Shown piece after piece: positions 1 through 64,000 of a stretch of DNA of 64,000 bases; the stretch's first letter is position 1; every line of letters begins with the position of its first letter. Origin of the DNA: Planctomycetaceae bacterium (lineage in GTDB: Bacteria; Planctomycetota; Planctomycetia; Pirellulales; Pirellulaceae). The notes beneath the pieces are model-generated. The model searched no databases, was not told the origin of the DNA, and saw only the letters and a list, made by a program, of their open reading frames with translations. Made by a program: the position numbers and the translations under genes. The DNA lies in NCBI GenBank assembly GCA_021298315.1, contig JAJTFC010000003.1:1-64000 (forward strand). Direction: 5' to 3'.

Positions 1-73
1 ACCCTGGACAGGATTCGAACCTGTGACCTCAGCTTTAGGAAAGCCGCGCTCTATCCAACTGAGCTACCAGGGC
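1..73 (-). tRNA. tRNA-Arg (anticodon CCU), discriminator base outside window
   Basis: The reverse complement folds as a cloverleaf: acceptor 5' strand GCCCTGG against CCAGGGT (last pair G-U), D arm GCTC/GAGC, anticodon stem CGGCT/AGCTG with loop TTCCTAA, five-base variable loop AGGTC, and T arm ACAGG-TTCGAAT-CCTGT. The anticodon is CCU, which reads AGG (Arg). Base 72 is window position 1, so the discriminator and 3' end lie just outside. It follows the accB-accC-tauE run on the same strand. Confidence 0.93.
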
Positions 74-236
74 AGGATTCCATAAATATAGTGGAAAAAA
101 ATCGGTTTGTTCAGATCCAAAGACCAGATTTTCCCAAGGTTAAGATCTCCTAAATACCCCATCGAGGGCGATGAAAGCAAAAATTACTAAAGGCGTTTAG
201 CCAGTGGGGAAAACTGGTGAATGGCTGGTAAATCCG

Positions 237-971
237 CTAGGGTACCAGCAGTTTTGCTGCGGCGATGAACATGACGATCGACAAGAGAATTCGCGCGGAG
301 CGAACAGGCAATCGGAAACTTCCAAGCGTCGCTCCAAGGCTCCCGCCTAAGACGACCGCAACGGCCAAAAAATACCAATCCTGTGGCATCGGTCGACCCG
401 AACTGAGGAGTCCCGCAAGACCCGACACGGAATTGATCCATATGAATAACGCCGATACCGCCGAGGCCGTCTTGGTCTTGGCCCATCCCATGAACAACAA
501 CAGTGGCGTTAAATAAATTCCACCACCAGTACCGGTCAGCCCGCTGAGGAGTCCAAGCCCCGCTCCGGCAAGGATCGCTTTGTATATAGCTGGCTCTTGA
601 ACATTCTCCTCGGATTTCATGGGATACAAAAGCCACAGGGCTGAGCCGGCCAACACACTGCCTAATAAAACTTTGAACCAAGCCAGAGGTAGCGATAAAT
701 AGCCTCCAGCAAAAGCCATCGGGGCTGCCAAGATCGCAACGGGCCAAAATAGCTTCCACGAGAAATGACCCGCTCGGTAAAACTGAACCGATGCGATCGA
801 CGCGACCAGAATGTTCAGCAAAAGCGCAATGGGCTTGATGCGATCCGGGGCGAAGCCAGCGAGGGTCATCACGGCGATGTAACCAGACGCTCCCGCATGG
901 CCAACACTCGAGTAGAGCCAAGCGACCAATGCGACCGCGAGCCACAACCCAATGTCGCCTGTGCCCTCCAT
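237..971 (-). CDS. TauE/SafE family sulfite exporter-like membrane permease
   Basis: A hydrophobic protein of 244 residues with about seven to eight membrane segments, of the size and Gly-rich character of the TauE/SafE (DUF81) permeases. The N-terminal segment carries the pattern SSVGHAGASGYIA, and the second half repeats it as LSGLTGTGGGIYLTPLL, the internal duplication expected of the family. Family members export sulfite, sulfoacetate or related anions; the substrate here cannot be read. A TTG at 980 would add three residues; ATG at 971 is preferred, 11 nt after the accC stop, so it is probably the last gene of the accB-accC transcript. No Shine-Dalgarno site is visible. Confidence 0.8.
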   Translation of the reverse strand: MEGTGDIGLWLAVALVAWLYSSVGHAGASGYIAVMTLAGFAPDRIKPIALLLNILVASIASVQFYRAGHFSWKLFWPVAILAAPMAFAGGYLSLPLAWFKVLLGSVLAGSALWLLYPMKSEENVQEPAIYKAILAGAGLGLLSGLTGTGGGIYLTPLLLFMGWAKTKTASAVSALFIWINSVSGLAGLLSSGRPMPQDWYFLAVAVVLGGSLGATLGSFRLPVRSARILLSIVMFIAAAKLLVP

Positions 972-982
972 AGAAAACAAGA

Positions 983-2341
983 CTATTTGCTTTGAAGCCT
1001 TGGAAGCAAAACTCGCTCAACCCACTTGGTGTCGACGGTTCCTTGGACAAACTCCGGTTGCGCAAGAACCGTTTTGTGGAAGCTAGCCGTGGTCTTGATG
1101 CCACTGATGCGCAGCTCGCTCAAGGCCCGTTGCATCGTCGCAATGGCTTCTTCTCGCGTCTCACGATGGACGATCAATTTGGCGATCATCGAATCGTAGT
1201 GGGGGGGCACACTGTACCCGGTATGGGCATGGGAATCGACACGAACTCCAAAGCCTCCTGGCAAATACATCGATTGGATTTTACCTGGACATGGCTGGAA
1301 GTTCCGATCGGGATCCTCGGCGTTGATTCGGCACTCGATCGCAGCCCCACGAGGTTTGACGTCGCTTTGTTTGAAGGCTAGCTTCTGCCCAGCAGCGACC
1401 AAAATCTGAGTCTTGATCAAGTCGATCCCTGAGATCATTTCGCTCACTGGGTGTTCGACTTGGATTCTCGCGTTGACTTCGATGAAGTAGAAATTGTCTT
1501 GTTGGTCGACGATAAACTCGACGGTTGCGGCGTTGTAGTAGTTGGCTTGCTTGACCATGCGAACGGCTGCATCGCACATGGCTTTTCGAGTCGATTCAGG
1601 GAGCCTTGGCGAAGGGCTTTCCTCGATGAGCTTTTGGTGGCGTCGTTGCACGGAGCAATCGCGTTCGTGGAGATGCACGACGCTTCCGTGCTGGTCGGCG
1701 ATGATCTGGACTTCGACGTGCCGAGGCCGGTCGATGTAGCGTTCGAGATAAACGCCAGAATTTCCAAAGGCGGCTTTGGCCTCCGTCTGGGCTTGGGCCA
1801 CAGCGCTTTGCAATGAAGCTTCATCGAGGGCAACTCGCATCCCTTTCCCACCACCACCTGCGGTGGCTTTGATCAAAACCGGGAATCCGATTTTTCGAAC
1901 GGCACTGATGGCACCTTCTTCGCTCTCGATGAGTCCATCGCTTCCGGGCACAACGGGAACCCCTGCGGCGATGGCCATCTCTCGGGCGGTGTTTTTATCA
2001 CCGAGTTTTTCCATCGCCTCGGGACTTGGCCCGATGAATTCGAAGTTGCAGCTTCGGCAGACTTCGTTGAAGTGTGCGTTTTCAGCCAAGAAGCCGTAGC
2101 CTGGGTGGATGGCATCGGCTTTACCTAGTTCGGCAGCTGCGATGACTCGATCGATTCGCAGGTAGCTATCCATCGATTTGGCCGAGCCTACGCAAAAGGC
2201 TTGGTCGGCCAGTTCGAGGTACTGGGATCCTCGATCGGCTTCGCTGAAGATGGCAACGGTTTCAATACCGAGTTCCTTGCAGGCACGGATGACCCGCAAG
2301 GCGATTTCGCCACGATTGGCGACAAGAACGCGACTGAACAT
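983..2341 (-). CDS. accC: acetyl-CoA carboxylase, biotin carboxylase subunit
   Basis: Biotin carboxylase carries out ATP-dependent carboxylation of the biotin on AccB, the first step of malonyl-CoA and fatty acid synthesis. The 452-residue protein is the usual AccC length. Visible are the N-terminal [16 protein letters not shown] motif, [10 protein letters not shown] near residue 80, the glycine-rich ATP loop GGGGKGMR at 162-169, [17 protein letters not shown], and the catalytic segment [14 protein letters not shown] (Ala where many homologues have Thr). It starts 8 nt after accB ends, and the two are clearly co-transcribed. Confidence 0.97.
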
Positions 2342-2349
2342 AGCGATCC

Positions 2350-2871
2350 TTAGCCTCGGGTATCGATCTTAAAGAGTGGCTTGCCCACATCGACGGCTTC
2401 TTCGTTCCGCACGAGAACTTGGACAATCTTACCCCGCATTTCGGCGGGAATTTCGTTGAAGACCTTCATGGCTTCGATGATGCATACGACGGTGTCGTTT
2501 TGGACCATCGAGCCGACCTCGACAAAGTCTTTGGAGGTCGGATTGGGCTTGGAGTAGTAAGTCCCGACCATGGGCGATTTGATGACTGCGATGTGAGCTC
2601 CATCGGCCTCAGCCGCAGGAGCCGGAGCGGAAGATGCTGCCGGCTGGCCGCCTGGCTGGTGCATGGCCACAGGAGCCATGGGATACGCTGGTGCATGGCC
2701 CAAATGAGCCTGGGATGTGCCACAAAGTCGAATTCGCTGGTCGTCTTGCTGAAGATCGACTTCACCAAGATTATGCTCCTTCATCAACTCGACCAAACGG
2801 CGGAGAAGATCGAGATCGAAGACATTTTCAACTTTGGAAGCCGCATCCGGTTTTTTCTTGGATTCCGCCAT
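2350..2871 (-). CDS. accB: acetyl-CoA carboxylase biotin carboxyl carrier protein
   Basis: Carrier subunit of acetyl-CoA carboxylase. The 173-residue protein has an N-terminal helical region, a Pro/Ala-rich linker at about 60-90, and a C-terminal biotinyl domain with EAMKVFNEI; Lys136 is the expected biotinylation site. The upstream GGAAAGG, 7 nt before the ATG, is a plausible ribosome site. First gene of the accB-accC-tauE-like run, with a good promoter candidate about 60 bases upstream. The carboxyltransferase genes accA and accD are not in the window. Confidence 0.96.
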
Positions 2872-2929
2872 CGCGTGGCCTTTCCGACAAGCAGTGTATT
2901 TTGGGGGAAACTAGTCGATAAGTGTACGA

Positions 2930-2958
2930 TTTATACACCCGCTTGATGAATTCGCCAA
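2930..2958 (-). promoter_or_regulatory. sigma70-type promoter candidate for accB
   Basis: Reading the minus strand, TTGGCG (2958-2953), a 17-nt spacer and TATAAA (2935-2930) match the -35 and -10 consensus at 4/6 and 5/6. The predicted start of transcription is near 2923, leaving an accB leader of about 50 nt. This is inferred from sequence only. Confidence 0.5.
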
Positions 2959-3005
2959 GAAGACTGCGCATTGGTTTCCAGTGCCTTGGGCTTTTTGCAC
3001 TAGCA

Positions 3006-3326
3006 CTAGGGAGTTCGATTTTGGATCTGCTTGCGCAATTCGAGCGCCAGGTTTTGGAGTTGCTCGAGCGATCGGCCTTGCAGATTTGACACGTCAGTGA
3101 CACCCATGCCAAGGATCTCCTGTAATGTTCGGATCAGTTTGATCTCTCCCTCTAGAAGTCCCTGGTCACGCCCTTCCTCACGACCTTCCTCACGACCTTC
3201 CTCACGACCTTCCTCACGACCTTCCTCACGACCTTCCTCACGACCTTCCTCACGACCTTTTTTTAATAGCCGATCGGCAATCGATCCGGGCTCTATCTGG
3301 GTCGGAAATAACTTATCAATAGTCAT
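3006..3326 (-). CDS. possible intragenic RpnS-type antitoxin (internal start in the Rpn gene)
   Basis: In-frame ATG at 3326 within the Rpn gene, preceded by GGAG with a 9-nt spacer, would give a 106-residue fragment starting MTIDKLFPTQ and containing the GREE repeats and the C-terminal helices but no nuclease residues. Known RpnS proteins are exactly this part of Rpn and inhibit the full-length toxin. The ribosome site is only moderate; another in-frame ATG at 3341 has none. The call is inference from position and family knowledge. Confidence 0.4.
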   Translation of the reverse strand: MTIDKLFPTQIEPGSIADRLLKKGREEGREEGREEGREEGREEGREEGREEGRDQGLLEGEIKLIRTLQEILGMGVTDVSNLQGRSLEQLQNLALELRKQIQNRTP

Positions 3327-4034
3327 CGAAACAGACTCCATCTGCAAGCTTGGGCTGGTAGCCAAAAGGTAAGTCACGATCGCGTTCAAATAGTCCTTGA
3401 GGATTCTATCCGTTTTGAGTTCAAGAAGCCCTCGAAGGATGGCCTCCAAGCGATTCTCAATTTCCACTCGGCGGCTGTATTTTAACAGACTCAGCGCACT
3501 TTGCAAAAATGGATCTTGTGCCAGATCCTCATCCGGAATCTGGCCTAAATCCAGAACTGGGAAAGCAAACCTGAGGCCATACTGGAGGATTGCGTCTGGA
3601 GTTCCAATCAACTCGTCGAGACTCCGAGGGGCTGACCACTCCGATTCACCGTGATAGAGTACCAGCGGTATGATCGGACATAGCACTTGACCGTTGCGTT
3701 GACGCTGTTCCCAAATCCGAACGATGTAGCGAACCAACTGAAAGCACGTCATCTGGTCTGGATGGCTCTTGTGCTCCAAGAGCACATAGAGTTGGCCCTG
3801 GCAAATCGCCCCTTCCTTGCCCGCTAAAAGCACCGAATAAAGGAGATCTGAGTAACTATCTCGCAAATGGTTATCGACGAATGAATCCTTTTGTAGCTCG
3901 AAGGAATTCAAATCGAGCAATTGAACAATTTGGGTTGGAAGATGCGTTTGAACCAAGCTGCGTACTGCAGAAACATGGGAAAACGCAAACTGAAAAAAGT
4001 TATTGTGCGGGGCTGGCAGTTGGGAATCGTCCAT
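3006..4034 (-). CDS. Rpn family PD-(D/E)XK nuclease (YhgA-like), full-length form
   Basis: 342 residues. The N-terminus NNFFQFAFSH resembles Rpn/YhgA (Transposase_31) proteins, and a nuclease core follows: Asp63 in YSDLLYS and E87-H-K89 in YVLLEHKSHPD fit the D...ExK signature. The C-terminus has seven consecutive GREE tetrapeptides (encoded by a 12-bp DNA repeat), then a helical tail. Rpn proteins are DNA nucleases; in other bacteria the full-length form is toxic and antiphage, and is blocked by a separately translated C-terminal fragment. It lies alone between the mutarotase end (80 bases upstream) and the acc promoter, on the same strand as both. The tetrapeptide number is likely variable between strains. 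Confidence 0.85.
   Translation of the reverse strand: MDDSQLPAPHNNFFQFAFSHVSAVRSLVQTHLPTQIVQLLDLNSFELQKDSFVDNHLRDSYSDLLYSVLLAGKEGAICQGQLYVLLEHKSHPDQMTCFQLVRYIVRIWEQRQRNGQVLCPIIPLVLYHGESEWSAPRSLDELIGTPDAILQYGLRFAFPVLDLGQIPDEDLAQDPFLQSALSLLKYSRRVEIENRLEAILRGLLELKTDRILKDYLNAIVTYLLATSPSLQMESVSMTIDKLFPTQIEPGSIADRLLKKGREEGREEGREEGREEGREEGREEGREEGRDQGLLEGEIKLIRTLQEILGMGVTDVSNLQGRSLEQLQNLALELRKQIQNRTP
3167..3259. repeat. 12-bp tandem repeat inside the Rpn gene
   Basis: Six perfect copies of CACGACCTTCCT (plus strand, 3179-3250), one copy with a single mismatch (3167-3178) and a partial copy (3251-3259). On the coding strand each unit encodes one GREE tetrapeptide, so copy-number change keeps the frame. 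Confidence 0.95.
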
Positions 4035-4102
4035 ATTCCCAATTTTAAAAACATTTGAGTTTTATGCCCGAATTTGGTTAGTGATTTTTTTCTGCAACCC
4101 AC

Positions 4103-4128
4103 CGGAACGATTGTTATGAAACGTTCCG
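4103..4128. repeat. inverted repeat spanning the mutarotase stop codon
   Basis: CGGAACG (4103-4109) and CGTTCCG (4122-4128) form a perfect 7-bp stem with a 12-nt loop that contains the stop codon of the mutarotase gene. No T-run follows in the direction of transcription, so it is not a standard intrinsic terminator; it may be an mRNA 3' structure. Confidence 0.4.
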
Positions 4129-4989
4129 CCGCAGAGGTTGGGACGAAATTTCAACGCGGGTGATTCGGCTTTCAGTTGGTTCTAGCCGCAGGCTTGCTCG
4201 TCGCACATTCGATGTCTCGATGCAACACATCTGACGGTATTCCTCATCTCCGAAATCGGACATATTTCTGGACTTCTCAATCCACGGATTCCAGACCACC
4301 GTCGAGTCCGATCCTTCGGATTCGATTCGTAAAAACCTTCCTAAAAAACGGTCCTCGATCGCCGTCGAAGGCGCCTTTCCATAATAAATCCTGTCGGTCT
4401 CTTGGCTAAATCGTATCGGTCTCTGGGCAGGAGAATAATCGAGTTTGGTCAATTGATCGTAATGTCCGCAGCGCTCTAGATCCCCTGTAACGGAGACTTG
4501 ATCAATATCCCCAATTCGAAAATAGCTATGCAATGCGACTTCATACTCTCTGGCCACTTGCGCGTTATTCCGAACCTCTAGCGACACCGATAGCATTGGG
4601 CCCATAACGATCCGATAAACCAGTTCAAAATCGTCCTTCGATAATCCAAGCTCAACATGAATTCCCCCATCACTCGATTGCGTCTTGAGCACTTGCCACT
4701 GGGATGTCCTTGCCCAACCATGCGCAGGGAGACTCGAATCGCTCGGATGGCTATTGAACCAAGGAAAACAAATAGGGATTCCACCCCGTAACGCTTTGCC
4801 TTGCTGATAGATTGCCTGACTACTCATGAACAAGATGTCTTGGTAATGGGTCACATGGGCACCTTGAAGAAAAAACTCTCCGGTGCAGGCATTGGTTTGT
4901 ATTTTGCCATAGACCAAGCCACTTGGATGCTCTCCGAACACCAAGTCATTGCCTATTCCATAGCGAGCATTCAATGCATCGATATCCAT
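4114..4989 (-). CDS. aldose 1-epimerase / D-hexose-6-phosphate mutarotase (YeaD-like)
   Basis: A 291-residue galactose-mutarotase-fold protein. Visible are GGIPICFPWFNSH (the GG-PxxxPWF motif of YeaD-type mutarotases), HGWARTSQW, ALHSYFRIGDI with the catalytic-type His, and a C-terminal VVWNPW. The family interconverts alpha and beta anomers of sugars or sugar 6-phosphates in the cytoplasm. An upstream extension of 84 codons in frame exists, but ATG at 4989 is chosen because GAGGGGG lies 7-8 nt before it and homology begins there. The start is 13 nt after the stop of the LarA-like gene; it ends the hpt-glycosyltransferase run. Confidence 0.85.
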   Translation of the reverse strand: MDIDALNARYGIGNDLVFGEHPSGLVYGKIQTNACTGEFFLQGAHVTHYQDILFMSSQAIYQQGKALRGGIPICFPWFNSHPSDSSLPAHGWARTSQWQVLKTQSSDGGIHVELGLSKDDFELVYRIVMGPMLSVSLEVRNNAQVAREYEVALHSYFRIGDIDQVSVTGDLERCGHYDQLTKLDYSPAQRPIRFSQETDRIYYGKAPSTAIEDRFLGRFLRIESEGSDSTVVWNPWIEKSRNMSDFGDEEYRQMCCIETSNVRRASLRLEPTESRITRVEISSQPLRRNVS

Positions 4990-5002
4990 GAAGTCACCCC
5001 CT

Positions 5003-6184
5003 CTAGTATTCCAAAACACCGACCCGCACTGCTGATTGCATGAGTCGCTCGAGTTCATTTGGATTGCGGATCGAGGCAAACCCAAGCGATTCAAGTACCT
5101 CAGAGTCCACCTGAGATTGTACATAAACGCTGCGCCTCGACTGGATTCCTCGCAACACCGCTGCGGCAAAAGCATCCTCAAGAGTGCTATTAAGTAGCAT
5201 TTGCTGGAGATCCTCATCGGGCTCGTCGGATGCCAAAGCACCGACTCCCGAAGAAACCTCTTGGAGTTTGTTTGCCACGACGACGATCCTACCAGCAGGG
5301 GTCAGCCATCGCTCGGCGCCATGGGCTGCACTTGCGACTTGGCTCCAGCTTGGAATCTGCGACTCGTCAACCAATTGGACAACCACCAAATCGAAAGCTT
5401 GGTCGCCGCAATTGTTCTGGCGGACGCTCGAACCGATGGATTGCTGACAAGCTCGGTCGACACCTTCGGGAGTTCCGGAGAACAAACAAGCAATTTGCCC
5501 TTCTTGGTTTGCCAATGCTCCAATGACGAACTGGATTCCGGCCAACCAGCCCGAATCTTTAACGCCCTCTTTGGAAGCCTTGGAACTCGATCGCCCAGAA
5601 CGATTGCCGATCCAAGCTTTCGCTCGCCTATGGATCGTGGCTCGATCTGCAAATGCGGGCAAGACGACAAAAGGGTCATGTCCTCGGGGATCCTCGGGCT
5701 CAAGCCACCGATAAACAGGGATCACAAAATCGGCTTCTACCAATTCGCGCTGCAGATAGATCGCTTCGCCTTGCTCCGAAGCAGCAATGTATTCGAGACC
5801 CTGGCGTTCGTCAGGATCGTGGCATACCACTCGGCAAACAGGCTCCTGGTTTTGATCGCCAAGTGGATGGTTGTTGGCAAGCCAACTCTCGATGGACGAC
5901 TTCAGAGTTTCCTGTCCATGCGCAAGAACCACGACGAGGTGTACATCGACGAGAACTTCATGCTTCAAGAGCCAATCGATGATCGACTCGACTAGAGGAC
6001 CTGCCTGTATCAGGCTTTCATGGACCGCGATAGCGACTCGATCACCTGGAACCAATGCGCGCCCTATGGGTGGAAAATCAAGCGGGTTTTCCATCGCATG
6101 TGCAACGGCTTGGGGGATCTCGACCAAGCCGCTTGCGACCGCACTGCGGAGTTGAACGAAATCGAATGCAGAGGTTTTTTTCAT
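5003..6184 (-). CDS. LarA-like (DUF2088 / nickel-dependent lactate racemase superfamily) protein, divergent
   Basis: 393 residues. The N-terminal half (PGDRVAIAVHESL, then IIDWLLKHEV and VHLVVVLAHGQET) resembles the LarA N-domain, and the rest the C-domain with GWLAGIQFVIGA and a Rossmann-like QAFDLVVVQLVDE. LarA isomerises lactate or other 2-hydroxyacids using a nickel-pincer cofactor. The usual GTHRP segment is replaced here by AHGQET, so substrate and even catalysis are uncertain. Its ATG overlaps the TGA of the preceding glycosyltransferase by 4 nt, and the mutarotase follows 13 nt on, suggesting a sugar or sugar-acid role. The family call is moderate. Confidence 0.6.
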   Translation of the reverse strand: MKKTSAFDFVQLRSAVASGLVEIPQAVAHAMENPLDFPPIGRALVPGDRVAIAVHESLIQAGPLVESIIDWLLKHEVLVDVHLVVVLAHGQETLKSSIESWLANNHPLGDQNQEPVCRVVCHDPDERQGLEYIAASEQGEAIYLQRELVEADFVIPVYRWLEPEDPRGHDPFVVLPAFADRATIHRRAKAWIGNRSGRSSSKASKEGVKDSGWLAGIQFVIGALANQEGQIACLFSGTPEGVDRACQQSIGSSVRQNNCGDQAFDLVVVQLVDESQIPSWSQVASAAHGAERWLTPAGRIVVVANKLQEVSSGVGALASDEPDEDLQQMLLNSTLEDAFAAAVLRGIQSRRSVYVQSQVDSEVLESLGFASIRNPNELERLMQSAVRVGVLEY

Positions 6185-7302
6185 CGTTGCAAGAGCTGGC
6201 GGTACCAGGCTTCGTGGCGTTGGATCATCGTCGATGCGGAATGCTCGCGGGCAACATGCTCGCGAGCCGATTCAATGAGTCGAACTCGCCACTGCGAATC
6301 ATCGAGCAGTTGGTTCGAGATCCGCATGAGTCGGTCTACATCACCCACAGGGAAAAGGATACCGGTTTTTTCGTTTTCGATAAGATCGCGGTTACCTGGG
6401 ATATCGGTGGCCAAGACCGGCACCCCCGCTTGCATGGCCTCAAGGATCACGTTGGATTGACCTTCGTAGAGACTTCCATTCCAAAGCAGATCTGCATGGG
6501 GCAGGATCTGCATCGCATCGGGCCGATGTCCAATCAAATACACCGAGGCGGCCGCACGGACATTATCGCGGTAGGCCTCAAGCCGCTGTCGCTCCGGCCC
6601 TTCTCCCAAAATCACATAAGAAACCTCGCTCCGGAGAATCCTCAGCATCTCCGCAGCCCAAATCAAATCCTTGTAGCCTTTTTGATGCCAAAGCCGCCCG
6701 ATCGAGAGAATCAGCCGATGGTTAAGCGGGATGCCCAGACGTTCAAACGCCTCCTGCCGCGAGATCTCAAGTTTCGGATCTCGCGATTCGATGCCGTTTG
6801 GAATAATCTTAAAGTTCGAACGGTCGATCCCTTGCTTGTGATAAAAATCGACCACCCCCGGACTGTTCGTCGAGATCCCTTGCGTCCGTTTGGCCAAGTA
6901 TCGATCGATCGTCAATTGCCAGGATCCTTTCCAAGGGTCGACAGACCTTTCTGACCCGACGATGCATGGCACTTTGGCCCACAGAGCCGCATAGCGGCCA
7001 TACGCGTTGGCAGCAAAAATCCATGTATGGACGATGTCCGGTTTGATTTGTCGTAAAGTTCGCAGCAGCTTAACCCAAGCCAAAGGATCTGCTGTCGTGT
7101 GTTTACCGATCACATGAACGGGAATGCTTGCTGCACGGAGCTGCGATTCCAAAGGACCGGTTCTGGTAAGAACGACAACCGAAGGCTCAAAGACGTTGCG
7201 ATCCAACCCGCAAGCAAGCATCACAAGCTGTTTCTCTGCTCCTCCCTGATCGAGCGTCGGGATGATCAAGCAGACTTTGATTCGATTCGATATCTGGGTC
7301 AC
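6181..7302 (-). CDS. glycosyltransferase family 4 (GT-B fold)
   Basis: 373 residues, cytoplasmic. The N-terminal motif VCLIIPTLDQGGAEKQL is the classic GT4 acceptor-domain opening; the C-terminal donor domain shows SIGRLWHQKGYKDLIWA, and LLWNGSLYEGQSNVILEAMQAGVPVLATD carries the E-x7-E signature. It transfers a sugar from a nucleotide donor to a glycan or lipid acceptor; neither can be named. The start is GTG, and GTGA overlaps the TGA of the upstream glycosyltransferase, showing translational coupling; its own stop overlaps the LarA-like start. Confidence 0.9.
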   Translation of the reverse strand: MTQISNRIKVCLIIPTLDQGGAEKQLVMLACGLDRNVFEPSVVVLTRTGPLESQLRAASIPVHVIGKHTTADPLAWVKLLRTLRQIKPDIVHTWIFAANAYGRYAALWAKVPCIVGSERSVDPWKGSWQLTIDRYLAKRTQGISTNSPGVVDFYHKQGIDRSNFKIIPNGIESRDPKLEISRQEAFERLGIPLNHRLILSIGRLWHQKGYKDLIWAAEMLRILRSEVSYVILGEGPERQRLEAYRDNVRAAASVYLIGHRPDAMQILPHADLLWNGSLYEGQSNVILEAMQAGVPVLATDIPGNRDLIENEKTGILFPVGDVDRLMRISNQLLDDSQWRVRLIESAREHVAREHSASTMIQRHEAWYRQLLQR

Positions 7303-8540
7303 TTGAAGCTCTTCCCCGAAGTCCCATGCTGATTTTTCAAAATTGCCTCAGAGAAGAGACTTCGCCAGCGATCAAGCCAGTGCTGGTTCGGATGGTGTTG
7401 CTGGTAATGCCTGCGAAGTGCGATGGCTTCCGCCTCCCATTGCGAGCGATGCATGAGCCAATCGGCAAGCTGCGCTGCGAGTGTGTCTTTCGAGTGGTAC
7501 CATTTCATCAGCGGAGTCTCGGGCATCCATTCGCCGATCGATGGCTCCTGTGCCACAATCATTGGGACTTGGGACTCCAGAACCAACCGACTGGAGTATT
7601 GAAGCGAGCAAGCAGGATTCGATGCGATCACCAGATCTGCAATGCAAATCAAATCCTCCAAGACATCGAAACCGTCAAAGATCAGGATTTCACGATGCCA
7701 TCCTTGGTGCCGTAGCCACTGATAGATTTTGGGTGTATCCGATCCGGGATTGATCAGCCACATGCGTAAAAGAACGCCTCGATCGAGCAGTCCGCAAACC
7801 GTCTGAAGAACACCTTCCAACTGCTCTATAGAAGCTTGGCCAAAATGCACCAGCAAATGGGTTTGAGCAGGTATGGCTAAGTCGCCCGAGACATCGAACA
7901 AGGCTCGTGCGGCCATCTTGCGCTCGATTTCCGTTCTGCGGGCCGGTTCAAAAACGGCATCTGGAATCCAAACACTTTGTTCTTTGCTAACACCAAGATC
8001 CAGCAGAGCCTCATAACCTCGGCGATGATCGGCGATCACCGCATGGCACTTACGAAGCGAATCGCGAATCGACACCGAAGAGGGTAAATAGGCTCCGAGG
8101 GATTTGGGTATGGCAAGGCTCAGTGGATCTTGGCTAAAGCGACTCAAAACCGGTCTGCCAATCAATGAGGCTTTCGATACGATAGCCGAGAGCAGATGGT
8201 CAGCCGCATCGACATAGATCGCGTCAAAGTTGTCGGCGTTTTTGATCAACCACTTCGTCACGTTTCTCTGAAAGTGGCTCTCATTCCAAGAAGAACTCGG
8301 CGGTGGTAGCAATCTTTCGACAGCCACCTTTCGCAGGCGGGCTCGGTCGGTCCAACTGGCATTCCATCGGGTCGTCAGTACCGAAGGTTCGACCCCGATC
8401 GACTGCCAAGCATCGAGTGTATGCATGAGCCTCTGGCTCGATTCGTCGGCAAGTGGCCAATAGTTGCGTGCGACGACTTGGATCCTCATCGAGGTTTCTA
8501 CGGCGCGATTCATGGGAGTTTGTGATTCGGCGATTGCCAT
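7299..8540 (-). CDS. glycosyltransferase-like protein (GT-B, group 1 type)
   Basis: 413 residues. The opening IQVVARNYWPLADESSQRL is typical of GT4-like proteins, but the C-terminal donor domain is divergent (LIVHFGQASIEQLEG, then DLICIADLVIASNP and RLVLESQVPMIVAQEPSIG). The sugar donor is not identifiable. ATG at 8540 lies 4 nt after the hpt stop; an alternative ATG at 8489 removes 17 residues and would start right at the conserved strand. It is coupled to the following glycosyltransferase by a 4-nt overlap, so the two probably act on the same glycan. Confidence 0.75.
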   Translation of the reverse strand: MAIAESQTPMNRAVETSMRIQVVARNYWPLADESSQRLMHTLDAWQSIGVEPSVLTTRWNASWTDRARLRKVAVERLLPPPSSSWNESHFQRNVTKWLIKNADNFDAIYVDAADHLLSAIVSKASLIGRPVLSRFSQDPLSLAIPKSLGAYLPSSVSIRDSLRKCHAVIADHRRGYEALLDLGVSKEQSVWIPDAVFEPARRTEIERKMAARALFDVSGDLAIPAQTHLLVHFGQASIEQLEGVLQTVCGLLDRGVLLRMWLINPGSDTPKIYQWLRHQGWHREILIFDGFDVLEDLICIADLVIASNPACSLQYSSRLVLESQVPMIVAQEPSIGEWMPETPLMKWYHSKDTLAAQLADWLMHRSQWEAEAIALRRHYQQHHPNQHWLDRWRSLFSEAILKNQHGTSGKSFK

Positions 8541-8544
8541 AAAC

Positions 8545-9084
8545 TCATCGGCTCGCTGCGTGATGCTGCTCTAGATCGGAGGGCTCAAGCACTGCAACGT
8601 AGGGAAGGTTGCGGTAGTAATCATCGTAGTCTAGTCCGTAACCAACAACAAACTTATTCGGTATATCGAAAACACTGAAGTCGGGTTTGAGTTGAACTTG
8701 GCTGGTTCCCTGCTTGTTGAGAAACACCGCCGTCTTTAAGGATCTAGGACGCAGATCCTCCAAACGCTTTGAAACCTCTAAAAGGGTTTTACCAGTGTCG
8801 AAGATATCGTCGATCAGCAGCACATCACGGTCTTGAATATCGAGCCTCTGGAGTTCTTCGACATGCAATTCACCAGAGGATATACCCCCTCGGTAGGACG
8901 AAGCTCGAATCAAACTGATTCGAAGAGGCATCTCCAAGCATCGGATCAAATCGGCAAGCATGACCAAACTTCCTGTCATGATCGCAACGACAGTGATTGG
9001 ACTCTGGCCGTATTGCTCGTTGAGTTTGGAACCAAGCTGAGTGATCCCCTGACGAATCTGCTCTTGGTCAAACAGGATCTTCAT
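8545..9084 (-). CDS. hpt: hypoxanthine phosphoribosyltransferase
   Basis: A purine salvage enzyme that converts hypoxanthine or guanine plus PRPP to IMP or GMP. 179 residues is the family length. The PRPP-binding loop VLLIDDIFDTGKTLLEV sits at 88-104, with the flexible-loop region SSYRGG at 62-67 and the base-binding KFVVGYGLDYDDYYRNLPY near the C-terminus. It heads a compact run with the two glycosyltransferases (4-nt gap); the functional link is not obvious, though it lies 64 nt after the PQQ lipoprotein gene and may share its transcript. Confidence 0.93.
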   Translation of the reverse strand: MKILFDQEQIRQGITQLGSKLNEQYGQSPITVVAIMTGSLVMLADLIRCLEMPLRISLIRASSYRGGISSGELHVEELQRLDIQDRDVLLIDDIFDTGKTLLEVSKRLEDLRPRSLKTAVFLNKQGTSQVQLKPDFSVFDIPNKFVVGYGLDYDDYYRNLPYVAVLEPSDLEQHHAASR

Positions 9085-9148
9085 GACTACTGGTTCCGCT
9101 TCTATGTTCGATCTTCACTATCGATGAGACTTATGGGCAAGGCGACTC

Positions 9149-10429
9149 TTACCGGACGATCCAAAGTTGCTCATAGGTTCTCATCAGCAGCATGTCTTGG
9201 GATGCGACAAGCGTTGATCGGACAGTCGCATCGGTGGCGATGGTCGCAAGCTTCTCGAACTTGTCCGAGGCTGCCAGGATCGTCACGTTGCCGGTATCCG
9301 AGACGTTCACCAAACGATTTCCCAGGATTATCGGAGATGAATAATAGTTTCCGCCGATGCGTTCGCTCCAGAGAATCTCTCCATCATCGAGCCGCACGCA
9401 CGAGACGATCCCAGCGTCAGACCATAGGAACAAAAGATTGCCCAAGACCACGGGGGTAGGGACATAAGGGGCCGCTCTTTGGATACGGAATCGCTCCTTT
9501 TTGGCTTGCATGTCATAGGCCACAAGCATGTTGTCACGTCCACCACCAGATCCGTGGGTTGCGATCGCAAGAGAGCCCGCCAAAAGTGTCGAAGAACAAA
9601 CTCGCTGCTTAAAGCAATCATGAGTCCATCGGATCTCGCCTGTGTTTGGATCCATTCCGAAGATCCCGAGTGCTGTCGTTGCGCACACGAGCTCTTTGGA
9701 TCCATCAGGAAGAATTCTTACACTGGGCAATCCATAACAAACACGTTTCGTCGGTAGCTTGCGTTCCCAATGGGTCTGACCCGTTTTCGCATCGAGCGAG
9801 ATCATCCGATCTTCTCCGGGCGAGACCCCTGGCTCGAGCTCTTCGGCGTCTTGGCTATCGAGCAAATAGAGTTTGCCATCGAGGAGCATCGGCGAGGTTG
9901 CAAAACCATGCTGAGAGACGTATCTCCCAAAATCTCGGCTCCAGAGCTCTTGTCCATCGTGCCCTAGATGCTTGACGTAGACATGCTCGGGCTCCCCCCA
10001 AGCCACATAGATACCGTTTTGATCGACTGCTGGAGTCGAGGATGCGTAAGTGCTGAATTGGTGCAAACGATGCTTGGTCGATGGATACGACTTGGTCCAA
10101 AGAACCTTATTATTCGCCAGATCGACCGCGATCACATGCCGAGTTGCATCGCTTGCCGACGCCGAAAGCAGATAAGCTCGTGCGCCACTAGCAGAGCCTT
10201 GCCATAGCACCGGTGATCCATTCCCGATCCCTGGCAGATCCAACTTGGTCACCGATGGATCCTTCCAAGGAATCTCGACGCGGCATTGGTCGTAAAGGCC
10301 GAGGCCTTGATCGCCCCGGAAACGGTTCGAGGCGGACTCTTGCGAGTAGCCGCAAGAGCAACTCAAGAGCCCTAGCACGAACAAGGAAAACAAACCGATG
10401 GAGGCATGCATACCAGGAGACTTTCGCAT
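9149..10429 (-). CDS. PQQ-like beta-propeller lipoprotein
   Basis: 426 residues. The signal peptide ends in a lipobox, LLSC at about residues 21-24 (GLLSCSCGYS), so it is probably lipid-anchored outside the cytoplasm. The remainder is a series of beta-propeller blades with the tryptophan-containing pattern of PQQ_2/PQQ-like repeats (NKVLWTKSYPST, GQELWSRDFGRY, GQTHWERKLPT, GEIRWTHDCFK, GEILWSERIGG). Such planctomycete proteins resemble quinoproteins or BamB, usually without a proven cofactor. It starts 4 nt after the RbsD-like stop and is co-transcribed with it. Confidence 0.85.
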   Translation of the reverse strand: MRKSPGMHASIGLFSLFVLGLLSCSCGYSQESASNRFRGDQGLGLYDQCRVEIPWKDPSVTKLDLPGIGNGSPVLWQGSASGARAYLLSASASDATRHVIAVDLANNKVLWTKSYPSTKHRLHQFSTYASSTPAVDQNGIYVAWGEPEHVYVKHLGHDGQELWSRDFGRYVSQHGFATSPMLLDGKLYLLDSQDAEELEPGVSPGEDRMISLDAKTGQTHWERKLPTKRVCYGLPSVRILPDGSKELVCATTALGIFGMDPNTGEIRWTHDCFKQRVCSSTLLAGSLAIATHGSGGGRDNMLVAYDMQAKKERFRIQRAAPYVPTPVVLGNLLFLWSDAGIVSCVRLDDGEILWSERIGGNYYSSPIILGNRLVNVSDTGNVTILAASDKFEKLATIATDATVRSTLVASQDMLLMRTYEQLWIVR

Positions 10430-10433
10430 AAGC

Positions 10434-10889
10434 TCAACCTTGAGGGAACATTCGAACGCCCACCGAGAGCAGGATATTGGCGTAGCGCTGGGTGTCGGCT
10501 GTCTGAATCGTCAAAACATGATCATCGGTAGCTACCGCCGAATAGAACTCCCATTTGTCGACCGGCATAAGATCTAGATCCAAGCCCGCGTCGCGGATGG
10601 TTTTCCGGTATTGACTCCAAACCGGGGGATCGGCATCGAGTGCATAAGGACCGGACTTTTCGGTTTGCATGGTTCGAATCGCTTCGATCGGAATGGCCGA
10701 TAGGATCGCTTCGAGAACCTGGTTGCAAGTCACCACTCCGGGCATCAGGTTCAGACTCACGACCTGCGAGCGAGGTCCTCGCTTGCTCGAAGCTGGATAG
10801 TTGCCGTCAGAGATCAGAATCGTAGCGTGGTGGCCAGCTTGGGCCAAGATATGCAAGATGTCCGGATGGATCAGTTTGCTGTGAAGCAT
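10434..10889 (-). CDS. RbsD/FucU family sugar mutarotase-like protein
   Basis: 151 residues, matching FucU (about 140-150). Features are the N-terminal IHPDILHILAQAGHHATILISDGNYP (the His of AQAGHH and the D-G-N-Y-P segment of FucU/RbsD) and the C-terminal VDKWEFYS with aromatic residues, ending DTQRYANILLSVGV (compare the family's E-x-x-x-Y-x-N-x-x-x-x-x-G ending). The family interconverts anomers of fucose or ribose. ATG at 10889 is preferred to TTG at 10898. No fucose or ribose genes lie nearby. Confidence 0.82.
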   Translation of the reverse strand: MLHSKLIHPDILHILAQAGHHATILISDGNYPASSKRGPRSQVVSLNLMPGVVTCNQVLEAILSAIPIEAIRTMQTEKSGPYALDADPPVWSQYRKTIRDAGLDLDLMPVDKWEFYSAVATDDHVLTIQTADTQRYANILLSVGVRMFPQG

Positions 10890-11002
10890 ATTGGTCAATC
10901 TAAGTAGAAAAGTGATGTTCTAGAAAATCGATTTTTAAGGTAGCTCAGTGTACCCGATCGGAAGATCGCTCGACTGGCACAGGGCACAAAGGCAACAAAA
11001 TC

Positions 11003-11986
11003 TTATCTTCGATTGAATTGCTCGATGGCTTGAGCAAAGATATCGCCGTAAACCATTTCGCCACCTTGATGCCCAACGATTCCGACCAAAGCCGCCAGGA
11101 TTAAGACTCCCGTTTTCCAACCCCAGCCGGGTCGAGTTCCATCGGTCTTTCCGCAGCGGTGTGCCATCCAAGCAACGACGAGGCTTGCCACAGCCGTGAG
11201 TGTGCCTAGCCAACGGTGAAAGAACTCGTTGGTTTGTTGCTCGCCACTGCTGGAAGTGATCATTTCGGTCCAGCCTGAGAGCCCTCGAATTTCCGCAAAG
11301 GACCAACCCATCAGCGCCGCAGCAACGCTACCGATTGCCCCCAGGACAAGGCATGCATAAGCAAAACGTACGCAGCTTTGACCGAACATCCATGAACAGA
11401 TGATCGCTAAACCGGCCAGCGAAAGCAAAGCGACCGGAAAGTGTACCACGGCTGGATGGAGGTAACCGACTGCAAGGTATAGGCGCCTAGGAGTCGATGC
11501 GTTGGCCCCTAAGGCCTCCTTCGAAGGTCCATCCGAATGCGGATCAAGCTTGTCGGACTCAGGCCAACTAGCTCCCTCTTGTATCCAGAGTTTGAGCAAC
11601 GCAAGCTTGGCTTTGGGCAAAGGCCCATCGGGCGGCATGACCAAACTCTCGGGATCCTCCAAGATCGGTTTAGCCGTTAAGTAATCGGTCCACAGAGAGC
11701 TCTCGTCGATCGAACCTGGGGTGATATATCCCAAGAGAGCTTGCCGAACGGAGATATCAAAACCTCCTTTAGGTTGCGCGCCGCTATGGCACTGCAAACA
11801 ATGCTCGCGCAGGATCGGAGCAATGTCTTTGGAAAAGTCGACCCAAGCGATTGCCTGCGGAAGCTCAGGTGTGTCTTTTGCAGCGGGCTCTTCTTGCGCA
11901 ATAGCCCAATGGGTACCCAGCAAGACAACGACTAGCCGCACAAGTAAGCAACTAGGAAAGCAATTTCTGAAACTCAGGTGGAGCAT
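11003..11986 (-). CDS. planctomycete cytochrome C domain (PSCyt1) fused to DUF2231 membrane domain
   Basis: 327 residues. After a signal-type segment comes one heme c site, CLQCH near residue 62, in the PSCyt1 setting (ILREHCLQCHSGAQPKGGFD and ESLVMPPDGPLPKAKLALLKLWIQEG). The C-terminal half has about four membrane helices with LHPAVVHFPVALL, a His in HRWLG, and GHQGGEMVYG, typical of DUF2231 and likely heme-related. A role in extracytoplasmic electron transfer is plausible but not shown. About 110 nt separate it from the RbsD-like gene downstream. Confidence 0.85.
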   Translation of the reverse strand: MLHLSFRNCFPSCLLVRLVVVLLGTHWAIAQEEPAAKDTPELPQAIAWVDFSKDIAPILREHCLQCHSGAQPKGGFDISVRQALLGYITPGSIDESSLWTDYLTAKPILEDPESLVMPPDGPLPKAKLALLKLWIQEGASWPESDKLDPHSDGPSKEALGANASTPRRLYLAVGYLHPAVVHFPVALLSLAGLAIICSWMFGQSCVRFAYACLVLGAIGSVAAALMGWSFAEIRGLSGWTEMITSSSGEQQTNEFFHRWLGTLTAVASLVVAWMAHRCGKTDGTRPGWGWKTGVLILAALVGIVGHQGGEMVYGDIFAQAIEQFNRR

Positions 11987-12039
11987 AGAAAAAAAGATCT
12001 ACGAGTTGGTTCGTTGCAATAAGTCAGCAAGCTACTTGC

Positions 12040-12897
12040 CTATTGGCTTTCGCGCCTTTGCGAGAACATCCAGTCGTAGAGTTCGGGGTTGGAGTAAGTT
12101 TGAGTCCAACTGTCATGCTGGGCTTCGGGGTACTCGGTGTACTTGATCGGCGAGCCAATCTTCTTGAGCGCTTCGACCATCTCGTGGCTCCGAGAGACCT
12201 TCACCACTGGATCCTTAGCTCCATGAAAGCACCAGATCGGCAATGACTTGAACCGCTCGACAGTCTTTGGGTCTCCGCCGCCACAGATCGGTGCGGCTGC
12301 GGCAAAGAAACCTGGATAACGCGCGATGGCATCCCAAGTCCCATAGCCACCCATCGAAAGACCGGTAATGTAGATTCGGGTTTTATCCACTCCGGCATTC
12401 TCTACCATCTCGTCGAGTAGCTCCTTGATGCTCTGCATCGAGTCGCTTGGGTCTTGCGGAAGTTCGCTAGAGTCTTTCGACCAATCGACCTCGGACCACT
12501 TTTTTCCGGTCGGACACTGAGGGATCAAAACATAGGCGGGATACTTGGCTCGCAAGGCATCTGCTGCAAAATCCTTTGCGGCATGCTTGAGCGTGACCGC
12601 ATTGTCTTCTCCTCGTTCGCCTGCACCGTGAAGAAAAAGCACCAGCGGGTATTTTTTTCCGAACTTGTAGTCGACCGGTTTGATCAACCGGTACTTGAGC
12701 GGCTTGCCGCTCTTACCCACAAATTCACGTGGCTCGTAAAACTTACTCAGATCCTTTGGAGCGGTTGACGCTGCGTCTTGACCAAATACCAACTGCAGAT
12801 TGCTAGCAATGCTGAAACAGGCCAATGCAAGCAGTAGAATGCGGTTAGGGCACGAGGCGAATGATGGTTTTGGTGACGGATGCTGATGGAGAGTCAT
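12040..12897 (-). CDS. secreted alpha/beta-hydrolase esterase (PHB depolymerase / prolyl oligopeptidase-like)
   Basis: 285 residues with a signal peptide (hydrophobic core ILLLALACFSIASNLQLVFG, then cleavage near GQDA). The catalytic serine is in GLSMGGYGTWD, the oxyanion-type motif in LFLHGAGERGED, the acid probably in HGAKDPVV, and the histidine in EAQHDSW. Such proteins in planctomycetes hydrolyse esters, often feruloyl or acetyl esters on polysaccharides; the substrate is unknown. A longer form from 12978 would place 45 residues before the signal core, so ATG at 12897 is preferred. It is divergent from mutL. Confidence 0.85.
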   Translation of the reverse strand: MTLHQHPSPKPSFASCPNRILLLALACFSIASNLQLVFGQDAASTAPKDLSKFYEPREFVGKSGKPLKYRLIKPVDYKFGKKYPLVLFLHGAGERGEDNAVTLKHAAKDFAADALRAKYPAYVLIPQCPTGKKWSEVDWSKDSSELPQDPSDSMQSIKELLDEMVENAGVDKTRIYITGLSMGGYGTWDAIARYPGFFAAAAPICGGGDPKTVERFKSLPIWCFHGAKDPVVKVSRSHEMVEALKKIGSPIKYTEYPEAQHDSWTQTYSNPELYDWMFSQRRESQ

Positions 12898-13026
12898 TTC
12901 AGTTTTGCAGTGGTTGGTGGAAATCCAGTTTGGCGCGAGTTTGACATGCTTCATTGAAGTTGGATCGCAAGGCCTCATTGTATCCCAAATCCCAACAGGA
13001 TGCGAACTTGGCCGGGCCCTTTTGGG

Positions 13027-13054
13027 TTGCTGGTCTAGCCCGAAGGCTTATACT
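13027..13054 (+). promoter_or_regulatory. weak sigma70-type promoter candidate for mutL
   Basis: TTGCTG (13027-13032), a 16-nt spacer and TATACT (13049-13054, 5/6 match). Transcription would begin near 13061, leaving a leader of about 80 nt. The -35 match is poor, and the mutL Shine-Dalgarno AAGGAG is about 14 nt from its ATG. Confidence 0.33.
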
Positions 13055-13140
13055 TTCACTGAAACCGATCTGCCTTCATTGATTCACTTGTTTCTCTTGA
13101 GTCAAAGTGACGCACTTTCCAAGGAGTTTTTGCCGCTCGG

Positions 13141-15060
13141 ATGCCAATCATACGACAACTGCCGGTAAGTCTGGTCAATAAAATCGCTGCGGGTGAAGTC
13201 ATCGAGCGGCCTGCGAGTGTCGTTAAAGAGATGCTTGAAAATAGCGTTGATGCAGGTGCGACTTTGATCGAGGTCTTGGTCGAAGGGGGCGGAACGGATC
13301 TGATTCGAATCAGCGATAACGGATGCGGAATCGAGCCTGAGCAACTCGAACTTGCGCTTGCTCCTCATGCGACGAGCAAACTCAAGGACTCGGAAGATCT
13401 TTTCGATGTTCGCACATTGGGTTTTCGCGGTGAGGCTCTTGCATCGATTGCTGAGATCAGCCACATGACGCTTCGCAGTCGCGTCGCTTCGAGCGACAGC
13501 GGATATGAGTTGCGAGCCCAAGGATCCGAGCGTGAGCCGATTAAGCCTTGCGCCATGGACATCGGCACGACGATCGAGGTTCGGCATCTGTTCTTTAATA
13601 CACCGGTGCGTCGCAAATTCATGAAGACTCCATCGACAGAGATGGGGCATGTGGTCGAGGCCTTTACACGAGTCGCATTGGCATTCCCTCATGTGCACAT
13701 GATTTTGTGTAGCAACGATCGTGTGCAATACGACTTGCCACAAACCAGCAGATGGGCCGATCGGATACGAGCATTTTTTGGCGACGAAGTAGCCGACTCG
13801 CTTATATCTGTCGAGCACCAGGACGAGAAGGTCAAGGTGCGAGGCTATGTGGCCGATCCGAGTCTATCCCGCAGCAATAACCGGATGCAGTATCTGTTCC
13901 TCAACGGACGCTACATCCGCGATCGAGCTTTGCAACATGCATTGTCTGAGGCTTATCGAGGCCTGCTGATGGTAGGCCGCATGCCCGTGTGCTTTTTGCA
14001 AATGGATATAGATCCAAAGACGGTCGATGTGAACGTCCATCCGACGAAGGTCGAAGTTCGTTTTGAAGACAGCGGTGCGATTTACAGTCGACTATTGCAT
14101 ACGATCCGGCACCGATTCCTGACCTCAAACCTTGTGGCTAAAGCCCGAGACGTTGGGATCGATCCGCAAGCAGCACAGCTACCAGCACCAACGATAGGAC
14201 CTGCCAACTCACCTTCGATAGCCGCTGCTGGATCGAATACGGCTTTGATGGACTGGGCACGATCGCAACAAAGCGTGCCTGATTTTCGTCCTTTCCCAAG
14301 CTCTGGATTTTCAAACGATCCGTTCAGAAGCGAGCCCATCATCGCATCCCCTGCTTCGATGGCTCCAACGGCCTGGACAAACCCTGCGAGCCCAACCCAA
14401 GCCCCAGTTACACCAAACGCCGATCCACTTTTAGAGGCAATCGATTTTTCGACCAAACGCAGTAGCGACCAAGATCTCATGGGATCTTCCCGAGCGGTCG
14501 GATTCCAGATCCACAATCGATACCTGATCACCCAAGACGAGGCAGGGATGGTCATCATCGATCAGCATGCCTTGCACGAACGAATTCTCTTCGAGCAAAT
14601 TAAGACGAAGGTTCTCTCGAAGTCCCTGGATCGTCAGCGGATGCTCGTACCGGCTACTGTGCAGTTGACCTCTGCAGAGGCGGCCATGGCAATTGATTCT
14701 AAAGAGATGCTCGCCGAAATCGGATTCGAGGTCGAATCGTTTGGAGGCGATACGATTGTCCTGAATGCCTATCCATCCATTTTGTCCATGCGATCTCCAG
14801 AGGAGATGCTCAAGCAGGTTCTCGAAGCTCTGATGTCTGGGGGCAAAAAGGTTAATGCGCAAGACGTGCTCGACGAACTGATGAACATGATGGCCTGCAA
14901 GGCAGCGATCAAGGCCGGAGATCGCTTGAGCGATCCAGAAATTACGGCGTTACTCGAACAGCGGCATTTGTACCACGATACTCACCATTGTCCGCATGGT
15001 CGCCCAACCGCATTGTTCTTCTCCCGCGAACAACTCGATAAGATGTTCAAGAGGATTTGA
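13141..15060 (+). CDS. mutL: DNA mismatch repair protein MutL (endonuclease-type)
   Basis: 639 residues. The GHKL ATPase domain is intact: IAAGEVIERPASVVKE, ENSVDAGAT, DNGCGIEP, TLGFRGEALASI. A Pro/Ala/Ser-rich linker covers about 350-440. The C-terminal dimerisation domain carries the metal-site motifs of nicking MutL: DQHALHERILFE from Asp474, MACKAA and CPHGRPT, so this MutL is probably itself an endonuclease, as in bacteria without MutH. It faces the exported EEP hydrolase with 3 nt between stop codons. MutS is not in the window. Confidence 0.96.
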   Translation: MPIIRQLPVSLVNKIAAGEVIERPASVVKEMLENSVDAGATLIEVLVEGGGTDLIRISDNGCGIEPEQLELALAPHATSKLKDSEDLFDVRTLGFRGEALASIAEISHMTLRSRVASSDSGYELRAQGSEREPIKPCAMDIGTTIEVRHLFFNTPVRRKFMKTPSTEMGHVVEAFTRVALAFPHVHMILCSNDRVQYDLPQTSRWADRIRAFFGDEVADSLISVEHQDEKVKVRGYVADPSLSRSNNRMQYLFLNGRYIRDRALQHALSEAYRGLLMVGRMPVCFLQMDIDPKTVDVNVHPTKVEVRFEDSGAIYSRLLHTIRHRFLTSNLVAKARDVGIDPQAAQLPAPTIGPANSPSIAAAGSNTALMDWARSQQSVPDFRPFPSSGFSNDPFRSEPIIASPASMAPTAWTNPASPTQAPVTPNADPLLEAIDFSTKRSSDQDLMGSSRAVGFQIHNRYLITQDEAGMVIIDQHALHERILFEQIKTKVLSKSLDRQRMLVPATVQLTSAEAAMAIDSKEMLAEIGFEVESFGGDTIVLNAYPSILSMRSPEEMLKQVLEALMSGGKKVNAQDVLDELMNMMACKAAIKAGDRLSDPEITALLEQRHLYHDTHHCPHGRPTALFFSREQLDKMFKRI

Positions 15061-15063
15061 GTT

Positions 15064-16704
15064 CTACGGGATGACCAACTCCGCCAAAACTGGGCGATGA
15101 TCCGAGGCAAGCGGCACAGGCAATACCTCTAGCGAATCGAGAACAAGCCTTCCTGAGCGGTTGACTGCTACATAGTCGATCCTGGTTCGAGGCGACTGAC
15201 TCGGATAGGTGGCCAACACCAAGTTCTCTTTGCGTGGATCGATCAACCATCGTTGATCGAAACAACCAAGCGATTTGCTCTTGGGCACATCGTTGAAGTC
15301 ACCGGCCAAGACCGTTGCCATCGACTTGGCTTCTGGGAATGAAACCCGATCTAGCAATTCATCGACCGCGCGAGCTTGCTTTTCCCTCAAGTCCTCTTTG
15401 GAATGATCCAAATGGGTACCAAGGAAACGGATCGTTCCAATCTCGCTCGATACGATCGCTTCGAGAACGATCCGTTGCTCACGCATCGACCCATTGGTCT
15501 GTTGCTCGTTGGGCAACCGATGGATTGCTGTTTGCTTGATTGGCCAGCGGCTCAAGATGGCTTGGCCATACTCTCCGCCATCGAAATCGATCGCCTTGCC
15601 AAAAACGCCGTAGTAGCCGGTAAGTTTTTCTAGTTCTTTCACTTGCAAAATGCGCTCGCTGCGTCCGCATCCTTGATCGACCTCCTGCAGAGCCACAGCA
15701 TCGGCATCAGCGTTTCGGATCACCCTGGCAATGCGTTGGAGAGACAATTGATCATCCACGCCTCGACCATGATGGATGTTGTAACTCAGTACCCGGAGAG
15801 TTGCTTTATCGGACGCAGGTCGCAGGACAGCCGTCACGGGAAAATGATCCGATGGAGTCCGACTCTCCCGACTGGTCCGATCGATCCTTGCCAATCGAAC
15901 TTGGAAGTCCTCCGAGCAACCGATCCAATCGATGCGCGGTCCGCTTGTCTTGCTCACATCAAACGATGAAAAAGTCCCCTCGTTGGCTTCAGGGTTCCGA
16001 TGGATCACTCGGTAAGTATCGAGCAGTTTGCCGTCAGCAGACTCGTCGAACAAGGCGCTGTAAGGGGGCTCGCTCGGGGACGCATTGAAATCCCCGGTAA
16101 CGATCCAACGAGAATCACTTCCCAACCTTGATAACTCTCTGCGGATCAGTCGACAACTTTCAAGTCTGGCTGTTTGCCCTTTGTGATCCAAATGGGCATT
16201 GAGAAATAAGATTGGCTTGGAATCCGCCGCGCGGAGATCTTTGAGTTTGACCCACGTTGCGATCCTTGGCAAAGCTGCATCCCAGCCTTTGCCACCGACT
16301 TTCTCGGGTGTTTCACTGAGCCAAATGTGCCCTTGTTCGATCGGTTCAAAACGATCTTTGCGATAGAACAGCGCCGCCATTTCGCCGGCCTCTTTGCCAT
16401 CGTCTCGGCCAGCAGCCACTGCGCCGTAGCCATCGAGAGCCTGGGCAAGGTAATCCCGTTGGCTTGCGAGAGTTTCTTGAGTTCCAAGCAAATCGGGATC
16501 GAAGTTGCGAATCGTCTCGACCAAAAATTCCTTGCGCAAATCCCAGCGATTGATGCCGTCGTTGGCAGTGCCGTAGCGGATGTTAAAGCTCATGACTCGA
16601 ATCAGTTCGCTCGTTTGAGCCAACGACTCACAGGTCCAAGCCATCCACGAGAGCAACATCGCCGATACTAAGAGAAACTGTTGCCAGAGGTTGCGTGGAA
16701 GCAT
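15064..16704 (-). CDS. exported protein with two tandem endonuclease/exonuclease/phosphatase domains
   Basis: 546 residues: signal peptide at 1-30, then two complete EEP domains. Domain 1 (about 33-290) has MSFNIRYGT, GTQET, AHLDHKG, TGDFNASPSE, RIDWIG and SDHFPV. Domain 2 (about 300-546) has LSYNIHHGRG, ALQEVDQG, THLDHSK, AGDFNDVPKS, RIDYVAV and SDHRPV. Both keep the catalytic Asn, Glu, Asp/Asn pair and His, so both may be active. The family includes DNases, sphingomyelinases and phosphatases; the substrate is open. The gene starts 4 nt after nfo ends, so they are co-transcribed, although one product is exported and the other cytoplasmic. Confidence 0.87.
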   Translation of the reverse strand: MLPRNLWQQFLLVSAMLLSWMAWTCESLAQTSELIRVMSFNIRYGTANDGINRWDLRKEFLVETIRNFDPDLLGTQETLASQRDYLAQALDGYGAVAAGRDDGKEAGEMAALFYRKDRFEPIEQGHIWLSETPEKVGGKGWDAALPRIATWVKLKDLRAADSKPILFLNAHLDHKGQTARLESCRLIRRELSRLGSDSRWIVTGDFNASPSEPPYSALFDESADGKLLDTYRVIHRNPEANEGTFSSFDVSKTSGPRIDWIGCSEDFQVRLARIDRTSRESRTPSDHFPVTAVLRPASDKATLRVLSYNIHHGRGVDDQLSLQRIARVIRNADADAVALQEVDQGCGRSERILQVKELEKLTGYYGVFGKAIDFDGGEYGQAILSRWPIKQTAIHRLPNEQQTNGSMREQRIVLEAIVSSEIGTIRFLGTHLDHSKEDLREKQARAVDELLDRVSFPEAKSMATVLAGDFNDVPKSKSLGCFDQRWLIDPRKENLVLATYPSQSPRTRIDYVAVNRSGRLVLDSLEVLPVPLASDHRPVLAELVIP

Positions 16705-16708
16705 TGTT

Positions 16709-17566
16709 TTATCCCGCTAACTCCCTGAGGACACGGACGTTGATGGCATCCCATTCTTGGCCATCGTCGTCTTGCCCTTTTTCTGTCTCAAGATACATCG
16801 GCCATTTCTTGAGCACGCGGTGCTTGAGAACCCGCTCGAAGCCTTCGCGTCCGATGGTACCTAGGCCGATATGCTCGTGACGATCGACTCGCGAACCGCA
16901 TCCTTTCTTGCTGTCGTTCAAGTGCAGGGCGCGGATGGCATCGAGCACGCCGTATTTCTTGGCTTCTTTCTCCCAGGCTTTGAACCCGCTGTCGCTCGAG
17001 AAATCGTAGCCAGCGGCGTGGGCATGGCAGGTGTCCAAACAAACACCCACACGCATCGACTCGCCGGTTCGCTCGAGCATCCAACCGAGTTGCTCCATGC
17101 TCCAACCCAAACAGGAGCCCTGCCCTGCTGTGTTTTCCAAGAGCAACCAGCAGTCCTTCGAATCAACCCTCTGGGCTGCTTGTGCGACACCTTGGACGAT
17201 TCGCTCGAGTCCCGACTCGGCGTTGGATTCGACAAAGGCCCCTGGGTGGACGACGACGCCATCGAGTCCGAGATGGGCGGCCCGTTGCCACTCGACGACC
17301 ATCGCATCGATGCTCTTTGCCCAAAGTTCGTCTTTAGGAGAAGCTAGATTGATGAGATAGGATGCATGCGAAAGCGGGTTGGAAACACCAGATTCTTTAA
17401 GCGACTTGGAAAATTGCTGGACCTCCTCTTGGGTGATCTCTTTGGCGTTCCACTGATTGTTGTTCTTGGTAAAGAGTTGCACCACATCCATACCGAGCTG
17501 AGCTGCTGCATCGACGGCTTTGTAATATCCACCGGCGATGCTCATATGGGCACCGAGTTTAACCAT
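16709..17566 (-). CDS. nfo: deoxyribonuclease IV (endonuclease IV)
   Basis: AP endonuclease of base excision repair, cleaving 5' of abasic sites with three zinc ions. 285 residues, the family length. Metal-ligand motifs are present in order: GAHMSIAGG, HPGAFVESN, ENTAGQGSCLG, CLDTCHAHAAG, HLNDSKKGCGSRVDRHEHIG. It lies 47 nt after the DUF1552 gene start-to-stop boundary upstream and 4 nt before the EEP gene; mutL is just beyond, so three nucleic-acid enzyme genes cluster here. Confidence 0.95.
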   Translation of the reverse strand: MVKLGAHMSIAGGYYKAVDAAAQLGMDVVQLFTKNNNQWNAKEITQEEVQQFSKSLKESGVSNPLSHASYLINLASPKDELWAKSIDAMVVEWQRAAHLGLDGVVVHPGAFVESNAESGLERIVQGVAQAAQRVDSKDCWLLLENTAGQGSCLGWSMEQLGWMLERTGESMRVGVCLDTCHAHAAGYDFSSDSGFKAWEKEAKKYGVLDAIRALHLNDSKKGCGSRVDRHEHIGLGTIGREGFERVLKHRVLKKWPMYLETEKGQDDDGQEWDAINVRVLRELAG

Positions 17567-17613
17567 CGGATTGGCTTTCTAGTTGCGTTCTTGTTTCGCT
17601 TAAGCGTAATGAA

Positions 17614-18948
17614 TTAGACTTCAGACAGGGCGGATTTCGCATCGCCAAAGCTGGATCGCTCGAGCCCCATTTTCTGCATCATCGACATGTACAGTCGGCA
17701 CATTTGGCGCTCGGGATTTTGGCGGTAATCGAGCACCTTGCCCGTCTGGATCTTTCCGCCACCTTTACCGACCATCACCACGGGAAGCTGTGAGGCATCG
17801 TGGCTACCGGTCATCATGCTCGAACAGAGCATGATCATCGAATTATCAAGCGCCGTGCGATCCCCTTCTTGAATTTGACTAAGCCGCTTGGCGATATAAG
17901 CCATCTGTTGGGTGAAGAACTGATTGACCTTTAACCAATCCTCGGTGTCGGAGTGGGACAGCAGGTGGTGGATCATGTAATCGACTCCTAGATGCGGGAA
18001 TCGCAACGAGGAGTGGTCGTTGTTGAGTTTAAGTGTCGAGATACGAGTCGTATCGGTTTGGAATCCCAAAACTAAAATATCGCACATGAGCCGCATGTGC
18101 TCGGAGATGTCTTGGGGGATCCCGTCGGCGGGCCGATCGAAATTGGGCTTATCGAGCGTCGGTTTCCATCCCTGCAATTCACCTCGCTTTCCTGCGTTGG
18201 CAATCCGCTGCTCGACATCCCTGACCGAATCGAGATACTCATCGAACTTTTGCCGATCGGTGCTACTGATCTGACGGCGAATATCCCCGGCGTGTTCGAG
18301 CACCGAGTCGAGCACACTTTGGTCTCCGCGATGGTTCTCGTCCTTAAAGAGCCGATCAAACGCCAGAGCCGGGTAGAGCTCTAGTGGAGTTGGTGTCGTC
18401 GGGCTCGACCAAGAGATGTGCGAACTGTAGATCATCGAGTAATTCTTGTGTACCGACGGATTGGATTTTTCGCAACCTAGTACCAAACTCGGAACCTTGG
18501 TCTGTCGACCGATGGTTTGAGCCAAGAGTTGATCGATGCTTGTTCCTGAACGGATCTCACCACCGGCAGTCAGCGAAGCGCCTGAAAGAAGATTCCCTGT
18601 CTGAGAACTGTGGATGTTTCCCTTAAGGGCCTCAGCATTGTAGAGCCCTTTGATAAATAACGTCGAATCGGCGAACTCCTGCAATGGGGCTAAGACTCGG
18701 CCAAGTTGCAGTTTTCCTTGCTCCTCTTTGGCCCACCACTCGCCACCATGAAAGCCATTACCGGCAAAAAGGATCGCCAAGCGCACCGGTGCTTCGGGGG
18801 ACTTGGTCGACGCATCCTGGCTTCCCCAAGCCGATAGGGATTCCATCCAAGGTAGTGCCATGGTGACCCCAAGACCACGGAGCCAAGCTCGCCTTGAAAA
18901 GGAGGCTGGATCGCGACTAAGGGCGTCGAATTTCGCCATTGGATTCAT
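17614..18948 (-). CDS. DUF1552 family Tat-exported protein
   Basis: 444 residues. The N-terminus FSRRAWLRGLGVTMALPWME is a twin-arginine signal, so the protein is exported folded. The body matches planctomycete DUF1552 proteins: LAILFAGNGFHGGEWW, KGLYNAEALKGNIHSS, and a C-terminal SMMTGSHDASQLPVVMVGKGGG. These are always found with a DUF1592/DUF1588 cytochrome protein, as here (55 nt downstream of it). The biochemical role is unknown. Confidence 0.92.
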   Translation of the reverse strand: MNPMAKFDALSRDPASFSRRAWLRGLGVTMALPWMESLSAWGSQDASTKSPEAPVRLAILFAGNGFHGGEWWAKEEQGKLQLGRVLAPLQEFADSTLFIKGLYNAEALKGNIHSSQTGNLLSGASLTAGGEIRSGTSIDQLLAQTIGRQTKVPSLVLGCEKSNPSVHKNYSMIYSSHISWSSPTTPTPLELYPALAFDRLFKDENHRGDQSVLDSVLEHAGDIRRQISSTDRQKFDEYLDSVRDVEQRIANAGKRGELQGWKPTLDKPNFDRPADGIPQDISEHMRLMCDILVLGFQTDTTRISTLKLNNDHSSLRFPHLGVDYMIHHLLSHSDTEDWLKVNQFFTQQMAYIAKRLSQIQEGDRTALDNSMIMLCSSMMTGSHDASQLPVVMVGKGGGKIQTGKVLDYRQNPERQMCRLYMSMMQKMGLERSSFGDAKSALSEV

Positions 18949-19003
18949 GATGGAACCTTCGGTTTGAAATGATGGATTGGGCTCTGTGGATGGAACTCTG
19001 GTA

Positions 19004-22000
19004 TTATTGCTGCAGGGCTTCGTCTTGGAAATCTTTTCCTCGAATCTGCCGAAAAGGTTTGCTCAGGACGATCTGGCAGATGGTCTCTTGGATACTCCAC
19101 CCCCCTGCCCTTTGCTGCTGGATGATCTGGCTGAGGATCGGCTCGTCGGAGAGTTGAACCGATCGACCCAAAGCGTAGCCCAGGAGTTTGCGATTAAACT
19201 GCCGAACAAAGTCCTCCTTGCGATGGACTTCGAGGTAGCTTCGCAGATCGTCGAAATTCTGAATCATTTGGCCACTTGGAAGCTGCGTCGTGGTATTGAT
19301 CGCTTTACCTGATGCGTCAAGTTTACGGAATCTGCCGATTGCATCGTAGTTTTCAAGGGCATAGCCATAAGGATCGATTCGTTGGTGGCATTTGGAACAA
19401 GCAGGATCGCTTGAATGACGCTCGGTCAGTTCTCTTTCGGAGATTCCTTCTGGGGGCAGCTCGGCAAGCACCGGTACATTCTTGGGAGGCTTGGGCAATT
19501 TCTCCCCGAGGACGACTTCGCACAACCAGTTTCCTCGCAGGATCGGACTTGTTCGCGACGCACCCGATTGTTTGGCGAGCGTCGCACCGAGTGTCAGGAT
19601 ACCACCCCGAGCGTACTTGCGTACGCCGTCGACTTTGCGCCAAGGTTCAGTTGCATCGGCCGGGCCCACATCGGGGATTCCGTAGTAGTTTGCGAGCCGA
19701 CCGTTGAGGAATGTGTAATCCCCTGAAAGCAGATCGAGCACACTTCGGTCGTTGGCAAGGGCGTCGGTAAAAAGGCAAATCGCTTCTTTATAGAGATCAC
19801 CTCGGATGAGAGCAAACTCAGGAAAGTGCGTTTCGCTTTTTTCATCGAGAACATCTAGGTCTCGGATATGCAACCACATGGTTCCAAATTCGACAGCCAT
19901 TCGCTGGGCTTTGGGATCTTTAAGCATCCTTTGGACTTGAACTCGCAGGTTCGCCGGATCGGAAAGTTTGCCGGATCGAGCTAAATCCATGAGCTCTTTG
20001 TCGGGCATCGAAGCCCATAGAAAGTAACTGAGGCGATTCGCAAGTTCCAAATCGGTAATGTCCGTCGGCTTGTCGGTTCCCTCTGTGGGACGCTCGACGC
20101 GATAGAGAAACTCAGGCGAGACCAAAACCCTCGCGACCATCAGACCGATCGCGTCCTCATGGGGCGTATCGTTGGCGATGAGACTCTTATAAAGACTCAC
20201 GAGCGTATGTCGTTGCATGTCGGAAAGCGGTTGGCGGTAGGCTCGCTGGGCAAACTCTATGACCGAGGCGACATGCTTGTCTTGAGCATCGAGCACGGTC
20301 TGGCGAAACTCGGCTGCTTTGCGCAGGATCGGCTCCTTGAGCGGTTCAAACGCACTTGGGTCTGCATCCTGAGTTGCAAACTGCCAAAGCTGTTCATAGG
20401 CATCGACCGACTTGAGGGCATCTTGACTGACGAAATGCAACTGGTCCCAGAGGCGCTCGAGTTGCAAAGTCTGTTGGTCATCGAGCATGAGCTTCCTGAG
20501 CTTATCGTCTTCGCGATAAAAGAGCGTAAGAGTGACGACTTCATCGACGGGCACGATCTTGGTGTAACACAGCGCGATTGGAAAAAGATCCCGGAAGCGA
20601 TCAAAGGACTCCTCGATTCGTGGTTGGGCTAGGCCGCTTGAAGAAACTAGAACTGGGGAGTCGACTTGAAATTGACGAGAGACATTGGTCCAGTTGGGAT
20701 CTTTCGCAACGATGTCGGTTTTGGGGATGGGTGCATTGCCTTGCTCGGGCCTCCGATCGCTGAGAGCAACTTGAACACTCCCATTTTTTCCGGCGACTGG
20801 GTGCAAGGAGGCCGAAGCGACCAATTGGGCACCTGCGGCGATGCTCGCGGGCAATCGAATCTCAATGATTTCTGGTGCCCGCACCAGGGCCTGGTTATCA
20901 TTGAGCTTGGCACCTTCGACTTCGGATCCGAACATCGATGCGCTCCAACCGTAACGAACCGAATCCGAAGACTTATCGGTTCCCGAAGGATCCTCCACAT
21001 TGGGCTGCATATTGGATTCCATCGCAGCCATAAAAAACGGGCCGGATGCCGAAGGTAGTCGACGGGCAAGCAATCCATCGGGGCTATCTGCAGGTGCGCT
21101 ATTTGGATCGAGCAACAACTTTTGAAGATCGCTGATGAGTTGCTTGCGAACCGAGGCATCGGGCTCATTGAGCCATTTGGCAAGAAGGCTTTCGGGGGGA
21201 ATCAGACCGTTTTGATTCGAGGCTTTATTGCCCAGTGCAGGTTCGGTGAAGAACTCCCATACACCCTGACGTCCCTTGGAATCGGCATGGGGATTGGCCT
21301 CCAAAATATTTGGATGCAGATCCTGGCTGAGGTTCCAAATCTCTTCGGGTGAGCTTGCCGTTTGCAAACTGGTAATCGTCATGTCGATGGCAGTCATATC
21401 GCACGAGTGGTTCGAGTCCCGAGGTTCGATCACCAGCACCAATTCATCACCCGTTCGGACTCTGAGCGACTTGTGAGGCCCGATCGGTACATCTTTGGCC
21501 CCAGCCGAAAAACCCGACGAGAGGACTTGGCTCAGCGTACCTCGCCTGAGTTCTAATCTCCAAGCGATCCCATTACCACACTCGGTATGCGCATGGCGCA
21601 CCAAGGCTTGGCAATCAATGTTCAAGGGCAAGGGAGCCTTCCATGACGTACAGATCGATCGGGATGGAGATGGATGGACCGCGATACTTTTGGGTGGCAT
21701 ATTGCCTGGGATGCGGACATGCTGATCCGAAGAGTTCGCGACGATGCTCAAAGCGTCCTCAGCGACCCAACCGGTGACAAACGCATATCCAGACATACTC
21801 TCGGACTTGTTTACCAGTCGCCTGCGATCCGGATTTGCGTTGGCGGATGGATCGGAATGATCCGATAGGCCCAAGGTGCGGGCCCAGGCCTTCACCAAAA
21901 CCGTGGGAGCTTGGATTTGTTTGGCGAGTTCCTCAAGCGATCTGCCTTGGGGATTCTCCAACCAGCCATCGAGGGCCGTGAGGACCGACTGCGTTTGCCC

Positions 22001-23341
22001 GATCCAAATGTTCTGCTGGGTTTGAAAGGTTCGAACCAGCGCATCGAGATTTCGCAGAGGCAAATCAGGTCTGCCAGGGGCAACAAGTCTCGGGTTTGAG
22101 ATCACCACTGCATCGTCTTGATTTCCATCACCCGCATCGGCGAGCTGCAGATAAATCAGGATGTCTTGGGTGCCTGGATCCTTGGCGATAGGCCACACAA
22201 GCTCCTGCTCCTTGCGGATGGGATTGACTGGCTCTTGCCAAGCTTTAGGTCCATCGCGTTTGCCGATGTGTCCGACGCTTGAGAATTTCCAAAGAGCTTT
22301 TTGCCACGAAAGCACCTCGGCGATCAGCGCATCGGGTGCATCGAGTTGGGTGGCTTGCCAACGTTTTTGGATCGTTGAGAGAAGTCCTTTTGCGTTGGGA
22401 TCGCTCAGTTGTTTCCACAGTGTGGTTAAATACTTTACGTTGAGTCCATCGGAAGCGGCGATCGATGCGATCGATTTTTCAACGTCTTGCGGATTGGCTT
22501 GGGGGGTTCGATGGAGAGCGTCGCGGATTTTCAAGCTAGCTACAAGATACTTCTCGATCGGCAGTCGGCCACCTTGGTTGGTCTCAAAGACGATTCCTTG
22601 GAGATTGACTTTCGCACCTCCTGATTGATCGCTGAAAGGGGCGTAGAAACGGCGGATCTCATCGAGCGTTGCATTGGTCATATCCGAGCGTGAGGGGTTT
22701 GCTGCGAAGGTGATTCCATCGGGGAGCAAGACAACATGCTCGGCGATCGACTTGGCCGCATCGAGGTACTTACGGACCAGGGATGGGGACATGACCAGTG
22801 CTGCACCGGTGTTCGAGAAACCTTCGCCAGCGGCGCTATCTGCGGGGAACTCTTTGGCCGGCTGGATCTCCGGGAGGTTTGTCAGATCCCGGATGGTGTT
22901 GGTGTATTCGGAGTTGTTGAGTCTTCGGAGGATGACGGGTCCTGGGTCCCCTGCGAACCGTTCGGCTTGGAGTGCAAGCCAACGTTCGATCCAATGGATG
23001 ACAGCTTGGCGTTCGTCGGATGAAGGCTGAGGTTCCTCCGGAGGAGGCATCTGTTGGGTTTGGAATTGCTCCAGGACACGTGCCAAGGTGCGAGTCTGTT
23101 TTTTCACATGATCCCAACTGGCCCACTGGGTAAGATCGACTTCGGCTTCGCTAAGCTTTTCGTTGTGGCACTTGCTGCAATATTTCTGAACAACGCTTTG
23201 CACCGAAGTTGAAAAAGACTTCTCAAGTTCGATCGAGCGTGCATCGACTTGCGGGGAGTCTTGGGCAAGGCCGAGGGGGATTAGCCAAGTGCTAAGCAAA
23301 AGCAGTACGATCCAAAGCTTGGCGGCAGGGGAGATACGCAT
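19004..23341 (-). CDS. giant PSCyt1-DUF1587-DUF1595-DUF1592-DUF1588-DUF1585 protein
   Basis: 1445 residues with a signal peptide (LWIVLLLLSTWLIPLGLAQ). A first heme c site CSKCH lies near residue 57 of this start, followed by a DUF1587-like block (ILRRLNNSEYTNTIRDL). A second CSKCH in DPACSKCHQRIDPYGYALE is the DUF1588 ending, with DUF1585 (LPSGQMIQNFDDLRSYL) last. DUF1595 and DUF1592 regions are RVLVSPEFLYRVE and LANRLSYFLWASMPD. Between DUF1587 and DUF1595 is an unusually long segment of about 700 residues. ATG at 23341 is chosen over an upstream in-frame start because the signal peptide begins there. It forms an operon with DUF1552. Confidence 0.9.
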   Translation of the reverse strand: MRISPAAKLWIVLLLLSTWLIPLGLAQDSPQVDARSIELEKSFSTSVQSVVQKYCSKCHNEKLSEAEVDLTQWASWDHVKKQTRTLARVLEQFQTQQMPPPEEPQPSSDERQAVIHWIERWLALQAERFAGDPGPVILRRLNNSEYTNTIRDLTNLPEIQPAKEFPADSAAGEGFSNTGAALVMSPSLVRKYLDAAKSIAEHVVLLPDGITFAANPSRSDMTNATLDEIRRFYAPFSDQSGGAKVNLQGIVFETNQGGRLPIEKYLVASLKIRDALHRTPQANPQDVEKSIASIAASDGLNVKYLTTLWKQLSDPNAKGLLSTIQKRWQATQLDAPDALIAEVLSWQKALWKFSSVGHIGKRDGPKAWQEPVNPIRKEQELVWPIAKDPGTQDILIYLQLADAGDGNQDDAVVISNPRLVAPGRPDLPLRNLDALVRTFQTQQNIWIGQTQSVLTALDGWLENPQGRSLEELAKQIQAPTVLVKAWARTLGLSDHSDPSANANPDRRRLVNKSESMSGYAFVTGWVAEDALSIVANSSDQHVRIPGNMPPKSIAVHPSPSRSICTSWKAPLPLNIDCQALVRHAHTECGNGIAWRLELRRGTLSQVLSSGFSAGAKDVPIGPHKSLRVRTGDELVLVIEPRDSNHSCDMTAIDMTITSLQTASSPEEIWNLSQDLHPNILEANPHADSKGRQGVWEFFTEPALGNKASNQNGLIPPESLLAKWLNEPDASVRKQLISDLQKLLLDPNSAPADSPDGLLARRLPSASGPFFMAAMESNMQPNVEDPSGTDKSSDSVRYGWSASMFGSEVEGAKLNDNQALVRAPEIIEIRLPASIAAGAQLVASASLHPVAGKNGSVQVALSDRRPEQGNAPIPKTDIVAKDPNWTNVSRQFQVDSPVLVSSSGLAQPRIEESFDRFRDLFPIALCYTKIVPVDEVVTLTLFYREDDKLRKLMLDDQQTLQLERLWDQLHFVSQDALKSVDAYEQLWQFATQDADPSAFEPLKEPILRKAAEFRQTVLDAQDKHVASVIEFAQRAYRQPLSDMQRHTLVSLYKSLIANDTPHEDAIGLMVARVLVSPEFLYRVERPTEGTDKPTDITDLELANRLSYFLWASMPDKELMDLARSGKLSDPANLRVQVQRMLKDPKAQRMAVEFGTMWLHIRDLDVLDEKSETHFPEFALIRGDLYKEAICLFTDALANDRSVLDLLSGDYTFLNGRLANYYGIPDVGPADATEPWRKVDGVRKYARGGILTLGATLAKQSGASRTSPILRGNWLCEVVLGEKLPKPPKNVPVLAELPPEGISERELTERHSSDPACSKCHQRIDPYGYALENYDAIGRFRKLDASGKAINTTTQLPSGQMIQNFDDLRSYLEVHRKEDFVRQFNRKLLGYALGRSVQLSDEPILSQIIQQQRAGGWSIQETICQIVLSKPFRQIRGKDFQDEALQQ

Positions 23342-23633
23342 GGTCGGTGGAGGGATTGGCCGTATGGGGGGGGTGGGGATATGCGGTAGGAGGTTCGGTT
23401 CATGATAGTCGATGGGCCCGGTCCTTGCACGCGCGATGGGAATCTTGTCTTCGGGGCCCAGAACCATGTGGATGGGTTGTTCTTGCCGCCGAATTGCTGT
23501 CAATCCTTTGAGATTAGGTATTCAATTGGCTTGATGCCGTTTTTTTCCTGGAAAATGGTCTTCCGCTTGTCGCCTTGGAATTGCTACATCTTTTGGGGCG
23601 TATTTGATTGGGTAAGTCCACAGGAACCGTTCC

Positions 23634-24059
23634 ATGCAAGCAGGGGCTCGAAAAGCTGTTCCAACACGAGGCGTGTTGCTGTGCGTTTTGCTATGCATGG
23701 TAGCAAGTAGCGTTGGTTGTCAGCAGTGGCCCGGTAACCATGCGATGCGTCAGTACCAGATTGAGAGTGAGCGGTTGCTCTCAGAGTACCGAAGTCAAAA
23801 GAAGCGGGCCGAAGAGCTCGAACAGCGCAACGTGCAACTTGAGCGGCGGCTCGGGGAGAGCGAGCGAGAGATAGCCAAGTTGCAGGGTCGCAATCCGAGT
23901 TCGAGGATGGCGGCCAATCCTGGTGGCAGCATGATTTCTGGTGGAGGTTTGCCGGATGCAAGGCCGGGAACTTCTGGGCGACTTTCCTCTGGAAACTCTT
24001 CGTTGGGCCCGGGCGATTCTCGCGGTTCGAATCAGTGGCGACCGATCCCAGGCCGATAG
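23634..24059 (+). CDS. small coiled-coil lipoprotein, function unknown
   Basis: 141 residues. A hydrophobic signal (GVLLCVLLCMVASSVGC) ends in a lipobox-like cysteine near residue 29. Residues 40-85 are a charged heptad-rich coiled coil (SERLLSEYRSQKKRAEELEQ and onward), and the tail is Gly/Ser/Pro-rich and probably disordered. The family is not recognised. It is divergent from the large DUF1592 gene and precedes the second Rpn gene. Confidence 0.6.
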   Translation: MQAGARKAVPTRGVLLCVLLCMVASSVGCQQWPGNHAMRQYQIESERLLSEYRSQKKRAEELEQRNVQLERRLGESEREIAKLQGRNPSSRMAANPGGSMISGGGLPDARPGTSGRLSSGNSSLGPGDSRGSNQWRPIPGR

Positions 24060-24073
24060 CGGCTTGCGGAGTT

Positions 24074-24110
24074 GTCTTGTTGCAAAGATCTGTTAACTGG
24101 GCAGCAAGAC
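24074..24110. repeat. inverted repeat after the coiled-coil lipoprotein gene
   Basis: GTCTTGTTGC (24074-24083) pairs with GCAGCAAGAC (24101-24110), ten pairs including one G-U, with a 17-nt loop. It lies 15 nt after the lipoprotein stop and before the Rpn gene. No T-run follows; it may stabilise the 3' end or separate the two genes. Confidence 0.5.
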
Positions 24111-24243
24111 CCTTGGGTAGCAAGAACATCTCTGCGAAAATTGTCGTGCCAAAATCGGGCATGAAATACAGCATCTCGCTAAAATCCGACCTTCACACAC
24201 CAAAACGTTACTGGATCGGTGTACTAAGGAAGGATTCACTCAG

Positions 24244-25185
24244 ATGGGGCCACTTGGGATCCGCCCGACGAATGATTTCGCGTTTTTGAAGACTTTTGGC
24301 ACGCCGGCCAATAAAATCGCGCTAGTGAGCTTGCTCAATGCGATTTTGGATTTACGGAATCCAATTGTCGACTTGAGAATTGAAAATCCATTTAATACGA
24401 AGGATTTCATGGATGACAAACTCTCGATTTTAGATATCAAAGCGTCCGACCAGCGAGGCTGGATTTACGACGTCGAGATGCAGATTTCCGTCGCTGAAAG
24501 CTTAGTTCAAAGGTTGGTCTATTATGGGTGTAGAGTCTACGTCGACCAACTCAGATCAGGAGACGATTATTTGTGCCTCAAACCCGTTTTCACGATTTGC
24601 TTGATTGAAGATAAACTGTGGAAGGACTCGACTAAGGTGCATCATGCCTTTCGTTTTGCCGATTTACAGTCGGGTAAAATACTTTCGAACACGCCGGAAA
24701 TTCACACTCTAGAGCTTGGATGGTACAATCTTGATAGGAGCGAATTAGCAGAAGCTAGCCTGTTGGATCGCTGGTTATTTTGGTTACGACATGCTCATGA
24801 ATTCGATCTTCAGACGCTTCGGAATCTGTTCCCTCAACCCGCATTTCTCAAAGCAACCGACACCATCGACCGAATCGCAAGGATAACGGAGGATAAAGAC
24901 ATGTATGACGCTCGCGAAAAAAAATTACGCGACCAGCAATGGTTGATCAGAGCTGGTCTTGTTGAGGGACGAGAACAGGGGCGTCAGGAAGGCTTAGTCG
25001 AGGGGCGACAAGAGGGGCGACAAGAGGGAATCCAATTAGGGGAACTCATCGGCCTTATACGGTTTTTTCAGAGGCAGTTGGGCATTTGCCAGTCGCCTCA
25101 GGAGGCATTGGCAGCAAAAGATCCCTTGGAACTCAAGGCACTTGCCTCTGAATTGGAAACGCAGTTTGGGAAAAAATCCATTTAG
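24244..25185 (+). CDS. Rpn family nuclease, PDDEXK_2 type, full-length form
   Basis: 313 residues, of the Rpn/TIGR01784-like PDDEXK_2 branch: RPTNDFAFLKTFG at the N-terminus, then LSILDIKASDQRGWIYDVEMQIS with Asp64 and E78-x-Q80 as the D...ExQ nuclease core, then LVQRLVYYGCRVYVDQL. The C-terminal part has Glu/Gly/Arg-rich tetrapeptides (EGREQGRQEG, EGRQEGRQEG) and a helical tail. Its own ribosome site is AAGGA about 10 nt before the ATG. It differs in subfamily from the Rpn at 3006-4034 but has the same architecture. In related systems the full-length form is a toxic antiphage nuclease. Confidence 0.9.
   Translation: MGPLGIRPTNDFAFLKTFGTPANKIALVSLLNAILDLRNPIVDLRIENPFNTKDFMDDKLSILDIKASDQRGWIYDVEMQISVAESLVQRLVYYGCRVYVDQLRSGDDYLCLKPVFTICLIEDKLWKDSTKVHHAFRFADLQSGKILSNTPEIHTLELGWYNLDRSELAEASLLDRWLFWLRHAHEFDLQTLRNLFPQPAFLKATDTIDRIARITEDKDMYDAREKKLRDQQWLIRAGLVEGREQGRQEGLVEGRQEGRQEGIQLGELIGLIRFFQRQLGICQSPQEALAAKDPLELKALASELETQFGKKSI
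24901..25185 (+). CDS. probable intragenic RpnS-type antitoxin
   Basis: In-frame ATG at codon 220 of the Rpn gene is preceded by GGAGG (24888-24892) with an 8-nt spacer, a far better ribosome site than most genes in this window have. The 94-residue product begins MYDAREKKLRDQQ and holds the tetrapeptide repeats and C-terminal helices without any nuclease residue. In known Rpn systems this fragment is translated separately, dimerises through the repeat helix and blocks the full-length toxin. Function here is inferred by analogy. Confidence 0.62.
   Translation: MYDAREKKLRDQQWLIRAGLVEGREQGRQEGLVEGRQEGRQEGIQLGELIGLIRFFQRQLGICQSPQEALAAKDPLELKALASELETQFGKKSI
25002..25025 (+). repeat. two perfect 12-bp units in the second Rpn gene
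   Basis: GGGGCGACAAGA occurs twice in tandem (25002-25013, 25014-25025), encoding repeated Gly-Arg-Gln-Glu. Looser related units lie just upstream. This parallels the seven-unit 12-bp repeat of the first Rpn gene. Confidence 0.85.
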
Positions 25186-25228
25186 ACGCGAACCTACTCG
25201 CGACCGTATTCTTGCTTTGGCCTGAAAG

Positions 25229-25705
25229 ATGATTTGCATGCAGGAAGTAACGATCCGTCCATCTCGCGGTTTGGACGAGATAACTCAGGTTCGTCATGTC
25301 CGCTACTTGGTCCTGAGAAAACCACTGGAACTCCCCTACGAAGAAACCCTCTTTGCAGGTGACGATAACCCAGATACGCTTCACATCGTGGCTTATTGCA
25401 ACTCCCAACCCGTCGGATGCTTGACCCTCATGCCTCCCGAGCATACCCAAGCCCAAGAGACTTGGGTTCAGTTGCGCGGCATGGCTGTCCTAAGTGAACT
25501 ACAGGGTCAAGGTATCGGCACGCAGTTGCTAGCCTTTGTGGCTAAGCTTGCATCGAAGCATCATTGGAAACTATGGTGCAAGGCACGAGAGTCGGCGGTG
25601 GCTTTTTACTCTGCCAGCGGCTGGAAGGTCGTCGGCGATCGCTTCGATATCCCAAAAATCGGCCCGCACTTTCGAATGGAGTGGAACGATGAAGTTAACT
25701 TATAG
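25229..25705 (+). CDS. GNAT family N-acetyltransferase
   Basis: 158 residues. The acetyl-CoA-binding motif A is QLRGMAVLSELQGQGIGTQLL (Q/R-x-x-G-x-G/A as QGQGIG), followed by AVAFYSASGWKVVGD. The family transfers acetyl groups from acetyl-CoA to amines. The start of the epimerase gene overlaps its end by 17 nt, and the DUF1611 gene overlaps the epimerase, so the three form one translationally coupled operon. An alternative ATG at 25238 would remove three residues. Confidence 0.88.
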   Translation: MICMQEVTIRPSRGLDEITQVRHVRYLVLRKPLELPYEETLFAGDDNPDTLHIVAYCNSQPVGCLTLMPPEHTQAQETWVQLRGMAVLSELQGQGIGTQLLAFVAKLASKHHWKLWCKARESAVAFYSASGWKVVGDRFDIPKIGPHFRMEWNDEVNL

Positions 25706-26732
25706 AGGTTTCCAAGTCCATAAACGCGTCGCGCTAGCCATCAGCCGAGGGACCCAAGCGAGTTCTCAAAACTTGCATATTCGCATCTTAAAAGACGGAA
25801 TGGAAGGGTTCGGTGAAGCGGCGGAGTTCTCGATCCCGCATACAACCCAGTCTGTCGATTTTCTCGATCACGAACTCTCCAGAGCCACGGTGATCCTAAG
25901 GGCTTTCGACCCCTGGCAGCGAGAGGAAATCCACCATGCTCTTGTCGAGCAAAAAATCGCTTCATCAGCAATCGCTGGTATCGACATGGCGATCTGGGAT
26001 TGGTGCGGCAAAGCCGCCGGTCAGCCCGTTTGGCGATTGCTCGGCCTGTCGCAAATCTCCCCTGTGCCAACTTCGGTAACGATCGGGATCCAGTCCCCCC
26101 AAGCGGCCCAGCAACGATGGGCACAGTGGCTCGAACTAGGCACGATCCGGGCCGTCAAAGTCAAGATGGGTAACCCCGAAGGCATCGCTGCCGACAAGGC
26201 GATGTTCGAAGCACTTGAGAAAATCCTTCCTGATCATGTCCATCGCAGTGTCGATGCCAACGGCGGTTGGAGCATCTCCGATGCAATCGAGATGTCCAAA
26301 TGGCTAGCCCAGCGCGGTGTCGATCATATCGAGCAACCGACCGATCCAGCAAATCTCGATGCATTGGCGCAAGTCCATCAAAATTCCAGCTTGCCGATCA
26401 TGGCCGACGAAGCTTGCCGCACCTCCAAAGACATCCCCAGCCTTGTCGGTCGCTGTAGCGGAATCAATATCAAGATTCTCAAATGCGGAGGACTGACCGA
26501 AGCACTTCGAATGATCCATACGGCCCGTGCCCATGACTTGAAACTGATGTTAGGATGTTACTCCCAAACGAGCCTAGGAAACACCGCCGCCCATCAACTC
26601 GCTAGCCTCGTTGATTATGTCGATCTTGATAGCCACTTAAACCTTAAAGACGACCCCTTCGTCGGTTGCCCGTTCGACGATGGATTCCTAATCAACCGTC
26701 AAATACCCGGACTTGGAGTAACTCATGCCTAG
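25689..26732 (+). CDS. enolase-superfamily dipeptide epimerase (L-Ala-D/L-Glu epimerase or DgcA-like)
   Basis: 347 residues of the muconate-lactonizing subgroup. Catalytic and metal residues are visible: K157-V-K159 (VKVKMG), Asp189 (VDANGG), Glu215 (EQP), Asp240 (MADEAC) and NIKILKCGG with Lys262/Lys265. These are the residues for two-base racemisation alpha to a carboxylate. Homologues are L-Ala-D/L-Glu epimerases of murein recycling; some, paired with a DUF1611 protein, act as DgcA on N-acetyl-D-glutamate. ATG at 25689 is chosen, since the upstream in-frame extension only reads the GNAT gene in another frame. Confidence 0.88.
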   Translation: MKLTYRGFQVHKRVALAISRGTQASSQNLHIRILKDGMEGFGEAAEFSIPHTTQSVDFLDHELSRATVILRAFDPWQREEIHHALVEQKIASSAIAGIDMAIWDWCGKAAGQPVWRLLGLSQISPVPTSVTIGIQSPQAAQQRWAQWLELGTIRAVKVKMGNPEGIAADKAMFEALEKILPDHVHRSVDANGGWSISDAIEMSKWLAQRGVDHIEQPTDPANLDALAQVHQNSSLPIMADEACRTSKDIPSLVGRCSGINIKILKCGGLTEALRMIHTARAHDLKLMLGCYSQTSLGNTAAHQLASLVDYVDLDSHLNLKDDPFVGCPFDDGFLINRQIPGLGVTHA

Positions 26733-27789
26733 ACATCCCCAATACGACGCCAACGATCGCTTGGCCATCCTCTTGCACGGTGGTATCACTGGCATCCATG
26801 GCAAGACGGGTTTGGCGCTGCTGCGGTTTGCTCCTCAAAGGTGCGTGGTGGTCATCGATCGACTCACTGCGGGAGGCAACCTAGCAGAATTGACCGGGAT
26901 CCCTTTGGATCATCCGATCCCTATCGTGGCCAGCGCCCAAGAAGCACTCGCTTACAAACCGCAGACGCTTGCTCTGGGACTTGCAGCCCTCGGAGGGAAA
27001 CTGCCCGAGGATTGGATTCCCGACATGCAAGTCTCGCTTGGTGGTGGACTCAATATCCTAAACGGCCTGCACACCTCTTTAGCCAGCGATCCACGTTTGG
27101 CTCCCCATGTCCAAGAAGGCCACTGGATCTGGGATATACGCAAAGAACCCACCGGACTCGTCTCGGGTATGGGGCTTGCCCGACTCCTGGATTGCAAACG
27201 GATTCTTTTTGTCGGCACCGACATGTCGATCGGTAAGATGTCTGCAGCCATTGCGTTCCATAGAGCGGCAGTCGCCAAAGGTGTTCGTTCGAAATTCATG
27301 GCAACCGGGCAAACAGGGGTGATGCTCGAAGGCGATGGCATCCCTTTGGATGCCATCCGAGTCGACTTTGCTTCGGGTGCCGTTCAGCAAGAACTCATCG
27401 CATGCTCGCAAGATCGCGATGTGGTCTTTATCGAGGGGCAAGGTTCACTGCTGAACCCAGCATCGACTGCTACGCTCCCGCTTTTGCGTGGTGCCCAACC
27501 TACCGACTTGGTCGTGGTCCATCGAGCCCAAATGCATCATCTGCGGGACTTCAAATGGGTCAAGATTCCGCCTCTTAAGGATGTGGTTGCCATGTATGAA
27601 AGCATCGCATGCGCAGGAGGAGCGTTAGCGCCTGTGCGAGTTCGATGCATTGCGATCAACTCGCATGGACTAAGCGACGCGGAAGCCCGCTATGAGATCC
27701 AGAGAATCCAAGACGAGACAGGACTACCGACACAAGACGTTGTCCGCTGGGGAGCGGACAAACTGCTGCCTAGTTGCGGTATCGGTTGA
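26725..27789 (+). CDS. DUF1611 family protein (DgcN-like, D-glutamate N-acetyltransferase family)
   Basis: 354 residues. A P-loop-like motif GTDMSIGKMS at 164-173 is the hallmark of the DUF1611 C-terminal domain, with GQGSLLNPASTATLPLL further on and an N-terminal Rossmann-like domain with RLTAGGNLAELTGIP. GGAG lies 7 nt before the ATG, and the start overlaps the epimerase stop by 8 nt. DUF1611 proteins paired with such an epimerase have been described as DgcN, which acetylates D-glutamate so that DgcA can racemise it. Assignment to that reaction here is inferred from pairing. Confidence 0.85.
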   Translation: MPRHPQYDANDRLAILLHGGITGIHGKTGLALLRFAPQRCVVVIDRLTAGGNLAELTGIPLDHPIPIVASAQEALAYKPQTLALGLAALGGKLPEDWIPDMQVSLGGGLNILNGLHTSLASDPRLAPHVQEGHWIWDIRKEPTGLVSGMGLARLLDCKRILFVGTDMSIGKMSAAIAFHRAAVAKGVRSKFMATGQTGVMLEGDGIPLDAIRVDFASGAVQQELIACSQDRDVVFIEGQGSLLNPASTATLPLLRGAQPTDLVVVHRAQMHHLRDFKWVKIPPLKDVVAMYESIACAGGALAPVRVRCIAINSHGLSDAEARYEIQRIQDETGLPTQDVVRWGADKLLPSCGIG

Positions 27790-27803
27790 TTCAGGCGCCT
27801 TGC

Positions 27804-29222
27804 CTACTTTGCGATCTGATAAGCTCGGTTTCGGAACAGAAACTCTGTCAGATTTCCTTCGTGGGGTTGCAACCAATTGAGTCGATTCGTTGCAATCGAA
27901 CCGATGTTGAGTCGATCGATGTTCACAGCGTTGGTCAACTCGTCGATCCAAAGGGCATCATGGGTCAAAGCCGTACCGATGAGAGTCTGACCAATCGACT
28001 TGATCATGTCCTTTTGCGGACACTCGACGACCGATACGAACGGGAACATGTACTCCTTGGCAGCGACTCCTCGCGAGGGTGAATCTGCATGGATGACCAT
28101 CGGTCGCAGATACGCGCAGCGTTCCTTCTCGATGAGCCTTGGACCATACGAAGCGGTCATGTCGGTAACGCCCGATTCGGCAATATCTTGTTGGATCATC
28201 GCCCAAGTCCCTGTCGCCATTTGCTTGTTGGTAAAAGCGGCCAACTCGGCTTTGGGATCGGTAGGCGGAAGTGCTTCCATCGGCCCGATCTTGGCCGCAA
28301 TGGCCTCGGCAATCTTCTTGGTGTGACGAGAAGCCCAGATGCCCGAGCAGTTGATGCAACCGCGTCCGGAATTGCTCGCAACGCTCTCGACCATCATATC
28401 GAGATAGTCTTCCCATCGATCGACGATATCATCCCCCAAGAGGATCTTCGAGAACCCGGGACCGTGAGCTTGAACCCTCGGGTTTCCTGAATACTGCTGA
28501 ACCGTCTGGGCGCTTCCAAAGATCATGCTGCGTTCGCACTTGCTCATGATCGTCGAGCCGACATCGTGTCCACCTGGGTACAAGCAGAAGGCTTCTGCCG
28601 GAATTCCGGCTTGGATGAATGCGGAGATCATTCGGTAGGGGGTCCATGGCTCCTGGGAACCTGGTTTGAGAACCAGCCCAACCTGAAGCGGAACGGCAGG
28701 GAGCCACAGCGTGTGCACCCCTGGCGAGTTGTTTGGAAGAACCGCACCGAGCACCGGCGATTGGCACTGATAGCTGACCGTGACGCCTCGGCCCTCTTCC
28801 CCGTAACCTTGGGTGTAGACGCTCAGCGGCAGCCCCCTGGTTAGGCAATCGAGGATCTTGCCCATGTTGCTCAGTACAAAGCAGTTCTTCTTCATGTTGC
28901 TCTGGCACATGTGCTCAGGCAAACCTGTACTAGCCGACTGTTGATAGATAAAGTCGCTCACGCTCTGGATTCCATCACCAACCGGGAGTGGTTCATGCTC
29001 GAAAAGCTGCGCGGCTTTCTGGCACTTTTCGATGAGATCCTCGCACGAAAACTTACGAAGAGCTTTCCTGGCTTGCTCGGCCTTGCGCATATCGAGTTGC
29101 ACCATCCCGCCGGTGACTTGTCCGATCTTTGCGATCGCCTCACCGGTATCGAAATGGATCACGTCGAAGGTGTCTAGTGAGTTGTAGGGCTTGCCCCAAC
29201 GCAGTGGCTGAATGGTTAACAT
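27804..29222 (-). CDS. aldehyde dehydrogenase-family acyl reductase, partner of the adjacent adenylating enzyme
   Basis: 472 residues of the aldehyde dehydrogenase superfamily. The catalytic cysteine is probably Cys289 in NSGRGCINCSGIWAS, and the cofactor region is SPVLGAVLPNNSPGVH with LVLKPGSQEPWTP. The C-terminus PHEGNLTEFLFRNRAYQ is characteristic of a subgroup that goes with acyl-adenylating enzymes (EhpG-like, comparable to LuxC). With its partner (stop 31 nt upstream) it would reduce an activated carboxylate to the aldehyde using NAD(P)H. The substrate is unknown. Confidence 0.75.
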   Translation of the reverse strand: MLTIQPLRWGKPYNSLDTFDVIHFDTGEAIAKIGQVTGGMVQLDMRKAEQARKALRKFSCEDLIEKCQKAAQLFEHEPLPVGDGIQSVSDFIYQQSASTGLPEHMCQSNMKKNCFVLSNMGKILDCLTRGLPLSVYTQGYGEEGRGVTVSYQCQSPVLGAVLPNNSPGVHTLWLPAVPLQVGLVLKPGSQEPWTPYRMISAFIQAGIPAEAFCLYPGGHDVGSTIMSKCERSMIFGSAQTVQQYSGNPRVQAHGPGFSKILLGDDIVDRWEDYLDMMVESVASNSGRGCINCSGIWASRHTKKIAEAIAAKIGPMEALPPTDPKAELAAFTNKQMATGTWAMIQQDIAESGVTDMTASYGPRLIEKERCAYLRPMVIHADSPSRGVAAKEYMFPFVSVVECPQKDMIKSIGQTLIGTALTHDALWIDELTNAVNIDRLNIGSIATNRLNWLQPHEGNLTEFLFRNRAYQIAK

Positions 29223-29253
29223 GGGTCAATGGTTCTTTTCGAGGCTGATAGAT

Positions 29254-30384
29254 CTAGTACACGCCGACGGTCGTCGAGGAAGCGAAACCGTGGTAGGGCC
29301 GAACTCCTGAGACACCGTCCCAAGGGTACTTGGCAAAAGGCAATTCGCGTTCCCCTTCATCTCGTTCGAGGAAGCCTGGCACAAAGAACTCTTTGGTCAT
29401 GGTGTAGAGTTTCACTCGCCCAGTTTTTCCGTATTCGACGATCTTGTTGGAGTCATCGAATTCGACGATTTCGACCACGGCTCGGGGCTCGGGAGCATAA
29501 TAAGCGATCGTGTAATTGTCTTGGTCGGTGATCGGTCGCGAACAAGCCAATCCCATCAAGGTATTGCCGTAGGTGGGTGTCATGTACACACCGCTTTGTT
29601 CTGGGAGACCTTCGAGGAGTTCTTCGACACAGAACCGCGTCCATTGCGGAGTGAATTCCGTTCCGCCGGAGAAGATACCGGTGATGCCGCATTCACGGAT
29701 CGTGGTCCCCTTTTCGGCCAACCCCATCGCGAGGGCTTCGAGCAATTTTGGAGTGGCAAACATGCACTTGATGTTGTGGTTGGCTGTCAAGACGGTAATC
29801 GCTTGATCGATGCAGTGCTTCTTGTACTCCTCAAGATGCTCCATCCAACCCTTCTTGATGAGTTTGATCACCCAGCGGGGATCAAGGTCGATGCAAAAAC
29901 AGATACCTCCTCGATACTGACACAGGTGCTCGACGGCCAGTCGCAAACGCCTTGGCCCCGACGGACCGAGCATCAGCCAGTTGGCCCCCTTGGGAAAATA
30001 ATCGTCAGGGAGAGTATGGCTAAAGAGTTCGTAATCGATGCGGAAGTCATCGATCACAACACGACTCTTTGGGATCCCTGTGGTTCCGCCGGTTTCAAAC
30101 ACATAGGTTGGTTTTCCAGCGAGACCTTTTGGAATCCATCGCTCGACGGGTCCACCTCGGAGCCACTCGTCTTCGAACATGGGGAATTTCTTCAGATCGT
30201 CAAAGCCTTTGACTTCTTTGAGCGGATCGAACTTCAACTCCGCTTTCTTGCCAAGCCAAAAAGGGGAGCCAGTCGATTCGTGAAAATGCCACTGAACCGT
30301 CTCGTAAGTATGCTGATCGAGTCTTTTTTTGGCTTCAGAGATGTCGTTGGGGCTTGCTAGCCAAGCGGGGGAGGCGGAGGTCAT
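29254..30384 (-). CDS. acyl-adenylate-forming enzyme (EhpF/LuxE-like)
   Basis: 376 residues, shorter than ordinary acyl-CoA ligases and close to LuxE or EhpF in length. The nucleotide-binding motif ETGGTTGIPKS lies at 97-107; GIFSGGTEFTPQW and YMTPTYGNTLMG match the second and third adenylation motifs. Such enzymes activate a carboxylic acid with ATP for transfer to a partner. It is the first gene of a two-gene operon with the aldehyde dehydrogenase, so carboxylic acid reduction is the likely joint job. Confidence 0.78.
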   Translation of the reverse strand: MTSASPAWLASPNDISEAKKRLDQHTYETVQWHFHESTGSPFWLGKKAELKFDPLKEVKGFDDLKKFPMFEDEWLRGGPVERWIPKGLAGKPTYVFETGGTTGIPKSRVVIDDFRIDYELFSHTLPDDYFPKGANWLMLGPSGPRRLRLAVEHLCQYRGGICFCIDLDPRWVIKLIKKGWMEHLEEYKKHCIDQAITVLTANHNIKCMFATPKLLEALAMGLAEKGTTIRECGITGIFSGGTEFTPQWTRFCVEELLEGLPEQSGVYMTPTYGNTLMGLACSRPITDQDNYTIAYYAPEPRAVVEIVEFDDSNKIVEYGKTGRVKLYTMTKEFFVPGFLERDEGERELPFAKYPWDGVSGVRPYHGFASSTTVGVY

Positions 30385-30480
30385 GGTGGGTTGTAATTGG
30401 GGTTGGGAAGTTAAACAACAGAGCTAAAGCGTGCTTGTACACTGCGGATTGTAGCCTGTTTTCAAGGGGTGCCCACTGAC

Positions 30481-30522
30481 GCCCCTGCGGTTTTGTCGAT
30501 CCGCGCCGGTGCGAAAAGGGGC
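30481..30522. repeat. nested GC-rich inverted repeat after the hydrolase gene
   Basis: GCCCC (30481-30485) pairs with GGGGC (30518-30522) and encloses GCGG (30487-30490) pairing with CCGC (30501-30504). It lies between the hydrolase stop and the adenylating-enzyme start. There is no T-run on the minus strand, so it is not a typical intrinsic terminator. Confidence 0.35.
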
Positions 30523-30539
30523 TTCATTCGTGTTTCTTC

Positions 30540-31409
30540 TTATGAATCCGATCGGATCCAGTCCCCGATCGCAGCGTTGAGCAAGTCGCGTTTACCCCGG
30601 TAAGAGTGGTCTGCCTCAGGAATCACACTCAGGCGATGAGCCCCATGGTTGCCAGATTCAAAGGCATTGAGCAGATGCTGATCCATATCCCGAAAATTCA
30701 CCGATCCATGACGGACTTCCTGCTGGCCGAAAACCCACAAAGTCGGGACGTTGATCTCTGACCAGTAAGCAAAGTAATCGTACTTTTGACCGCTACCATA
30801 CTTATCCAAAAAAGTCTCGGCTGAGACCCAATTGGCCAATGGAAATCGAACTCGCATGATATGGTGAGGGAATCCTTTGTCGCACCAGGCTCTTGCCTCC
30901 TGCAACTGCTGGTCGAAGACCTCTCGTTTGGCTGAGTCGTTTAAAAGCAACTCGGTGTTGAGTCTCGGAGGAGAAACTGCCACGAATCTCGCAAGGTCCA
31001 GCGCGGCGACTCTCTCGGCATGGGCTAATGCATACGAAACCTTCACCGCCCCGAGCGAATGGGCAATGCATCCGATGTTCTGGTAACCCAATTGTTTGCA
31101 GAATCGAATCCAGGCTGCCAGATCGACCTGACCGTCAGAAATCGTTTCGAACATCGATCCCATACGGGCCGGATAGTCGGCAGACCCAAAGGTTGCAAGG
31201 TCATGGCCTCGGGTGTTGACTAACAGTGCATCGTGCCCAAGCCCTTGCACGCAGTGACCAAGCTCACTCAGGAGAGTGCTGCCGTAAAAGTTTCCGTTGA
31301 CCCCGTGAATGACAAGCCAAATCCAGCTGCGATCCCCGCTGGCACTCGATAGGAATCCGTGCAGTTTGATTCCGTCTTGGGTTTGAACATCAACCAGATG
31401 ACCGAGCAT
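30540..31409 (-). CDS. alpha/beta hydrolase
   Basis: 289 residues. LVIHGVNGNFYGS is the oxyanion region, GCIAHSLGAVKV the nucleophile elbow with Ser, and ADHSYRG near the C-terminus supplies the histidine; the acid is probably Glu or Asp around FGQQEVRHG. There is no signal peptide, so it is cytoplasmic. It resembles predicted acyl-esterases or serine aminopeptidase-type hydrolases. The substrate is unknown. ATG at 31409 is preferred to TTG at 31424. It follows the coiled-coil membrane gene by 39 nt and may share its transcript. Confidence 0.82.
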   Translation of the reverse strand: MLGHLVDVQTQDGIKLHGFLSSASGDRSWIWLVIHGVNGNFYGSTLLSELGHCVQGLGHDALLVNTRGHDLATFGSADYPARMGSMFETISDGQVDLAAWIRFCKQLGYQNIGCIAHSLGAVKVSYALAHAERVAALDLARFVAVSPPRLNTELLLNDSAKREVFDQQLQEARAWCDKGFPHHIMRVRFPLANWVSAETFLDKYGSGQKYDYFAYWSEINVPTLWVFGQQEVRHGSVNFRDMDQHLLNAFESGNHGAHRLSVIPEADHSYRGKRDLLNAAIGDWIRSDS

Positions 31410-31448
31410 CAGCGATCGATTCAATGGCTTTGACGATCGATCAAGCGA

Positions 31449-32924
31449 TCACTTTGGAGAAGCTTGGCCGTCTGGAGTTTGGAACAAGCCGGAGACTCTC
31501 CCTTTGCTTGGCGGGGGTGGTGGATCACGGCGTTTGAAATCGTCGGCACGCGTGGCGCTACCCAATGGTACGATGTCTTCATCGTTGGATCCGCGGAGAT
31601 ATCCCATGAGTTTATCGAGGTTGATCCGGCTAACACCCATCGACTTGGCCTGTTGCTCTAGTTCCAAGCGTCGCTTGCCCATGACTTCGCTGGCTGCGTC
31701 GAGTTGTCCACCGAGAACTTTGAATTCCTCGCCGACAACCAACCATCGCGTGTTGACGTTAAGGTTTCCTTCCATTCGTCCATCGGGACGCAAATCGACC
31801 GAGACATCGCCACCATTTTGAGCGATGAGAGCTTTGACCGTGTCACGGTCATCTTTGCCGTCACCGTTGATATCTAGCTTACCGACCAATCCAAAAGAAA
31901 CCTTGCGGCCTGGTTGCCACGCTGGGGAGTAGATTCGATCGCCTCGAAGGATCGTCGTTGGAAAGCGATCGGGCAATACTCGAGCGCGGGAAAGGTGATC
32001 GGTCTGCTGATTGACTTCCACCACCTCAAGGCGAGCCTTGGGTGCAACATCAGCCACCTTCGAAGTGTCGTCATCAAGGACAGCGAATCGAACGCCAGGA
32101 CGCAAGCCGTCGGCTCGGCCGAGGTTCAGATAAACCGTCTGACCACCGTCGACGACTTCGGTGATCTTCCCTTGGACGTATTGGAAGTCCTCGCCTTTGA
32201 TCTCTTCGAGTTGTTTGCCGAGTACTTCGTTCTGCTTGGCCAACTCATCTCGTTTTTTGGTCAACTTGTCAATCTCGGTAAGATAAGTTCTCTTTTCGGT
32301 TTCAGCTTGCTGTGCGAGCTTTTGACGATCTTGCTGGATCTTGGTGATCTCGTCTTGGCGCTCTTTCTCTTTTTGTGCGTAGGCGACTTGGGTCTGTTCG
32401 AGTTGCTGAGCGAGTTCATTGGCTCTTTTGCGCTCGGCCTCTCGGGCTTCGGTTTCCTGCTTAATCGTCGCGTCGTATTTGGCCTTGAGATCCTCTTCTC
32501 GTTTGGCTTGAGCGTCGACTTGTAGGTTCCGCTCGCGAACGGTTTGCATGAGGGTCTCAACGAGTTTGACATAGCTTTTATCGGTCACGTTTGGACCAAG
32601 AAGTCCCATGTCAGCGACATACTTCTTCTGGATGTCGGCGATCTCGGCATCGCCAGAGAACGATTGCGATAGCTGATCTAATCCAGCTTGGTCAAATGTT
32701 TTGGAACTGGCACCCAGAACTCTTTTGAGCAAGTCGGTTTTTTTTAATTCCTCTCGAAGCTTTCCATCGGAGTCCGATGCTTGGGCTTTCATTGCCTCTA
32801 CGGTCTTAGAATTGGTTCCGGATTGGAAGATTACGTAGCACAGAGCCCCGATAGACAGCAGGCTGACAAACGACATGACAATGACGTAAGCCTGCCAAAC
32901 ATACAAATTGCGATCGCGTGCCAT
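31449..32924 (-). CDS. membrane-anchored long coiled-coil protein, function unknown
   Basis: 491 residues: a short cytoplasmic start (MARDRNLYVWQAYV), one membrane helix (about 13-35, IVMSFVSLLSIGALCYVIF), a coiled coil rich in Glu, Gln and Lys over about 120-245, then a beta-rich domain beginning FQYVQGKITEVVDGGQTVYL. A low-complexity PPPPPSKGRVSGLF tail ends it. The layout resembles MreC-type proteins, but no specific similarity can be claimed. ATG at 32924 is chosen because GAGG lies 6-7 nt upstream; a TTG at 32930 does not have this. It has its own promoter candidate. Confidence 0.7.
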   Translation of the reverse strand: MARDRNLYVWQAYVIVMSFVSLLSIGALCYVIFQSGTNSKTVEAMKAQASDSDGKLREELKKTDLLKRVLGASSKTFDQAGLDQLSQSFSGDAEIADIQKKYVADMGLLGPNVTDKSYVKLVETLMQTVRERNLQVDAQAKREEDLKAKYDATIKQETEAREAERKRANELAQQLEQTQVAYAQKEKERQDEITKIQQDRQKLAQQAETEKRTYLTEIDKLTKKRDELAKQNEVLGKQLEEIKGEDFQYVQGKITEVVDGGQTVYLNLGRADGLRPGVRFAVLDDDTSKVADVAPKARLEVVEVNQQTDHLSRARVLPDRFPTTILRGDRIYSPAWQPGRKVSFGLVGKLDINGDGKDDRDTVKALIAQNGGDVSVDLRPDGRMEGNLNVNTRWLVVGEEFKVLGGQLDAASEVMGKRRLELEQQAKSMGVSRINLDKLMGYLRGSNDEDIVPLGSATRADDFKRRDPPPPPSKGRVSGLFQTPDGQASPK

Positions 32925-33301
32925 GAACAACCTCGATTACCGAGCTCCTGGTTTGAGACTCTAAATTCCATCTGTAGATCGTAAACAGGCTTGGCCCAAG
33001 CGTCAAATTTTCCGACGCTAAGTTTGGATTTTTCCAGCTTTACTGCCAATTAATCGGGCTTGATGGTTTTGTCCTGTTAAGCTTTGCCGACCGTGCGGGA
33101 TACGACGGCAATTGGCGATTCTCTGGAAAACTTGTCGAAACTGAAAGTCAAACGGCTAGCGCTGCATGAATTTCCCGAATAATTGACTTTGAGGAGACGG
33201 TAAGTTCCTGCTGAAGTGAAAAAACTCGCATTTTCAAGGCTGCTGAGTACGATGATACTTTCGGAAGCTTCCCTTTTTTAAGTCTTAGGTCGAGACCCAG
33301 C
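32925..33301. other. 377-bp divergent intergenic region
   Basis: The region separates the coiled-coil gene (minus) from the PQQ propeller gene (plus). It holds the promoter at 32978-33006. A palindrome GGAAGCTTCC followed by CTTTTTT lies near 33264-33280, too short for a confident terminator. No coding sequence, repeat array or RNA gene is seen. Confidence 0.6.
32978..33006 (-). promoter_or_regulatory. sigma70-type promoter for the coiled-coil gene, palindrome in spacer
   Basis: On the minus strand TTGACG (33006-33001), a 17-nt spacer and TACGAT (32983-32978) match the consensus at 5/6 and 4/6. The spacer carries the near-perfect palindrome CTTGGGCCAAG (32990-33000), placed as an operator would be. 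The predicted leader is about 47 nt. Confidence 0.5.
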
Positions 33302-34822
33302 ATGACCAACCAACAACCGATTGATTCTCGCCGTTTTGTGCACTTGCTCACGATACTTGCCATGTGCATGTTTGTCGGTTCATCCCGAGCGCAGATCAAC
33401 GAGCGATCGATTGCTCCTTTGGGTTTGGAGCTGATGTGGGAAAACAGCATCGGTGGTGCTGGACTTGCCCAGGGAGCCGACAGTCTCGTTGTTTGGCCCC
33501 ACTCGACAGACCGTCGCGAGTATGTCGATGTGTTTGTCGGAAATCGGCTGATTGAAAGAATCGATGCCAGGAGAGTTGACCGCGAGGCGCTCGACAAGAG
33601 GATCCTTGAAGGCAAGTCTTCTGGAGCTGTGCCTGTATTGGGTATCGAAGGGGCCAAGGCACAAGCCGACAAGCTGATCAAGACTTATGCTGTGCTTGGC
33701 AAAAAAGCCACCACCAAGGTCGTCAGCCAACCTGTGACCTATGTCGTCGGACTAGCGAGCAATGGCGTGGTCACTGCGATCGATGGAGAGACAGGAGAAC
33801 TGCTTTGGCAAAGCTCCGTACCCCGAGCTGACTTGAACATCTACGGTCCAGGTGTCTCGGATGATTTTGTCACGGTCGTCAATGGCAATGCATTCTACGC
33901 GATGGATCTCAAGACCGGCAACATGATCAATACCGGACGACTTGCCTTTACACCTGCAGGCTCGGCAGCATCGCTTGAAAAGCGGATCATTGTTCCTTCG
34001 ACCGAAGGACGTTTGGTGGGTTACAACGTCGACAATCCAGTGATCGCTCCGGTGATCCTTCGAGCAGGTGTCGAAAACCGCAATGGTCTATCGATCTCTG
34101 CAGATCGCGAATTCATGGCTTGGACATCCAAGAACGCCATGTATTTGGTCCACAATGAGAACGTGCCAAAGCTCTGGTCGAAGGTCAATCTCGACGAGCC
34201 ATTGGAGAGCAAGCCTATCGCGACGCCTCAAGGATTTTTATTCACAAGTATCTATGGAACGGTCATCCACGCTACAACGTCACGCACAGGCTCGTACCTC
34301 TGGCGAGTGAATCTTGCCATGCCGACGAATCGAACCCCAGTAAGCGATGGCAAGCATGCGTTCATCCTCTCGGACGACGGACGCTTAGTGGCTTTGGATC
34401 TCAAGACTGGTACTCAGCTTTGGGGTAGCTATGTTGGGCACGTCGATCAAATCCTGGGTGTGGGCAAAGAGCACTTGTATGTACAAAACGATCGAGGCTC
34501 ACTCAGTCGGCTACGAGTCTCCGATGGCCAAGTCGATGGAGCATCCCCTGCATTGGTTGACGTGGTGATACCCAATAGCATCACAGACCGTTTGTTCATT
34601 GCAACCAGGGACGGACACATCAGTTGCATGCGGGAACAAGGGGCCTTGCAACCAACGATTTTTAATCCTAGCAAGAAGACCGCTGAAGCTACAAAAGCAG
34701 GTGCGGGTGGCCCGGGTGCGAAACCTGCAGCCCCCCCAAAAACCAGCAACGACGATATTTTCGGAGCTCCCTCGTCGGCTCCTGTCGGTGCTAGTAGCGA
34801 CGATCCCTTCGGTGCTCCGTAG
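33302..34822 (+). CDS. secreted PQQ-like beta-propeller protein with Pro/Ala tail
   Basis: 506 residues. Signal peptide LLTILAMCMFVGSSRAQ, with cleavage after about residue 31. Propeller blades show the family's pattern (VVTAIDGETGELLWQSS, YAMDLKTGNMINTG, GRLVALDLKTGTQLW). Residues from about 455 are Ala/Pro-rich and end in two related motifs, DDIFGAP and DDPFGAP, a tail seen repeatedly in planctomycete secreted proteins. A cofactor is not evident; a scaffold or quinoprotein-like role is possible. dnaB follows after 169 nt. Confidence 0.82.
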   Translation: MTNQQPIDSRRFVHLLTILAMCMFVGSSRAQINERSIAPLGLELMWENSIGGAGLAQGADSLVVWPHSTDRREYVDVFVGNRLIERIDARRVDREALDKRILEGKSSGAVPVLGIEGAKAQADKLIKTYAVLGKKATTKVVSQPVTYVVGLASNGVVTAIDGETGELLWQSSVPRADLNIYGPGVSDDFVTVVNGNAFYAMDLKTGNMINTGRLAFTPAGSAASLEKRIIVPSTEGRLVGYNVDNPVIAPVILRAGVENRNGLSISADREFMAWTSKNAMYLVHNENVPKLWSKVNLDEPLESKPIATPQGFLFTSIYGTVIHATTSRTGSYLWRVNLAMPTNRTPVSDGKHAFILSDDGRLVALDLKTGTQLWGSYVGHVDQILGVGKEHLYVQNDRGSLSRLRVSDGQVDGASPALVDVVIPNSITDRLFIATRDGHISCMREQGALQPTIFNPSKKTAEATKAGAGGPGAKPAAPPKTSNDDIFGAPSSAPVGASSDDPFGAP

Positions 34823-34991
34823 AGATCCCAGCAATACAATCACGACTGCAGAGCGGTTAAAGGCCGGAATGGTGGCCGGCTAACTCCAGAGCCACAAAAT
34901 CTAGGCTTTGCATTTTTCTAACGAGCAAGTCGGATAGAATCTGGCCAATGAGTTTCCCCAGGAGCATCAGACCCAGACGGAGCGGTGGATC

Positions 34992-36470
34992 GTGAGCATT
35001 GAGAATCGACGCGACCGAGGCGAACAAAGCCAAAAACGCCGTAAGGCTTCGAGCACCGATGGAGCATCCTTGATCGGACGCTCGCCCCCCTACGATCTTA
35101 CGGCAGAAAAAGCCGTACTCGGGTGTGTGCTGCTAAACTCCGACTGTCTCAACGAGTTGACACTGCTGCTCAGACCCGATGATTTCTACGACGACGCGCA
35201 TCGGATTTTGTACCAAGCCATGTCAGGCTTGTACGACTCAGGCAAGCGTGTCGATATCGCTCTTCTAGTCAATCAACTGAAATCCACCGATCAATTCGAA
35301 CTCATCGGTGGCGCTCCATATCTAGCCGACTTGGCCCACAGCATTCCGAATGCAGCCCACTCTGTTTACTATGCTGAAATCGTCCAGTCCAAAGCTGTCG
35401 TCAGGCGATTGATCGAGGCGTCGACCAAGATCCTTCAGAACGCTTATGATACGACCATTGAACCCAAGGAATTGCTCGCCAGCGCCGAGCAAGAGATTTT
35501 TCAGATACAAGACAACCGCAGTGCCAACCAAGCTCAAAGTGTATCGGCGATTCTCAAAGAGTCCCTCGAGCGGATCGACTCACGCATGCAGGGCGAACAA
35601 CTCGTCTCGGGGGTTATGACCCACTTTAGGGATTTCGACACCATGACCGGCGGGCTTCACAACGGCGAACTGGTGATCCTGGCAGCTCGCCCGAGTATGG
35701 GGAAAACCGCCTTTGCCATGAACATCGCCGAACAAGTCGCGATGAAGGAACAGGCCCCTACCCTGTTTGTCAGTTTGGAAATGAATTCGATCGAACTTGT
35801 CGACCGACTCTTGTGCTCGATCGCTAGGGTCAACGGTTCACGCATGCGTGTGGGCACGATCACTCACGAAGAACAGCAACGGCTCATCAAGAACGCTGCC
35901 GAGATTTCTGTCGCTCCTTTATTCATCGACGATTCCCCAAGCCGGACCGTTAGCGAAATCGCTGCGGTGGCAAGACGCATATCGAAGATGGAAAACCAAA
36001 AGACCGGAAAGAAACTCGGGTTGATCGTTATCGACTATCTGCAACTGATCGAACCGGATAACTCCAAAGACCAACGCCAAGAACAAGTCGCAAAAATCGC
36101 ACGAAGACTCAAAATGCTCGCCCGCGAACAAAATGTTCCTGTACTTTGTCTCTCTCAGCTAAACCGTCAAGCCGAAGACTCCAAGGACCATCGACCACGA
36201 TTGAGCCACCTTCGTGAATCGGGTGCTATCGAACAGGATGCTGACGTGGTGATGTTTATCCACCGCGAAGAGTACTACCATAAACCAGACAAAGCTGTAG
36301 AGTTTGCTGGACAAGCGCAGGTCATTATTGCTAAACAGCGAAACGGCCCGATCGGCGATGTCGATCTTGTTTGGGAGAAAAACTATACAAGGTTTCTCAA
36401 TAAGGCGGCTGAGTACCACAACGACTTTGCCCCCGGATCCAACGATTTCTCGACTCCCGGCGGATACTAA
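34992..36470 (+). CDS. dnaB: replicative DNA helicase DnaB
   Basis: Hexameric 5'-3' helicase at the replication fork. 492 residues. N-terminal domain PYDLTAEKAVLGCVLLNSDCLNELTLL, then the RecA-like motor with Walker A ARPSMGKTAFAMNIAE near 235, Walker B LIVIDYLQLIEP, and the arginine-finger region LRESGAIEQDADVVMFIHREEYY. No intein or insertion. Start is GTG with GGAG about 10 nt upstream. The following DAHP synthase gene begins 30 nt after the stop and may be co-transcribed. Confidence 0.96.
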   Translation: MSIENRRDRGEQSQKRRKASSTDGASLIGRSPPYDLTAEKAVLGCVLLNSDCLNELTLLLRPDDFYDDAHRILYQAMSGLYDSGKRVDIALLVNQLKSTDQFELIGGAPYLADLAHSIPNAAHSVYYAEIVQSKAVVRRLIEASTKILQNAYDTTIEPKELLASAEQEIFQIQDNRSANQAQSVSAILKESLERIDSRMQGEQLVSGVMTHFRDFDTMTGGLHNGELVILAARPSMGKTAFAMNIAEQVAMKEQAPTLFVSLEMNSIELVDRLLCSIARVNGSRMRVGTITHEEQQRLIKNAAEISVAPLFIDDSPSRTVSEIAAVARRISKMENQKTGKKLGLIVIDYLQLIEPDNSKDQRQEQVAKIARRLKMLAREQNVPVLCLSQLNRQAEDSKDHRPRLSHLRESGAIEQDADVVMFIHREEYYHKPDKAVEFAGQAQVIIAKQRNGPIGDVDLVWEKNYTRFLNKAAEYHNDFAPGSNDFSTPGGY

Positions 36471-36500
36471 AGCTCCCCATTTCCTTTCTTGAACCACCGA

Positions 36501-37859
36501 ATGAACGATACCTGGACTCCCGCTTCATGGAAGCAATTTCCCGCCGCCCAACAACCCAACTACGCTGACCAAGCTGAACTGCAACGAGCCGTTGAGCAGC
36601 TCGAAAAGCTTCCTCCACTTGTGACCAGTTGGGAAATCGATCACTTGAAAGATCAACTCGCAGCGGCACAACTCGGTAAAGCTTGGATGCTCCAAGGCGG
36701 TGACTGTGCGGAATCCTTCCAACAGTGCCAGACCGAACAGATTGCAAGCAAGCTCAAACTCCTGCTGCAAATGAGTTTGGTCATCGTTTTTGCATCTCGC
36801 AAGCAGATCGTTCGGGTCGGAAGAATCGCAGGACAATATGCCAAGCCTCGCTCGAGCGATACCGAAGTCGTCGGCGGTGTGAAACTGCCTTGCTATCGGG
36901 GTGACATCGTCAACGGTTTTGAATTCAACCCTGAATCTAGAAGACCCGATCCGTTGCGGCTCGTACGAGGTTACGAGCGATCTGCGGCCACCTTGAACTT
37001 CATCCGAGCCTTGAGCGAAGGTGGTTTTGCCGATCTACACCATCCAGAGAACTGGAATCTGCTCTTTGTCAATGAAGTCAAGGGAGAGGTGGCCAAGCGG
37101 TACCGCGAGTTGGTCAGTTCTCTGGGCTCTGCACTTCGCTTCATGGAAACCATTCTTGGTGGAGCGACAGTCAACGAACTCAAACGCGTTGACTTCTTCA
37201 CATCGCATGAGGCTCTGCTCTTGCCCTACGAGTCGGCCCTGACGCGCGCAAGCATCCGAGGTGTCGGCTACTACAACATGGGAACCCATATGCCCTGGAT
37301 CGGCGAACGGACCCGATCACTTCAAGGTGCCCACGTTGAATACTTTCGTGGGATCAAAAACCCCATCGGGGTCAAGATCGGCCCAAGCGCCCAGCCCGAC
37401 GAAGTCGTCGACTTAGCCAAGCATCTAAACCCGGACAACGAACCCGGACGACTGACTCTGATCCATCGCATGGGTCGAAATCAAATCGAATCGAAGTTGC
37501 CACCGATTATTGAAGCGGTTCGCAAAGCCCAATGCGGTGTGCTGTGGGTATGCGACCCCATGCACGGAAATACCATAGCGACCCAGCATGGGCGCAAAAC
37601 CCGCCGTTTCGACGACGTGGTCGATGAATTGCGACTCTCGTTTGGAATCCACCATGCCTGTGGCTCAAGCTTGGGAGGAGCTCACCTGGAACTCACAGGA
37701 GACAATGTCACCGAATGCACCGGTGGGTCTCGCAAGCTGACCGAATCGGATCTGGATGTCGCTTACGAAACCCAAGTCGATCCTCGATTAAACTACGAGC
37801 AAGCCCTAGAAATCGCTTTTGAAATCGCCGGTAAACTTCAGGAGTTTCGAGTTCCATAA
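36501..37859 (+). CDS. 3-deoxy-D-arabino-heptulosonate 7-phosphate synthase, class II
   Basis: First step of aromatic amino acid synthesis: phosphoenolpyruvate plus erythrose 4-phosphate. 452 residues, the plant/Mycobacterium-type class II length. Motifs include LQGGDCAESF near 76, KPRSSD, GFEFNPESRRPDP (near FNPES), FFTSHEALLLPYE, GTHMPWIGERTR and CDPMHGNT. The metal-binding Cys, His, Glu and Asp are in these segments. ATG at 36501 is preferred to a TTG at 36489; no Shine-Dalgarno site is seen. Confidence 0.95.
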   Translation: MNDTWTPASWKQFPAAQQPNYADQAELQRAVEQLEKLPPLVTSWEIDHLKDQLAAAQLGKAWMLQGGDCAESFQQCQTEQIASKLKLLLQMSLVIVFASRKQIVRVGRIAGQYAKPRSSDTEVVGGVKLPCYRGDIVNGFEFNPESRRPDPLRLVRGYERSAATLNFIRALSEGGFADLHHPENWNLLFVNEVKGEVAKRYRELVSSLGSALRFMETILGGATVNELKRVDFFTSHEALLLPYESALTRASIRGVGYYNMGTHMPWIGERTRSLQGAHVEYFRGIKNPIGVKIGPSAQPDEVVDLAKHLNPDNEPGRLTLIHRMGRNQIESKLPPIIEAVRKAQCGVLWVCDPMHGNTIATQHGRKTRRFDDVVDELRLSFGIHHACGSSLGGAHLELTGDNVTECTGGSRKLTESDLDVAYETQVDPRLNYEQALEIAFEIAGKLQEFRVP

Positions 37860-37885
37860 TCGCAACTGCCAGGACTCACAGAGCA

Positions 37886-39658
37886 TTACAGCGAGGTCAA
37901 ATACTCGGCGCTTTGGAGCAAGGGGTCTTCGTAGTAAAGCTTGATCGTCCCATCTCGCTTAAGCGTTTCTACCTTCTGAAGCTCCGCCGAGTAGATCTCC
38001 TCGGCAATCGCATCAAGACGCTTGGCCCTCTGAAACCAACCCATCACTAGCATCGCAATGATCAGTACCGGCAGAGTTGATATCCCAAAGGCCGTGAGCA
38101 TCATCGTGGCTTTGGGACTCGGGAACTCAGAAAGGTCTTTCGTCCCTTGGCTCCAAGCATGCATGGTTGCTAGGAAATACTGCCGATAAATAGCGATGAT
38201 CGGTCCGGCCATCAATGCCCAAAAGACCACCGAAGCCACCAATCCCAGCAACTGCAACAACCAACGCCCAATTCGATATTTGCTAAGCGTCTCGTCGAAC
38301 ACTCCGCGAGCATGAACCTGAAGCGCATCGATACCGCTGATGCGAATCCTCAGACCCGAGTCGATCCGGTGCCCTTCGCGATTCGTTCCGCCAATACGAT
38401 CGATCGCCCGATAAAACTCCTGCTGCGCCGGCAATAGTCGATCTTGAATCTGCTTGGTCAAATACTCCTTGATCCCCTCTTGCAACTCCTGATGGGCCTG
38501 ACGCGAAGCGCTCAGGTTTTTTGCCCAAGTTAAAAACGTACCGAAGATCGATGGCAAGCTACCGGTCATCGATAGGATCAATCGATCCCAAGCTCCATGG
38601 GTGAATCCCAAGACACCCAGAAGGGTTCGGTAAGGAAACCAAAAAAGGCCAGTGCCTGATATCAACTCCCCTCGAATGCGATCGCGAATCGCATTGCGAA
38701 GAACATGCTTCGACCCGAGCACCATCTCGATGGCTTGGCTGGGCAATGCATCGGCAGTCGATGCAAGCTGGGTGATGGCCAGTGCGAGCTGCGGAACCTG
38801 GCTGTGAATTGCCTCCGAAACCTTGGAACTGAGCCGATCGCTAGCAGTCCTGAGCCTGAGCGACTTGGTCGCCGATGCTACCTTGAGATCCTCGTGAGCA
38901 AGCCTCGAGGTAAGATCGCTTTGCAACTTGCCCGCGATACCCTGTTCGTCACCCATGGCTTCAAAGTCTCCCACGAGGATCGGTTCCAAGAAACGGGTTC
39001 CTGGGGCACTGGTGCTCAAGGCCGCTGTGTACCACTCGATATCTCGTTGCAAGTTGCCCGCAAGACTTCCGGCGCCTTTGATTTCAGATTGAGGAACACA
39101 CGTAATGATCGGCAAACAAACCGAGCCTTCGGTCAACGCGGCCAGTTGAACATGGATCGCACTACGCAATTGATCTCGGCGAGCAACGAGCAGTTTGATC
39201 GGGGCCAAGCTCATGGCTTCCTTGGCTATCGCCGCAGCACTTGGATCCTCGTCGGTGTATCCTGGTGTATCCAGAACCATGTAAGGGCGATTAAAGTCGA
39301 GCATGCTTTTGGCCGGGCATGCCAAGTAGACTTCACGTGCCGTATCCAAGGCATCCGGGGATGTCGGACCAATCCAATGCAACTTGGTCGTCGCCTCTTT
39401 AGCCAACACACCGCTGGGCAAGAATTGAGAGATGGCCGGATCGAGTACCAACTGCCTTGCGACCCACGTCTTGCCCTGCCCTTTGGCCCCAATGATTCCA
39501 AAACAAGGTAGCGAGACGCCTCGATCGTGCATGATATCGTTGGCAGCTTGGCGAAACTCTTCACACCATCGCGTGATCTGCGATCGAACCGGGTGAGAAC
39601 CCAGAAGTTGCTGCGATGCGACCTCGATTCGCTCAACCATCTGCAAATGATCTTCCAT
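37886..39658 (-). CDS. membrane-associated P-loop GTPase B (dynamin-like superfamily)
   Basis: 590 residues. A P-loop IIGAKGQGKTW lies at about 54-64, a G3 motif VLDTPGYTDED near 130, and strand-5-like IITCVPQ near 183; no clear NKxD is visible. Two strong membrane helices follow near the C-terminus (LLQLLGLVASVVFWALMAG and FGISTLPVLIIAMLVMGW), preceded by an amphipathic stretch around 340-390. The protein starts 2 nt after GTPase A ends, so the two are certainly co-expressed. Function is unknown; paired bacterial dynamin-like proteins remodel or repair membranes. Confidence 0.65.
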   Translation of the reverse strand: MEDHLQMVERIEVASQQLLGSHPVRSQITRWCEEFRQAANDIMHDRGVSLPCFGIIGAKGQGKTWVARQLVLDPAISQFLPSGVLAKEATTKLHWIGPTSPDALDTAREVYLACPAKSMLDFNRPYMVLDTPGYTDEDPSAAAIAKEAMSLAPIKLLVARRDQLRSAIHVQLAALTEGSVCLPIITCVPQSEIKGAGSLAGNLQRDIEWYTAALSTSAPGTRFLEPILVGDFEAMGDEQGIAGKLQSDLTSRLAHEDLKVASATKSLRLRTASDRLSSKVSEAIHSQVPQLALAITQLASTADALPSQAIEMVLGSKHVLRNAIRDRIRGELISGTGLFWFPYRTLLGVLGFTHGAWDRLILSMTGSLPSIFGTFLTWAKNLSASRQAHQELQEGIKEYLTKQIQDRLLPAQQEFYRAIDRIGGTNREGHRIDSGLRIRISGIDALQVHARGVFDETLSKYRIGRWLLQLLGLVASVVFWALMAGPIIAIYRQYFLATMHAWSQGTKDLSEFPSPKATMMLTAFGISTLPVLIIAMLVMGWFQRAKRLDAIAEEIYSAELQKVETLKRDGTIKLYYEDPLLQSAEYLTSL

Positions 39659-39660
39659 GG

Positions 39661-42042
39661 CTATTGATTATCCCCTTGATTGACTTGCTGGTTGCTTTGC
39701 GTGTCGGTTTGGTGCAAGCGATCCAGCGATCTTTCTAAAGAATCCCATATTGGCACCTGCGTCTGGCGCTGGGCAGAAGGGACTCCATGCACACATCGAA
39801 AACTCTGCATGTTAGCTGCTATGGAACTTGGGGCAAGCTTCCGAGGAATTGCACCGAGCATGACTTGTGTTGGATCTTCGAGAGCTTTGCGCTGCAACCC
39901 TAGTTCATCGGTCAGCACTGCGACCAAATCCGATAGCTGTTGCCAAGCCGATTCGCTTTCGGCCATTTGGGGCATCCCATCGCCACTTGCGAGCATCAAC
40001 CCAAATCCAGCGGCACCTGCAAAGAGCAATTCCTTGAGCGATGCAAAGACCAGGACCGATGAACCGCCGAAGTCCAACGGGATCATGATCACGGCCAAAA
40101 GGGGTGCGAACAGGATCCCCGCAGGTGCCACTCCGCTTAGGATTCGCTTGCCCATAGGCATCTGTTCCCAAAGCCGTTTGGTCAATTCATCGACTTGCTG
40201 TGGATCCAACTGCGTGGAACTCTCTGCTTGAAAACGCTCGATAGCTCTTTGGCATGCATCACGGATCTTTTGGCGATCATCCCCTGGCCGATCAAGATCG
40301 AGGATCCCTTCGCGGTCACGGCGAGCCAAAGCATCCAAAAGTACATCGGCGGTGACTACTTTACCGCTTTCACCTCGCTGCAATCGGGATCGAGCCCACT
40401 GGCCCACCGCGTTGCCTCGATCGAGCATCCACGAGGGCATCTTCATCCATGAAGTTGCATATCCAACGGAATCCTTGCTTGCCTGTGCGAGTTTTTGCAT
40501 CCAGCGGCCAGGTTTGGCCCACCAGGGTGCGGTCCGTTCAAGAGACTGTGCGATCTGCTGAACGACTTGCCTGGATACCTGCAATCGAATCTTTGGATTC
40601 GATGCATTGGAGGACGGATCGAGCGAAAAGTCCAAGCAAGCTTGAGCTATCACATGATGCACCATAGACAATCTGCGATTGCTCTCAGCAATCCATGCGC
40701 GAGCCGCCTGAAGGCCTCGGCTCAAGGAGATCTTGAGTGTCGTCAAACTCGATTCGATCGCATCGGCCAAAAGAGCGTTTCCTTGAATCTGCTCTCCTAG
40801 GCGCAGCATCCATGCAGAATCATCGATAGGCTCGGGCGGCTGGGGAATCGGCGAGCGATCGATCCGATAGAAAGAAGGCAACAGAGTATCCTTGCGATCT
40901 TGCAGTACTTTGGGCAAACACCGAAGTTTCTCACGCCGCTCGGGGCCTTCGAAATGATACGCCATATAAATACGACTCGGTGTCGAGAAGCCATACAAAG
41001 TGCTCATCTCCTGAGCGATCTGTGTCGAGTCGTATTTTCGCGGAACACGATTTACCGCGAGAATCCTTTGCACATGCGGCATTTTCGATTCAAGCATCTT
41101 GAGCAAGCGACTGACCGTCTGATCGTGCATGGCGTTGGCAGGTAGCACGACGATGTACGCACTGCAGATAGTCGAAGAGCGTTCGAGCACTGAGAACCGA
41201 GCCTCTGCGGCGGCCATCGACAGTTCGTCTAGACGCGTCAGTCGCTGGCTTGTCGAGGCGTTTTGCGCAACGGACATCAAACCGGTCTGCACATCCGGGC
41301 AATCCATAAGTGCCACACCGAGTCGATCAAGCTGTGGGTCGGTCGCAACCAAGGGAATCTCCAAGGAGCTTCGCCGAAGCGACTTGCCATCGGCGTCGAC
41401 CAAATCTCGCATGGAAAGATCATTGTATTGCATCGCGGCCTGCTGTGGATCGCTCGATAGTTCCTCAGGCACAGAGCCAAAGACTTGAGTCAAACGGTTC
41501 GAAATAAACTCCCAAATGATCGAGTTGCTCTTCCAGGATTCTGGTAACCATAGCACGAAGCGATGCGTCCCTTCGGTGTTCGCAGAACCGATCAAGACCC
41601 GACGCACATCGGCATGTTTCGGTTGCGAAAGAAACGTCGCGACCAACGAACTCTTCCCTGCATTGAGCATCCCTAAAACCGCAACGATCGGACAAACAGG
41701 GGACTCGATCATCGTTCGGGCTAGGGAAATCCCTTGGGCGATCGACGTGGCAAGCGAGTTTTCAGGAGAAACTCCAGTAACCTCATCGCGTTGGAGCAAA
41801 AGGGATCTCAAACTCGATCCATCACTCATAGCCTGGACGAGAAAATCCGATTCAATTTTGGCAAGTTGGTCGCGTAGGCTTTGGGACACAGTGGTTATTT
41901 GCAAAGTCGATTTAGCGGTTTGTAGAGCTTGAGCGTTGACATCCTCGTGCCGATGACCATAGTACTCCGAGGATTCGAAGGGAGTTTGAATGGAGTTCGT
42001 CGGACACCATTTTTTCTTAGGAGCAAAAGTTTGTCGAAGCAT
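39661..42042 (-). CDS. membrane-associated P-loop GTPase A (dynamin-like superfamily)
   Basis: 793 residues. P-loop GMLNAGKSS at 124-132, G3-type MDCPDVQTG near 250, and a VNRVPRKYD segment near 335 where NKxD is expected. A membrane-inserting hairpin ILFAPLLAVIMIPLDFGGSS and onward lies at about 675-715. The first ~45 residues look unlike the family, and other in-frame starts (TTG, GTG) exist around codons 47-52; ATG at 42042 has no ribosome site and overlaps the divergent anchored-protein gene by 12 nt, so the true start may be further in. Partner of GTPase B (2-nt gap). Confidence 0.7.
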   Translation of the reverse strand: MLRQTFAPKKKWCPTNSIQTPFESSEYYGHRHEDVNAQALQTAKSTLQITTVSQSLRDQLAKIESDFLVQAMSDGSSLRSLLLQRDEVTGVSPENSLATSIAQGISLARTMIESPVCPIVAVLGMLNAGKSSLVATFLSQPKHADVRRVLIGSANTEGTHRFVLWLPESWKSNSIIWEFISNRLTQVFGSVPEELSSDPQQAAMQYNDLSMRDLVDADGKSLRRSSLEIPLVATDPQLDRLGVALMDCPDVQTGLMSVAQNASTSQRLTRLDELSMAAAEARFSVLERSSTICSAYIVVLPANAMHDQTVSRLLKMLESKMPHVQRILAVNRVPRKYDSTQIAQEMSTLYGFSTPSRIYMAYHFEGPERREKLRCLPKVLQDRKDTLLPSFYRIDRSPIPQPPEPIDDSAWMLRLGEQIQGNALLADAIESSLTTLKISLSRGLQAARAWIAESNRRLSMVHHVIAQACLDFSLDPSSNASNPKIRLQVSRQVVQQIAQSLERTAPWWAKPGRWMQKLAQASKDSVGYATSWMKMPSWMLDRGNAVGQWARSRLQRGESGKVVTADVLLDALARRDREGILDLDRPGDDRQKIRDACQRAIERFQAESSTQLDPQQVDELTKRLWEQMPMGKRILSGVAPAGILFAPLLAVIMIPLDFGGSSVLVFASLKELLFAGAAGFGLMLASGDGMPQMAESESAWQQLSDLVAVLTDELGLQRKALEDPTQVMLGAIPRKLAPSSIAANMQSFRCVHGVPSAQRQTQVPIWDSLERSLDRLHQTDTQSNQQVNQGDNQ

Positions 42043-42567
42043 CCGGGGATTCGTCTGAGTCGATTCACACTGACGCTCCTGATTCTTGGGGCAATCCTGA
42101 TTCCCGTCGGATCGGGCTTGGGCTTGTTTTTCCTTTTCAAACCCATTCCCGAACCGCGACTTACGGCACGCGTGCGACTCGATGGGATGTGGGTTGAAGA
42201 CAAAAAAAATCCAGGGCAGAAAAAACTCGTACCCGCCATCAGCATATGGAATCCTACGTCGGAATCCTGGGGACAGTTAACCGTCGGGCTCAATAAATCG
42301 GGCCGTAACAACCAATTTTACGCATCCGAGCCCTTTGGCATACCGGCCGGAAAAACCGTTTCGATTCCTCTATTTGCTTTCGTCGCTAGAAACGGTAGCG
42401 TCACGTTCCCCTCGGGAAATCGCAATGTCCGCGAAGTGACTATTTTTGCCAAGCTACCTAGCAATGCTCGGGGAGTGGCCGAGTTCATTCTGCCGGAGAT
42501 ACCCACAGTACCAAAATCCGATGAGGATCCGGATTCTTTGTGGATCGAACCACTAGCGGGAAACTAA
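42031..42567 (+). CDS. small membrane-anchored protein, function unknown
   Basis: 178 residues. Start TTG at 42031 is chosen because AGGAG lies 7 nt before it. A short basic N-terminus is followed by one membrane helix (FTLTLLILGAILIPVGSGLGLFFLF); the rest is a predicted beta-rich extracytoplasmic domain (LTARVRLDGMWVEDKK, LVPAISIWNPTSESW, TVSIPLFAFVARNGSVTFPSG). No family is recognised. It is divergent from the GTPase pair and overlaps the 3' end of the CorC-like gene by 15 nt. Confidence 0.65.
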   Translation: MSKHPGIRLSRFTLTLLILGAILIPVGSGLGLFFLFKPIPEPRLTARVRLDGMWVEDKKNPGQKKLVPAISIWNPTSESWGQLTVGLNKSGRNNQFYASEPFGIPAGKTVSIPLFAFVARNGSVTFPSGNRNVREVTIFAKLPSNARGVAEFILPEIPTVPKSDEDPDSLWIEPLAGN

Positions 42568-43857
42568 CGCTTCCAACACTCTTTGTCGGCGAACCTTTCG
42601 AACCAGGATTCGAATCCCTTGGCAATCGAGCAGATCTCCACCGATGGGCAGATGCCCCAGGCGATCCGAAACCCATGCATTGAGATTAGGAAACACATCG
42701 GCTTGATCGAGCTCCAGGCCGGTGAGCTCTTTAAGCCTTGCTAGCGAGATCCCACCTCCGACAAGCCAACCTTGGCCAGACTTCACTGCATGGATCGGAA
42801 GCATGTCGTATTCGTCCTGGATGTCTCCCAACAACTCTTCGACGATATCTTCGAGGGTGATCATCCCAGTGATCGTTCCAGCAGAGTCGCTCACGAGTGC
42901 TATGTGGGTGTGTTCCCTGAGGAGTCTTTCCAGAGCAGCAGAGATCTGAAGCGATTGATTGAGTTTGGGAATCGAACGCAAGATCCCTGCGATTGTCGGC
43001 TCACTGGGATTGATCCTCATGACCGAAACGATGTCTTTGAAGGTCACATAACCGACGATCGTCTGTGGATCGCTCTTGACCTTTGCCACTGGAAACCGCG
43101 TGTGCATATCCATATGGGCTGCGATCAAGCATTCGCTCAGGGTACTATCCAGAGGTAGAACGTGGATTTGGGAAGCTGGAAGCGAGATCTCTTGGAGCGT
43201 ACGACTCGCTAGCCTCGCTGCGCCAAGGATGATGTTCTCTTCCCGAGAGCCAATCAGACTCGATGTGCGAGCCAAACTTGCGATGGCTCTAAGTTCCTGC
43301 AGTTCGATCGCCTCGGTCTTGGACTCCTGGGTGGACCATGGGCTCCAAAGCCGTTCGGTAAAGTTCATCAAACCCGACGCACTGGCTTCCAGCAGCCATA
43401 CCACAGGCCAAGCGAGAATCGCAAACCCTCGCACCCATGGTGAGAGGGTCAAGCAGACCCACTCTTTGTTTCGAAGAGCAAAAAGTTTTGGTACCAATTC
43501 ACCTACGACAATCGTCGCGATCGTAAGGGGGGCCACAAAAAGGGCGATGGCCATGACATCGGCCATCCGTTCGCTCCATCCAAATTCTTGCAGGATCGGA
43601 GACAAAGACTCGGATGCCTTAGCACCGCTGGTAGCGCCTGCGGTAAGCCCCACGATGGTGATCCCAAGCTGGACCACAGCGAGGCTTTTTTCGATACGCT
43701 CCTTCATGATAACCGCCGAGTGCGCACCGAAGCGACCTTGATCCATCAAAGCCTGCAATCGAGCTTTAGTGACACTTGCCAATGCGATTTCATAAGCCGC
43801 GAAAAGTGCGTTGACCAGCACCATCAAGCCAACGACGATCCATTCAAGTCCGGCCAC
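42553..43857 (-). CDS. CNNM/CorC-type (DUF21-CBS-CorC_HlyC) membrane protein
   Basis: 434 residues. An N-terminal DUF21 domain with about three to four helices (VVGLMVLVNALFAAYEIAL, VVQLGITIVGLTAGATSG) is followed by paired CBS domains (HVLPLDSTLSECLIAA, TGMITLEDIVEELLGDI) and a CorC_HlyC domain (LVGGGISLARLKELTG). The family is linked to magnesium or cobalt efflux. Start is GTG. It follows ilvD by 24 nt in the same direction. Confidence 0.92.
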   Translation of the reverse strand: MAGLEWIVVGLMVLVNALFAAYEIALASVTKARLQALMDQGRFGAHSAVIMKERIEKSLAVVQLGITIVGLTAGATSGAKASESLSPILQEFGWSERMADVMAIALFVAPLTIATIVVGELVPKLFALRNKEWVCLTLSPWVRGFAILAWPVVWLLEASASGLMNFTERLWSPWSTQESKTEAIELQELRAIASLARTSSLIGSREENIILGAARLASRTLQEISLPASQIHVLPLDSTLSECLIAAHMDMHTRFPVAKVKSDPQTIVGYVTFKDIVSVMRINPSEPTIAGILRSIPKLNQSLQISAALERLLREHTHIALVSDSAGTITGMITLEDIVEELLGDIQDEYDMLPIHAVKSGQGWLVGGGISLARLKELTGLELDQADVFPNLNAWVSDRLGHLPIGGDLLDCQGIRILVRKVRRQRVLEALVSR

Positions 43858-43881
43858 GTTTCGACTGACTCCTGGGGTGAG

Positions 43882-45561
43882 TTATTCGTCAGTCACGCAG
43901 CCTTCGCTAGCGCTTTTGACGTTCTTAATATACTTGTAGAGAGTCCCTCGCGTGGCTTTCAGGGCCGGTGCAACCCACTTTTCACGCCGTTTGGAAAGCT
44001 CAGCATCGCTCAGAGCCACATCGAGCCGATTGTTTTGTGCATCGATCGTGATGTGATCGTCATCTTGCACCAAACCTAACGGACCACCCACTTGAGCCTC
44101 TGGGGTAATGTGCCCGACGATAAATCCGTGCGAGCCTCCCGAGAATCGTCCATCGGTAAGCAGTGCGACATCCGAGCCCAAGCCAGCACCCATGATGGCT
44201 GAGGTCGGGGTGAGCATCTCAGGCATCCCTGGCCCACCCTTTGGCCCCTCGTATCGGATGATGATGACATCCCCCTTGCGAATCTTCTTCTGCTCGAGGG
44301 CTTCGAGCATCTGCTCTTCGGAGTCGAAACAACGAGCAGGTCCCGAGAAGACCAACCCCTCTTTGCCGGTGATCTTGGCCACAGCACCTTCGGGCGCGAG
44401 ATTCCCGAAAAGGATTTGAATGTGACCCGTCGGCTTGATCGGTTCTTTGACGCTGCGAACGATCGACTGGCCTTCCTTGAGTCCCGGCAGGGAAGCTAGG
44501 TTCTCTGCCAAAGTCTTGCCCGTTACTGTCAAACAGTCACCCGTGAGCAATCCTTCGGCCAGTAGGTATTTCATGACCCCCGGAGTTCCACCGATCGAAT
44601 GGAGATCTTCCTGTACGAATTTGCCAGAAGGCTTTAAATCGGCCAGATAAGGAACTCGGTTGCTGGTTTCTTGGAAATCATGCAAGCTCAGTGGAACGTT
44701 GACACTTCGGGCCATAGCCAGCAAGTGCAAAACGGCATTGGTAGATCCCCCCAAAGCCACGACGATCGTCATCGCGTTTTCGAAGGCTTCGCGAGTCATG
44801 ATGTCGCGTGGTTTAATGTCCTTTTCAAGTAGATTTCGGATCGCCACTGCTGCACGGTCGCATTCGTCTTTCTTGGCCGGATCCTCCGCTGGGATCGAGG
44901 CTGAATAAGGCAGTGCCATTCCGAGGGCCTCGATCGCCGAGGCCATGGTATTGGCCGTGTACATGCCACCACAAGCACCTGCTCCCGGACAGGAATTGCG
45001 CACGATGTTTTCTCGGGTTTGATCATCGATTTGACCGGCGATGTACTGCCCATAGCACTGGAACGCCGAGACGATATCCAGCGAGTGACCATTCCATTTG
45101 CCAGCTCGAATCGTTCCCCCGTAGATCATCAGCGCCGGACGGTTGAGTCTGCCCATAGCAATCAAACAACCAGGCATGTTTTTGTCGCAACCAGGGATGG
45201 CGATCAGCCCGTCATACCACTGCCCCCCCATGATCGTCTCGATCGAGTCGGCAATCAGATCGCGAGACTGCAAAGAGAATGACATACCGTCGGTTCCCAT
45301 GCTGATACCGTCACTGACCCCAACGGTATTGAATCGCATCCCGACAAGCCCTTGAGCTTGGACCGAGTTCTTCGCGAGCAAACCCAAATCCAACAAGTGC
45401 ATATTGCAAGGGTTGCCTTCGAACCAAACACTTGCGATGCCAACTTGGGCTTTGTTCATGTCCTCAGGCTTAAGACCCGTCGCATAGAGCATCGCTTGGG
45501 AGGCCCCTTGGCTCTTGGGCTGGGTGATACGCGACGAGTATTTGTTGATCGATGCAGTCAT
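43882..45561 (-). CDS. ilvD: dihydroxy-acid dehydratase
   Basis: Fe-S enzyme of valine, leucine and isoleucine synthesis that dehydrates 2,3-dihydroxy-3-methylbutanoate and its homologue. 559 residues. Cluster ligands are in [20 protein letters not shown] and [12 protein letters not shown]; the C-terminal swivelling domain has [12 protein letters not shown]. It is preceded by a 7-bp tandem repeat in the probable leader and followed by the CorC-like gene. Other branched-chain genes are absent from the window. Confidence 0.96.
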
Positions 45562-45571
45562 ACAATTGAGA

Positions 45572-45599
45572 GTGGTTAGTGGTTAGTGGTTGGTGGTTG
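45572..45599. repeat. 4 x 7-bp tandem repeat in the ilvD leader
   Basis: GTGGTTA twice followed by GTGGTTG twice on the plus strand, starting 11 nt upstream of the ilvD ATG (which is on the minus strand). On the ilvD strand it reads as repeated AACCACT-type units, and it would lie within or beside the ribosome-binding region. Confidence 0.92.
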
Positions 45600-45659
45600 G
45601 TAAGTCCGTAGGGAGACACTCGACGTACCGTCGGCACATCGAATCCTGGCCTGACTTGC

Positions 45660-46193
45660 TCAAGTATCCATTCGGTTATCGCGATAGAATTTAAGGGCCG
45701 CACGGTTCGAGACAAAGGCCAATTGATCGAGCACATGGTCGCTCAGTTCGGTCCATATCCACGAGGTGATCTCGCCATCGACCAACTCGATCTGTCCGTG
45801 ATGGACCTCGACGGTATAAAAAAGGTCGAGCACCGGAAGGGTGATTCCGCGATAGACATAGGTATTTGGCTGGGAGGTCAGGTACTCGAAGGATTTTACC
45901 GTCAGGCCGATCTCCTCGAGCACTTCCCGTTTCAATGCGACTTCAGCCGTCTCCCCATGATCGACGAATCCTCCTGGCATGCCAAGCATCCCCTTACCCG
46001 GATCGTTGGCTCTTCTTAACAAAAGTACTTGCCCCTGGTCATTGGTTACCACTGCTCCGACTGCAGAGACTGGACCAAAAAATGTCGCATGCATGCAGCT
46101 TGTACATCGGAACGGACGCAACGGTTCAAAGGACTCCCGGGGATGTCCACAAGCAGGGCAATATCGGTAGGTCTCGGCTAATTCTTTGCCCAT
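45660..46193 (-). CDS. NUDIX hydrolase with N-terminal zinc ribbon
   Basis: 177 residues. A zinc ribbon with paired cysteines (YCPACGH, FRCTSCMH) precedes a NUDIX box, GFVDHGETAEVALKREVLEEIGL, which fits GX5EX7REUXEEXGU with the expected Glu residues. The layout resembles NudC/NADH pyrophosphatase-like proteins, though shorter. Substrates are usually NDP-X; which one cannot be told. The protein lies 98 bases upstream of ilvD on the same strand. Confidence 0.9.
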   Translation of the reverse strand: MGKELAETYRYCPACGHPRESFEPLRPFRCTSCMHATFFGPVSAVGAVVTNDQGQVLLLRRANDPGKGMLGMPGGFVDHGETAEVALKREVLEEIGLTVKSFEYLTSQPNTYVYRGITLPVLDLFYTVEVHHGQIELVDGEITSWIWTELSDHVLDQLAFVSNRAALKFYRDNRMDT

Positions 46194-46256
46194 AGTTCCT
46201 GGGATCCTTGAACATCCATCGAAATCAGATCGCTCTGTTAAATTTATGCCTTAAAC

Positions 46257-48386
46257 TCAGCCTGCAGACAACAAAGACGGTGCCTTGCGTTTGGCCACCT
46301 TAGGTAAACACAAAGCCGCTTCGATCAGCAGAGCCGCAAGCATCGCAACGACGAACCAACGCCAGATTTCTTGAACCAAACTCGTGGCCCGCTTGCCTGC
46401 TTCGATTTTAGCCCAAGGCAGATCGCCGAACATGCGTTCTAGGTTCTGGGAATCGACACTTCTCAAGGAATCTTCCTCGCTGTCGCGATGGAGTGCCACG
46501 AGTGTCTTGTCGCTTCGATAGACCCCCGAATGCATGGCGTACTCATTCGATACGACCGCATCACTCCCAAGCACAAGCTTGGAGGTCGGGTCGACCGATC
46601 GATGCTCGGTTCCCGCTGCAGCATTCTTGGTCGTTCCGACCCGCTGAGCCCCGGCGGTGAGCATTCGCTGGATCGTTACATACAAGACGACCCCGTCGCC
46701 TGCCAAAGTCGAATCACGATCCGAGGGTGTTGTCGCACATAGGGTAATCGGCGTGGGATCCTCGGCCGATAAAGGCGCTGTTGCTAGAAACGCTTTACCG
46801 TCAGGCAACGAAGCCAACGCCTCGTACTTACCATCGAGCTTGCAAATTCGGCGAATCCCCAGTTGCCCAACCGGTAGCGGTGCTCCACTGAGTGTATTGG
46901 CCAGCAACTGCGAATCGTTCTGCCACTGGGCGATACGAGCCAGTCGATTCCGCTGAGCCTCGGCAGCCGTTTCATTCTCGACAGGGCTGCTAGCTTGTCC
47001 TTCTTGAAGGGACTCCCAAGCTCCCCAGCGCACTCCGAAAGCCTCAGAACCGTCGGCATTCTCCGGTGGCAAGATCAAAAGCTGTCCGCCGGTTGCAACA
47101 AATCGCGTCAAGGCTTCAAGCGGTTTGCCTGTGGGCAAGTTCTCCTGCCAAACGATCATCGCGACGGTGCTTAGGTCGATCGATTCGAATTGATCCAGAC
47201 TGGCCGACTCTGCTTCGCACTCGATGGCTTGCTGTGGAGCGATACTCGCACACAATTCAATTGCTTGAACCAATTCAGGTGTTTGGCTCACAATGACCGT
47301 TCGTCTTTTGGGAGATCTCTCGTAAACGAAATACTCGACATCATCGCTGGGATTGGTATCGGCCGGGAGTCGGATCGAACCCCAACCCTGCGACGATGCA
47401 TCGGCACTAGAACCGGTGGTATCAAGACTTGCAGGAACCTTTTCGAGAGGGATTCGATAGTCGGTCAACTGGGCGGTGTTTCCCTGAAACTCGACTTGGA
47501 CAATCGATCGATTCTCACCCACGGCGATCTCGACGGGAATCGGCTCGGTGCTTTGCGCATTATCTCCATTCGAACCACCAGCCCCAGCACTGGAGACTTG
47601 CTTGTCGATACGAAAGCTAATGGAAAGCTCAGGGCCGTTATCGGCCTCGACGCGATGCACATCGGTGATCCGCAAGGCGCGATTGGTGGTGCTTGAGCCC
47701 GACAGATCCAAGATCGAAAATCGAACTTGCTGGGCGATTGAGCGAAAACCGTCTTGGATGGCTTTCCATCGTCCGTCTTGACTTCGCCAATCGCTATCCC
47801 GCATGTCCGAGCAAAGCCAGACCATGGTATTGCCCGATGGATTGTTCTTGGCATATAGGAGTGCCTTCTCCATCAGACTCGGTATGTCGCTCGTGGCCGT
47901 CCAAGCTTGTCTAGGGGTGGCCCTGAGCCATTGCACAATCGAGCTGTATTCTTCGGGTTTGTCCGTCAGAGGGTCGATCTGAACGATGCGTTGTATACCG
48001 AGGGTCTTGAAGGTTTCGGCAAGTTGATCGATCCCTTGCTGGAGTTTCGTCGAGTTGCCCCCCGCAGGCGTTTCGTCCATGCTCGGTGATCGATCCAAAA
48101 TGACAATCGCTACTCGGTTTGCATCCCCTCCGAGCAAAGCCAACAAGCCGCTCGTGAGTGGTCGAGCAGTGAACATCACCAAAGCCAAGAGAGCCATCGT
48201 GCGCATGGCCAAGATCAGCCACTGACGCAGTTTGGTATAGCCACTGGACATCTTGGTCGCCTCGAGCAAAAAACGCATCGCGGCCCAAGGGACGGTTTGA
48301 AAGCGTCGCTGGTTCACCAAATGGATGATGATAGGAATAGCTACCAAGGGCAAAGCCAAGAGCATCCAAGGTTGCAGAAAGTTCAT
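46257..48386 (-). CDS. BatA-type membrane protein with von Willebrand A-like region
   Basis: 709 residues. The N-terminus FLQPWMLLALPLVAIPIII, followed by HLVNQRRFQTVPWAAMRFL, is the BatA/aerotolerance-N motif with two early membrane helices. A VWA-like region with VAIVILDRSPSMDETPAGG (a MIDAS-type D-x-S-x-S) follows, and a C-terminal helix near 680 ends it. Part of the MoxR-DUF58-BatA module: the 4-nt overlap with the DUF58 gene shows coupling. The role of such modules is not settled; they are tied to membrane protein quality or metal-dependent assembly. Confidence 0.88.
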   Translation of the reverse strand: MNFLQPWMLLALPLVAIPIIIHLVNQRRFQTVPWAAMRFLLEATKMSSGYTKLRQWLILAMRTMALLALVMFTARPLTSGLLALLGGDANRVAIVILDRSPSMDETPAGGNSTKLQQGIDQLAETFKTLGIQRIVQIDPLTDKPEEYSSIVQWLRATPRQAWTATSDIPSLMEKALLYAKNNPSGNTMVWLCSDMRDSDWRSQDGRWKAIQDGFRSIAQQVRFSILDLSGSSTTNRALRITDVHRVEADNGPELSISFRIDKQVSSAGAGGSNGDNAQSTEPIPVEIAVGENRSIVQVEFQGNTAQLTDYRIPLEKVPASLDTTGSSADASSQGWGSIRLPADTNPSDDVEYFVYERSPKRRTVIVSQTPELVQAIELCASIAPQQAIECEAESASLDQFESIDLSTVAMIVWQENLPTGKPLEALTRFVATGGQLLILPPENADGSEAFGVRWGAWESLQEGQASSPVENETAAEAQRNRLARIAQWQNDSQLLANTLSGAPLPVGQLGIRRICKLDGKYEALASLPDGKAFLATAPLSAEDPTPITLCATTPSDRDSTLAGDGVVLYVTIQRMLTAGAQRVGTTKNAAAGTEHRSVDPTSKLVLGSDAVVSNEYAMHSGVYRSDKTLVALHRDSEEDSLRSVDSQNLERMFGDLPWAKIEAGKRATSLVQEIWRWFVVAMLAALLIEAALCLPKVAKRKAPSLLSAG

Positions 48387-49291
48387 CGCACCCCTCTTGC
48401 TCGGGTCCGCCCCACGAGAAATCTCATCAGTGGATGCTCGTAGGACTCACTGGTTTGAATTCGGTGGTAGTCGACTCCCGTTTCCAAAACGATTTTCTGC
48501 ATGGCTGAAAGATAATTATTGAGCGCCTTTTGATAACGATCGGCGATCTCATTGGGCTCGACAAAGATCGACGTGTTGCCTTCCATGTCGACAAATCGCA
48601 CTGGTCTGCCGAATGCAAACTCGATCTCCTGCGGATCCAACAGGTGGAAAGCTGCCACATCATGTTTGCGAAACCGCAGATGTTCAAAACATCTCTTGAG
48701 TTCCTCTGGGGCAACGAAGAAATCCGATACGATCACGACCAAGGCTCTCTGGCGAACCGTCTCGGCCAGTTCGTCGAGAATAGCGGGCAAAAGTGTTTCA
48801 CCCTGAGGCTTGGTCTTTTCGAGCGTATCGAGAATGAGCTTCAAGTGTGCCGCAGATCGCTTGGTCGGAATGTTTTGCACGATCTTCTCGGCCACGGTGG
48901 TGAGCCCTACGGCATCTCCTTGCTGGGCCGCTAGGTATCCGAGTGTGGCAGCGATCCGACGAGCGTAGTCGATCTTCGTCGGCATCCCTTTGGAGGAAAA
49001 ACCCATCGAACCACTGGTGTCCAAAACCACGCACAGTCGCAGATTCGTATCGGCCTCGAACTCCTTGACATAATACCTGTCGGTGCGACCGAAGGCTCTC
49101 CAGTCGAGGCGTCGCAAGTCGTCCCCAGGGACGTATTTGCGGTATTCGGCAAACTCGATACTCGAACCTCGGTGGGGCGAAGCATGACGGCCTGAAACCG
49201 TACCTTGCATGGCAAAGCGAGGATTCAGAGGCACAGCGGCCAATCGCGAGATGACTTTAGGATCAAGAAAAGATCGGGTGACGTTGAGCAT
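48383..49291 (-). CDS. DUF58 domain protein
   Basis: 302 residues. DUF58 signature YRKYVPGDDLRRLDWRAFGR, then a VWA-like LRLCVVLDTSGSMGFSS with a metal-site D-T-S-G-S. DUF58 proteins accompany MoxR ATPases and BatA-type membrane proteins, as here (4 nt after the MoxR stop). Cytoplasmic, no signal peptide. Probably an adaptor between the ATPase and the membrane component. Confidence 0.93.
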   Translation of the reverse strand: MLNVTRSFLDPKVISRLAAVPLNPRFAMQGTVSGRHASPHRGSSIEFAEYRKYVPGDDLRRLDWRAFGRTDRYYVKEFEADTNLRLCVVLDTSGSMGFSSKGMPTKIDYARRIAATLGYLAAQQGDAVGLTTVAEKIVQNIPTKRSAAHLKLILDTLEKTKPQGETLLPAILDELAETVRQRALVVIVSDFFVAPEELKRCFEHLRFRKHDVAAFHLLDPQEIEFAFGRPVRFVDMEGNTSIFVEPNEIADRYQKALNNYLSAMQKIVLETGVDYHRIQTSESYEHPLMRFLVGRTRARGVR

Positions 49292-49295
49292 GACG

Positions 49296-50336
49296 CTATC
49301 GGGTCTCGTCGATGAGTCGAGCGACGATCTGCTTGGCCGTCACCCCTTCGGCTTGAGCCGCAAATGTTGTGATCAAACGGTGAACCAGTACAGGCTTGGC
49401 CACATACTGGACATCCTCCAAACGAACCATGTAACTGCCTTGTAAAGCTGCACGGCTCTTGGCACCGAGGATCAAGTTTTGCACCGCACGCGGTCCAGCA
49501 CCCCAGCTGACAAAAGGCTTGAGCCACTCGGGGGCCGACTCGCTTTGAGGACGAGTCTTACGCACTAGCTTGGCTGCGTACTCGTAAATATGATCCGCTA
49601 CCGGGATACGTCGAACGAGCCTCTGGTAGTTCATGATCTCCTCTCCGCTGAGAACTCCATCGAGTTTGACCAAGTCGTCGCCGGTGGTCGTCCTGGCGAT
49701 TTGAATCTCTTCTTGCTCGTTGGGATAATCCAACTCGATCAAGAACATAAAGCGATCGAGTTGGGCTTCTGGAAGTGGATAGGTGCCTTCTTGCTCAACA
49801 GGGTTCTGCGTGGCCAAGACCATGAAGGGCGACTCCAAATCGTAGGTCTTGCCGAGCACCGTCACACGCTGCTCTTGCATGGCTTCGAGCAATGCAGCTT
49901 GTGTCTTTGGTGGTGCACGGTTGATCTCGTCGGCCAAGATGATGTTTTCGAAGATGGGACCATGGATGAATTGAAATTCACGACGGCCTTCAGCGGTCTC
50001 TTGCAAGATATCCGTACCGGTAATGTCCATCGGCATCAAGTCCGGTGTGAACTGGATCCGATTGAAACCCAGCGACATGGTTTCTGCGACCTTGCTGACC
50101 AATAGAGTTTTTGCCAAGCCAGGCACCCCCATCAAAAGGGCATGCCGACGAGCGAATAAACAGATCGCAAGTTGTTCGATCACTTCGCGTTGGCCAACGA
50201 TGACTTTGGCTAGCTCGTTGCAAAACCGATCGTAAGAGGATCGCAACTGGTCAATCGCTCGGACTTCTTGATCCGTCAGTTGGGCGGCTGAGTTGGCGTC
50301 GGAGGACAAAGCGGATCTTGAATCGGTTTGGCTCAT
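49296..50336 (-). CDS. MoxR-family AAA+ ATPase
   Basis: 346 residues. Walker A GVPGLAKTLLVSK, Walker B IILADEINRAPPKTQAALLE, sensor 1 VLATQNPVEQEGTYPLPEAQ, and C-terminal VLVHRLITTFAAQAEG match the MoxR group. It is the first gene of the MoxR-DUF58-BatA cluster, with a composite dyad upstream that could be an operator. MoxR ATPases act as chaperones that remodel VWA-domain partners. Confidence 0.95.
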   Translation of the reverse strand: MSQTDSRSALSSDANSAAQLTDQEVRAIDQLRSSYDRFCNELAKVIVGQREVIEQLAICLFARRHALLMGVPGLAKTLLVSKVAETMSLGFNRIQFTPDLMPMDITGTDILQETAEGRREFQFIHGPIFENIILADEINRAPPKTQAALLEAMQEQRVTVLGKTYDLESPFMVLATQNPVEQEGTYPLPEAQLDRFMFLIELDYPNEQEEIQIARTTTGDDLVKLDGVLSGEEIMNYQRLVRRIPVADHIYEYAAKLVRKTRPQSESAPEWLKPFVSWGAGPRAVQNLILGAKSRAALQGSYMVRLEDVQYVAKPVLVHRLITTFAAQAEGVTAKQIVARLIDETR

Positions 50337-50408
50337 GGAGTTTGAATCATCAAAAGTAAAATGTAGGGTTGGCCATGGAAGTCATGCATCGGGGGATCTA
50401 TTGTAATT

Positions 50409-50460
50409 GAATTCATCGGGGTAACACCTGGAATCACAGGTTCAACCCAAGAATTCGTCG
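50409..50460. promoter_or_regulatory. bipartite dyad with flanking direct repeats upstream of moxR
   Basis: GGGT (50419-50422), ACCTG (50426-50430), CAGGT (50437-50441) and ACCC (50445-50448) form a stem of 4 and 5 pairs with a symmetrical 3x3 internal loop and 6-nt apex. The dyad is flanked by a 10-bp near-repeat, GAATTCATCG (50409-50418) and GAATTCGTCG (50451-50460). It lies between the iron-ADH stop and moxR, 70-110 nt before the moxR start; a TACAAT hexamer is near it on the minus strand. Confidence 0.4.
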
Positions 50461-50499
50461 AGGCTGGCCGGAAATTCCATGCTCGAAATCGCCCACGGT

Positions 50500-51687
50500 C
50501 TAAACCGTGCGTGCGGCCCGGTAGATGGCTAAAAAATCGTCGGCTTGGGCTGGCCTAGGATTGAATGCACCGGTCCACTGCTTGGCCGCCATCTGAGCCA
50601 TCGCCTCAAGAAGATCCTCGGTGCCACAGGCGCTTGAGTCTTTCTCAAACCGAGCCTTCCATCCATCGAGCTGCTCGATGCACGTTGCCATCGAAGCAAT
50701 CTGCAGCCAACGGGTAAAGCGATCCGCTAGTATTTCACTTGCGACACGTCGATCCGATGGAGATACCTCAGGTAGTAAATGAACCAACTCCCGATAACGG
50801 CTCTCGACGCACGAGGCGTTAAAGCGGATCACATGCGGCATCATCATTCCAACGGCTTGGCCGTGAGGTACATCTAAATAGGCAGTTAACGGGTTGGCTA
50901 GCGCATGGGCAGCTCCGAGCATCGAAGCTTCGATCGCCATTCCAGCAAACGAAGCACCCAGCTGCATTTGAGAGCGACCTTGGAGGTCCGAAGGCTCTTC
51001 AATCACACGAGGGAATCCTCGAGCCAGAAGCATCCAAGCCTCCCTTGCATAACAATCACTCATGGCGTTGCGTTTGGTCGTCACGAACGACTCGAGCGCA
51101 TGAGTCAATGCATCGATACCAGTTAGAGCAGTGACTCTTGCAGGTTGCGAACACGTTAGGAGCGGATCGAGAATCGCCACAGCAGGAGCCGCCTTGGGAT
51201 CACCACAGGCCATCTTGACATGTGTATGAGAATCGCTGATAAGAGCGAACGATTGCGTTTCACTGCCCGTGCCTGCGGTTGTCGGGATGGCGATCATCGG
51301 TAGCATCGGCGATGGGGCTTTGCCAACCCCCCAATAATCCGACATCTTGCCGCCGCAGGAGTAAAGGAAGTTGATCCCTTTGGCACAGTCCATGCTCGAC
51401 CCCCCGCCGAGTCCAACCAAGAGATCGGGACAAAACTCTTGGGCAACGTGCAAGCCGGCTTGGACATGCTCGGTACTGGGGTTTTCAGCCAGTTCATGAA
51501 AACCGAACCATTCGAGTCCAGCGTCGGAAATCTGCTCGGCCCCGATCTTAAAGATCCCTGCAGCCACAACCCCAGGGTCGCTGACGATCAAGACACGCTT
51601 GGCGTTGAGTTGTTTTGCTAATGCTCCGAGCTCTTTGATGGCTTGTTCCCCGGCGACGAGTCGCGTTCGGAGTTGGTAATCGATCAT
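50500..51687 (-). CDS. iron-containing alcohol dehydrogenase
   Basis: 395 residues, group III Fe-ADH. Nucleotide motif GLGGGSSMDCAKG near 95; metal ligands D and H in GIDALTHALES, then H in GAAHALANPL and H in DVPHGQAVGM, spaced 14 residues as in FucO. The extra His found in HGMAHPL of FucO is Asn here (HALANPL). ATG at 51687 is preferred to an upstream TTG that has no coding support. Substrate unknown; it lies alone, divergent from the porin. Confidence 0.92.
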   Translation of the reverse strand: MIDYQLRTRLVAGEQAIKELGALAKQLNAKRVLIVSDPGVVAAGIFKIGAEQISDAGLEWFGFHELAENPSTEHVQAGLHVAQEFCPDLLVGLGGGSSMDCAKGINFLYSCGGKMSDYWGVGKAPSPMLPMIAIPTTAGTGSETQSFALISDSHTHVKMACGDPKAAPAVAILDPLLTCSQPARVTALTGIDALTHALESFVTTKRNAMSDCYAREAWMLLARGFPRVIEEPSDLQGRSQMQLGASFAGMAIEASMLGAAHALANPLTAYLDVPHGQAVGMMMPHVIRFNASCVESRYRELVHLLPEVSPSDRRVASEILADRFTRWLQIASMATCIEQLDGWKARFEKDSSACGTEDLLEAMAQMAAKQWTGAFNPRPAQADDFLAIYRAARTV

Positions 51688-52018
51688 AGGATCCCGGAGG
51701 GTTAGAGGGGTCGCAGGGTCACTGGGCGGGGCAGGTATTTTTGCACAACCGGAACAGATTAACAAATCCCGGCATTTTCGTTGCAATCGGAGCGTGAGAA
51801 TACCTCTTTGGTGTGAATATTACCAAAGGAAAACACCGAACAATTGATTCTATCGGAGTGTTCATGGATGAACCGGAGCGCTTTCTACCACCGGGCAGGA
51901 AGCCGGGGAGTCGGCGGCATGGGCATTCGGTAAATAGCATTGGTCCATCAGTGTTGAAGGCCCAGATTCAACTGCTTTCGCATCGCCGAGTTTTGTTCAG
52001 GAGAGGAGTTCCAGAACT
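51688..52018. other. 331-bp divergent intergenic region with two inverted repeats
   Basis: Between the iron-ADH (minus) and porin (plus) starts. One perfect 7-bp inverted repeat, CTTTGGT (51806-51812) and ACCAAAG (51822-51828), is closely followed by a bulged one, AACACCGA (51832-51839) with TCGGAGTGTT (51853-51862). Neither has a T-run. They may be operators or a structured leader of the porin mRNA. No convincing -10 was found, and no gene; a 69-codon open frame here lacks support. Confidence 0.5.
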
Positions 52019-53542
52019 ATGAAGATCAAACGAATTGCGCTCAGTGCAATGATTGCCAGCGCATGCATCTCGGGATCGGCCTTCGGTCAAACAAGCCGAA
52101 ATGCCGCTCCCCGCTACGCACCTGCTTCGTACTACAGCTACTATGACGAAGCTACCCCAAGCGCAGGCAAAGTTGCCAGCGCTGCAACAAACAAAATGAG
52201 CAGTGAAGTTGTCCAAGCGTCGGCAACTAACTGCGACAATGGAAAAGCGTGCGACAACACGGGCGCTTCGAACAATGGCAATGGCTGCGACGCAACAGGT
52301 CGAGGCACGTGCGATTCGGCCGGAGGTCTTGGCTCTGCTCTAGGCGGAGCGCTTGGCGGACGACTCGGTCGCGGTTGCGACACTGCAGGCAGCGGTGCTG
52401 CCGGTTGCGACATCGGCAGCGGTGCTGCTGGCGGTTGCGATTCGATGTGCGGATCCAGCGGGCTCTTTGGTATGGGTATCCTTGGAACCGGTCGCTCGCT
52501 GAGCGACCCCTGGAAACTCTTTAGCAAACCCGTCGCTGGCTTTAACATCGGTGGATGGACCAGCGTCGGCTACCATTCGTATGCAAATCCCTTTAGCTTC
52601 AACACCTATCCAAAGCGTCTCCAGCTCGGCCAGCAGTGGTTCTATGCTGAGAAGGTTGCCGATGGTAGCAATGGACTTGGTCTCGGTGGTCGTGTCGATT
52701 ACCTCTACGGTACCGATGCCCCAGACACCCAAACTTTCGGAATTGCAAACAACCACTGGGACAACGGTTGGGATAACGGCGGCCAATACGGTCATGCCCT
52801 GCCCCAAGCTTACGGTGAAGTCGCCTACGGTGATTTGAGCGTTAAGGTCGGTCACTTCTTTACCATCGTCGGAAACGAAGTGGTCGCCGCAACCGGTAAC
52901 TTCTTCTACAGCCGACAGTTCACCTTCTACAACGCTGAACCCTTCACCCACACCGGTGCTCTATCGACCTACAAAGTCAGTGACGACACCCAGTTGTTCA
53001 ACGGCTACGTGATGGGTTGGGACTCAGGTTTCGAAGACAACGGCGATGCTTACATCGGCGGTATCAAGACCAAGGTCAGCGACCGCTGGACATTCCTGTG
53101 GAACTCGGTCCTGGGTCGCTTCGGTGAAGCCAAGTCCTTCAATGCCAACGAACGCGGTGGCATTCAGAATGTGATGCTCATCGGCAGCTTGACCGACAAG
53201 CTGACCTACATCAGCCAAACCGATTACCTCTATACCCAGAATGAATCAGGCATCACAGCCCGCAATTCGTTTGGTAATATCAACTACCTGATCTACCAAC
53301 TCAATGACCGTTGGGCCCTTGGCCAACGCTTTGAATGGTTCAATTTCAGCGGATCAGGCTTCGGTGGTGTCCAGAACGATGACCTCTACAACTTCACCAC
53401 CGGTGTGAACTACCGAGCTCACGCGAATCTCTTGTTCCGACCAGAAGTTCGCTGGGTTTGGGACAAGAACCGCTACGGCTTCAACGAAGACAACGCAGGT
53501 AGCCAAGCAGCCATCGGTGGCGACGTAGTCTTCACGTTCTAA
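52019..53542 (+). CDS. outer membrane beta-barrel porin with Cys-rich N-terminal linker
   Basis: 507 residues. Signal peptide IALSAMIASACISGSAFGQ is cleaved near residue 24. Residues 72-144 form a Gly/Ala/Asn-rich segment with eight cysteines, seven in CD pairs. From about 165 the protein is a beta barrel with alternating aromatic strands (GFNIGGWTSVGYHSYANPF, VGHFFTIVGNEVV, FNGYVMGWDSGFED) and ends GGDVVFTF with a C-terminal Phe, as outer-membrane proteins do; it resembles planctomycete BBP2/OmpL-like porins. GAGGAG lies about 10 nt before ATG. A strong terminator follows, so it is monocistronic and probably abundant. Confidence 0.9.
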   Translation: MKIKRIALSAMIASACISGSAFGQTSRNAAPRYAPASYYSYYDEATPSAGKVASAATNKMSSEVVQASATNCDNGKACDNTGASNNGNGCDATGRGTCDSAGGLGSALGGALGGRLGRGCDTAGSGAAGCDIGSGAAGGCDSMCGSSGLFGMGILGTGRSLSDPWKLFSKPVAGFNIGGWTSVGYHSYANPFSFNTYPKRLQLGQQWFYAEKVADGSNGLGLGGRVDYLYGTDAPDTQTFGIANNHWDNGWDNGGQYGHALPQAYGEVAYGDLSVKVGHFFTIVGNEVVAATGNFFYSRQFTFYNAEPFTHTGALSTYKVSDDTQLFNGYVMGWDSGFEDNGDAYIGGIKTKVSDRWTFLWNSVLGRFGEAKSFNANERGGIQNVMLIGSLTDKLTYISQTDYLYTQNESGITARNSFGNINYLIYQLNDRWALGQRFEWFNFSGSGFGGVQNDDLYNFTTGVNYRAHANLLFRPEVRWVWDKNRYGFNEDNAGSQAAIGGDVVFTF

Positions 53543-53578
53543 ACCGGATCGCCCAAGAATTGCCCGAGACCCAGAAGC

Positions 53579-53617
53579 AAAACACCCTGCTTGAAAAAGC
53601 GGGGTGTTTTCTTTTTT
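53579..53617 (+). terminator. intrinsic terminator of the porin gene
   Basis: AAAACACCCTGCTT (53579-53592) pairs with AAGCGGGGTGTTTT (53597-53610), 14 pairs with one G-U, a GAAA tetraloop, and a run CTTTTTT to 53617. It is 37 nt after the porin stop and is the clearest intrinsic terminator in the window. Confidence 0.93.
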
Positions 53618-53736
53618 CCGCCGATGTCCCTTGCCAAAGAAAATTCCACTGCAGGTCAAACCGCCAAAAGGCCGATGGCTTCTTTGGACTTTAACGATTT
53701 TGCGGATCACAACGCATCCTAAAAGGAACCCACAAC

Positions 53737-54201
53737 ATGCCGACATCCTCCAACCATCGCAACTTTGCTAGCTTTCTTGGTTTGGCAATTTTGCTTGGAA
53801 CCTCTTTTTGTTCATCCAAGGCCTATGCCGGCGAACCCCATCAATGGTTTGCAGGCACCTACCTCGATCCAGCAATCCAAAGACCAGACTTTTTTCCCCA
53901 CACGATCTCGCGAAGTATTCCTGAGTATCGCCAAGTCTACAATCGACCTCGAAACCTCACCGGCTGGATCGCTTACAAAATCGAACCTTCGAGCCAAGAG
54001 GCGATGGCCTGGCAAACCAACCATTGCAACGGCAATTATCAAAACCATGCCGGCCCTTATGTACCTGTGTACTGCTATCCCAAACCTTGGGAGTCGCTCA
54101 ACACTCGCGGTCGCACAGGCTCAAAAACCAGCAACACCCAGGACAACTCTGCCGAGCAACTTGGGGTCGAGATTCCGCCTCCACCGGCTAGGCTGAAATA
54201 A
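53737..54201 (+). CDS. small secreted protein, function unknown
   Basis: 154 residues. Signal peptide SFLGLAILLGTSFCSSKAYAGE, cleaved near residue 32; the rest is rich in Pro, Tyr and Trp (PDFFPHTISRSIPEYRQVY, GWIAYKIEPSSQEAMAWQT) and ends in a Pro-rich PPPPARLK. No family recognised. AAGGA lies about 9 nt before the ATG. Two cysteines (HCNGNY, VYCYP) could form a disulfide. It sits between the porin and the PDZ protein. Confidence 0.65.
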   Translation: MPTSSNHRNFASFLGLAILLGTSFCSSKAYAGEPHQWFAGTYLDPAIQRPDFFPHTISRSIPEYRQVYNRPRNLTGWIAYKIEPSSQEAMAWQTNHCNGNYQNHAGPYVPVYCYPKPWESLNTRGRTGSKTSNTQDNSAEQLGVEIPPPPARLK

Positions 54202-54229
54202 TCCTCTGCAGCAAAAAATTTTCCTATTT

Positions 54230-54265
54230 ACCCCTACCGTGCCCAATCCGCTGTTGGGTTAGGGA
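54230..54265. repeat. inverted repeat downstream of the small secreted protein gene
   Basis: CCCTA (about 54231) and TAGGG (about 54260), plus an inner CCCAA/TTGGG stem with a 7-nt loop. It lies 30-65 nt after the stop. No T-run follows, so termination is uncertain. Confidence 0.35.
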
Positions 54266-54282
54266 ACTTCAGTCGCAACAAT

Positions 54283-54314
54283 ACAATCAGTACGCTACAC
54301 AATCAGTACGCTAT
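54283..54314 (+). repeat. 16-bp tandem direct repeat upstream of the PDZ gene
   Basis: Two adjacent copies of ACAATCAGTACGCTA plus one base (C in the first, T in the second), 54283-54298 and 54299-54314, 55 nt before the PDZ protein start. The head-to-tail arrangement of two 16-bp sites could be a regulator binding pair; no matching protein is known. Confidence 0.8.
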
Positions 54315-54368
54315 AGATCGAGCAAACGCTAGCAAGTATTGAACGCCCAAAAGCCAAAGAGGGTTGCG

Positions 54369-55631
54369 ATGAAAAGCACTGCGATGAAAGGCACATGGAC
54401 AGCCAGCCGAAAAATTTCGATGAAGGTTCTTTTGAAAAAGAATCTTTGGGTAGCGGGTCTCTGGGCATTGCCAGCAATGGTCTTGGCACAAGACCCATCG
54501 CAGGATCCGATTCCTAAGGTAGCCCCCGAGGCTCCGGTGATTGTCGAGCCTGCCGAGGAACTACCTGTGCCAGAGGACCCAACTCGAGCAGTACCAAGTC
54601 GGCCCAAGCCTCCGATCATTATCACACCGCGCAATCCCTCGATCCAAAATCTTCCTGGCTCAAAGGGGCCACAAGCTCCTTTGACCACCAAACCAACCGC
54701 AACGCCTTCGGCGGAAGTCTTCAAAGACAGCCTCCTAGGCGATGGCGAAGTGGCCCAAAGCGCACCTGGAGGTGGATACCTCGGGCTGGTCGTCGAACCG
54801 GTTCAAGGTGGAGGCTTTGGTTTGTCGGTAGTTGATGTGACGAGTCAATCGCCTGCATGGAAAGCGGGGTTTCGGGTCGGTGATCGTATTGTCGGAGTCG
54901 GTGGGCAAGCCGTCACGACCCTCGATCAATTTGGAGAGCAACTCGAGCATTATGCCCCCGGAACTCCTGTGAAGTTCCTTGTCCAACGAAGGGGTCGTAG
55001 CACGAACCTGACAGCAGTTTTGCAAGACCGCACCTTGGCAGGCCAACTCCAAGGCATGCAACCCGGAACGGCTTTGCCGCTTCAGCCGCCCAAGACAGCT
55101 TATCAGCCCATCCTACCGAATCTTGCCGATTCAGCCGGAATGGATCCTGGCAATTCATTAAAAGTCGGGCCATCGGGCGGCGTGATGCTCGGTGTATCGG
55201 TAAGCGATTTGTCTGAAACATTCCGCAAGCAGTTCGGGATTCCACTTTACCGTGGAGCGGCAGTTTCGAATGTTACTCCAGGAACCACCGCAGAACTCGC
55301 GGGACTGCAACCTGGTGACTGCATCTCGGAGATCAACGGCAAGATGATCCTCAGGGCTGAAGACGTTGTGGCAACCGTCCAACAAATCGCCGTCGGAGAC
55401 ACTCTGACGATCGGATATTATCGAGGCAAGCAGAAACAGGAGGTCGAAGTTCCACTGCTTACCGAAGGTATGATCGCTGGCCAATCCAACACGCAAGAAC
55501 GGTCCTCAATCGCCGCAGAACCAATCACACCCCAGTACGTCGAATCTCTCCGCGAAGAGATCCGACGACTGCAAACTCAGCTTGGGCGCATGCAAGCTCG
55601 ATTGGATCAGCTCGAAGGTGCACGACCCTAG
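54369..55631 (+). CDS. exported protein with two PDZ domains and C-terminal coiled coil
   Basis: 420 residues. ATG at 54369 is preferred to a TTG at 54339 because AGAGGG lies 5 nt before it. A basic N-terminus is followed by a signal core LWVAGLWALPAMVLAQ, a Pro-rich region (about 40-110), and two PDZ domains: one from GYLGLVVEPVQGGGFGLSV near 142 and one from GGVMLGVSVSDLSETFRKQFG near 262. No protease domain is present. The C-terminus LREEIRRLQTQLGRMQARLD is a coiled coil. A periplasmic scaffold or protein-binding role is likely. It ends 4 nt into the convergent DUF2617-like gene. Confidence 0.85.
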   Translation: MKSTAMKGTWTASRKISMKVLLKKNLWVAGLWALPAMVLAQDPSQDPIPKVAPEAPVIVEPAEELPVPEDPTRAVPSRPKPPIIITPRNPSIQNLPGSKGPQAPLTTKPTATPSAEVFKDSLLGDGEVAQSAPGGGYLGLVVEPVQGGGFGLSVVDVTSQSPAWKAGFRVGDRIVGVGGQAVTTLDQFGEQLEHYAPGTPVKFLVQRRGRSTNLTAVLQDRTLAGQLQGMQPGTALPLQPPKTAYQPILPNLADSAGMDPGNSLKVGPSGGVMLGVSVSDLSETFRKQFGIPLYRGAAVSNVTPGTTAELAGLQPGDCISEINGKMILRAEDVVATVQQIAVGDTLTIGYYRGKQKQEVEVPLLTEGMIAGQSNTQERSSIAAEPITPQYVESLREEIRRLQTQLGRMQARLDQLEGARP

Positions 55632-56218
55632 TCCAACTCGACGCTGAAGACCGACACGGTCTTAACAATCGAGTAATCGTCTGGGAACGTATGGAAGGCT
55701 TGTATCAGAAGCTGCTTGTCGCGGGCTTCTAGGTGCACAAAGCTGATGGCTCCAAAGGGCATTCGGCCGCTTGAGTCGAAGGTGTGGACCAAGTAATCTT
55801 GGGATGAGCAGGTTTTGAGTTGGTTTTGCATCATCCAAAACATTTCAGCCGAAACCTGTTCGAGTTCGAATTCCGAGCGGTAACGCAATCCGCGTTTCCC
55901 TTGGATTTCTTCGGCGTTGCGGCCTCTCAGGGGAATCGACATGAGCTTGCGCTGCACGGGCAGGGTTTGCTGGAGTGAGCCGACGACTTCCGACAGCGTT
56001 GCACCTCGAGTTCCGGTGAAACTCACAAGGTGACCATCGGAGGTTATGTCGATTCTTGCCCGGTACTTCGACCGGTGGATCGTTCGCGTCTTATGAGTCG
56101 AAAACAGTTCCGGGTGAACCGACCTACCAAAGACGTTTAAAACATGTTCTGCAACCGCAGGACGAATCGATAACACGGGTGTAGTTATTTTGGTTGAGGA
56201 GTTGATGGGCGTTACCAA
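55628..56218 (-). CDS. DUF2617-like protein
   Basis: 196 residues from the TTG at 56218; a GTG at codon 15 is also possible, so the start is uncertain. The protein has beta-rich patterns (YRARIDITSDGHLVSFT, RGATLSEVVGSL, KRGLRYRSEFELEQVS, GAISFVHLEARDKQLLIQAFHTFPDD). It resembles planctomycete and actinobacterial DUF2617 proteins, whose function is unknown. No signal peptide. It overlaps the PDZ gene end by 4 nt and is divergent from glgA. Confidence 0.62.
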   Translation of the reverse strand: MVTPINSSTKITTPVLSIRPAVAEHVLNVFGRSVHPELFSTHKTRTIHRSKYRARIDITSDGHLVSFTGTRGATLSEVVGSLQQTLPVQRKLMSIPLRGRNAEEIQGKRGLRYRSEFELEQVSAEMFWMMQNQLKTCSSQDYLVHTFDSSGRMPFGAISFVHLEARDKQLLIQAFHTFPDDYSIVKTVSVFSVELD

Positions 56219-56387
56219 GACGAGGTTAGGATTATAGCGGTTGCAACGACTGGCAAACTAGGTCAAGTCTGCCAGATCGGAAACTCTTTTATAATTGATT
56301 AAAATCACCCAACCCGGTGTTGACAAACAACAATCCTGACCCAATCTAGCTTTGAAAGACCCCGCACGTTGGGTCAAAGCTCACCGT

Positions 56388-56417
56388 TACATTGTTGTAC
56401 ATTGTTGTACATTGTTG
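56388..56417 (+). repeat. 3 x 10-bp tandem repeat immediately before glgA
   Basis: TACATTGTTG occurs three times without gap (56388-56397, 56398-56407, 56408-56417), ending 7 nt before the glgA ATG at 56425. A 10-bp unit does not keep a reading frame, and each unit offers TTG codons. Upstream there are isolated TATAAT (56290-56295) and TTGACA (56320-56325) elements without good partners. Confidence 0.92.
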
Positions 56418-56424
56418 GCGCAAA

Positions 56425-57930
56425 ATGCACATCGTCATGGCATCCTCAGAGGCGATTCCCTTTGCCAAAACCGGGGGGCTTGCTGATGTTGCAGGCACAC
56501 TACCGATCGAACTGAGCAAATTAGGTCATCGCTGCTCGGTCTTTCTTCCTGCTTATCAAACCGCCAAGCAGTACGTGTATGAGCGACCGGGAATACAGAT
56601 CCAGGAATCGGTCGCATCGCTGGTCGTCGATCTTGCTGGATACCCTGTCCATGCTTGGATCCATCGGGTGAACATCCCAGGTGTTGCGGTCGACTTTTAC
56701 TTAGTTGACCAACCGATGTTCTATGATCGTCACGGACTCTACGGGGACTCCCACGGTTCCTTCGGTGATAACTGCGCTCGCTATTGTTTCTTTTCTAGAG
56801 CGGTCGTCGAAGCCATCGAGCGGCTGGGTCTTCCGATCGACATCATCCATTGCCATGACTGGCAGACCGGACTCATTCCGGCTTACCATCGCACGCAAAC
56901 CCATCAACACTCCTGGTATCGCCAAAGCGCGTCGGTCATGACGATCCATAACATGGCCTATCAAGGTCGTTTTTGGGGGCCTGATATGGCGTTGACCGGC
57001 CTGGATCATGGCTACTTCCATTGGGAGTGGATGGAATACTATGGGGATCTTAATCTACTCAAGACCGGAATCGCCTTTTGCGATGCACTGACGACCGTTA
57101 GCCCAACGTACGCTCGCGAAATACAGTCTCAACCTCATGGCTGTGGACTCGAAGGCTTGCTGAGTTCCCGAAGCGATCGACTCTTTGGAATCGTCAATGG
57201 AATCGATGATTCGATTTGGAATCCGGCAAGCGATCCATTGCTTGCTGTGAATTACAGCAAAGAGACTTGGAAACAAGGCAAAGCGGCTTGCAAACGTTCA
57301 CTTCAGGAGTCCCTTGGACTACCGGTTCGCCCAGACGTTCCGCTTATCGGAATCGTTGGCAGATTGGCCGAACAAAAGGGCTGGGATTTGATCGTGCAAT
57401 TGATGCACTGGTGGATCGAGCATCGGGATGTGCAATGGGCAATCCTCGGCAGTGGCGAACAGCGATACGCAGACGCCCTTTTCCAAATTGCCATGAAACG
57501 ACCCGATCGAATCTCGCTGCAGACGACCTTTTCCGATCCACTCGCCCACCGGATCGAGGCTGCCGCAGATATCTTTTTGATGCCCAGTCTTTACGAGCCA
57601 TGCGGCTTAAACCAACTTTACAGCCTGCGTTACGGTGCAGTTCCCGTCGTTCGCTCCACCGGCGGCCTTGCCGATACGGTCTGCGACGCCAGCGATGAGC
57701 ACCTCAGCGATGGCACTGCCACTGGATTTACCTTCATCGATTACACCCCTGAAGCACTCGCCGATGCGACGATTAGAGCCTTAGAAATCTATTCCCAATC
57801 ACCAGAGGTATGGAGTAGAATCGTCACCACTGGGATGGGGCAAGATTGGTCGTGGTCCAGAAGCGCCAAAGCCATGCTCGATGTCTACGAGCAAGCAAGG
57901 CGATTTGCCAGCAGTGACAATCGCCTCTGA
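56425..57930 (+). CDS. glgA: glycogen synthase (ADP-glucose type)
   Basis: 501 residues, GT5. N-terminal MHIVMASSEAIPFAKTGGLADV contains KTGGLADV, the ADP-glucose-binding loop, and the C-terminal domain has SLYEPCGLNQLYSLRYG and STGGLADTV. Transfers glucose from ADP-glucose to the growing alpha-1,4-glucan. ATG at 56425 is chosen because homology begins there; upstream TTG codons lie in the 10-bp repeat. The next gene, galT-like, starts 35 nt after the stop. Confidence 0.95.
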   Translation: MHIVMASSEAIPFAKTGGLADVAGTLPIELSKLGHRCSVFLPAYQTAKQYVYERPGIQIQESVASLVVDLAGYPVHAWIHRVNIPGVAVDFYLVDQPMFYDRHGLYGDSHGSFGDNCARYCFFSRAVVEAIERLGLPIDIIHCHDWQTGLIPAYHRTQTHQHSWYRQSASVMTIHNMAYQGRFWGPDMALTGLDHGYFHWEWMEYYGDLNLLKTGIAFCDALTTVSPTYAREIQSQPHGCGLEGLLSSRSDRLFGIVNGIDDSIWNPASDPLLAVNYSKETWKQGKAACKRSLQESLGLPVRPDVPLIGIVGRLAEQKGWDLIVQLMHWWIEHRDVQWAILGSGEQRYADALFQIAMKRPDRISLQTTFSDPLAHRIEAAADIFLMPSLYEPCGLNQLYSLRYGAVPVVRSTGGLADTVCDASDEHLSDGTATGFTFIDYTPEALADATIRALEIYSQSPEVWSRIVTTGMGQDWSWSRSAKAMLDVYEQARRFASSDNRL

Positions 57931-57965
57931 CCGGCGCAATCCGGGAGAATCAGAAGGTCGATTCC

Positions 57966-59093
57966 ATGAACGAAATGCGTTACGATTGGCTCGGGGATCG
58001 TTGGGTGATCTTCGCTCCGAACCGACTCTTGCGACCCGACAACTATCAAGCCCTAACTCATCGGCGCTCGATCCAAGTAAATCCCGCTACCAGCGATCAG
58101 CAGCGATGCCCATTTTGCTTAGGCTCCGAAGACCAGACTCCCTCTGCAACTCTGACGCTTCAAACGGCCAACGAAACTCCAGACCATTGGTCCGTTCGTG
58201 TCGTCCCAAATAAATTCCCCGCCTTCGACGCTCCCGAGGAATTCTGCTTCAACCCCCAGCAGGGTTGTCCGTCGGCGAGTAGCAATGCATTGTTTATGCG
58301 CAAGCAAACCCGAGGAGGACACGAGGTCATCATCGAGGCCCCATTTCATGTCCAAAGCATCACACAACTTCCCAACGACCATGCCGCATTGATCTTCGAA
58401 GCCTACCAGCAAAGGCTCACCTACTGGAGAAGCGTCCATTCGATGCGCTATGCCGTGGTCTTCAAGAACAATGGATCCGATGCCGGAGCCTCACTGGTAC
58501 ATGCCCATAGCCAGTTGATCTGCACCGATTTTCTACCAAGCGATGTGCTCAAGACCCAAAAACGGACACTTGAGTATCTAAAGACCCATGGAAGATGTTA
58601 CGTCTGCGATATCCTTCGAGAAGAACTCCTTGTGGGCCACCGCATCGTCTCTGAAACCGAATCCTTCGTCGCTCTTTGTCCTTTCGCTTCAAGACTCCCC
58701 TACAGCGTCTCGATTCTACCCAAGCAGCATCAAAGCGCTTTCGAAGAATGCTCGTTGAATCAACTCCAAGAGCTTGCATCTCTGGTTCAGCAGACCCTCT
58801 TGGCCATCGAGCTCCAGCACCCTGATGCTGCCTACAACTACGTCCTGCAAACTGCACCCTTGGACGCCCACGATCCGGCAGCCTTTCACTGGCGGCTTAA
58901 GATCCTACCGAGACTCATCAAAGTCGCAGGATTTGAATGGAGTTCAGATTGCTACATCAACACCGTACTTCCTGAAAAAGCCGCCAAAGACCTAGCACGC
59001 CACGTGCCAACGAGCACTCCGGGCCCTAAAGTCTCCCTCTTGGCGCAAGCTTCAATATCACCCAAATCATCCCACATCCAAGAATCAAAATAA
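57966..59093 (+). CDS. galT: galactose-1-phosphate uridylyltransferase family nucleotidyltransferase
   Basis: 375 residues, HIT superfamily. Zinc cysteines in CPFCLGSEDQTP; the region VRVVPNKFPAF is characteristic; the active-site stretch is NNGSDAGASLVHAHSQL, with His-Ala-His where GalT usually has His-Pro-His; a second zinc-type pair is CYVCD. The C-terminal half is the repeat HIT domain. Standard GalT moves UMP between glucose-1-P and galactose-1-P. Beside glgA an ADP-sugar-specific activity is possible. The last 68 nt overlap, antisense, the Pr6Pr-like gene. Confidence 0.82.
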   Translation: MNEMRYDWLGDRWVIFAPNRLLRPDNYQALTHRRSIQVNPATSDQQRCPFCLGSEDQTPSATLTLQTANETPDHWSVRVVPNKFPAFDAPEEFCFNPQQGCPSASSNALFMRKQTRGGHEVIIEAPFHVQSITQLPNDHAALIFEAYQQRLTYWRSVHSMRYAVVFKNNGSDAGASLVHAHSQLICTDFLPSDVLKTQKRTLEYLKTHGRCYVCDILREELLVGHRIVSETESFVALCPFASRLPYSVSILPKQHQSAFEECSLNQLQELASLVQQTLLAIELQHPDAAYNYVLQTAPLDAHDPAAFHWRLKILPRLIKVAGFEWSSDCYINTVLPEKAAKDLARHVPTSTPGPKVSLLAQASISPKSSHIQESK

Positions 59094-59646
59094 TCCCGCT
59101 GACAATCCCGACGGCCAGCCAACCACCAGGCTGACTCGGATTTAGAAAGGGGTAAGGGTACCAACCGGTGATCGCGCCTCGAAGAAGCGAAAAGAAAAGA
59201 AAAGCCAACGGGTAAACCAACCACCAAAGCGATCGACGGAATGTCGGTCGACTCGCCGGTGGCAACGCCACCCAATCGAAAAGCACCCACAAAGGCATCA
59301 ACAAATGATGCACCCCGTCGGCAAATGGATGAACGATCTGTTTGACCATCGGCAATCGACTCAGCAACACCGCGTAGACGGCTCCTGTGATGCCTAAATA
59401 CAAAACCGATGCCCCACGAAGAGCACCCCTTCGCGATTGGCTAATCCCTAATCCCCCTACGGCTTCTATCACCAAGACTGCCGCAGCAATGAGATTGGCT
59501 TGGATCGTAAAGAAACTCAAAAAAGGACCCAACTGAAATCCACCCTTGGCAATCAAATGGTTGGCTTGCACAAACACTGCATAAACGGTTAGAGCTGCTA
59601 AGCTCAATCGCGCCAGGTTCCAACCGAGGCTCTCTTTTCGAATCAT
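59026..59646 (-). CDS. Pr6Pr-like integral membrane protein
   Basis: 206 residues, predicted to have six membrane helices (NLARLSLAALTVYAVFVQA, FLSFFTIQANLIAAAVLVIE, ASVLYLGITGAVYAVLLS, LWWLVYPLAFLFFSLLR, GGWLAVGIVSGIILILG). The motif FFTIQANL and the loop VHPFADGVHHLLMPLWVLFDW match the Pr6Pr family of unknown function; YPYPFLNP is also typical. Its ATG begins directly after the esterase stop (59647), and its end overlaps galT by 68 nt in antisense. Confidence 0.83.
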   Translation of the reverse strand: MIRKESLGWNLARLSLAALTVYAVFVQANHLIAKGGFQLGPFLSFFTIQANLIAAAVLVIEAVGGLGISQSRRGALRGASVLYLGITGAVYAVLLSRLPMVKQIVHPFADGVHHLLMPLWVLFDWVALPPASRPTFRRSLWWLVYPLAFLFFSLLRGAITGWYPYPFLNPSQPGGWLAVGIVSGIILILGCGMIWVILKLAPRGRL

Positions 59647-61218
59647 CTACTTGATCCCTCGATCAAAGAAATCAAAAACATCATCCAAGGCGGCTTGGAC
59701 GATCACCATATGCTCGACGTCTCTGTACTCGCGATACTCCACAGGACAACCGATCCGCTTGAGCTCCTGACTCAGACTCTTTGCTCGAGGCTTACCAAAA
59801 TCCCTATCGCCGGCACCCACAAAAAACGGGACTTTGCGAATCGCCTCGGTATCTTTTAGAGTTCCACCTCCACCCAAAGCTGCCACCATCCGGATCGATT
59901 CAGGATGCTTGCTCACTTGCGACATGCCTTGCGCAGCCCCCATCGAATGCCCCACCAACATCACCCGTTGCTCATCGATCGGTAAATGCTCCGATAAAGC
60001 TTGAATCATCCCTGGTACATCCAACCCCAATCCTGTCATCGTTTGACGAGGGGAGACCACGATCCACTTACGCTCTTTGGCCAGCTCGATCAAGCGACCA
60101 GCACCATAGGTCTGAAAGAACATGTTCTCGCTACCACCCGCACCATGCAATGCGATCAGCACCGGAAGCTTCTTGCTCGAATCCCTCGAGTCAACCTCGG
60201 GAACCTCCATCCGAATCACCTGCGTCGAGCGGCCTAGACCCAGTTGCATCCACTTCCATCCGGCCTTGCGTATCCAACTCTCAAAAGCTCCATCCACTGG
60301 CTGACCATCCAATGAACCTAGCGAGATCTGTTCAAAGTCCTCCATGAGCTTGCTCCAAGGCAAATCGATCTCAAAGGCGATCCCCTTGCGACCTCGTGCG
60401 ATCTCTCTGGCTAAAAATCTACCTGTAACAGTTGCCGACCGACTTCGTGCCGACTGATCCACATCACCAGTGTCCTTATCAACCTTACCTCCATTGGGCT
60501 CTTTGCGAGTCGAAGCACTCCAAGTTTCCAGCTTGGCGAATCGCTCCTCTAGACGATCGACCAAAGAAATCGACGGACATATCCAATCGAACTTACCTGA
60601 TTCCGATGAGACCTCGTGGGCAGTAAGCACATAGTCTCCGGGAGCAAGCCCACGGAAATCAACTTGAAGCCCCTCGTCGGACGAGATCTGCAATGTCTTA
60701 CTCATCAGCGGTTCTTGACCCAACCGTGACTCCATGACCAGCGCCGGCGAATCACTCCAAGGCCACACCTTGAGCACAATCTCGAATCGGATCGGCAAGT
60801 CAATCGGCGGATCGTAAAAGGCACCCGAGCGAATCTCCGTTACCGGATCGTCGGCATCCAATAAAGTGCGTTGAAAATCAAGCTTCCAACGAAGGCTCTG
60901 AAGCCTCTGTGTCTGTTGGCTAGCCTCGATGCCACTTGCTTGCATCCAGGCCTGATCGAGAAGCTTCCCGGCGCGACTCAATTGCAACGAAAAGAAACTC
61001 TGTACCGCTTGTTCCATCGACGCTGTGCTCTTGGCACGCAACTCATCAGGCGACTCTTGCCAAGCGCGTTCAAACCGCTCCAAACGCCGGCCCAACTGAT
61101 ACCGATCCGAAGCCGCCTGACCAAAACACTCCCATGCCTGGAAAAAACAAACGAAAACGAACAAAAACAAGACTCTTTGGACAGTTAGTCTTCGAATCAA
61201 AAGGGATTTGCCTAACAT
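59647..61218 (-). CDS. large secreted PHB-depolymerase-like esterase
   Basis: 523 residues. Signal peptide VQRVLFLFVFVCFFQAWECFGQ, cut near residue 35. An N-terminal all-helical region (about 40-130) and a beta region precede the hydrolase domain from about 360: LPVLIALHGAGGSENMF, nucleophile GHSMGAAQGM, acid in GAGDRDFGKPRA, and histidine in DVEHMVIVQAAL. Extracellular ester hydrolysis is likely. ATG at 61218 is chosen at the signal peptide; a longer in-frame start would overlap the divergent surface-protein gene's leader. Abuts the Pr6Pr-like gene. Confidence 0.85.
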   Translation of the reverse strand: MLGKSLLIRRLTVQRVLFLFVFVCFFQAWECFGQAASDRYQLGRRLERFERAWQESPDELRAKSTASMEQAVQSFFSLQLSRAGKLLDQAWMQASGIEASQQTQRLQSLRWKLDFQRTLLDADDPVTEIRSGAFYDPPIDLPIRFEIVLKVWPWSDSPALVMESRLGQEPLMSKTLQISSDEGLQVDFRGLAPGDYVLTAHEVSSESGKFDWICPSISLVDRLEERFAKLETWSASTRKEPNGGKVDKDTGDVDQSARSRSATVTGRFLAREIARGRKGIAFEIDLPWSKLMEDFEQISLGSLDGQPVDGAFESWIRKAGWKWMQLGLGRSTQVIRMEVPEVDSRDSSKKLPVLIALHGAGGSENMFFQTYGAGRLIELAKERKWIVVSPRQTMTGLGLDVPGMIQALSEHLPIDEQRVMLVGHSMGAAQGMSQVSKHPESIRMVAALGGGGTLKDTEAIRKVPFFVGAGDRDFGKPRAKSLSQELKRIGCPVEYREYRDVEHMVIVQAALDDVFDFFDRGIK

Positions 61219-61412
61219 GGTCGAACCATTTCTTTCCAGGGAACAAGCTTGAGCAATTAAAAAATCTACCAGAAATTCCTTTCCGGTTGCTCTCGATCCG
61301 GGATACATTGGTTCATACACACACCAAACCCGGGCATTGTACCGGATCCAAAAAGCCCAAAAGTCCACCCACAAGGCCGTCCTACGGAGGGCTAACACAG
61401 GGGAGGTTGTGC

Positions 61413-63635
61413 ATGAAATCCCATCGCTATTTGCTTGTCGATCTTCTCGAAGACCGCCGCCTGCTTGCAGGTCTTGACGTGAGAGTCTTTGAAGATCCGC
61501 TCTCGCTCCGAACGCCGACGACCTCGAGCATCCCGGCTGCCGAGCGCATCGTGTATCTAGACCTAAACTCCGACGGCAATCAACAAGCCTCTGAGCCGAT
61601 GAGCATCTCGGATATCGATGGCATCGCTCGCTTCAGAAATATTGACCCGGGTGCCGTTATGGTCCGGCTCTTGGGCGCCTCGAAATCCCAAATCCAAACG
61701 ACAGACACCCAAGCGGCTCCTGCCGGCAGTTGGACAGGTAAACTCGGTGCGATCCAAACCCTCGTTTGGAAATCCGATTCCGTCGGATGGTTTGTTACCC
61801 CCGAGTCGCTCATCGAGTTCGATCTCGAACGAGCAACCCTCTTAAACCAAATCCCCGTCTCAGGCCGCATCCTCTCGGCAACCATGGAGAGCCAAAGCCT
61901 AGGCACAGCACTCCTGTTGACTCCCAACTCTCAAACTCAACTCATCGGCTTTGATTTGCAATCGGGACAAATCCAATACTGGAATGACTCGATCGATCTG
62001 ACAAACGGTTCCGTCTCGGGAGCAAGTCCTGATAAAGAACTCATCGAGATCGGTGGCACGACCTTCCTGCGTCGATCCTCAAGCAACGGTGATCAACTAC
62101 TGAAACTTCCTAGCCAACAGACTTGGGAATCACATCCACAAATGACTGCTGTCGCAAGCGGGATCTCTCCGCATGCACTGCTGCACTCGATTGGCAATCA
62201 AAGTCTGATCGTCAGCGAATCGCTCATCGATGGATCGCGATTGACACTCCTGCAATACACCGGCGAAACTTTTGAGCTTCGGGCACAACGAGACTTTGAT
62301 TCATTCGTACGCGTTTCAAGCACAGATAACCAAGGACAGCTCTTTGCTATCGAAACCCCTCGCGGAATCGAGATCCTCACGACCTCCAATGCACTCCCGA
62401 CCCACTTGGTGCTCGAACAAGCCATCGGACCGACCGTCTTTGATCTGAGCCGTGGGATCTTTTGGTCCCTGTCAAAGATCAACACATCCCGGCTTATTGG
62501 CTGGACCATTGCCGAAGGCTTAAAGACCTTCGATGTGCTCTTTACCGACGCTGGAACCAACGGCAACGCAACCCGAACCCACTTAACCATGGGCTTTAGA
62601 AACGATACTCTCATCGGCCTTCGCGATGGACAAGTCTATCGACACTCCCTGAGCATCGCTCGTGGCACTATGGCGTCGGTAATCGATCAAGTCATCCAGC
62701 AAGTTGCTATCGGGATCCGCTCTCGGGGCCCGAACAATCCTCCCGTTTTGCGTCCGCTACCATCCGTTCAAGCAACCGAGGATATGCCAGCTAGCGTGCA
62801 AACCTCTGATTGGACTCAAGCCACCAGCGATAGCGATCAAGATTCGATCCATTACGTCATCGTTCGGGGCGGACAACTCGGAACCGTCTCTTGGAGCACA
62901 AGCTCCGGAGGGGTCTACACACCAAAATCCAACGCCAATGGCCAAGATCAATTCGTTGTCCAAGCTTACGATGGTCGAGGTTGGTCAACCCCTCAGACCG
63001 TCAGCATCCAAATTCAACCCGTCAACGATGCCCCCCAAGGCCTCCTCTACAGTGGCGTTCTAGCGATCCCCGAAAAACAACCCGGATATGTCCTCGGCAG
63101 TCTTTCGATCGTCGATCCAGATGCCAACGAAGTCTTCGACTACTCGGTCTCCGATGGAAGGTTCGAAGTCGTTGGCAATACACTCAAGGTTCGCGACACG
63201 GCGATCATTCCGTATCAAAATCCCGGCTGGATCGATCTTGTTCTCTCAGCCAGATCCAGAACCAACGGAGATACCATCGATCGAGCCGAAAGAATCTTCA
63301 TCGTCCAAGATCCAACGCCATTCCACAATGATACCAACCCGTGGGATGTCGACGGGGACGGACGTATTACCCCCTTGGACCCCTTGATCATCATCAACTA
63401 CATCAACTCCAATGGCTCCGGACAAATCCAACCCCCTGGGGAGGGCGAAGCTCACAACGACATGGATGTCGATGGGGACGGACAAGTCTCCCCGCTGGAT
63501 ATTCTGCTGGTCATCAATGCCCTCAACCAGACTACCGGAGACGCTGAAGGAGAGCAGTCGGGAACCAATTCGAACGGAAATCCAGCCCCAGTCGAGTTTC
63601 CAGATCCCCTGGGACTAAGAAAATCTAGGCGATAG
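61413..63635 (+). CDS. planctomycete surface protein with LEDRRLLA motif and dockerin repeats
   Basis: 740 residues. Start ATG at 61413 has GGGGAGG 7 nt upstream. N-terminal LLVDLLEDRRLLAG is the planctomycete export/sorting motif. The middle contains a beta-propeller-like part (about 100-420) and a cadherin/Ig-like region (PVLRPLPSVQATEDMP, VNDAPQGLLYSGVLAIPE). The C-terminus has two dockerin type I calcium motifs, DVDGDGRITPLDPLIIINYI and DVDGDGQVSPLDILLVINAL. An extracellular, calcium-binding role in cell-surface assembly is likely. It is divergent from the large esterase. Confidence 0.88.
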   Translation: MKSHRYLLVDLLEDRRLLAGLDVRVFEDPLSLRTPTTSSIPAAERIVYLDLNSDGNQQASEPMSISDIDGIARFRNIDPGAVMVRLLGASKSQIQTTDTQAAPAGSWTGKLGAIQTLVWKSDSVGWFVTPESLIEFDLERATLLNQIPVSGRILSATMESQSLGTALLLTPNSQTQLIGFDLQSGQIQYWNDSIDLTNGSVSGASPDKELIEIGGTTFLRRSSSNGDQLLKLPSQQTWESHPQMTAVASGISPHALLHSIGNQSLIVSESLIDGSRLTLLQYTGETFELRAQRDFDSFVRVSSTDNQGQLFAIETPRGIEILTTSNALPTHLVLEQAIGPTVFDLSRGIFWSLSKINTSRLIGWTIAEGLKTFDVLFTDAGTNGNATRTHLTMGFRNDTLIGLRDGQVYRHSLSIARGTMASVIDQVIQQVAIGIRSRGPNNPPVLRPLPSVQATEDMPASVQTSDWTQATSDSDQDSIHYVIVRGGQLGTVSWSTSSGGVYTPKSNANGQDQFVVQAYDGRGWSTPQTVSIQIQPVNDAPQGLLYSGVLAIPEKQPGYVLGSLSIVDPDANEVFDYSVSDGRFEVVGNTLKVRDTAIIPYQNPGWIDLVLSARSRTNGDTIDRAERIFIVQDPTPFHNDTNPWDVDGDGRITPLDPLIIINYINSNGSGQIQPPGEGEAHNDMDVDGDGQVSPLDILLVINALNQTTGDAEGEQSGTNSNGNPAPVEFPDPLGLRKSRR

Positions 63636-63823
63636 AACTAAAATTCACGAAGAACCCAAAAATTTGAAATTTTCGCCAACGGCACCATGTCCGGTTTGTT
63701 AGACTAGTCATCCTGCAAATCTTAGTTGACAACACAGCCTGCTGAGATTTCAGTCCTTTTCTGCTCTTCGTCTCCTTATCATTGATTCATCGGATCTACC
63801 GCAAGGTGATCTGAGTTGCCGAA

Positions 63824-64000
63824 ATGCCGTTACGCGTCTGTTGTATGGACGAGAGTCCGCTATGTCTGCATGGCCTGAGACAAACTCTCGCTGGTGCGGG
63901 TTGCGGGATCGTCGCTGAAATAAGTCGGTTAGAAGACCTTGAAAATCGTCTTACGCAAACCCCCTGCGACTTGATCATCTCTGAGATTCGTTTAGCAGGG
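63824..64000 (+). CDS. response-regulator receiver-like protein, 5' part (cut by window edge)
   Basis: 59 codons are visible: MPLRVCCMDESPLCLHGLRQ at the start, a middle helix ISRLEDLENRLTQT, and CDLIISEIRLAG at the edge. The pattern matches the receiver domain of NarL/LuxR-type regulators (V-L-x-V-D-D-H-P-L, and D-L-x-L-x-D-I-x-L-P-G), but the phosphorylated Asp is Glu (ISEIRLAG) and the acidic pair is DE. TTGACA lies at 63726-63731 without a convincing -10. The DNA-binding or output part lies outside the window. Confidence 0.72.
   Translation, partial: MPLRVCCMDESPLCLHGLRQTLAGAGCGIVAEISRLEDLENRLTQTPCDLIISEIRLAG

Follow-up and report, generated by a model that had tools for sequence, protein, structure and literature searches.

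A conserved pair of genes for a predicted mitofusin-like dynamin and its probable dynamin-like partner in planctomycetes, adjoined by a sensor kinase and ExbB in several genera

Gene organization of the locus

The window, that is, the whole stretch of 64,000 nucleotides analyzed here, contained two genes (A and B) on the reverse strand and a third gene (C) on the forward strand, with the following features.

39661..41889, reverse strand: gene A, predicted mitofusin/BDLP-like dynamin, 742 aa from the preferred GTG (793 aa in the ORF to 42042)
41647..41673, reverse strand: P-loop of A, GMLNAGKSS, residues 73–81 of the 742-aa form
40000..40131, reverse strand: hydrophobic hairpin of A, residues 587–630
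37886..39658, reverse strand: gene B, predicted membrane protein of 590 aa with a P-loop GTPase fold, probably a dynamin-like partner of A
39467..39490, reverse strand: P-loop of B, GAKGQGKT, residues 57–64
38042..38245, reverse strand: pair of membrane helices near the C-terminus of B, residues 472–539
42031..42567, forward strand: gene C, one N-terminal membrane helix and an outer domain, 178 aa from TTG, a neighbour in the window's genus only
41890..42030, no strand: probable intergenic stretch of ~140 nt, from which A and C diverge

A preliminary description of the window had reported tandem ORFs of 793 and 590 aa with different P-loops and separate C-terminal membrane hairpins, and an opposite-strand protein with one membrane helix. 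These features were all found: the ORFs at 39661–42042 and 37886–39658 were separated by 2 nt from the stop of one to the start of the next, both P-loops were present, and each protein contained two hydrophobic stretches near its C-terminus. The family-averaged hydrophobic peaks were located at residues 587–605 and 612–630 of the 742-aa form of A and at residues 472–490 and 521–539 of B. In addition, B contained a moderately hydrophobic stretch in its middle part. C was a conserved protein with a single N-terminal hydrophobic helix.

The same description included an overlap of 12 nt between A and C. The longest ORF of A does reach 42042, but the overlap is probably a start-codon artefact. The GTG at 41889 had a counterpart in all six close sequences (the window, L002–L005, and L013); this counterpart was the earliest possible start of A in L002 and was preceded by a single TTG in L004, and the ATG at 42042 had no counterpart in either of these two. 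More distant relatives of A (L007–L012) contained different start candidates. This start-codon comparison of close sequences indicates that A is probably 742 aa in length.

The profile of C was present in 137 of 241 genomes. As read by eye, C adjoined A only in the window's genus, g1. Of 26 g1 genomes that contain C, 25 showed this adjacency; in the other, G106, the two genes were located on different contigs. In other genera, C was found away from A or in genomes without A and B. The three-gene layout suggested earlier was therefore not supported, and a role of C as a functional third member was rejected because of the restriction of the adjacency to g1 and the common occurrence of C without the pair. 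Judging from this distribution, C is no dedicated partner of A and B.

Sequence motifs and predicted structure of A

Among 36 relatives of A, the Lys residue of G1 and the Thr residue of the GTHRF motif were both invariant, DCPD replaced DxxG at G3 in 35, and G4 was mostly N[KR]V, without the Asp of NKxD. The Pfam model Dynamin_N scored 16.7 bits on A, below its curated cut-off of 27, and matched one of the 36 relatives at E ≤ 0.01. This model was not specific on its own, since it matched a second place in the same genome over 34 positions (C194) and also gave matches in 12 of 14 control genomes.

The predicted structure of A (pLDDT 66, pTM 0.61) contained a dynamin-type GTPase-domain fold with a helical neck/trunk, which is stronger evidence than the score of one Pfam model; the tip was modelled poorly, and residues 457–511 and 577–643 were of very low confidence. 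VIA matched the model to mitofusin 1 (Z 16.0; 329 residues, 5.2 Å), Fzo1 (Z 15.8), and EHD (Z 13.3), with plain GTPases at Z ~9. The matched ranges with mitofusin 1 and Fzo1 extended from residue 1 through residues 735–737, that is, from the N-terminal helices via the head to the C-terminal helix, which is preceded by the hydrophobic hairpin. A differs from these two proteins in its DCPD at G3 and in the G4 without Asp. The top rows of Foldseek were Fzo1, the Campylobacter DLP pair, and mitofusins. The dynamin-like fold proposed earlier is, for A, well supported by the model, which points to a divergent mitofusin/BDLP-type dynamin that we presume to be comparable to Nostoc BDLP1.

Co-occurrence of A and B

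Among 241 genomes from the window's family, A was found in 114 and B likewise in 114; either gene was present in 117 and both in 111 of these 117, as raw genome tallies uncorrected for shared ancestry, based on 117 matches for A and 121 for B with some secondary pieces left out. The view that the two genes travel as a pair was strongly supported by these counts. By genus, both genes were present in 25/27 genomes of the window's genus, 14/15 of g5, 13/13 of g50, and 13/14 of g60. The sole match outside the family among 392 genomes of the phylum, G578, also contained both genes, adjacent to each other.

In 82 genomes, A immediately preceded B in the same orientation, with less than 1 kb between them. 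Five further genomes contained adjacent genes with secondary pieces omitted or a partial match; the gaps of 1.1–1.4 kb in G011, G026, G154, G160, and G216, where the genes are adjacent, arose because secondary pieces were left out. Both genes were kept though unlinked in the assembly in 24 genomes from eight genera, and the wider context confirmed the separation in G013, G074, G096, G105, G143, G147, and G168.

Comparison of the two profiles by hhalign gave a weak match (probability 14%, E 0.0019) and hence weak support for descent of A and B from one ancestor. PDB searches with the single proteins and a search of ncbifam yielded no match, and PDB profile searches yielded short P-loop matches as well as weak matches to designed helical repeats and further rows at the level of chance.

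Two copies of the pair were seen in G026 only. In the g7 locus L069, the two copies lay in tandem and agreed at 3847 of 3848 bases across both genes, a duplication that is either recent or an assembly artefact.

Association with a sensor kinase and ExbB

The operon order in several other genera was sensor kinase, A, B, and ExbB. The kinase was found directly upstream of A in at least 32 genomes (a lower bound from 37 selected matches), and B was directly followed by ExbB in at least 45 genomes (a lower bound from 68 matches, each in a different genome, among the 117 that contain A or B); each linkage spanned seven genera, with the same strand and order throughout. The "kinase" of L066, which had clustered through its generic kinase domain alone, was excluded from this linkage. 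The gene after B was also ExbB in one g50 locus (L078), and the B-linked ExbB of L075 matched PF01618 with an E of 1.1e-27.

These loci share ExbB with the ExbB-ExbD-TonB system but differ from it in that no ExbD motif was found in 14 loci with B-linked ExbB, and a pair of ExbDs was located elsewhere without a nearby ExbB in all four genomes checked. In the ExbB tree, B-linked ExbBs grouped with ExbBs adjoining ExbDs (support 72/93); the B-linked set required two changes, many branches were open, and the bootstrap was unsettled. Two MotA-like paralogs fell inside the B-linked group with a branch length of 10, a placement taken as an artefact.

The kinase and ExbB links could be accidents of gene order, with A and B alone being of importance, a reading to which we assign somewhat less than an even chance. 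Consistent with this reading, neither gene adjoined A or B in g1, g5, g7, g27, g31, g35, g43, and g51 among the matches listed, and ExbB was separated from B by 2.8 kb and other genes in L090 (g1). Moreover, relatives of ExbB were found in 231 of the 241 genomes, many without the pair, and relatives of the kinase in 157; because of these numbers, the idea of ExbB or the kinase as a marker unique to pair-bearing genomes was rejected. The constant strand and order across seven genera each argue against accident, as do the ExbD pairs without a nearby ExbB and the overlap of 4 nt between B and ExbB in six loci. In addition, where A and B were split, the kinase remained with A and ExbB remained with B. 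Gene order thus hints at a tie between the pair and these two genes.

Sequence and predicted structure of B

The best family of B was the Pfam GTPase model MMR_HSR1, by which the B family is of GTPase type in sequence: of 34 members, 18 matched the model at E ≤ 0.01, the lowest E being 2.1e-5. The window copy had no Pfam match at this threshold; Dynamin_N was absent among its matches and matched three of the 34 relatives of B at E ≤ 0.01. B lacked NKxD, its G4 being non-canonical. With this and the G3 and G4 motifs of A, the term "GTPase," previously applied to both proteins, was not established.

The model of B (pLDDT 64, pTM 0.44) showed long helices following the head. On this low-confidence model, the top Foldseek rows included LeoA, Mgm1, and Drp1 (near E 1e-3), CmDnm1, and Cj-DLP2, and the dynamins covered much of the length of B with high root mean square deviation; in VIA, flavodoxin folds led the list (residues 49–258). 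The earlier assignment of a dynamin-like fold is plausible for B, given its GTPase family and the prominence of dynamins in Foldseek, set against a low-confidence model and a mixed VIA list; such a fold is probable.

Alternatively, A might be a mitofusin-like dynamin and B no dynamin at all, but a regulatory G protein or nucleotide switch anchored in the membrane and either controlling A or joining it to ExbB, which we consider doubtful though far from negligible. A general GTPase model as the best sequence family, the mixed lists, and the low model confidence would fit such a protein, as would the adjoining of ExbB to B and not A and the loss of the P-loop from B, but not from A, in G026 (the sole g7 genome). 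The long helices behind the head, the moderately hydrophobic middle, the C-terminal membrane hairpin, and the dynamins spanning much of B in Foldseek, albeit with high deviation, argue against this alternative.

Comparison with known systems and proposed function

Bacterial dynamin-like proteins are mostly paired in operons (PMC6104087), and Campylobacter Cj-DLP1 and Cj-DLP2 (PDB IDs: 5owv and 5oxf) are likewise encoded by two different dynamin-like genes adjoining in one operon. Both were among the best structural matches of A, yet with 10–12% identity, and the operons of relatives of A and B add the sensor kinase and ExbB. Streptomyces DynA/DynB, mycobacterial IniA, and E. coli LeoA are bacterial dynamins thought to be partner-dependent (PMC6104087). 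A and B showed no meaningful sequence-family match to these proteins (LeoA, E 0.045), which belong to other taxa and have other neighbours.

We propose, with a probability of roughly 0.6, that A and B make up a single dynamin-like machine of the BDLP/mitofusin type, acting at the cytoplasmic membrane and built from two unlike subunits; on this best reading, the pair would be a new family of heterotypic bacterial dynamins. This proposal is based on the conservation of both proteins, the fold of the A model, the mostly two-gene operon, and the joint retention or loss of the genes even when unlinked. Each subunit would combine a head that binds nucleotide with helical segments and a membrane hairpin at the C-terminus. 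If they behave like other paired bacterial dynamins, A and B would dimerise through their heads upon nucleotide binding, and the pair may tether the inner membrane with its invaginations, or stabilise or reshape it. We infer that A and B bind each other, use GTP, and remodel membranes.

The inner membrane of planctomycetes is unusually folded, their division proceeds without the canonical FtsZ ring, and to our knowledge few of their membrane-shaping proteins have been identified. A conserved dynamin-like pair, adjoined in several genera by a kinase and ExbB, is a concrete and testable candidate for such a role. As the most speculative step, the kinase beside A and ExbB beside B would place the machine under the control of outside signals and link it to a proton-motive-force complex. 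We consider unlikely the full form of this idea, a signal-gated dynamin machine coupled to the proton motive force, in which a transmembrane Ser/Thr kinase would sense an outside cue and act on A, and ExbB, relocated from an ExbB-ExbD-ExbD operon, would couple B to envelope energy transduction. No open-access literature combining dynamin with TolQ or ExbB was found, and no open-access titles on dynamin and planctomycetes, Pirellula, or Rhodopirellula concerned such a pair; a link between a dynamin operon and an Exb-type energy system would, as far as we know, be a novelty.

Some bacterial dynamins act in phage response or stress surveillance, and a phage-response role had been raised for this pair. 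An anti-phage or stress membrane-surveillance system is very unlikely here: a weak PADLOC match of A to LeoA (E 0.045) is set against PADLOC results without a meaningful score (best E 0.022), the absence of a known-system match, and window neighbours that look housekeeping by eye, and the role was not favoured because the pair was near-universal, and not patchy, within its larger genera.

Gene layout and translation starts

Two long minus-strand open reading frames, A and B, and a third, C, on the opposite strand were found as the preliminary description had reported, with 2 nt separating the stop codon of A from the start of B. Comparison of start codons cast doubt on two further details, the 793-aa length of A and its 12-nt overlap with C. 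For A, the GTG at 41889 had a counterpart in 6/6 close sequences and was the earliest possible start in locus L002, whereas the ATG at 42042 had no counterpart in L002 or L004. Because the GTG is kept and the ATG is not, the overlap is doubtful, the 793-aa form is probably too long, and A probably comprises 742 aa.

Predicted folds of A and B

Known-family searches were nearly silent for A, apart from a Dynamin_N score of 16.7 bits (cut-off, 27). A structural model of A was built from 13 related sequences (pLDDT 66, pTM 0.61). Foldseek placed Fzo1, both dynamins of the Campylobacter pair, and mitofusins at the head of its matches. With a second aligner, mitofusin 1 reached a Z score of 16.0, Fzo1 one of 15.8, and an EHD protein one of 13.3, as against about 9 for plain GTPases. 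The alignment started at the N-terminal helices and reached as far as the C-terminal helix, with the hydrophobic-hairpin part poorly modelled. On the basis of this model, we accept A as a mitofusin/BDLP-type dynamin.

B is a membrane P-loop protein of GTPase fold. It carries a DTPG motif, its two C-terminal membrane helices are conserved, and MMR_HSR1 matched 18/34 of its relatives. Its model was weaker than that of A (pLDDT 64, pTM 0.44). The top Foldseek rows mixed MMAA-type GTPases with LeoA, Mgm1, Drp1, and Cj-DLP2, and the second aligner returned chiefly flavodoxin folds, over the head. The dynamin-like fold proposed for both proteins was thus borne out by the predicted structure of A and is likely for B, where the matches were mixed. 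We regard A and B as a real, conserved, and divergent pair of one clear and one probable dynamin. Bacterial dynamins are mostly encoded in operon pairs (PMC6104087).

The G3 motif of A was DCPD in 35/36 relatives, and its G4 motif did not contain the guanine-reading Asp; the G4 motif of B was likewise non-canonical. Because of these departures, "GTPase" is a putative designation for both proteins. The P-loop was entirely absent from B in G026, the only g7 genome. In the same genome, the B-A pair occurred as a near-identical tandem duplication (L069, 4307-8154 and 11162-15009; 3847/3848 bases).

Distribution of A, B, and C

Among 241 family genomes from 68 genera, in counts that ignore shared ancestry, A and B were each found in 114 genomes and 17 genera. 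Both were present in 111 genomes, A alone in three (G101, G179, and G213), and B alone in three (G008, G090, and G187); five of these six single-gene genomes were at most 86% complete, and G090 was 94% complete. In 82 genomes, A preceded B on the same strand with <1 kb between them. The two were also adjacent in five further genomes, where missing pieces of the matches make the gap look larger. Both genes were kept though unlinked in 24 genomes of eight genera, on different contigs in 19 and about 10 kb or more apart in five. Some of the different-contig cases may be assembly breaks; the wider context of the separation was checked in G013, G074, G096, G105, G143, G147, and G168. In a phylum sample (392 genomes, 267 genera), A and B were each found in the same three genomes: that of the window, one family member, and G578 of another family, in which they were adjacent. 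Both genes were present in 25/27 genomes of the window's own genus (g1), 14/15 of g5, 13/13 of g50, 13/14 of g60, and 19/22 of g53, and this near-universality favours a role in cell biology over one in defence.

C had been proposed as a third member of a conserved layout. Its profile matched 137/241 genomes in 25 genera, and it adjoined A in g1 only (25/26), where it remained with A even at loci with B elsewhere (L012, L089, and L091); we therefore rejected it as a conserved third member. C (41929-42567) belongs to a broad family of single-helix proteins with an outer domain, found also in genera that encode neither A nor B.

Kinase and ExbB genes beside A and B in other genera

The most interesting part of this context lies beyond the originally described region, in the partners of A and B in other genera. 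Clustering of A/B neighbours across 52 loci revealed a long Ser/Thr kinase, whose membrane helices were judged by eye to flank an outer sensor part, upstream of A (Pkinase, E 8.9e-51 at L075), and ExbB downstream of B (E 1.1e-27 at L075). The kinase was linked to A in at least 32 genomes of seven genera, and ExbB to B in at least 45 genomes of seven genera and, via L078, in g50, with order and strand the same in each; B and ExbB overlapped by 4 nt at six loci. Where A and B were separated, the kinase was still with A in G142-144, G147, and G166-168, and ExbB was still with B in G142-144, G147, G222, G224, and G225; the reverse was not found among the matches listed. In g1, neither kinase nor ExbB was counted beside A/B among the matches listed, and at L090 ExbB lay 2.8 kb from B. 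A literature search, mostly of non-subscription papers, returned no title on the A/B family or on a dynamin tied to TolQ/ExbB.

At four loci of g5, g27, and g31 (L066, L068, L071, and L072), a same-strand gene upstream of A was observed, which we take from its sequence to encode an Obg-type GTPase, accompanied in 3/4 by a gene likewise taken to be pantothenate-kinase-like.

Proposed relocation of ExbB

We viewed eight genomes in which ExbB was not beside B, four of them with A and B present. ExbB was directly followed by two ExbDs in 6/8 (L111-L116) and by one in two g51 genomes (L117 and L118). A narrow motif search found no ExbD at 14 loci with B-linked ExbB. An ExbD-ExbD pair with no ExbB nearby was found in 4/4 genomes tested (L122-L125 in G108, G209, G170, and G147); these pairs were homologous to the standard pair, with the same TPR protein next in two. 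The missing ExbB of these genomes appears now to be next to B elsewhere in the genome. In the ExbB tree, B-linked and ExbD-linked ExbBs were apart from 8/10 paralogs (support 72/93), with the B-linked ExbBs beside those of g51 (87/97). A move of ExbB into the A-B operon, perhaps in a single event, would explain these observations most simply. Such a move would be unusual and, on gene order alone, suggests a working link with A/B. At loci of four genera (L075, L077, L078, and L095), ExbB was followed by genes for two proteins labelled by eye, one small and secreted-looking and the other of multiheme-cytochrome/TPR type.
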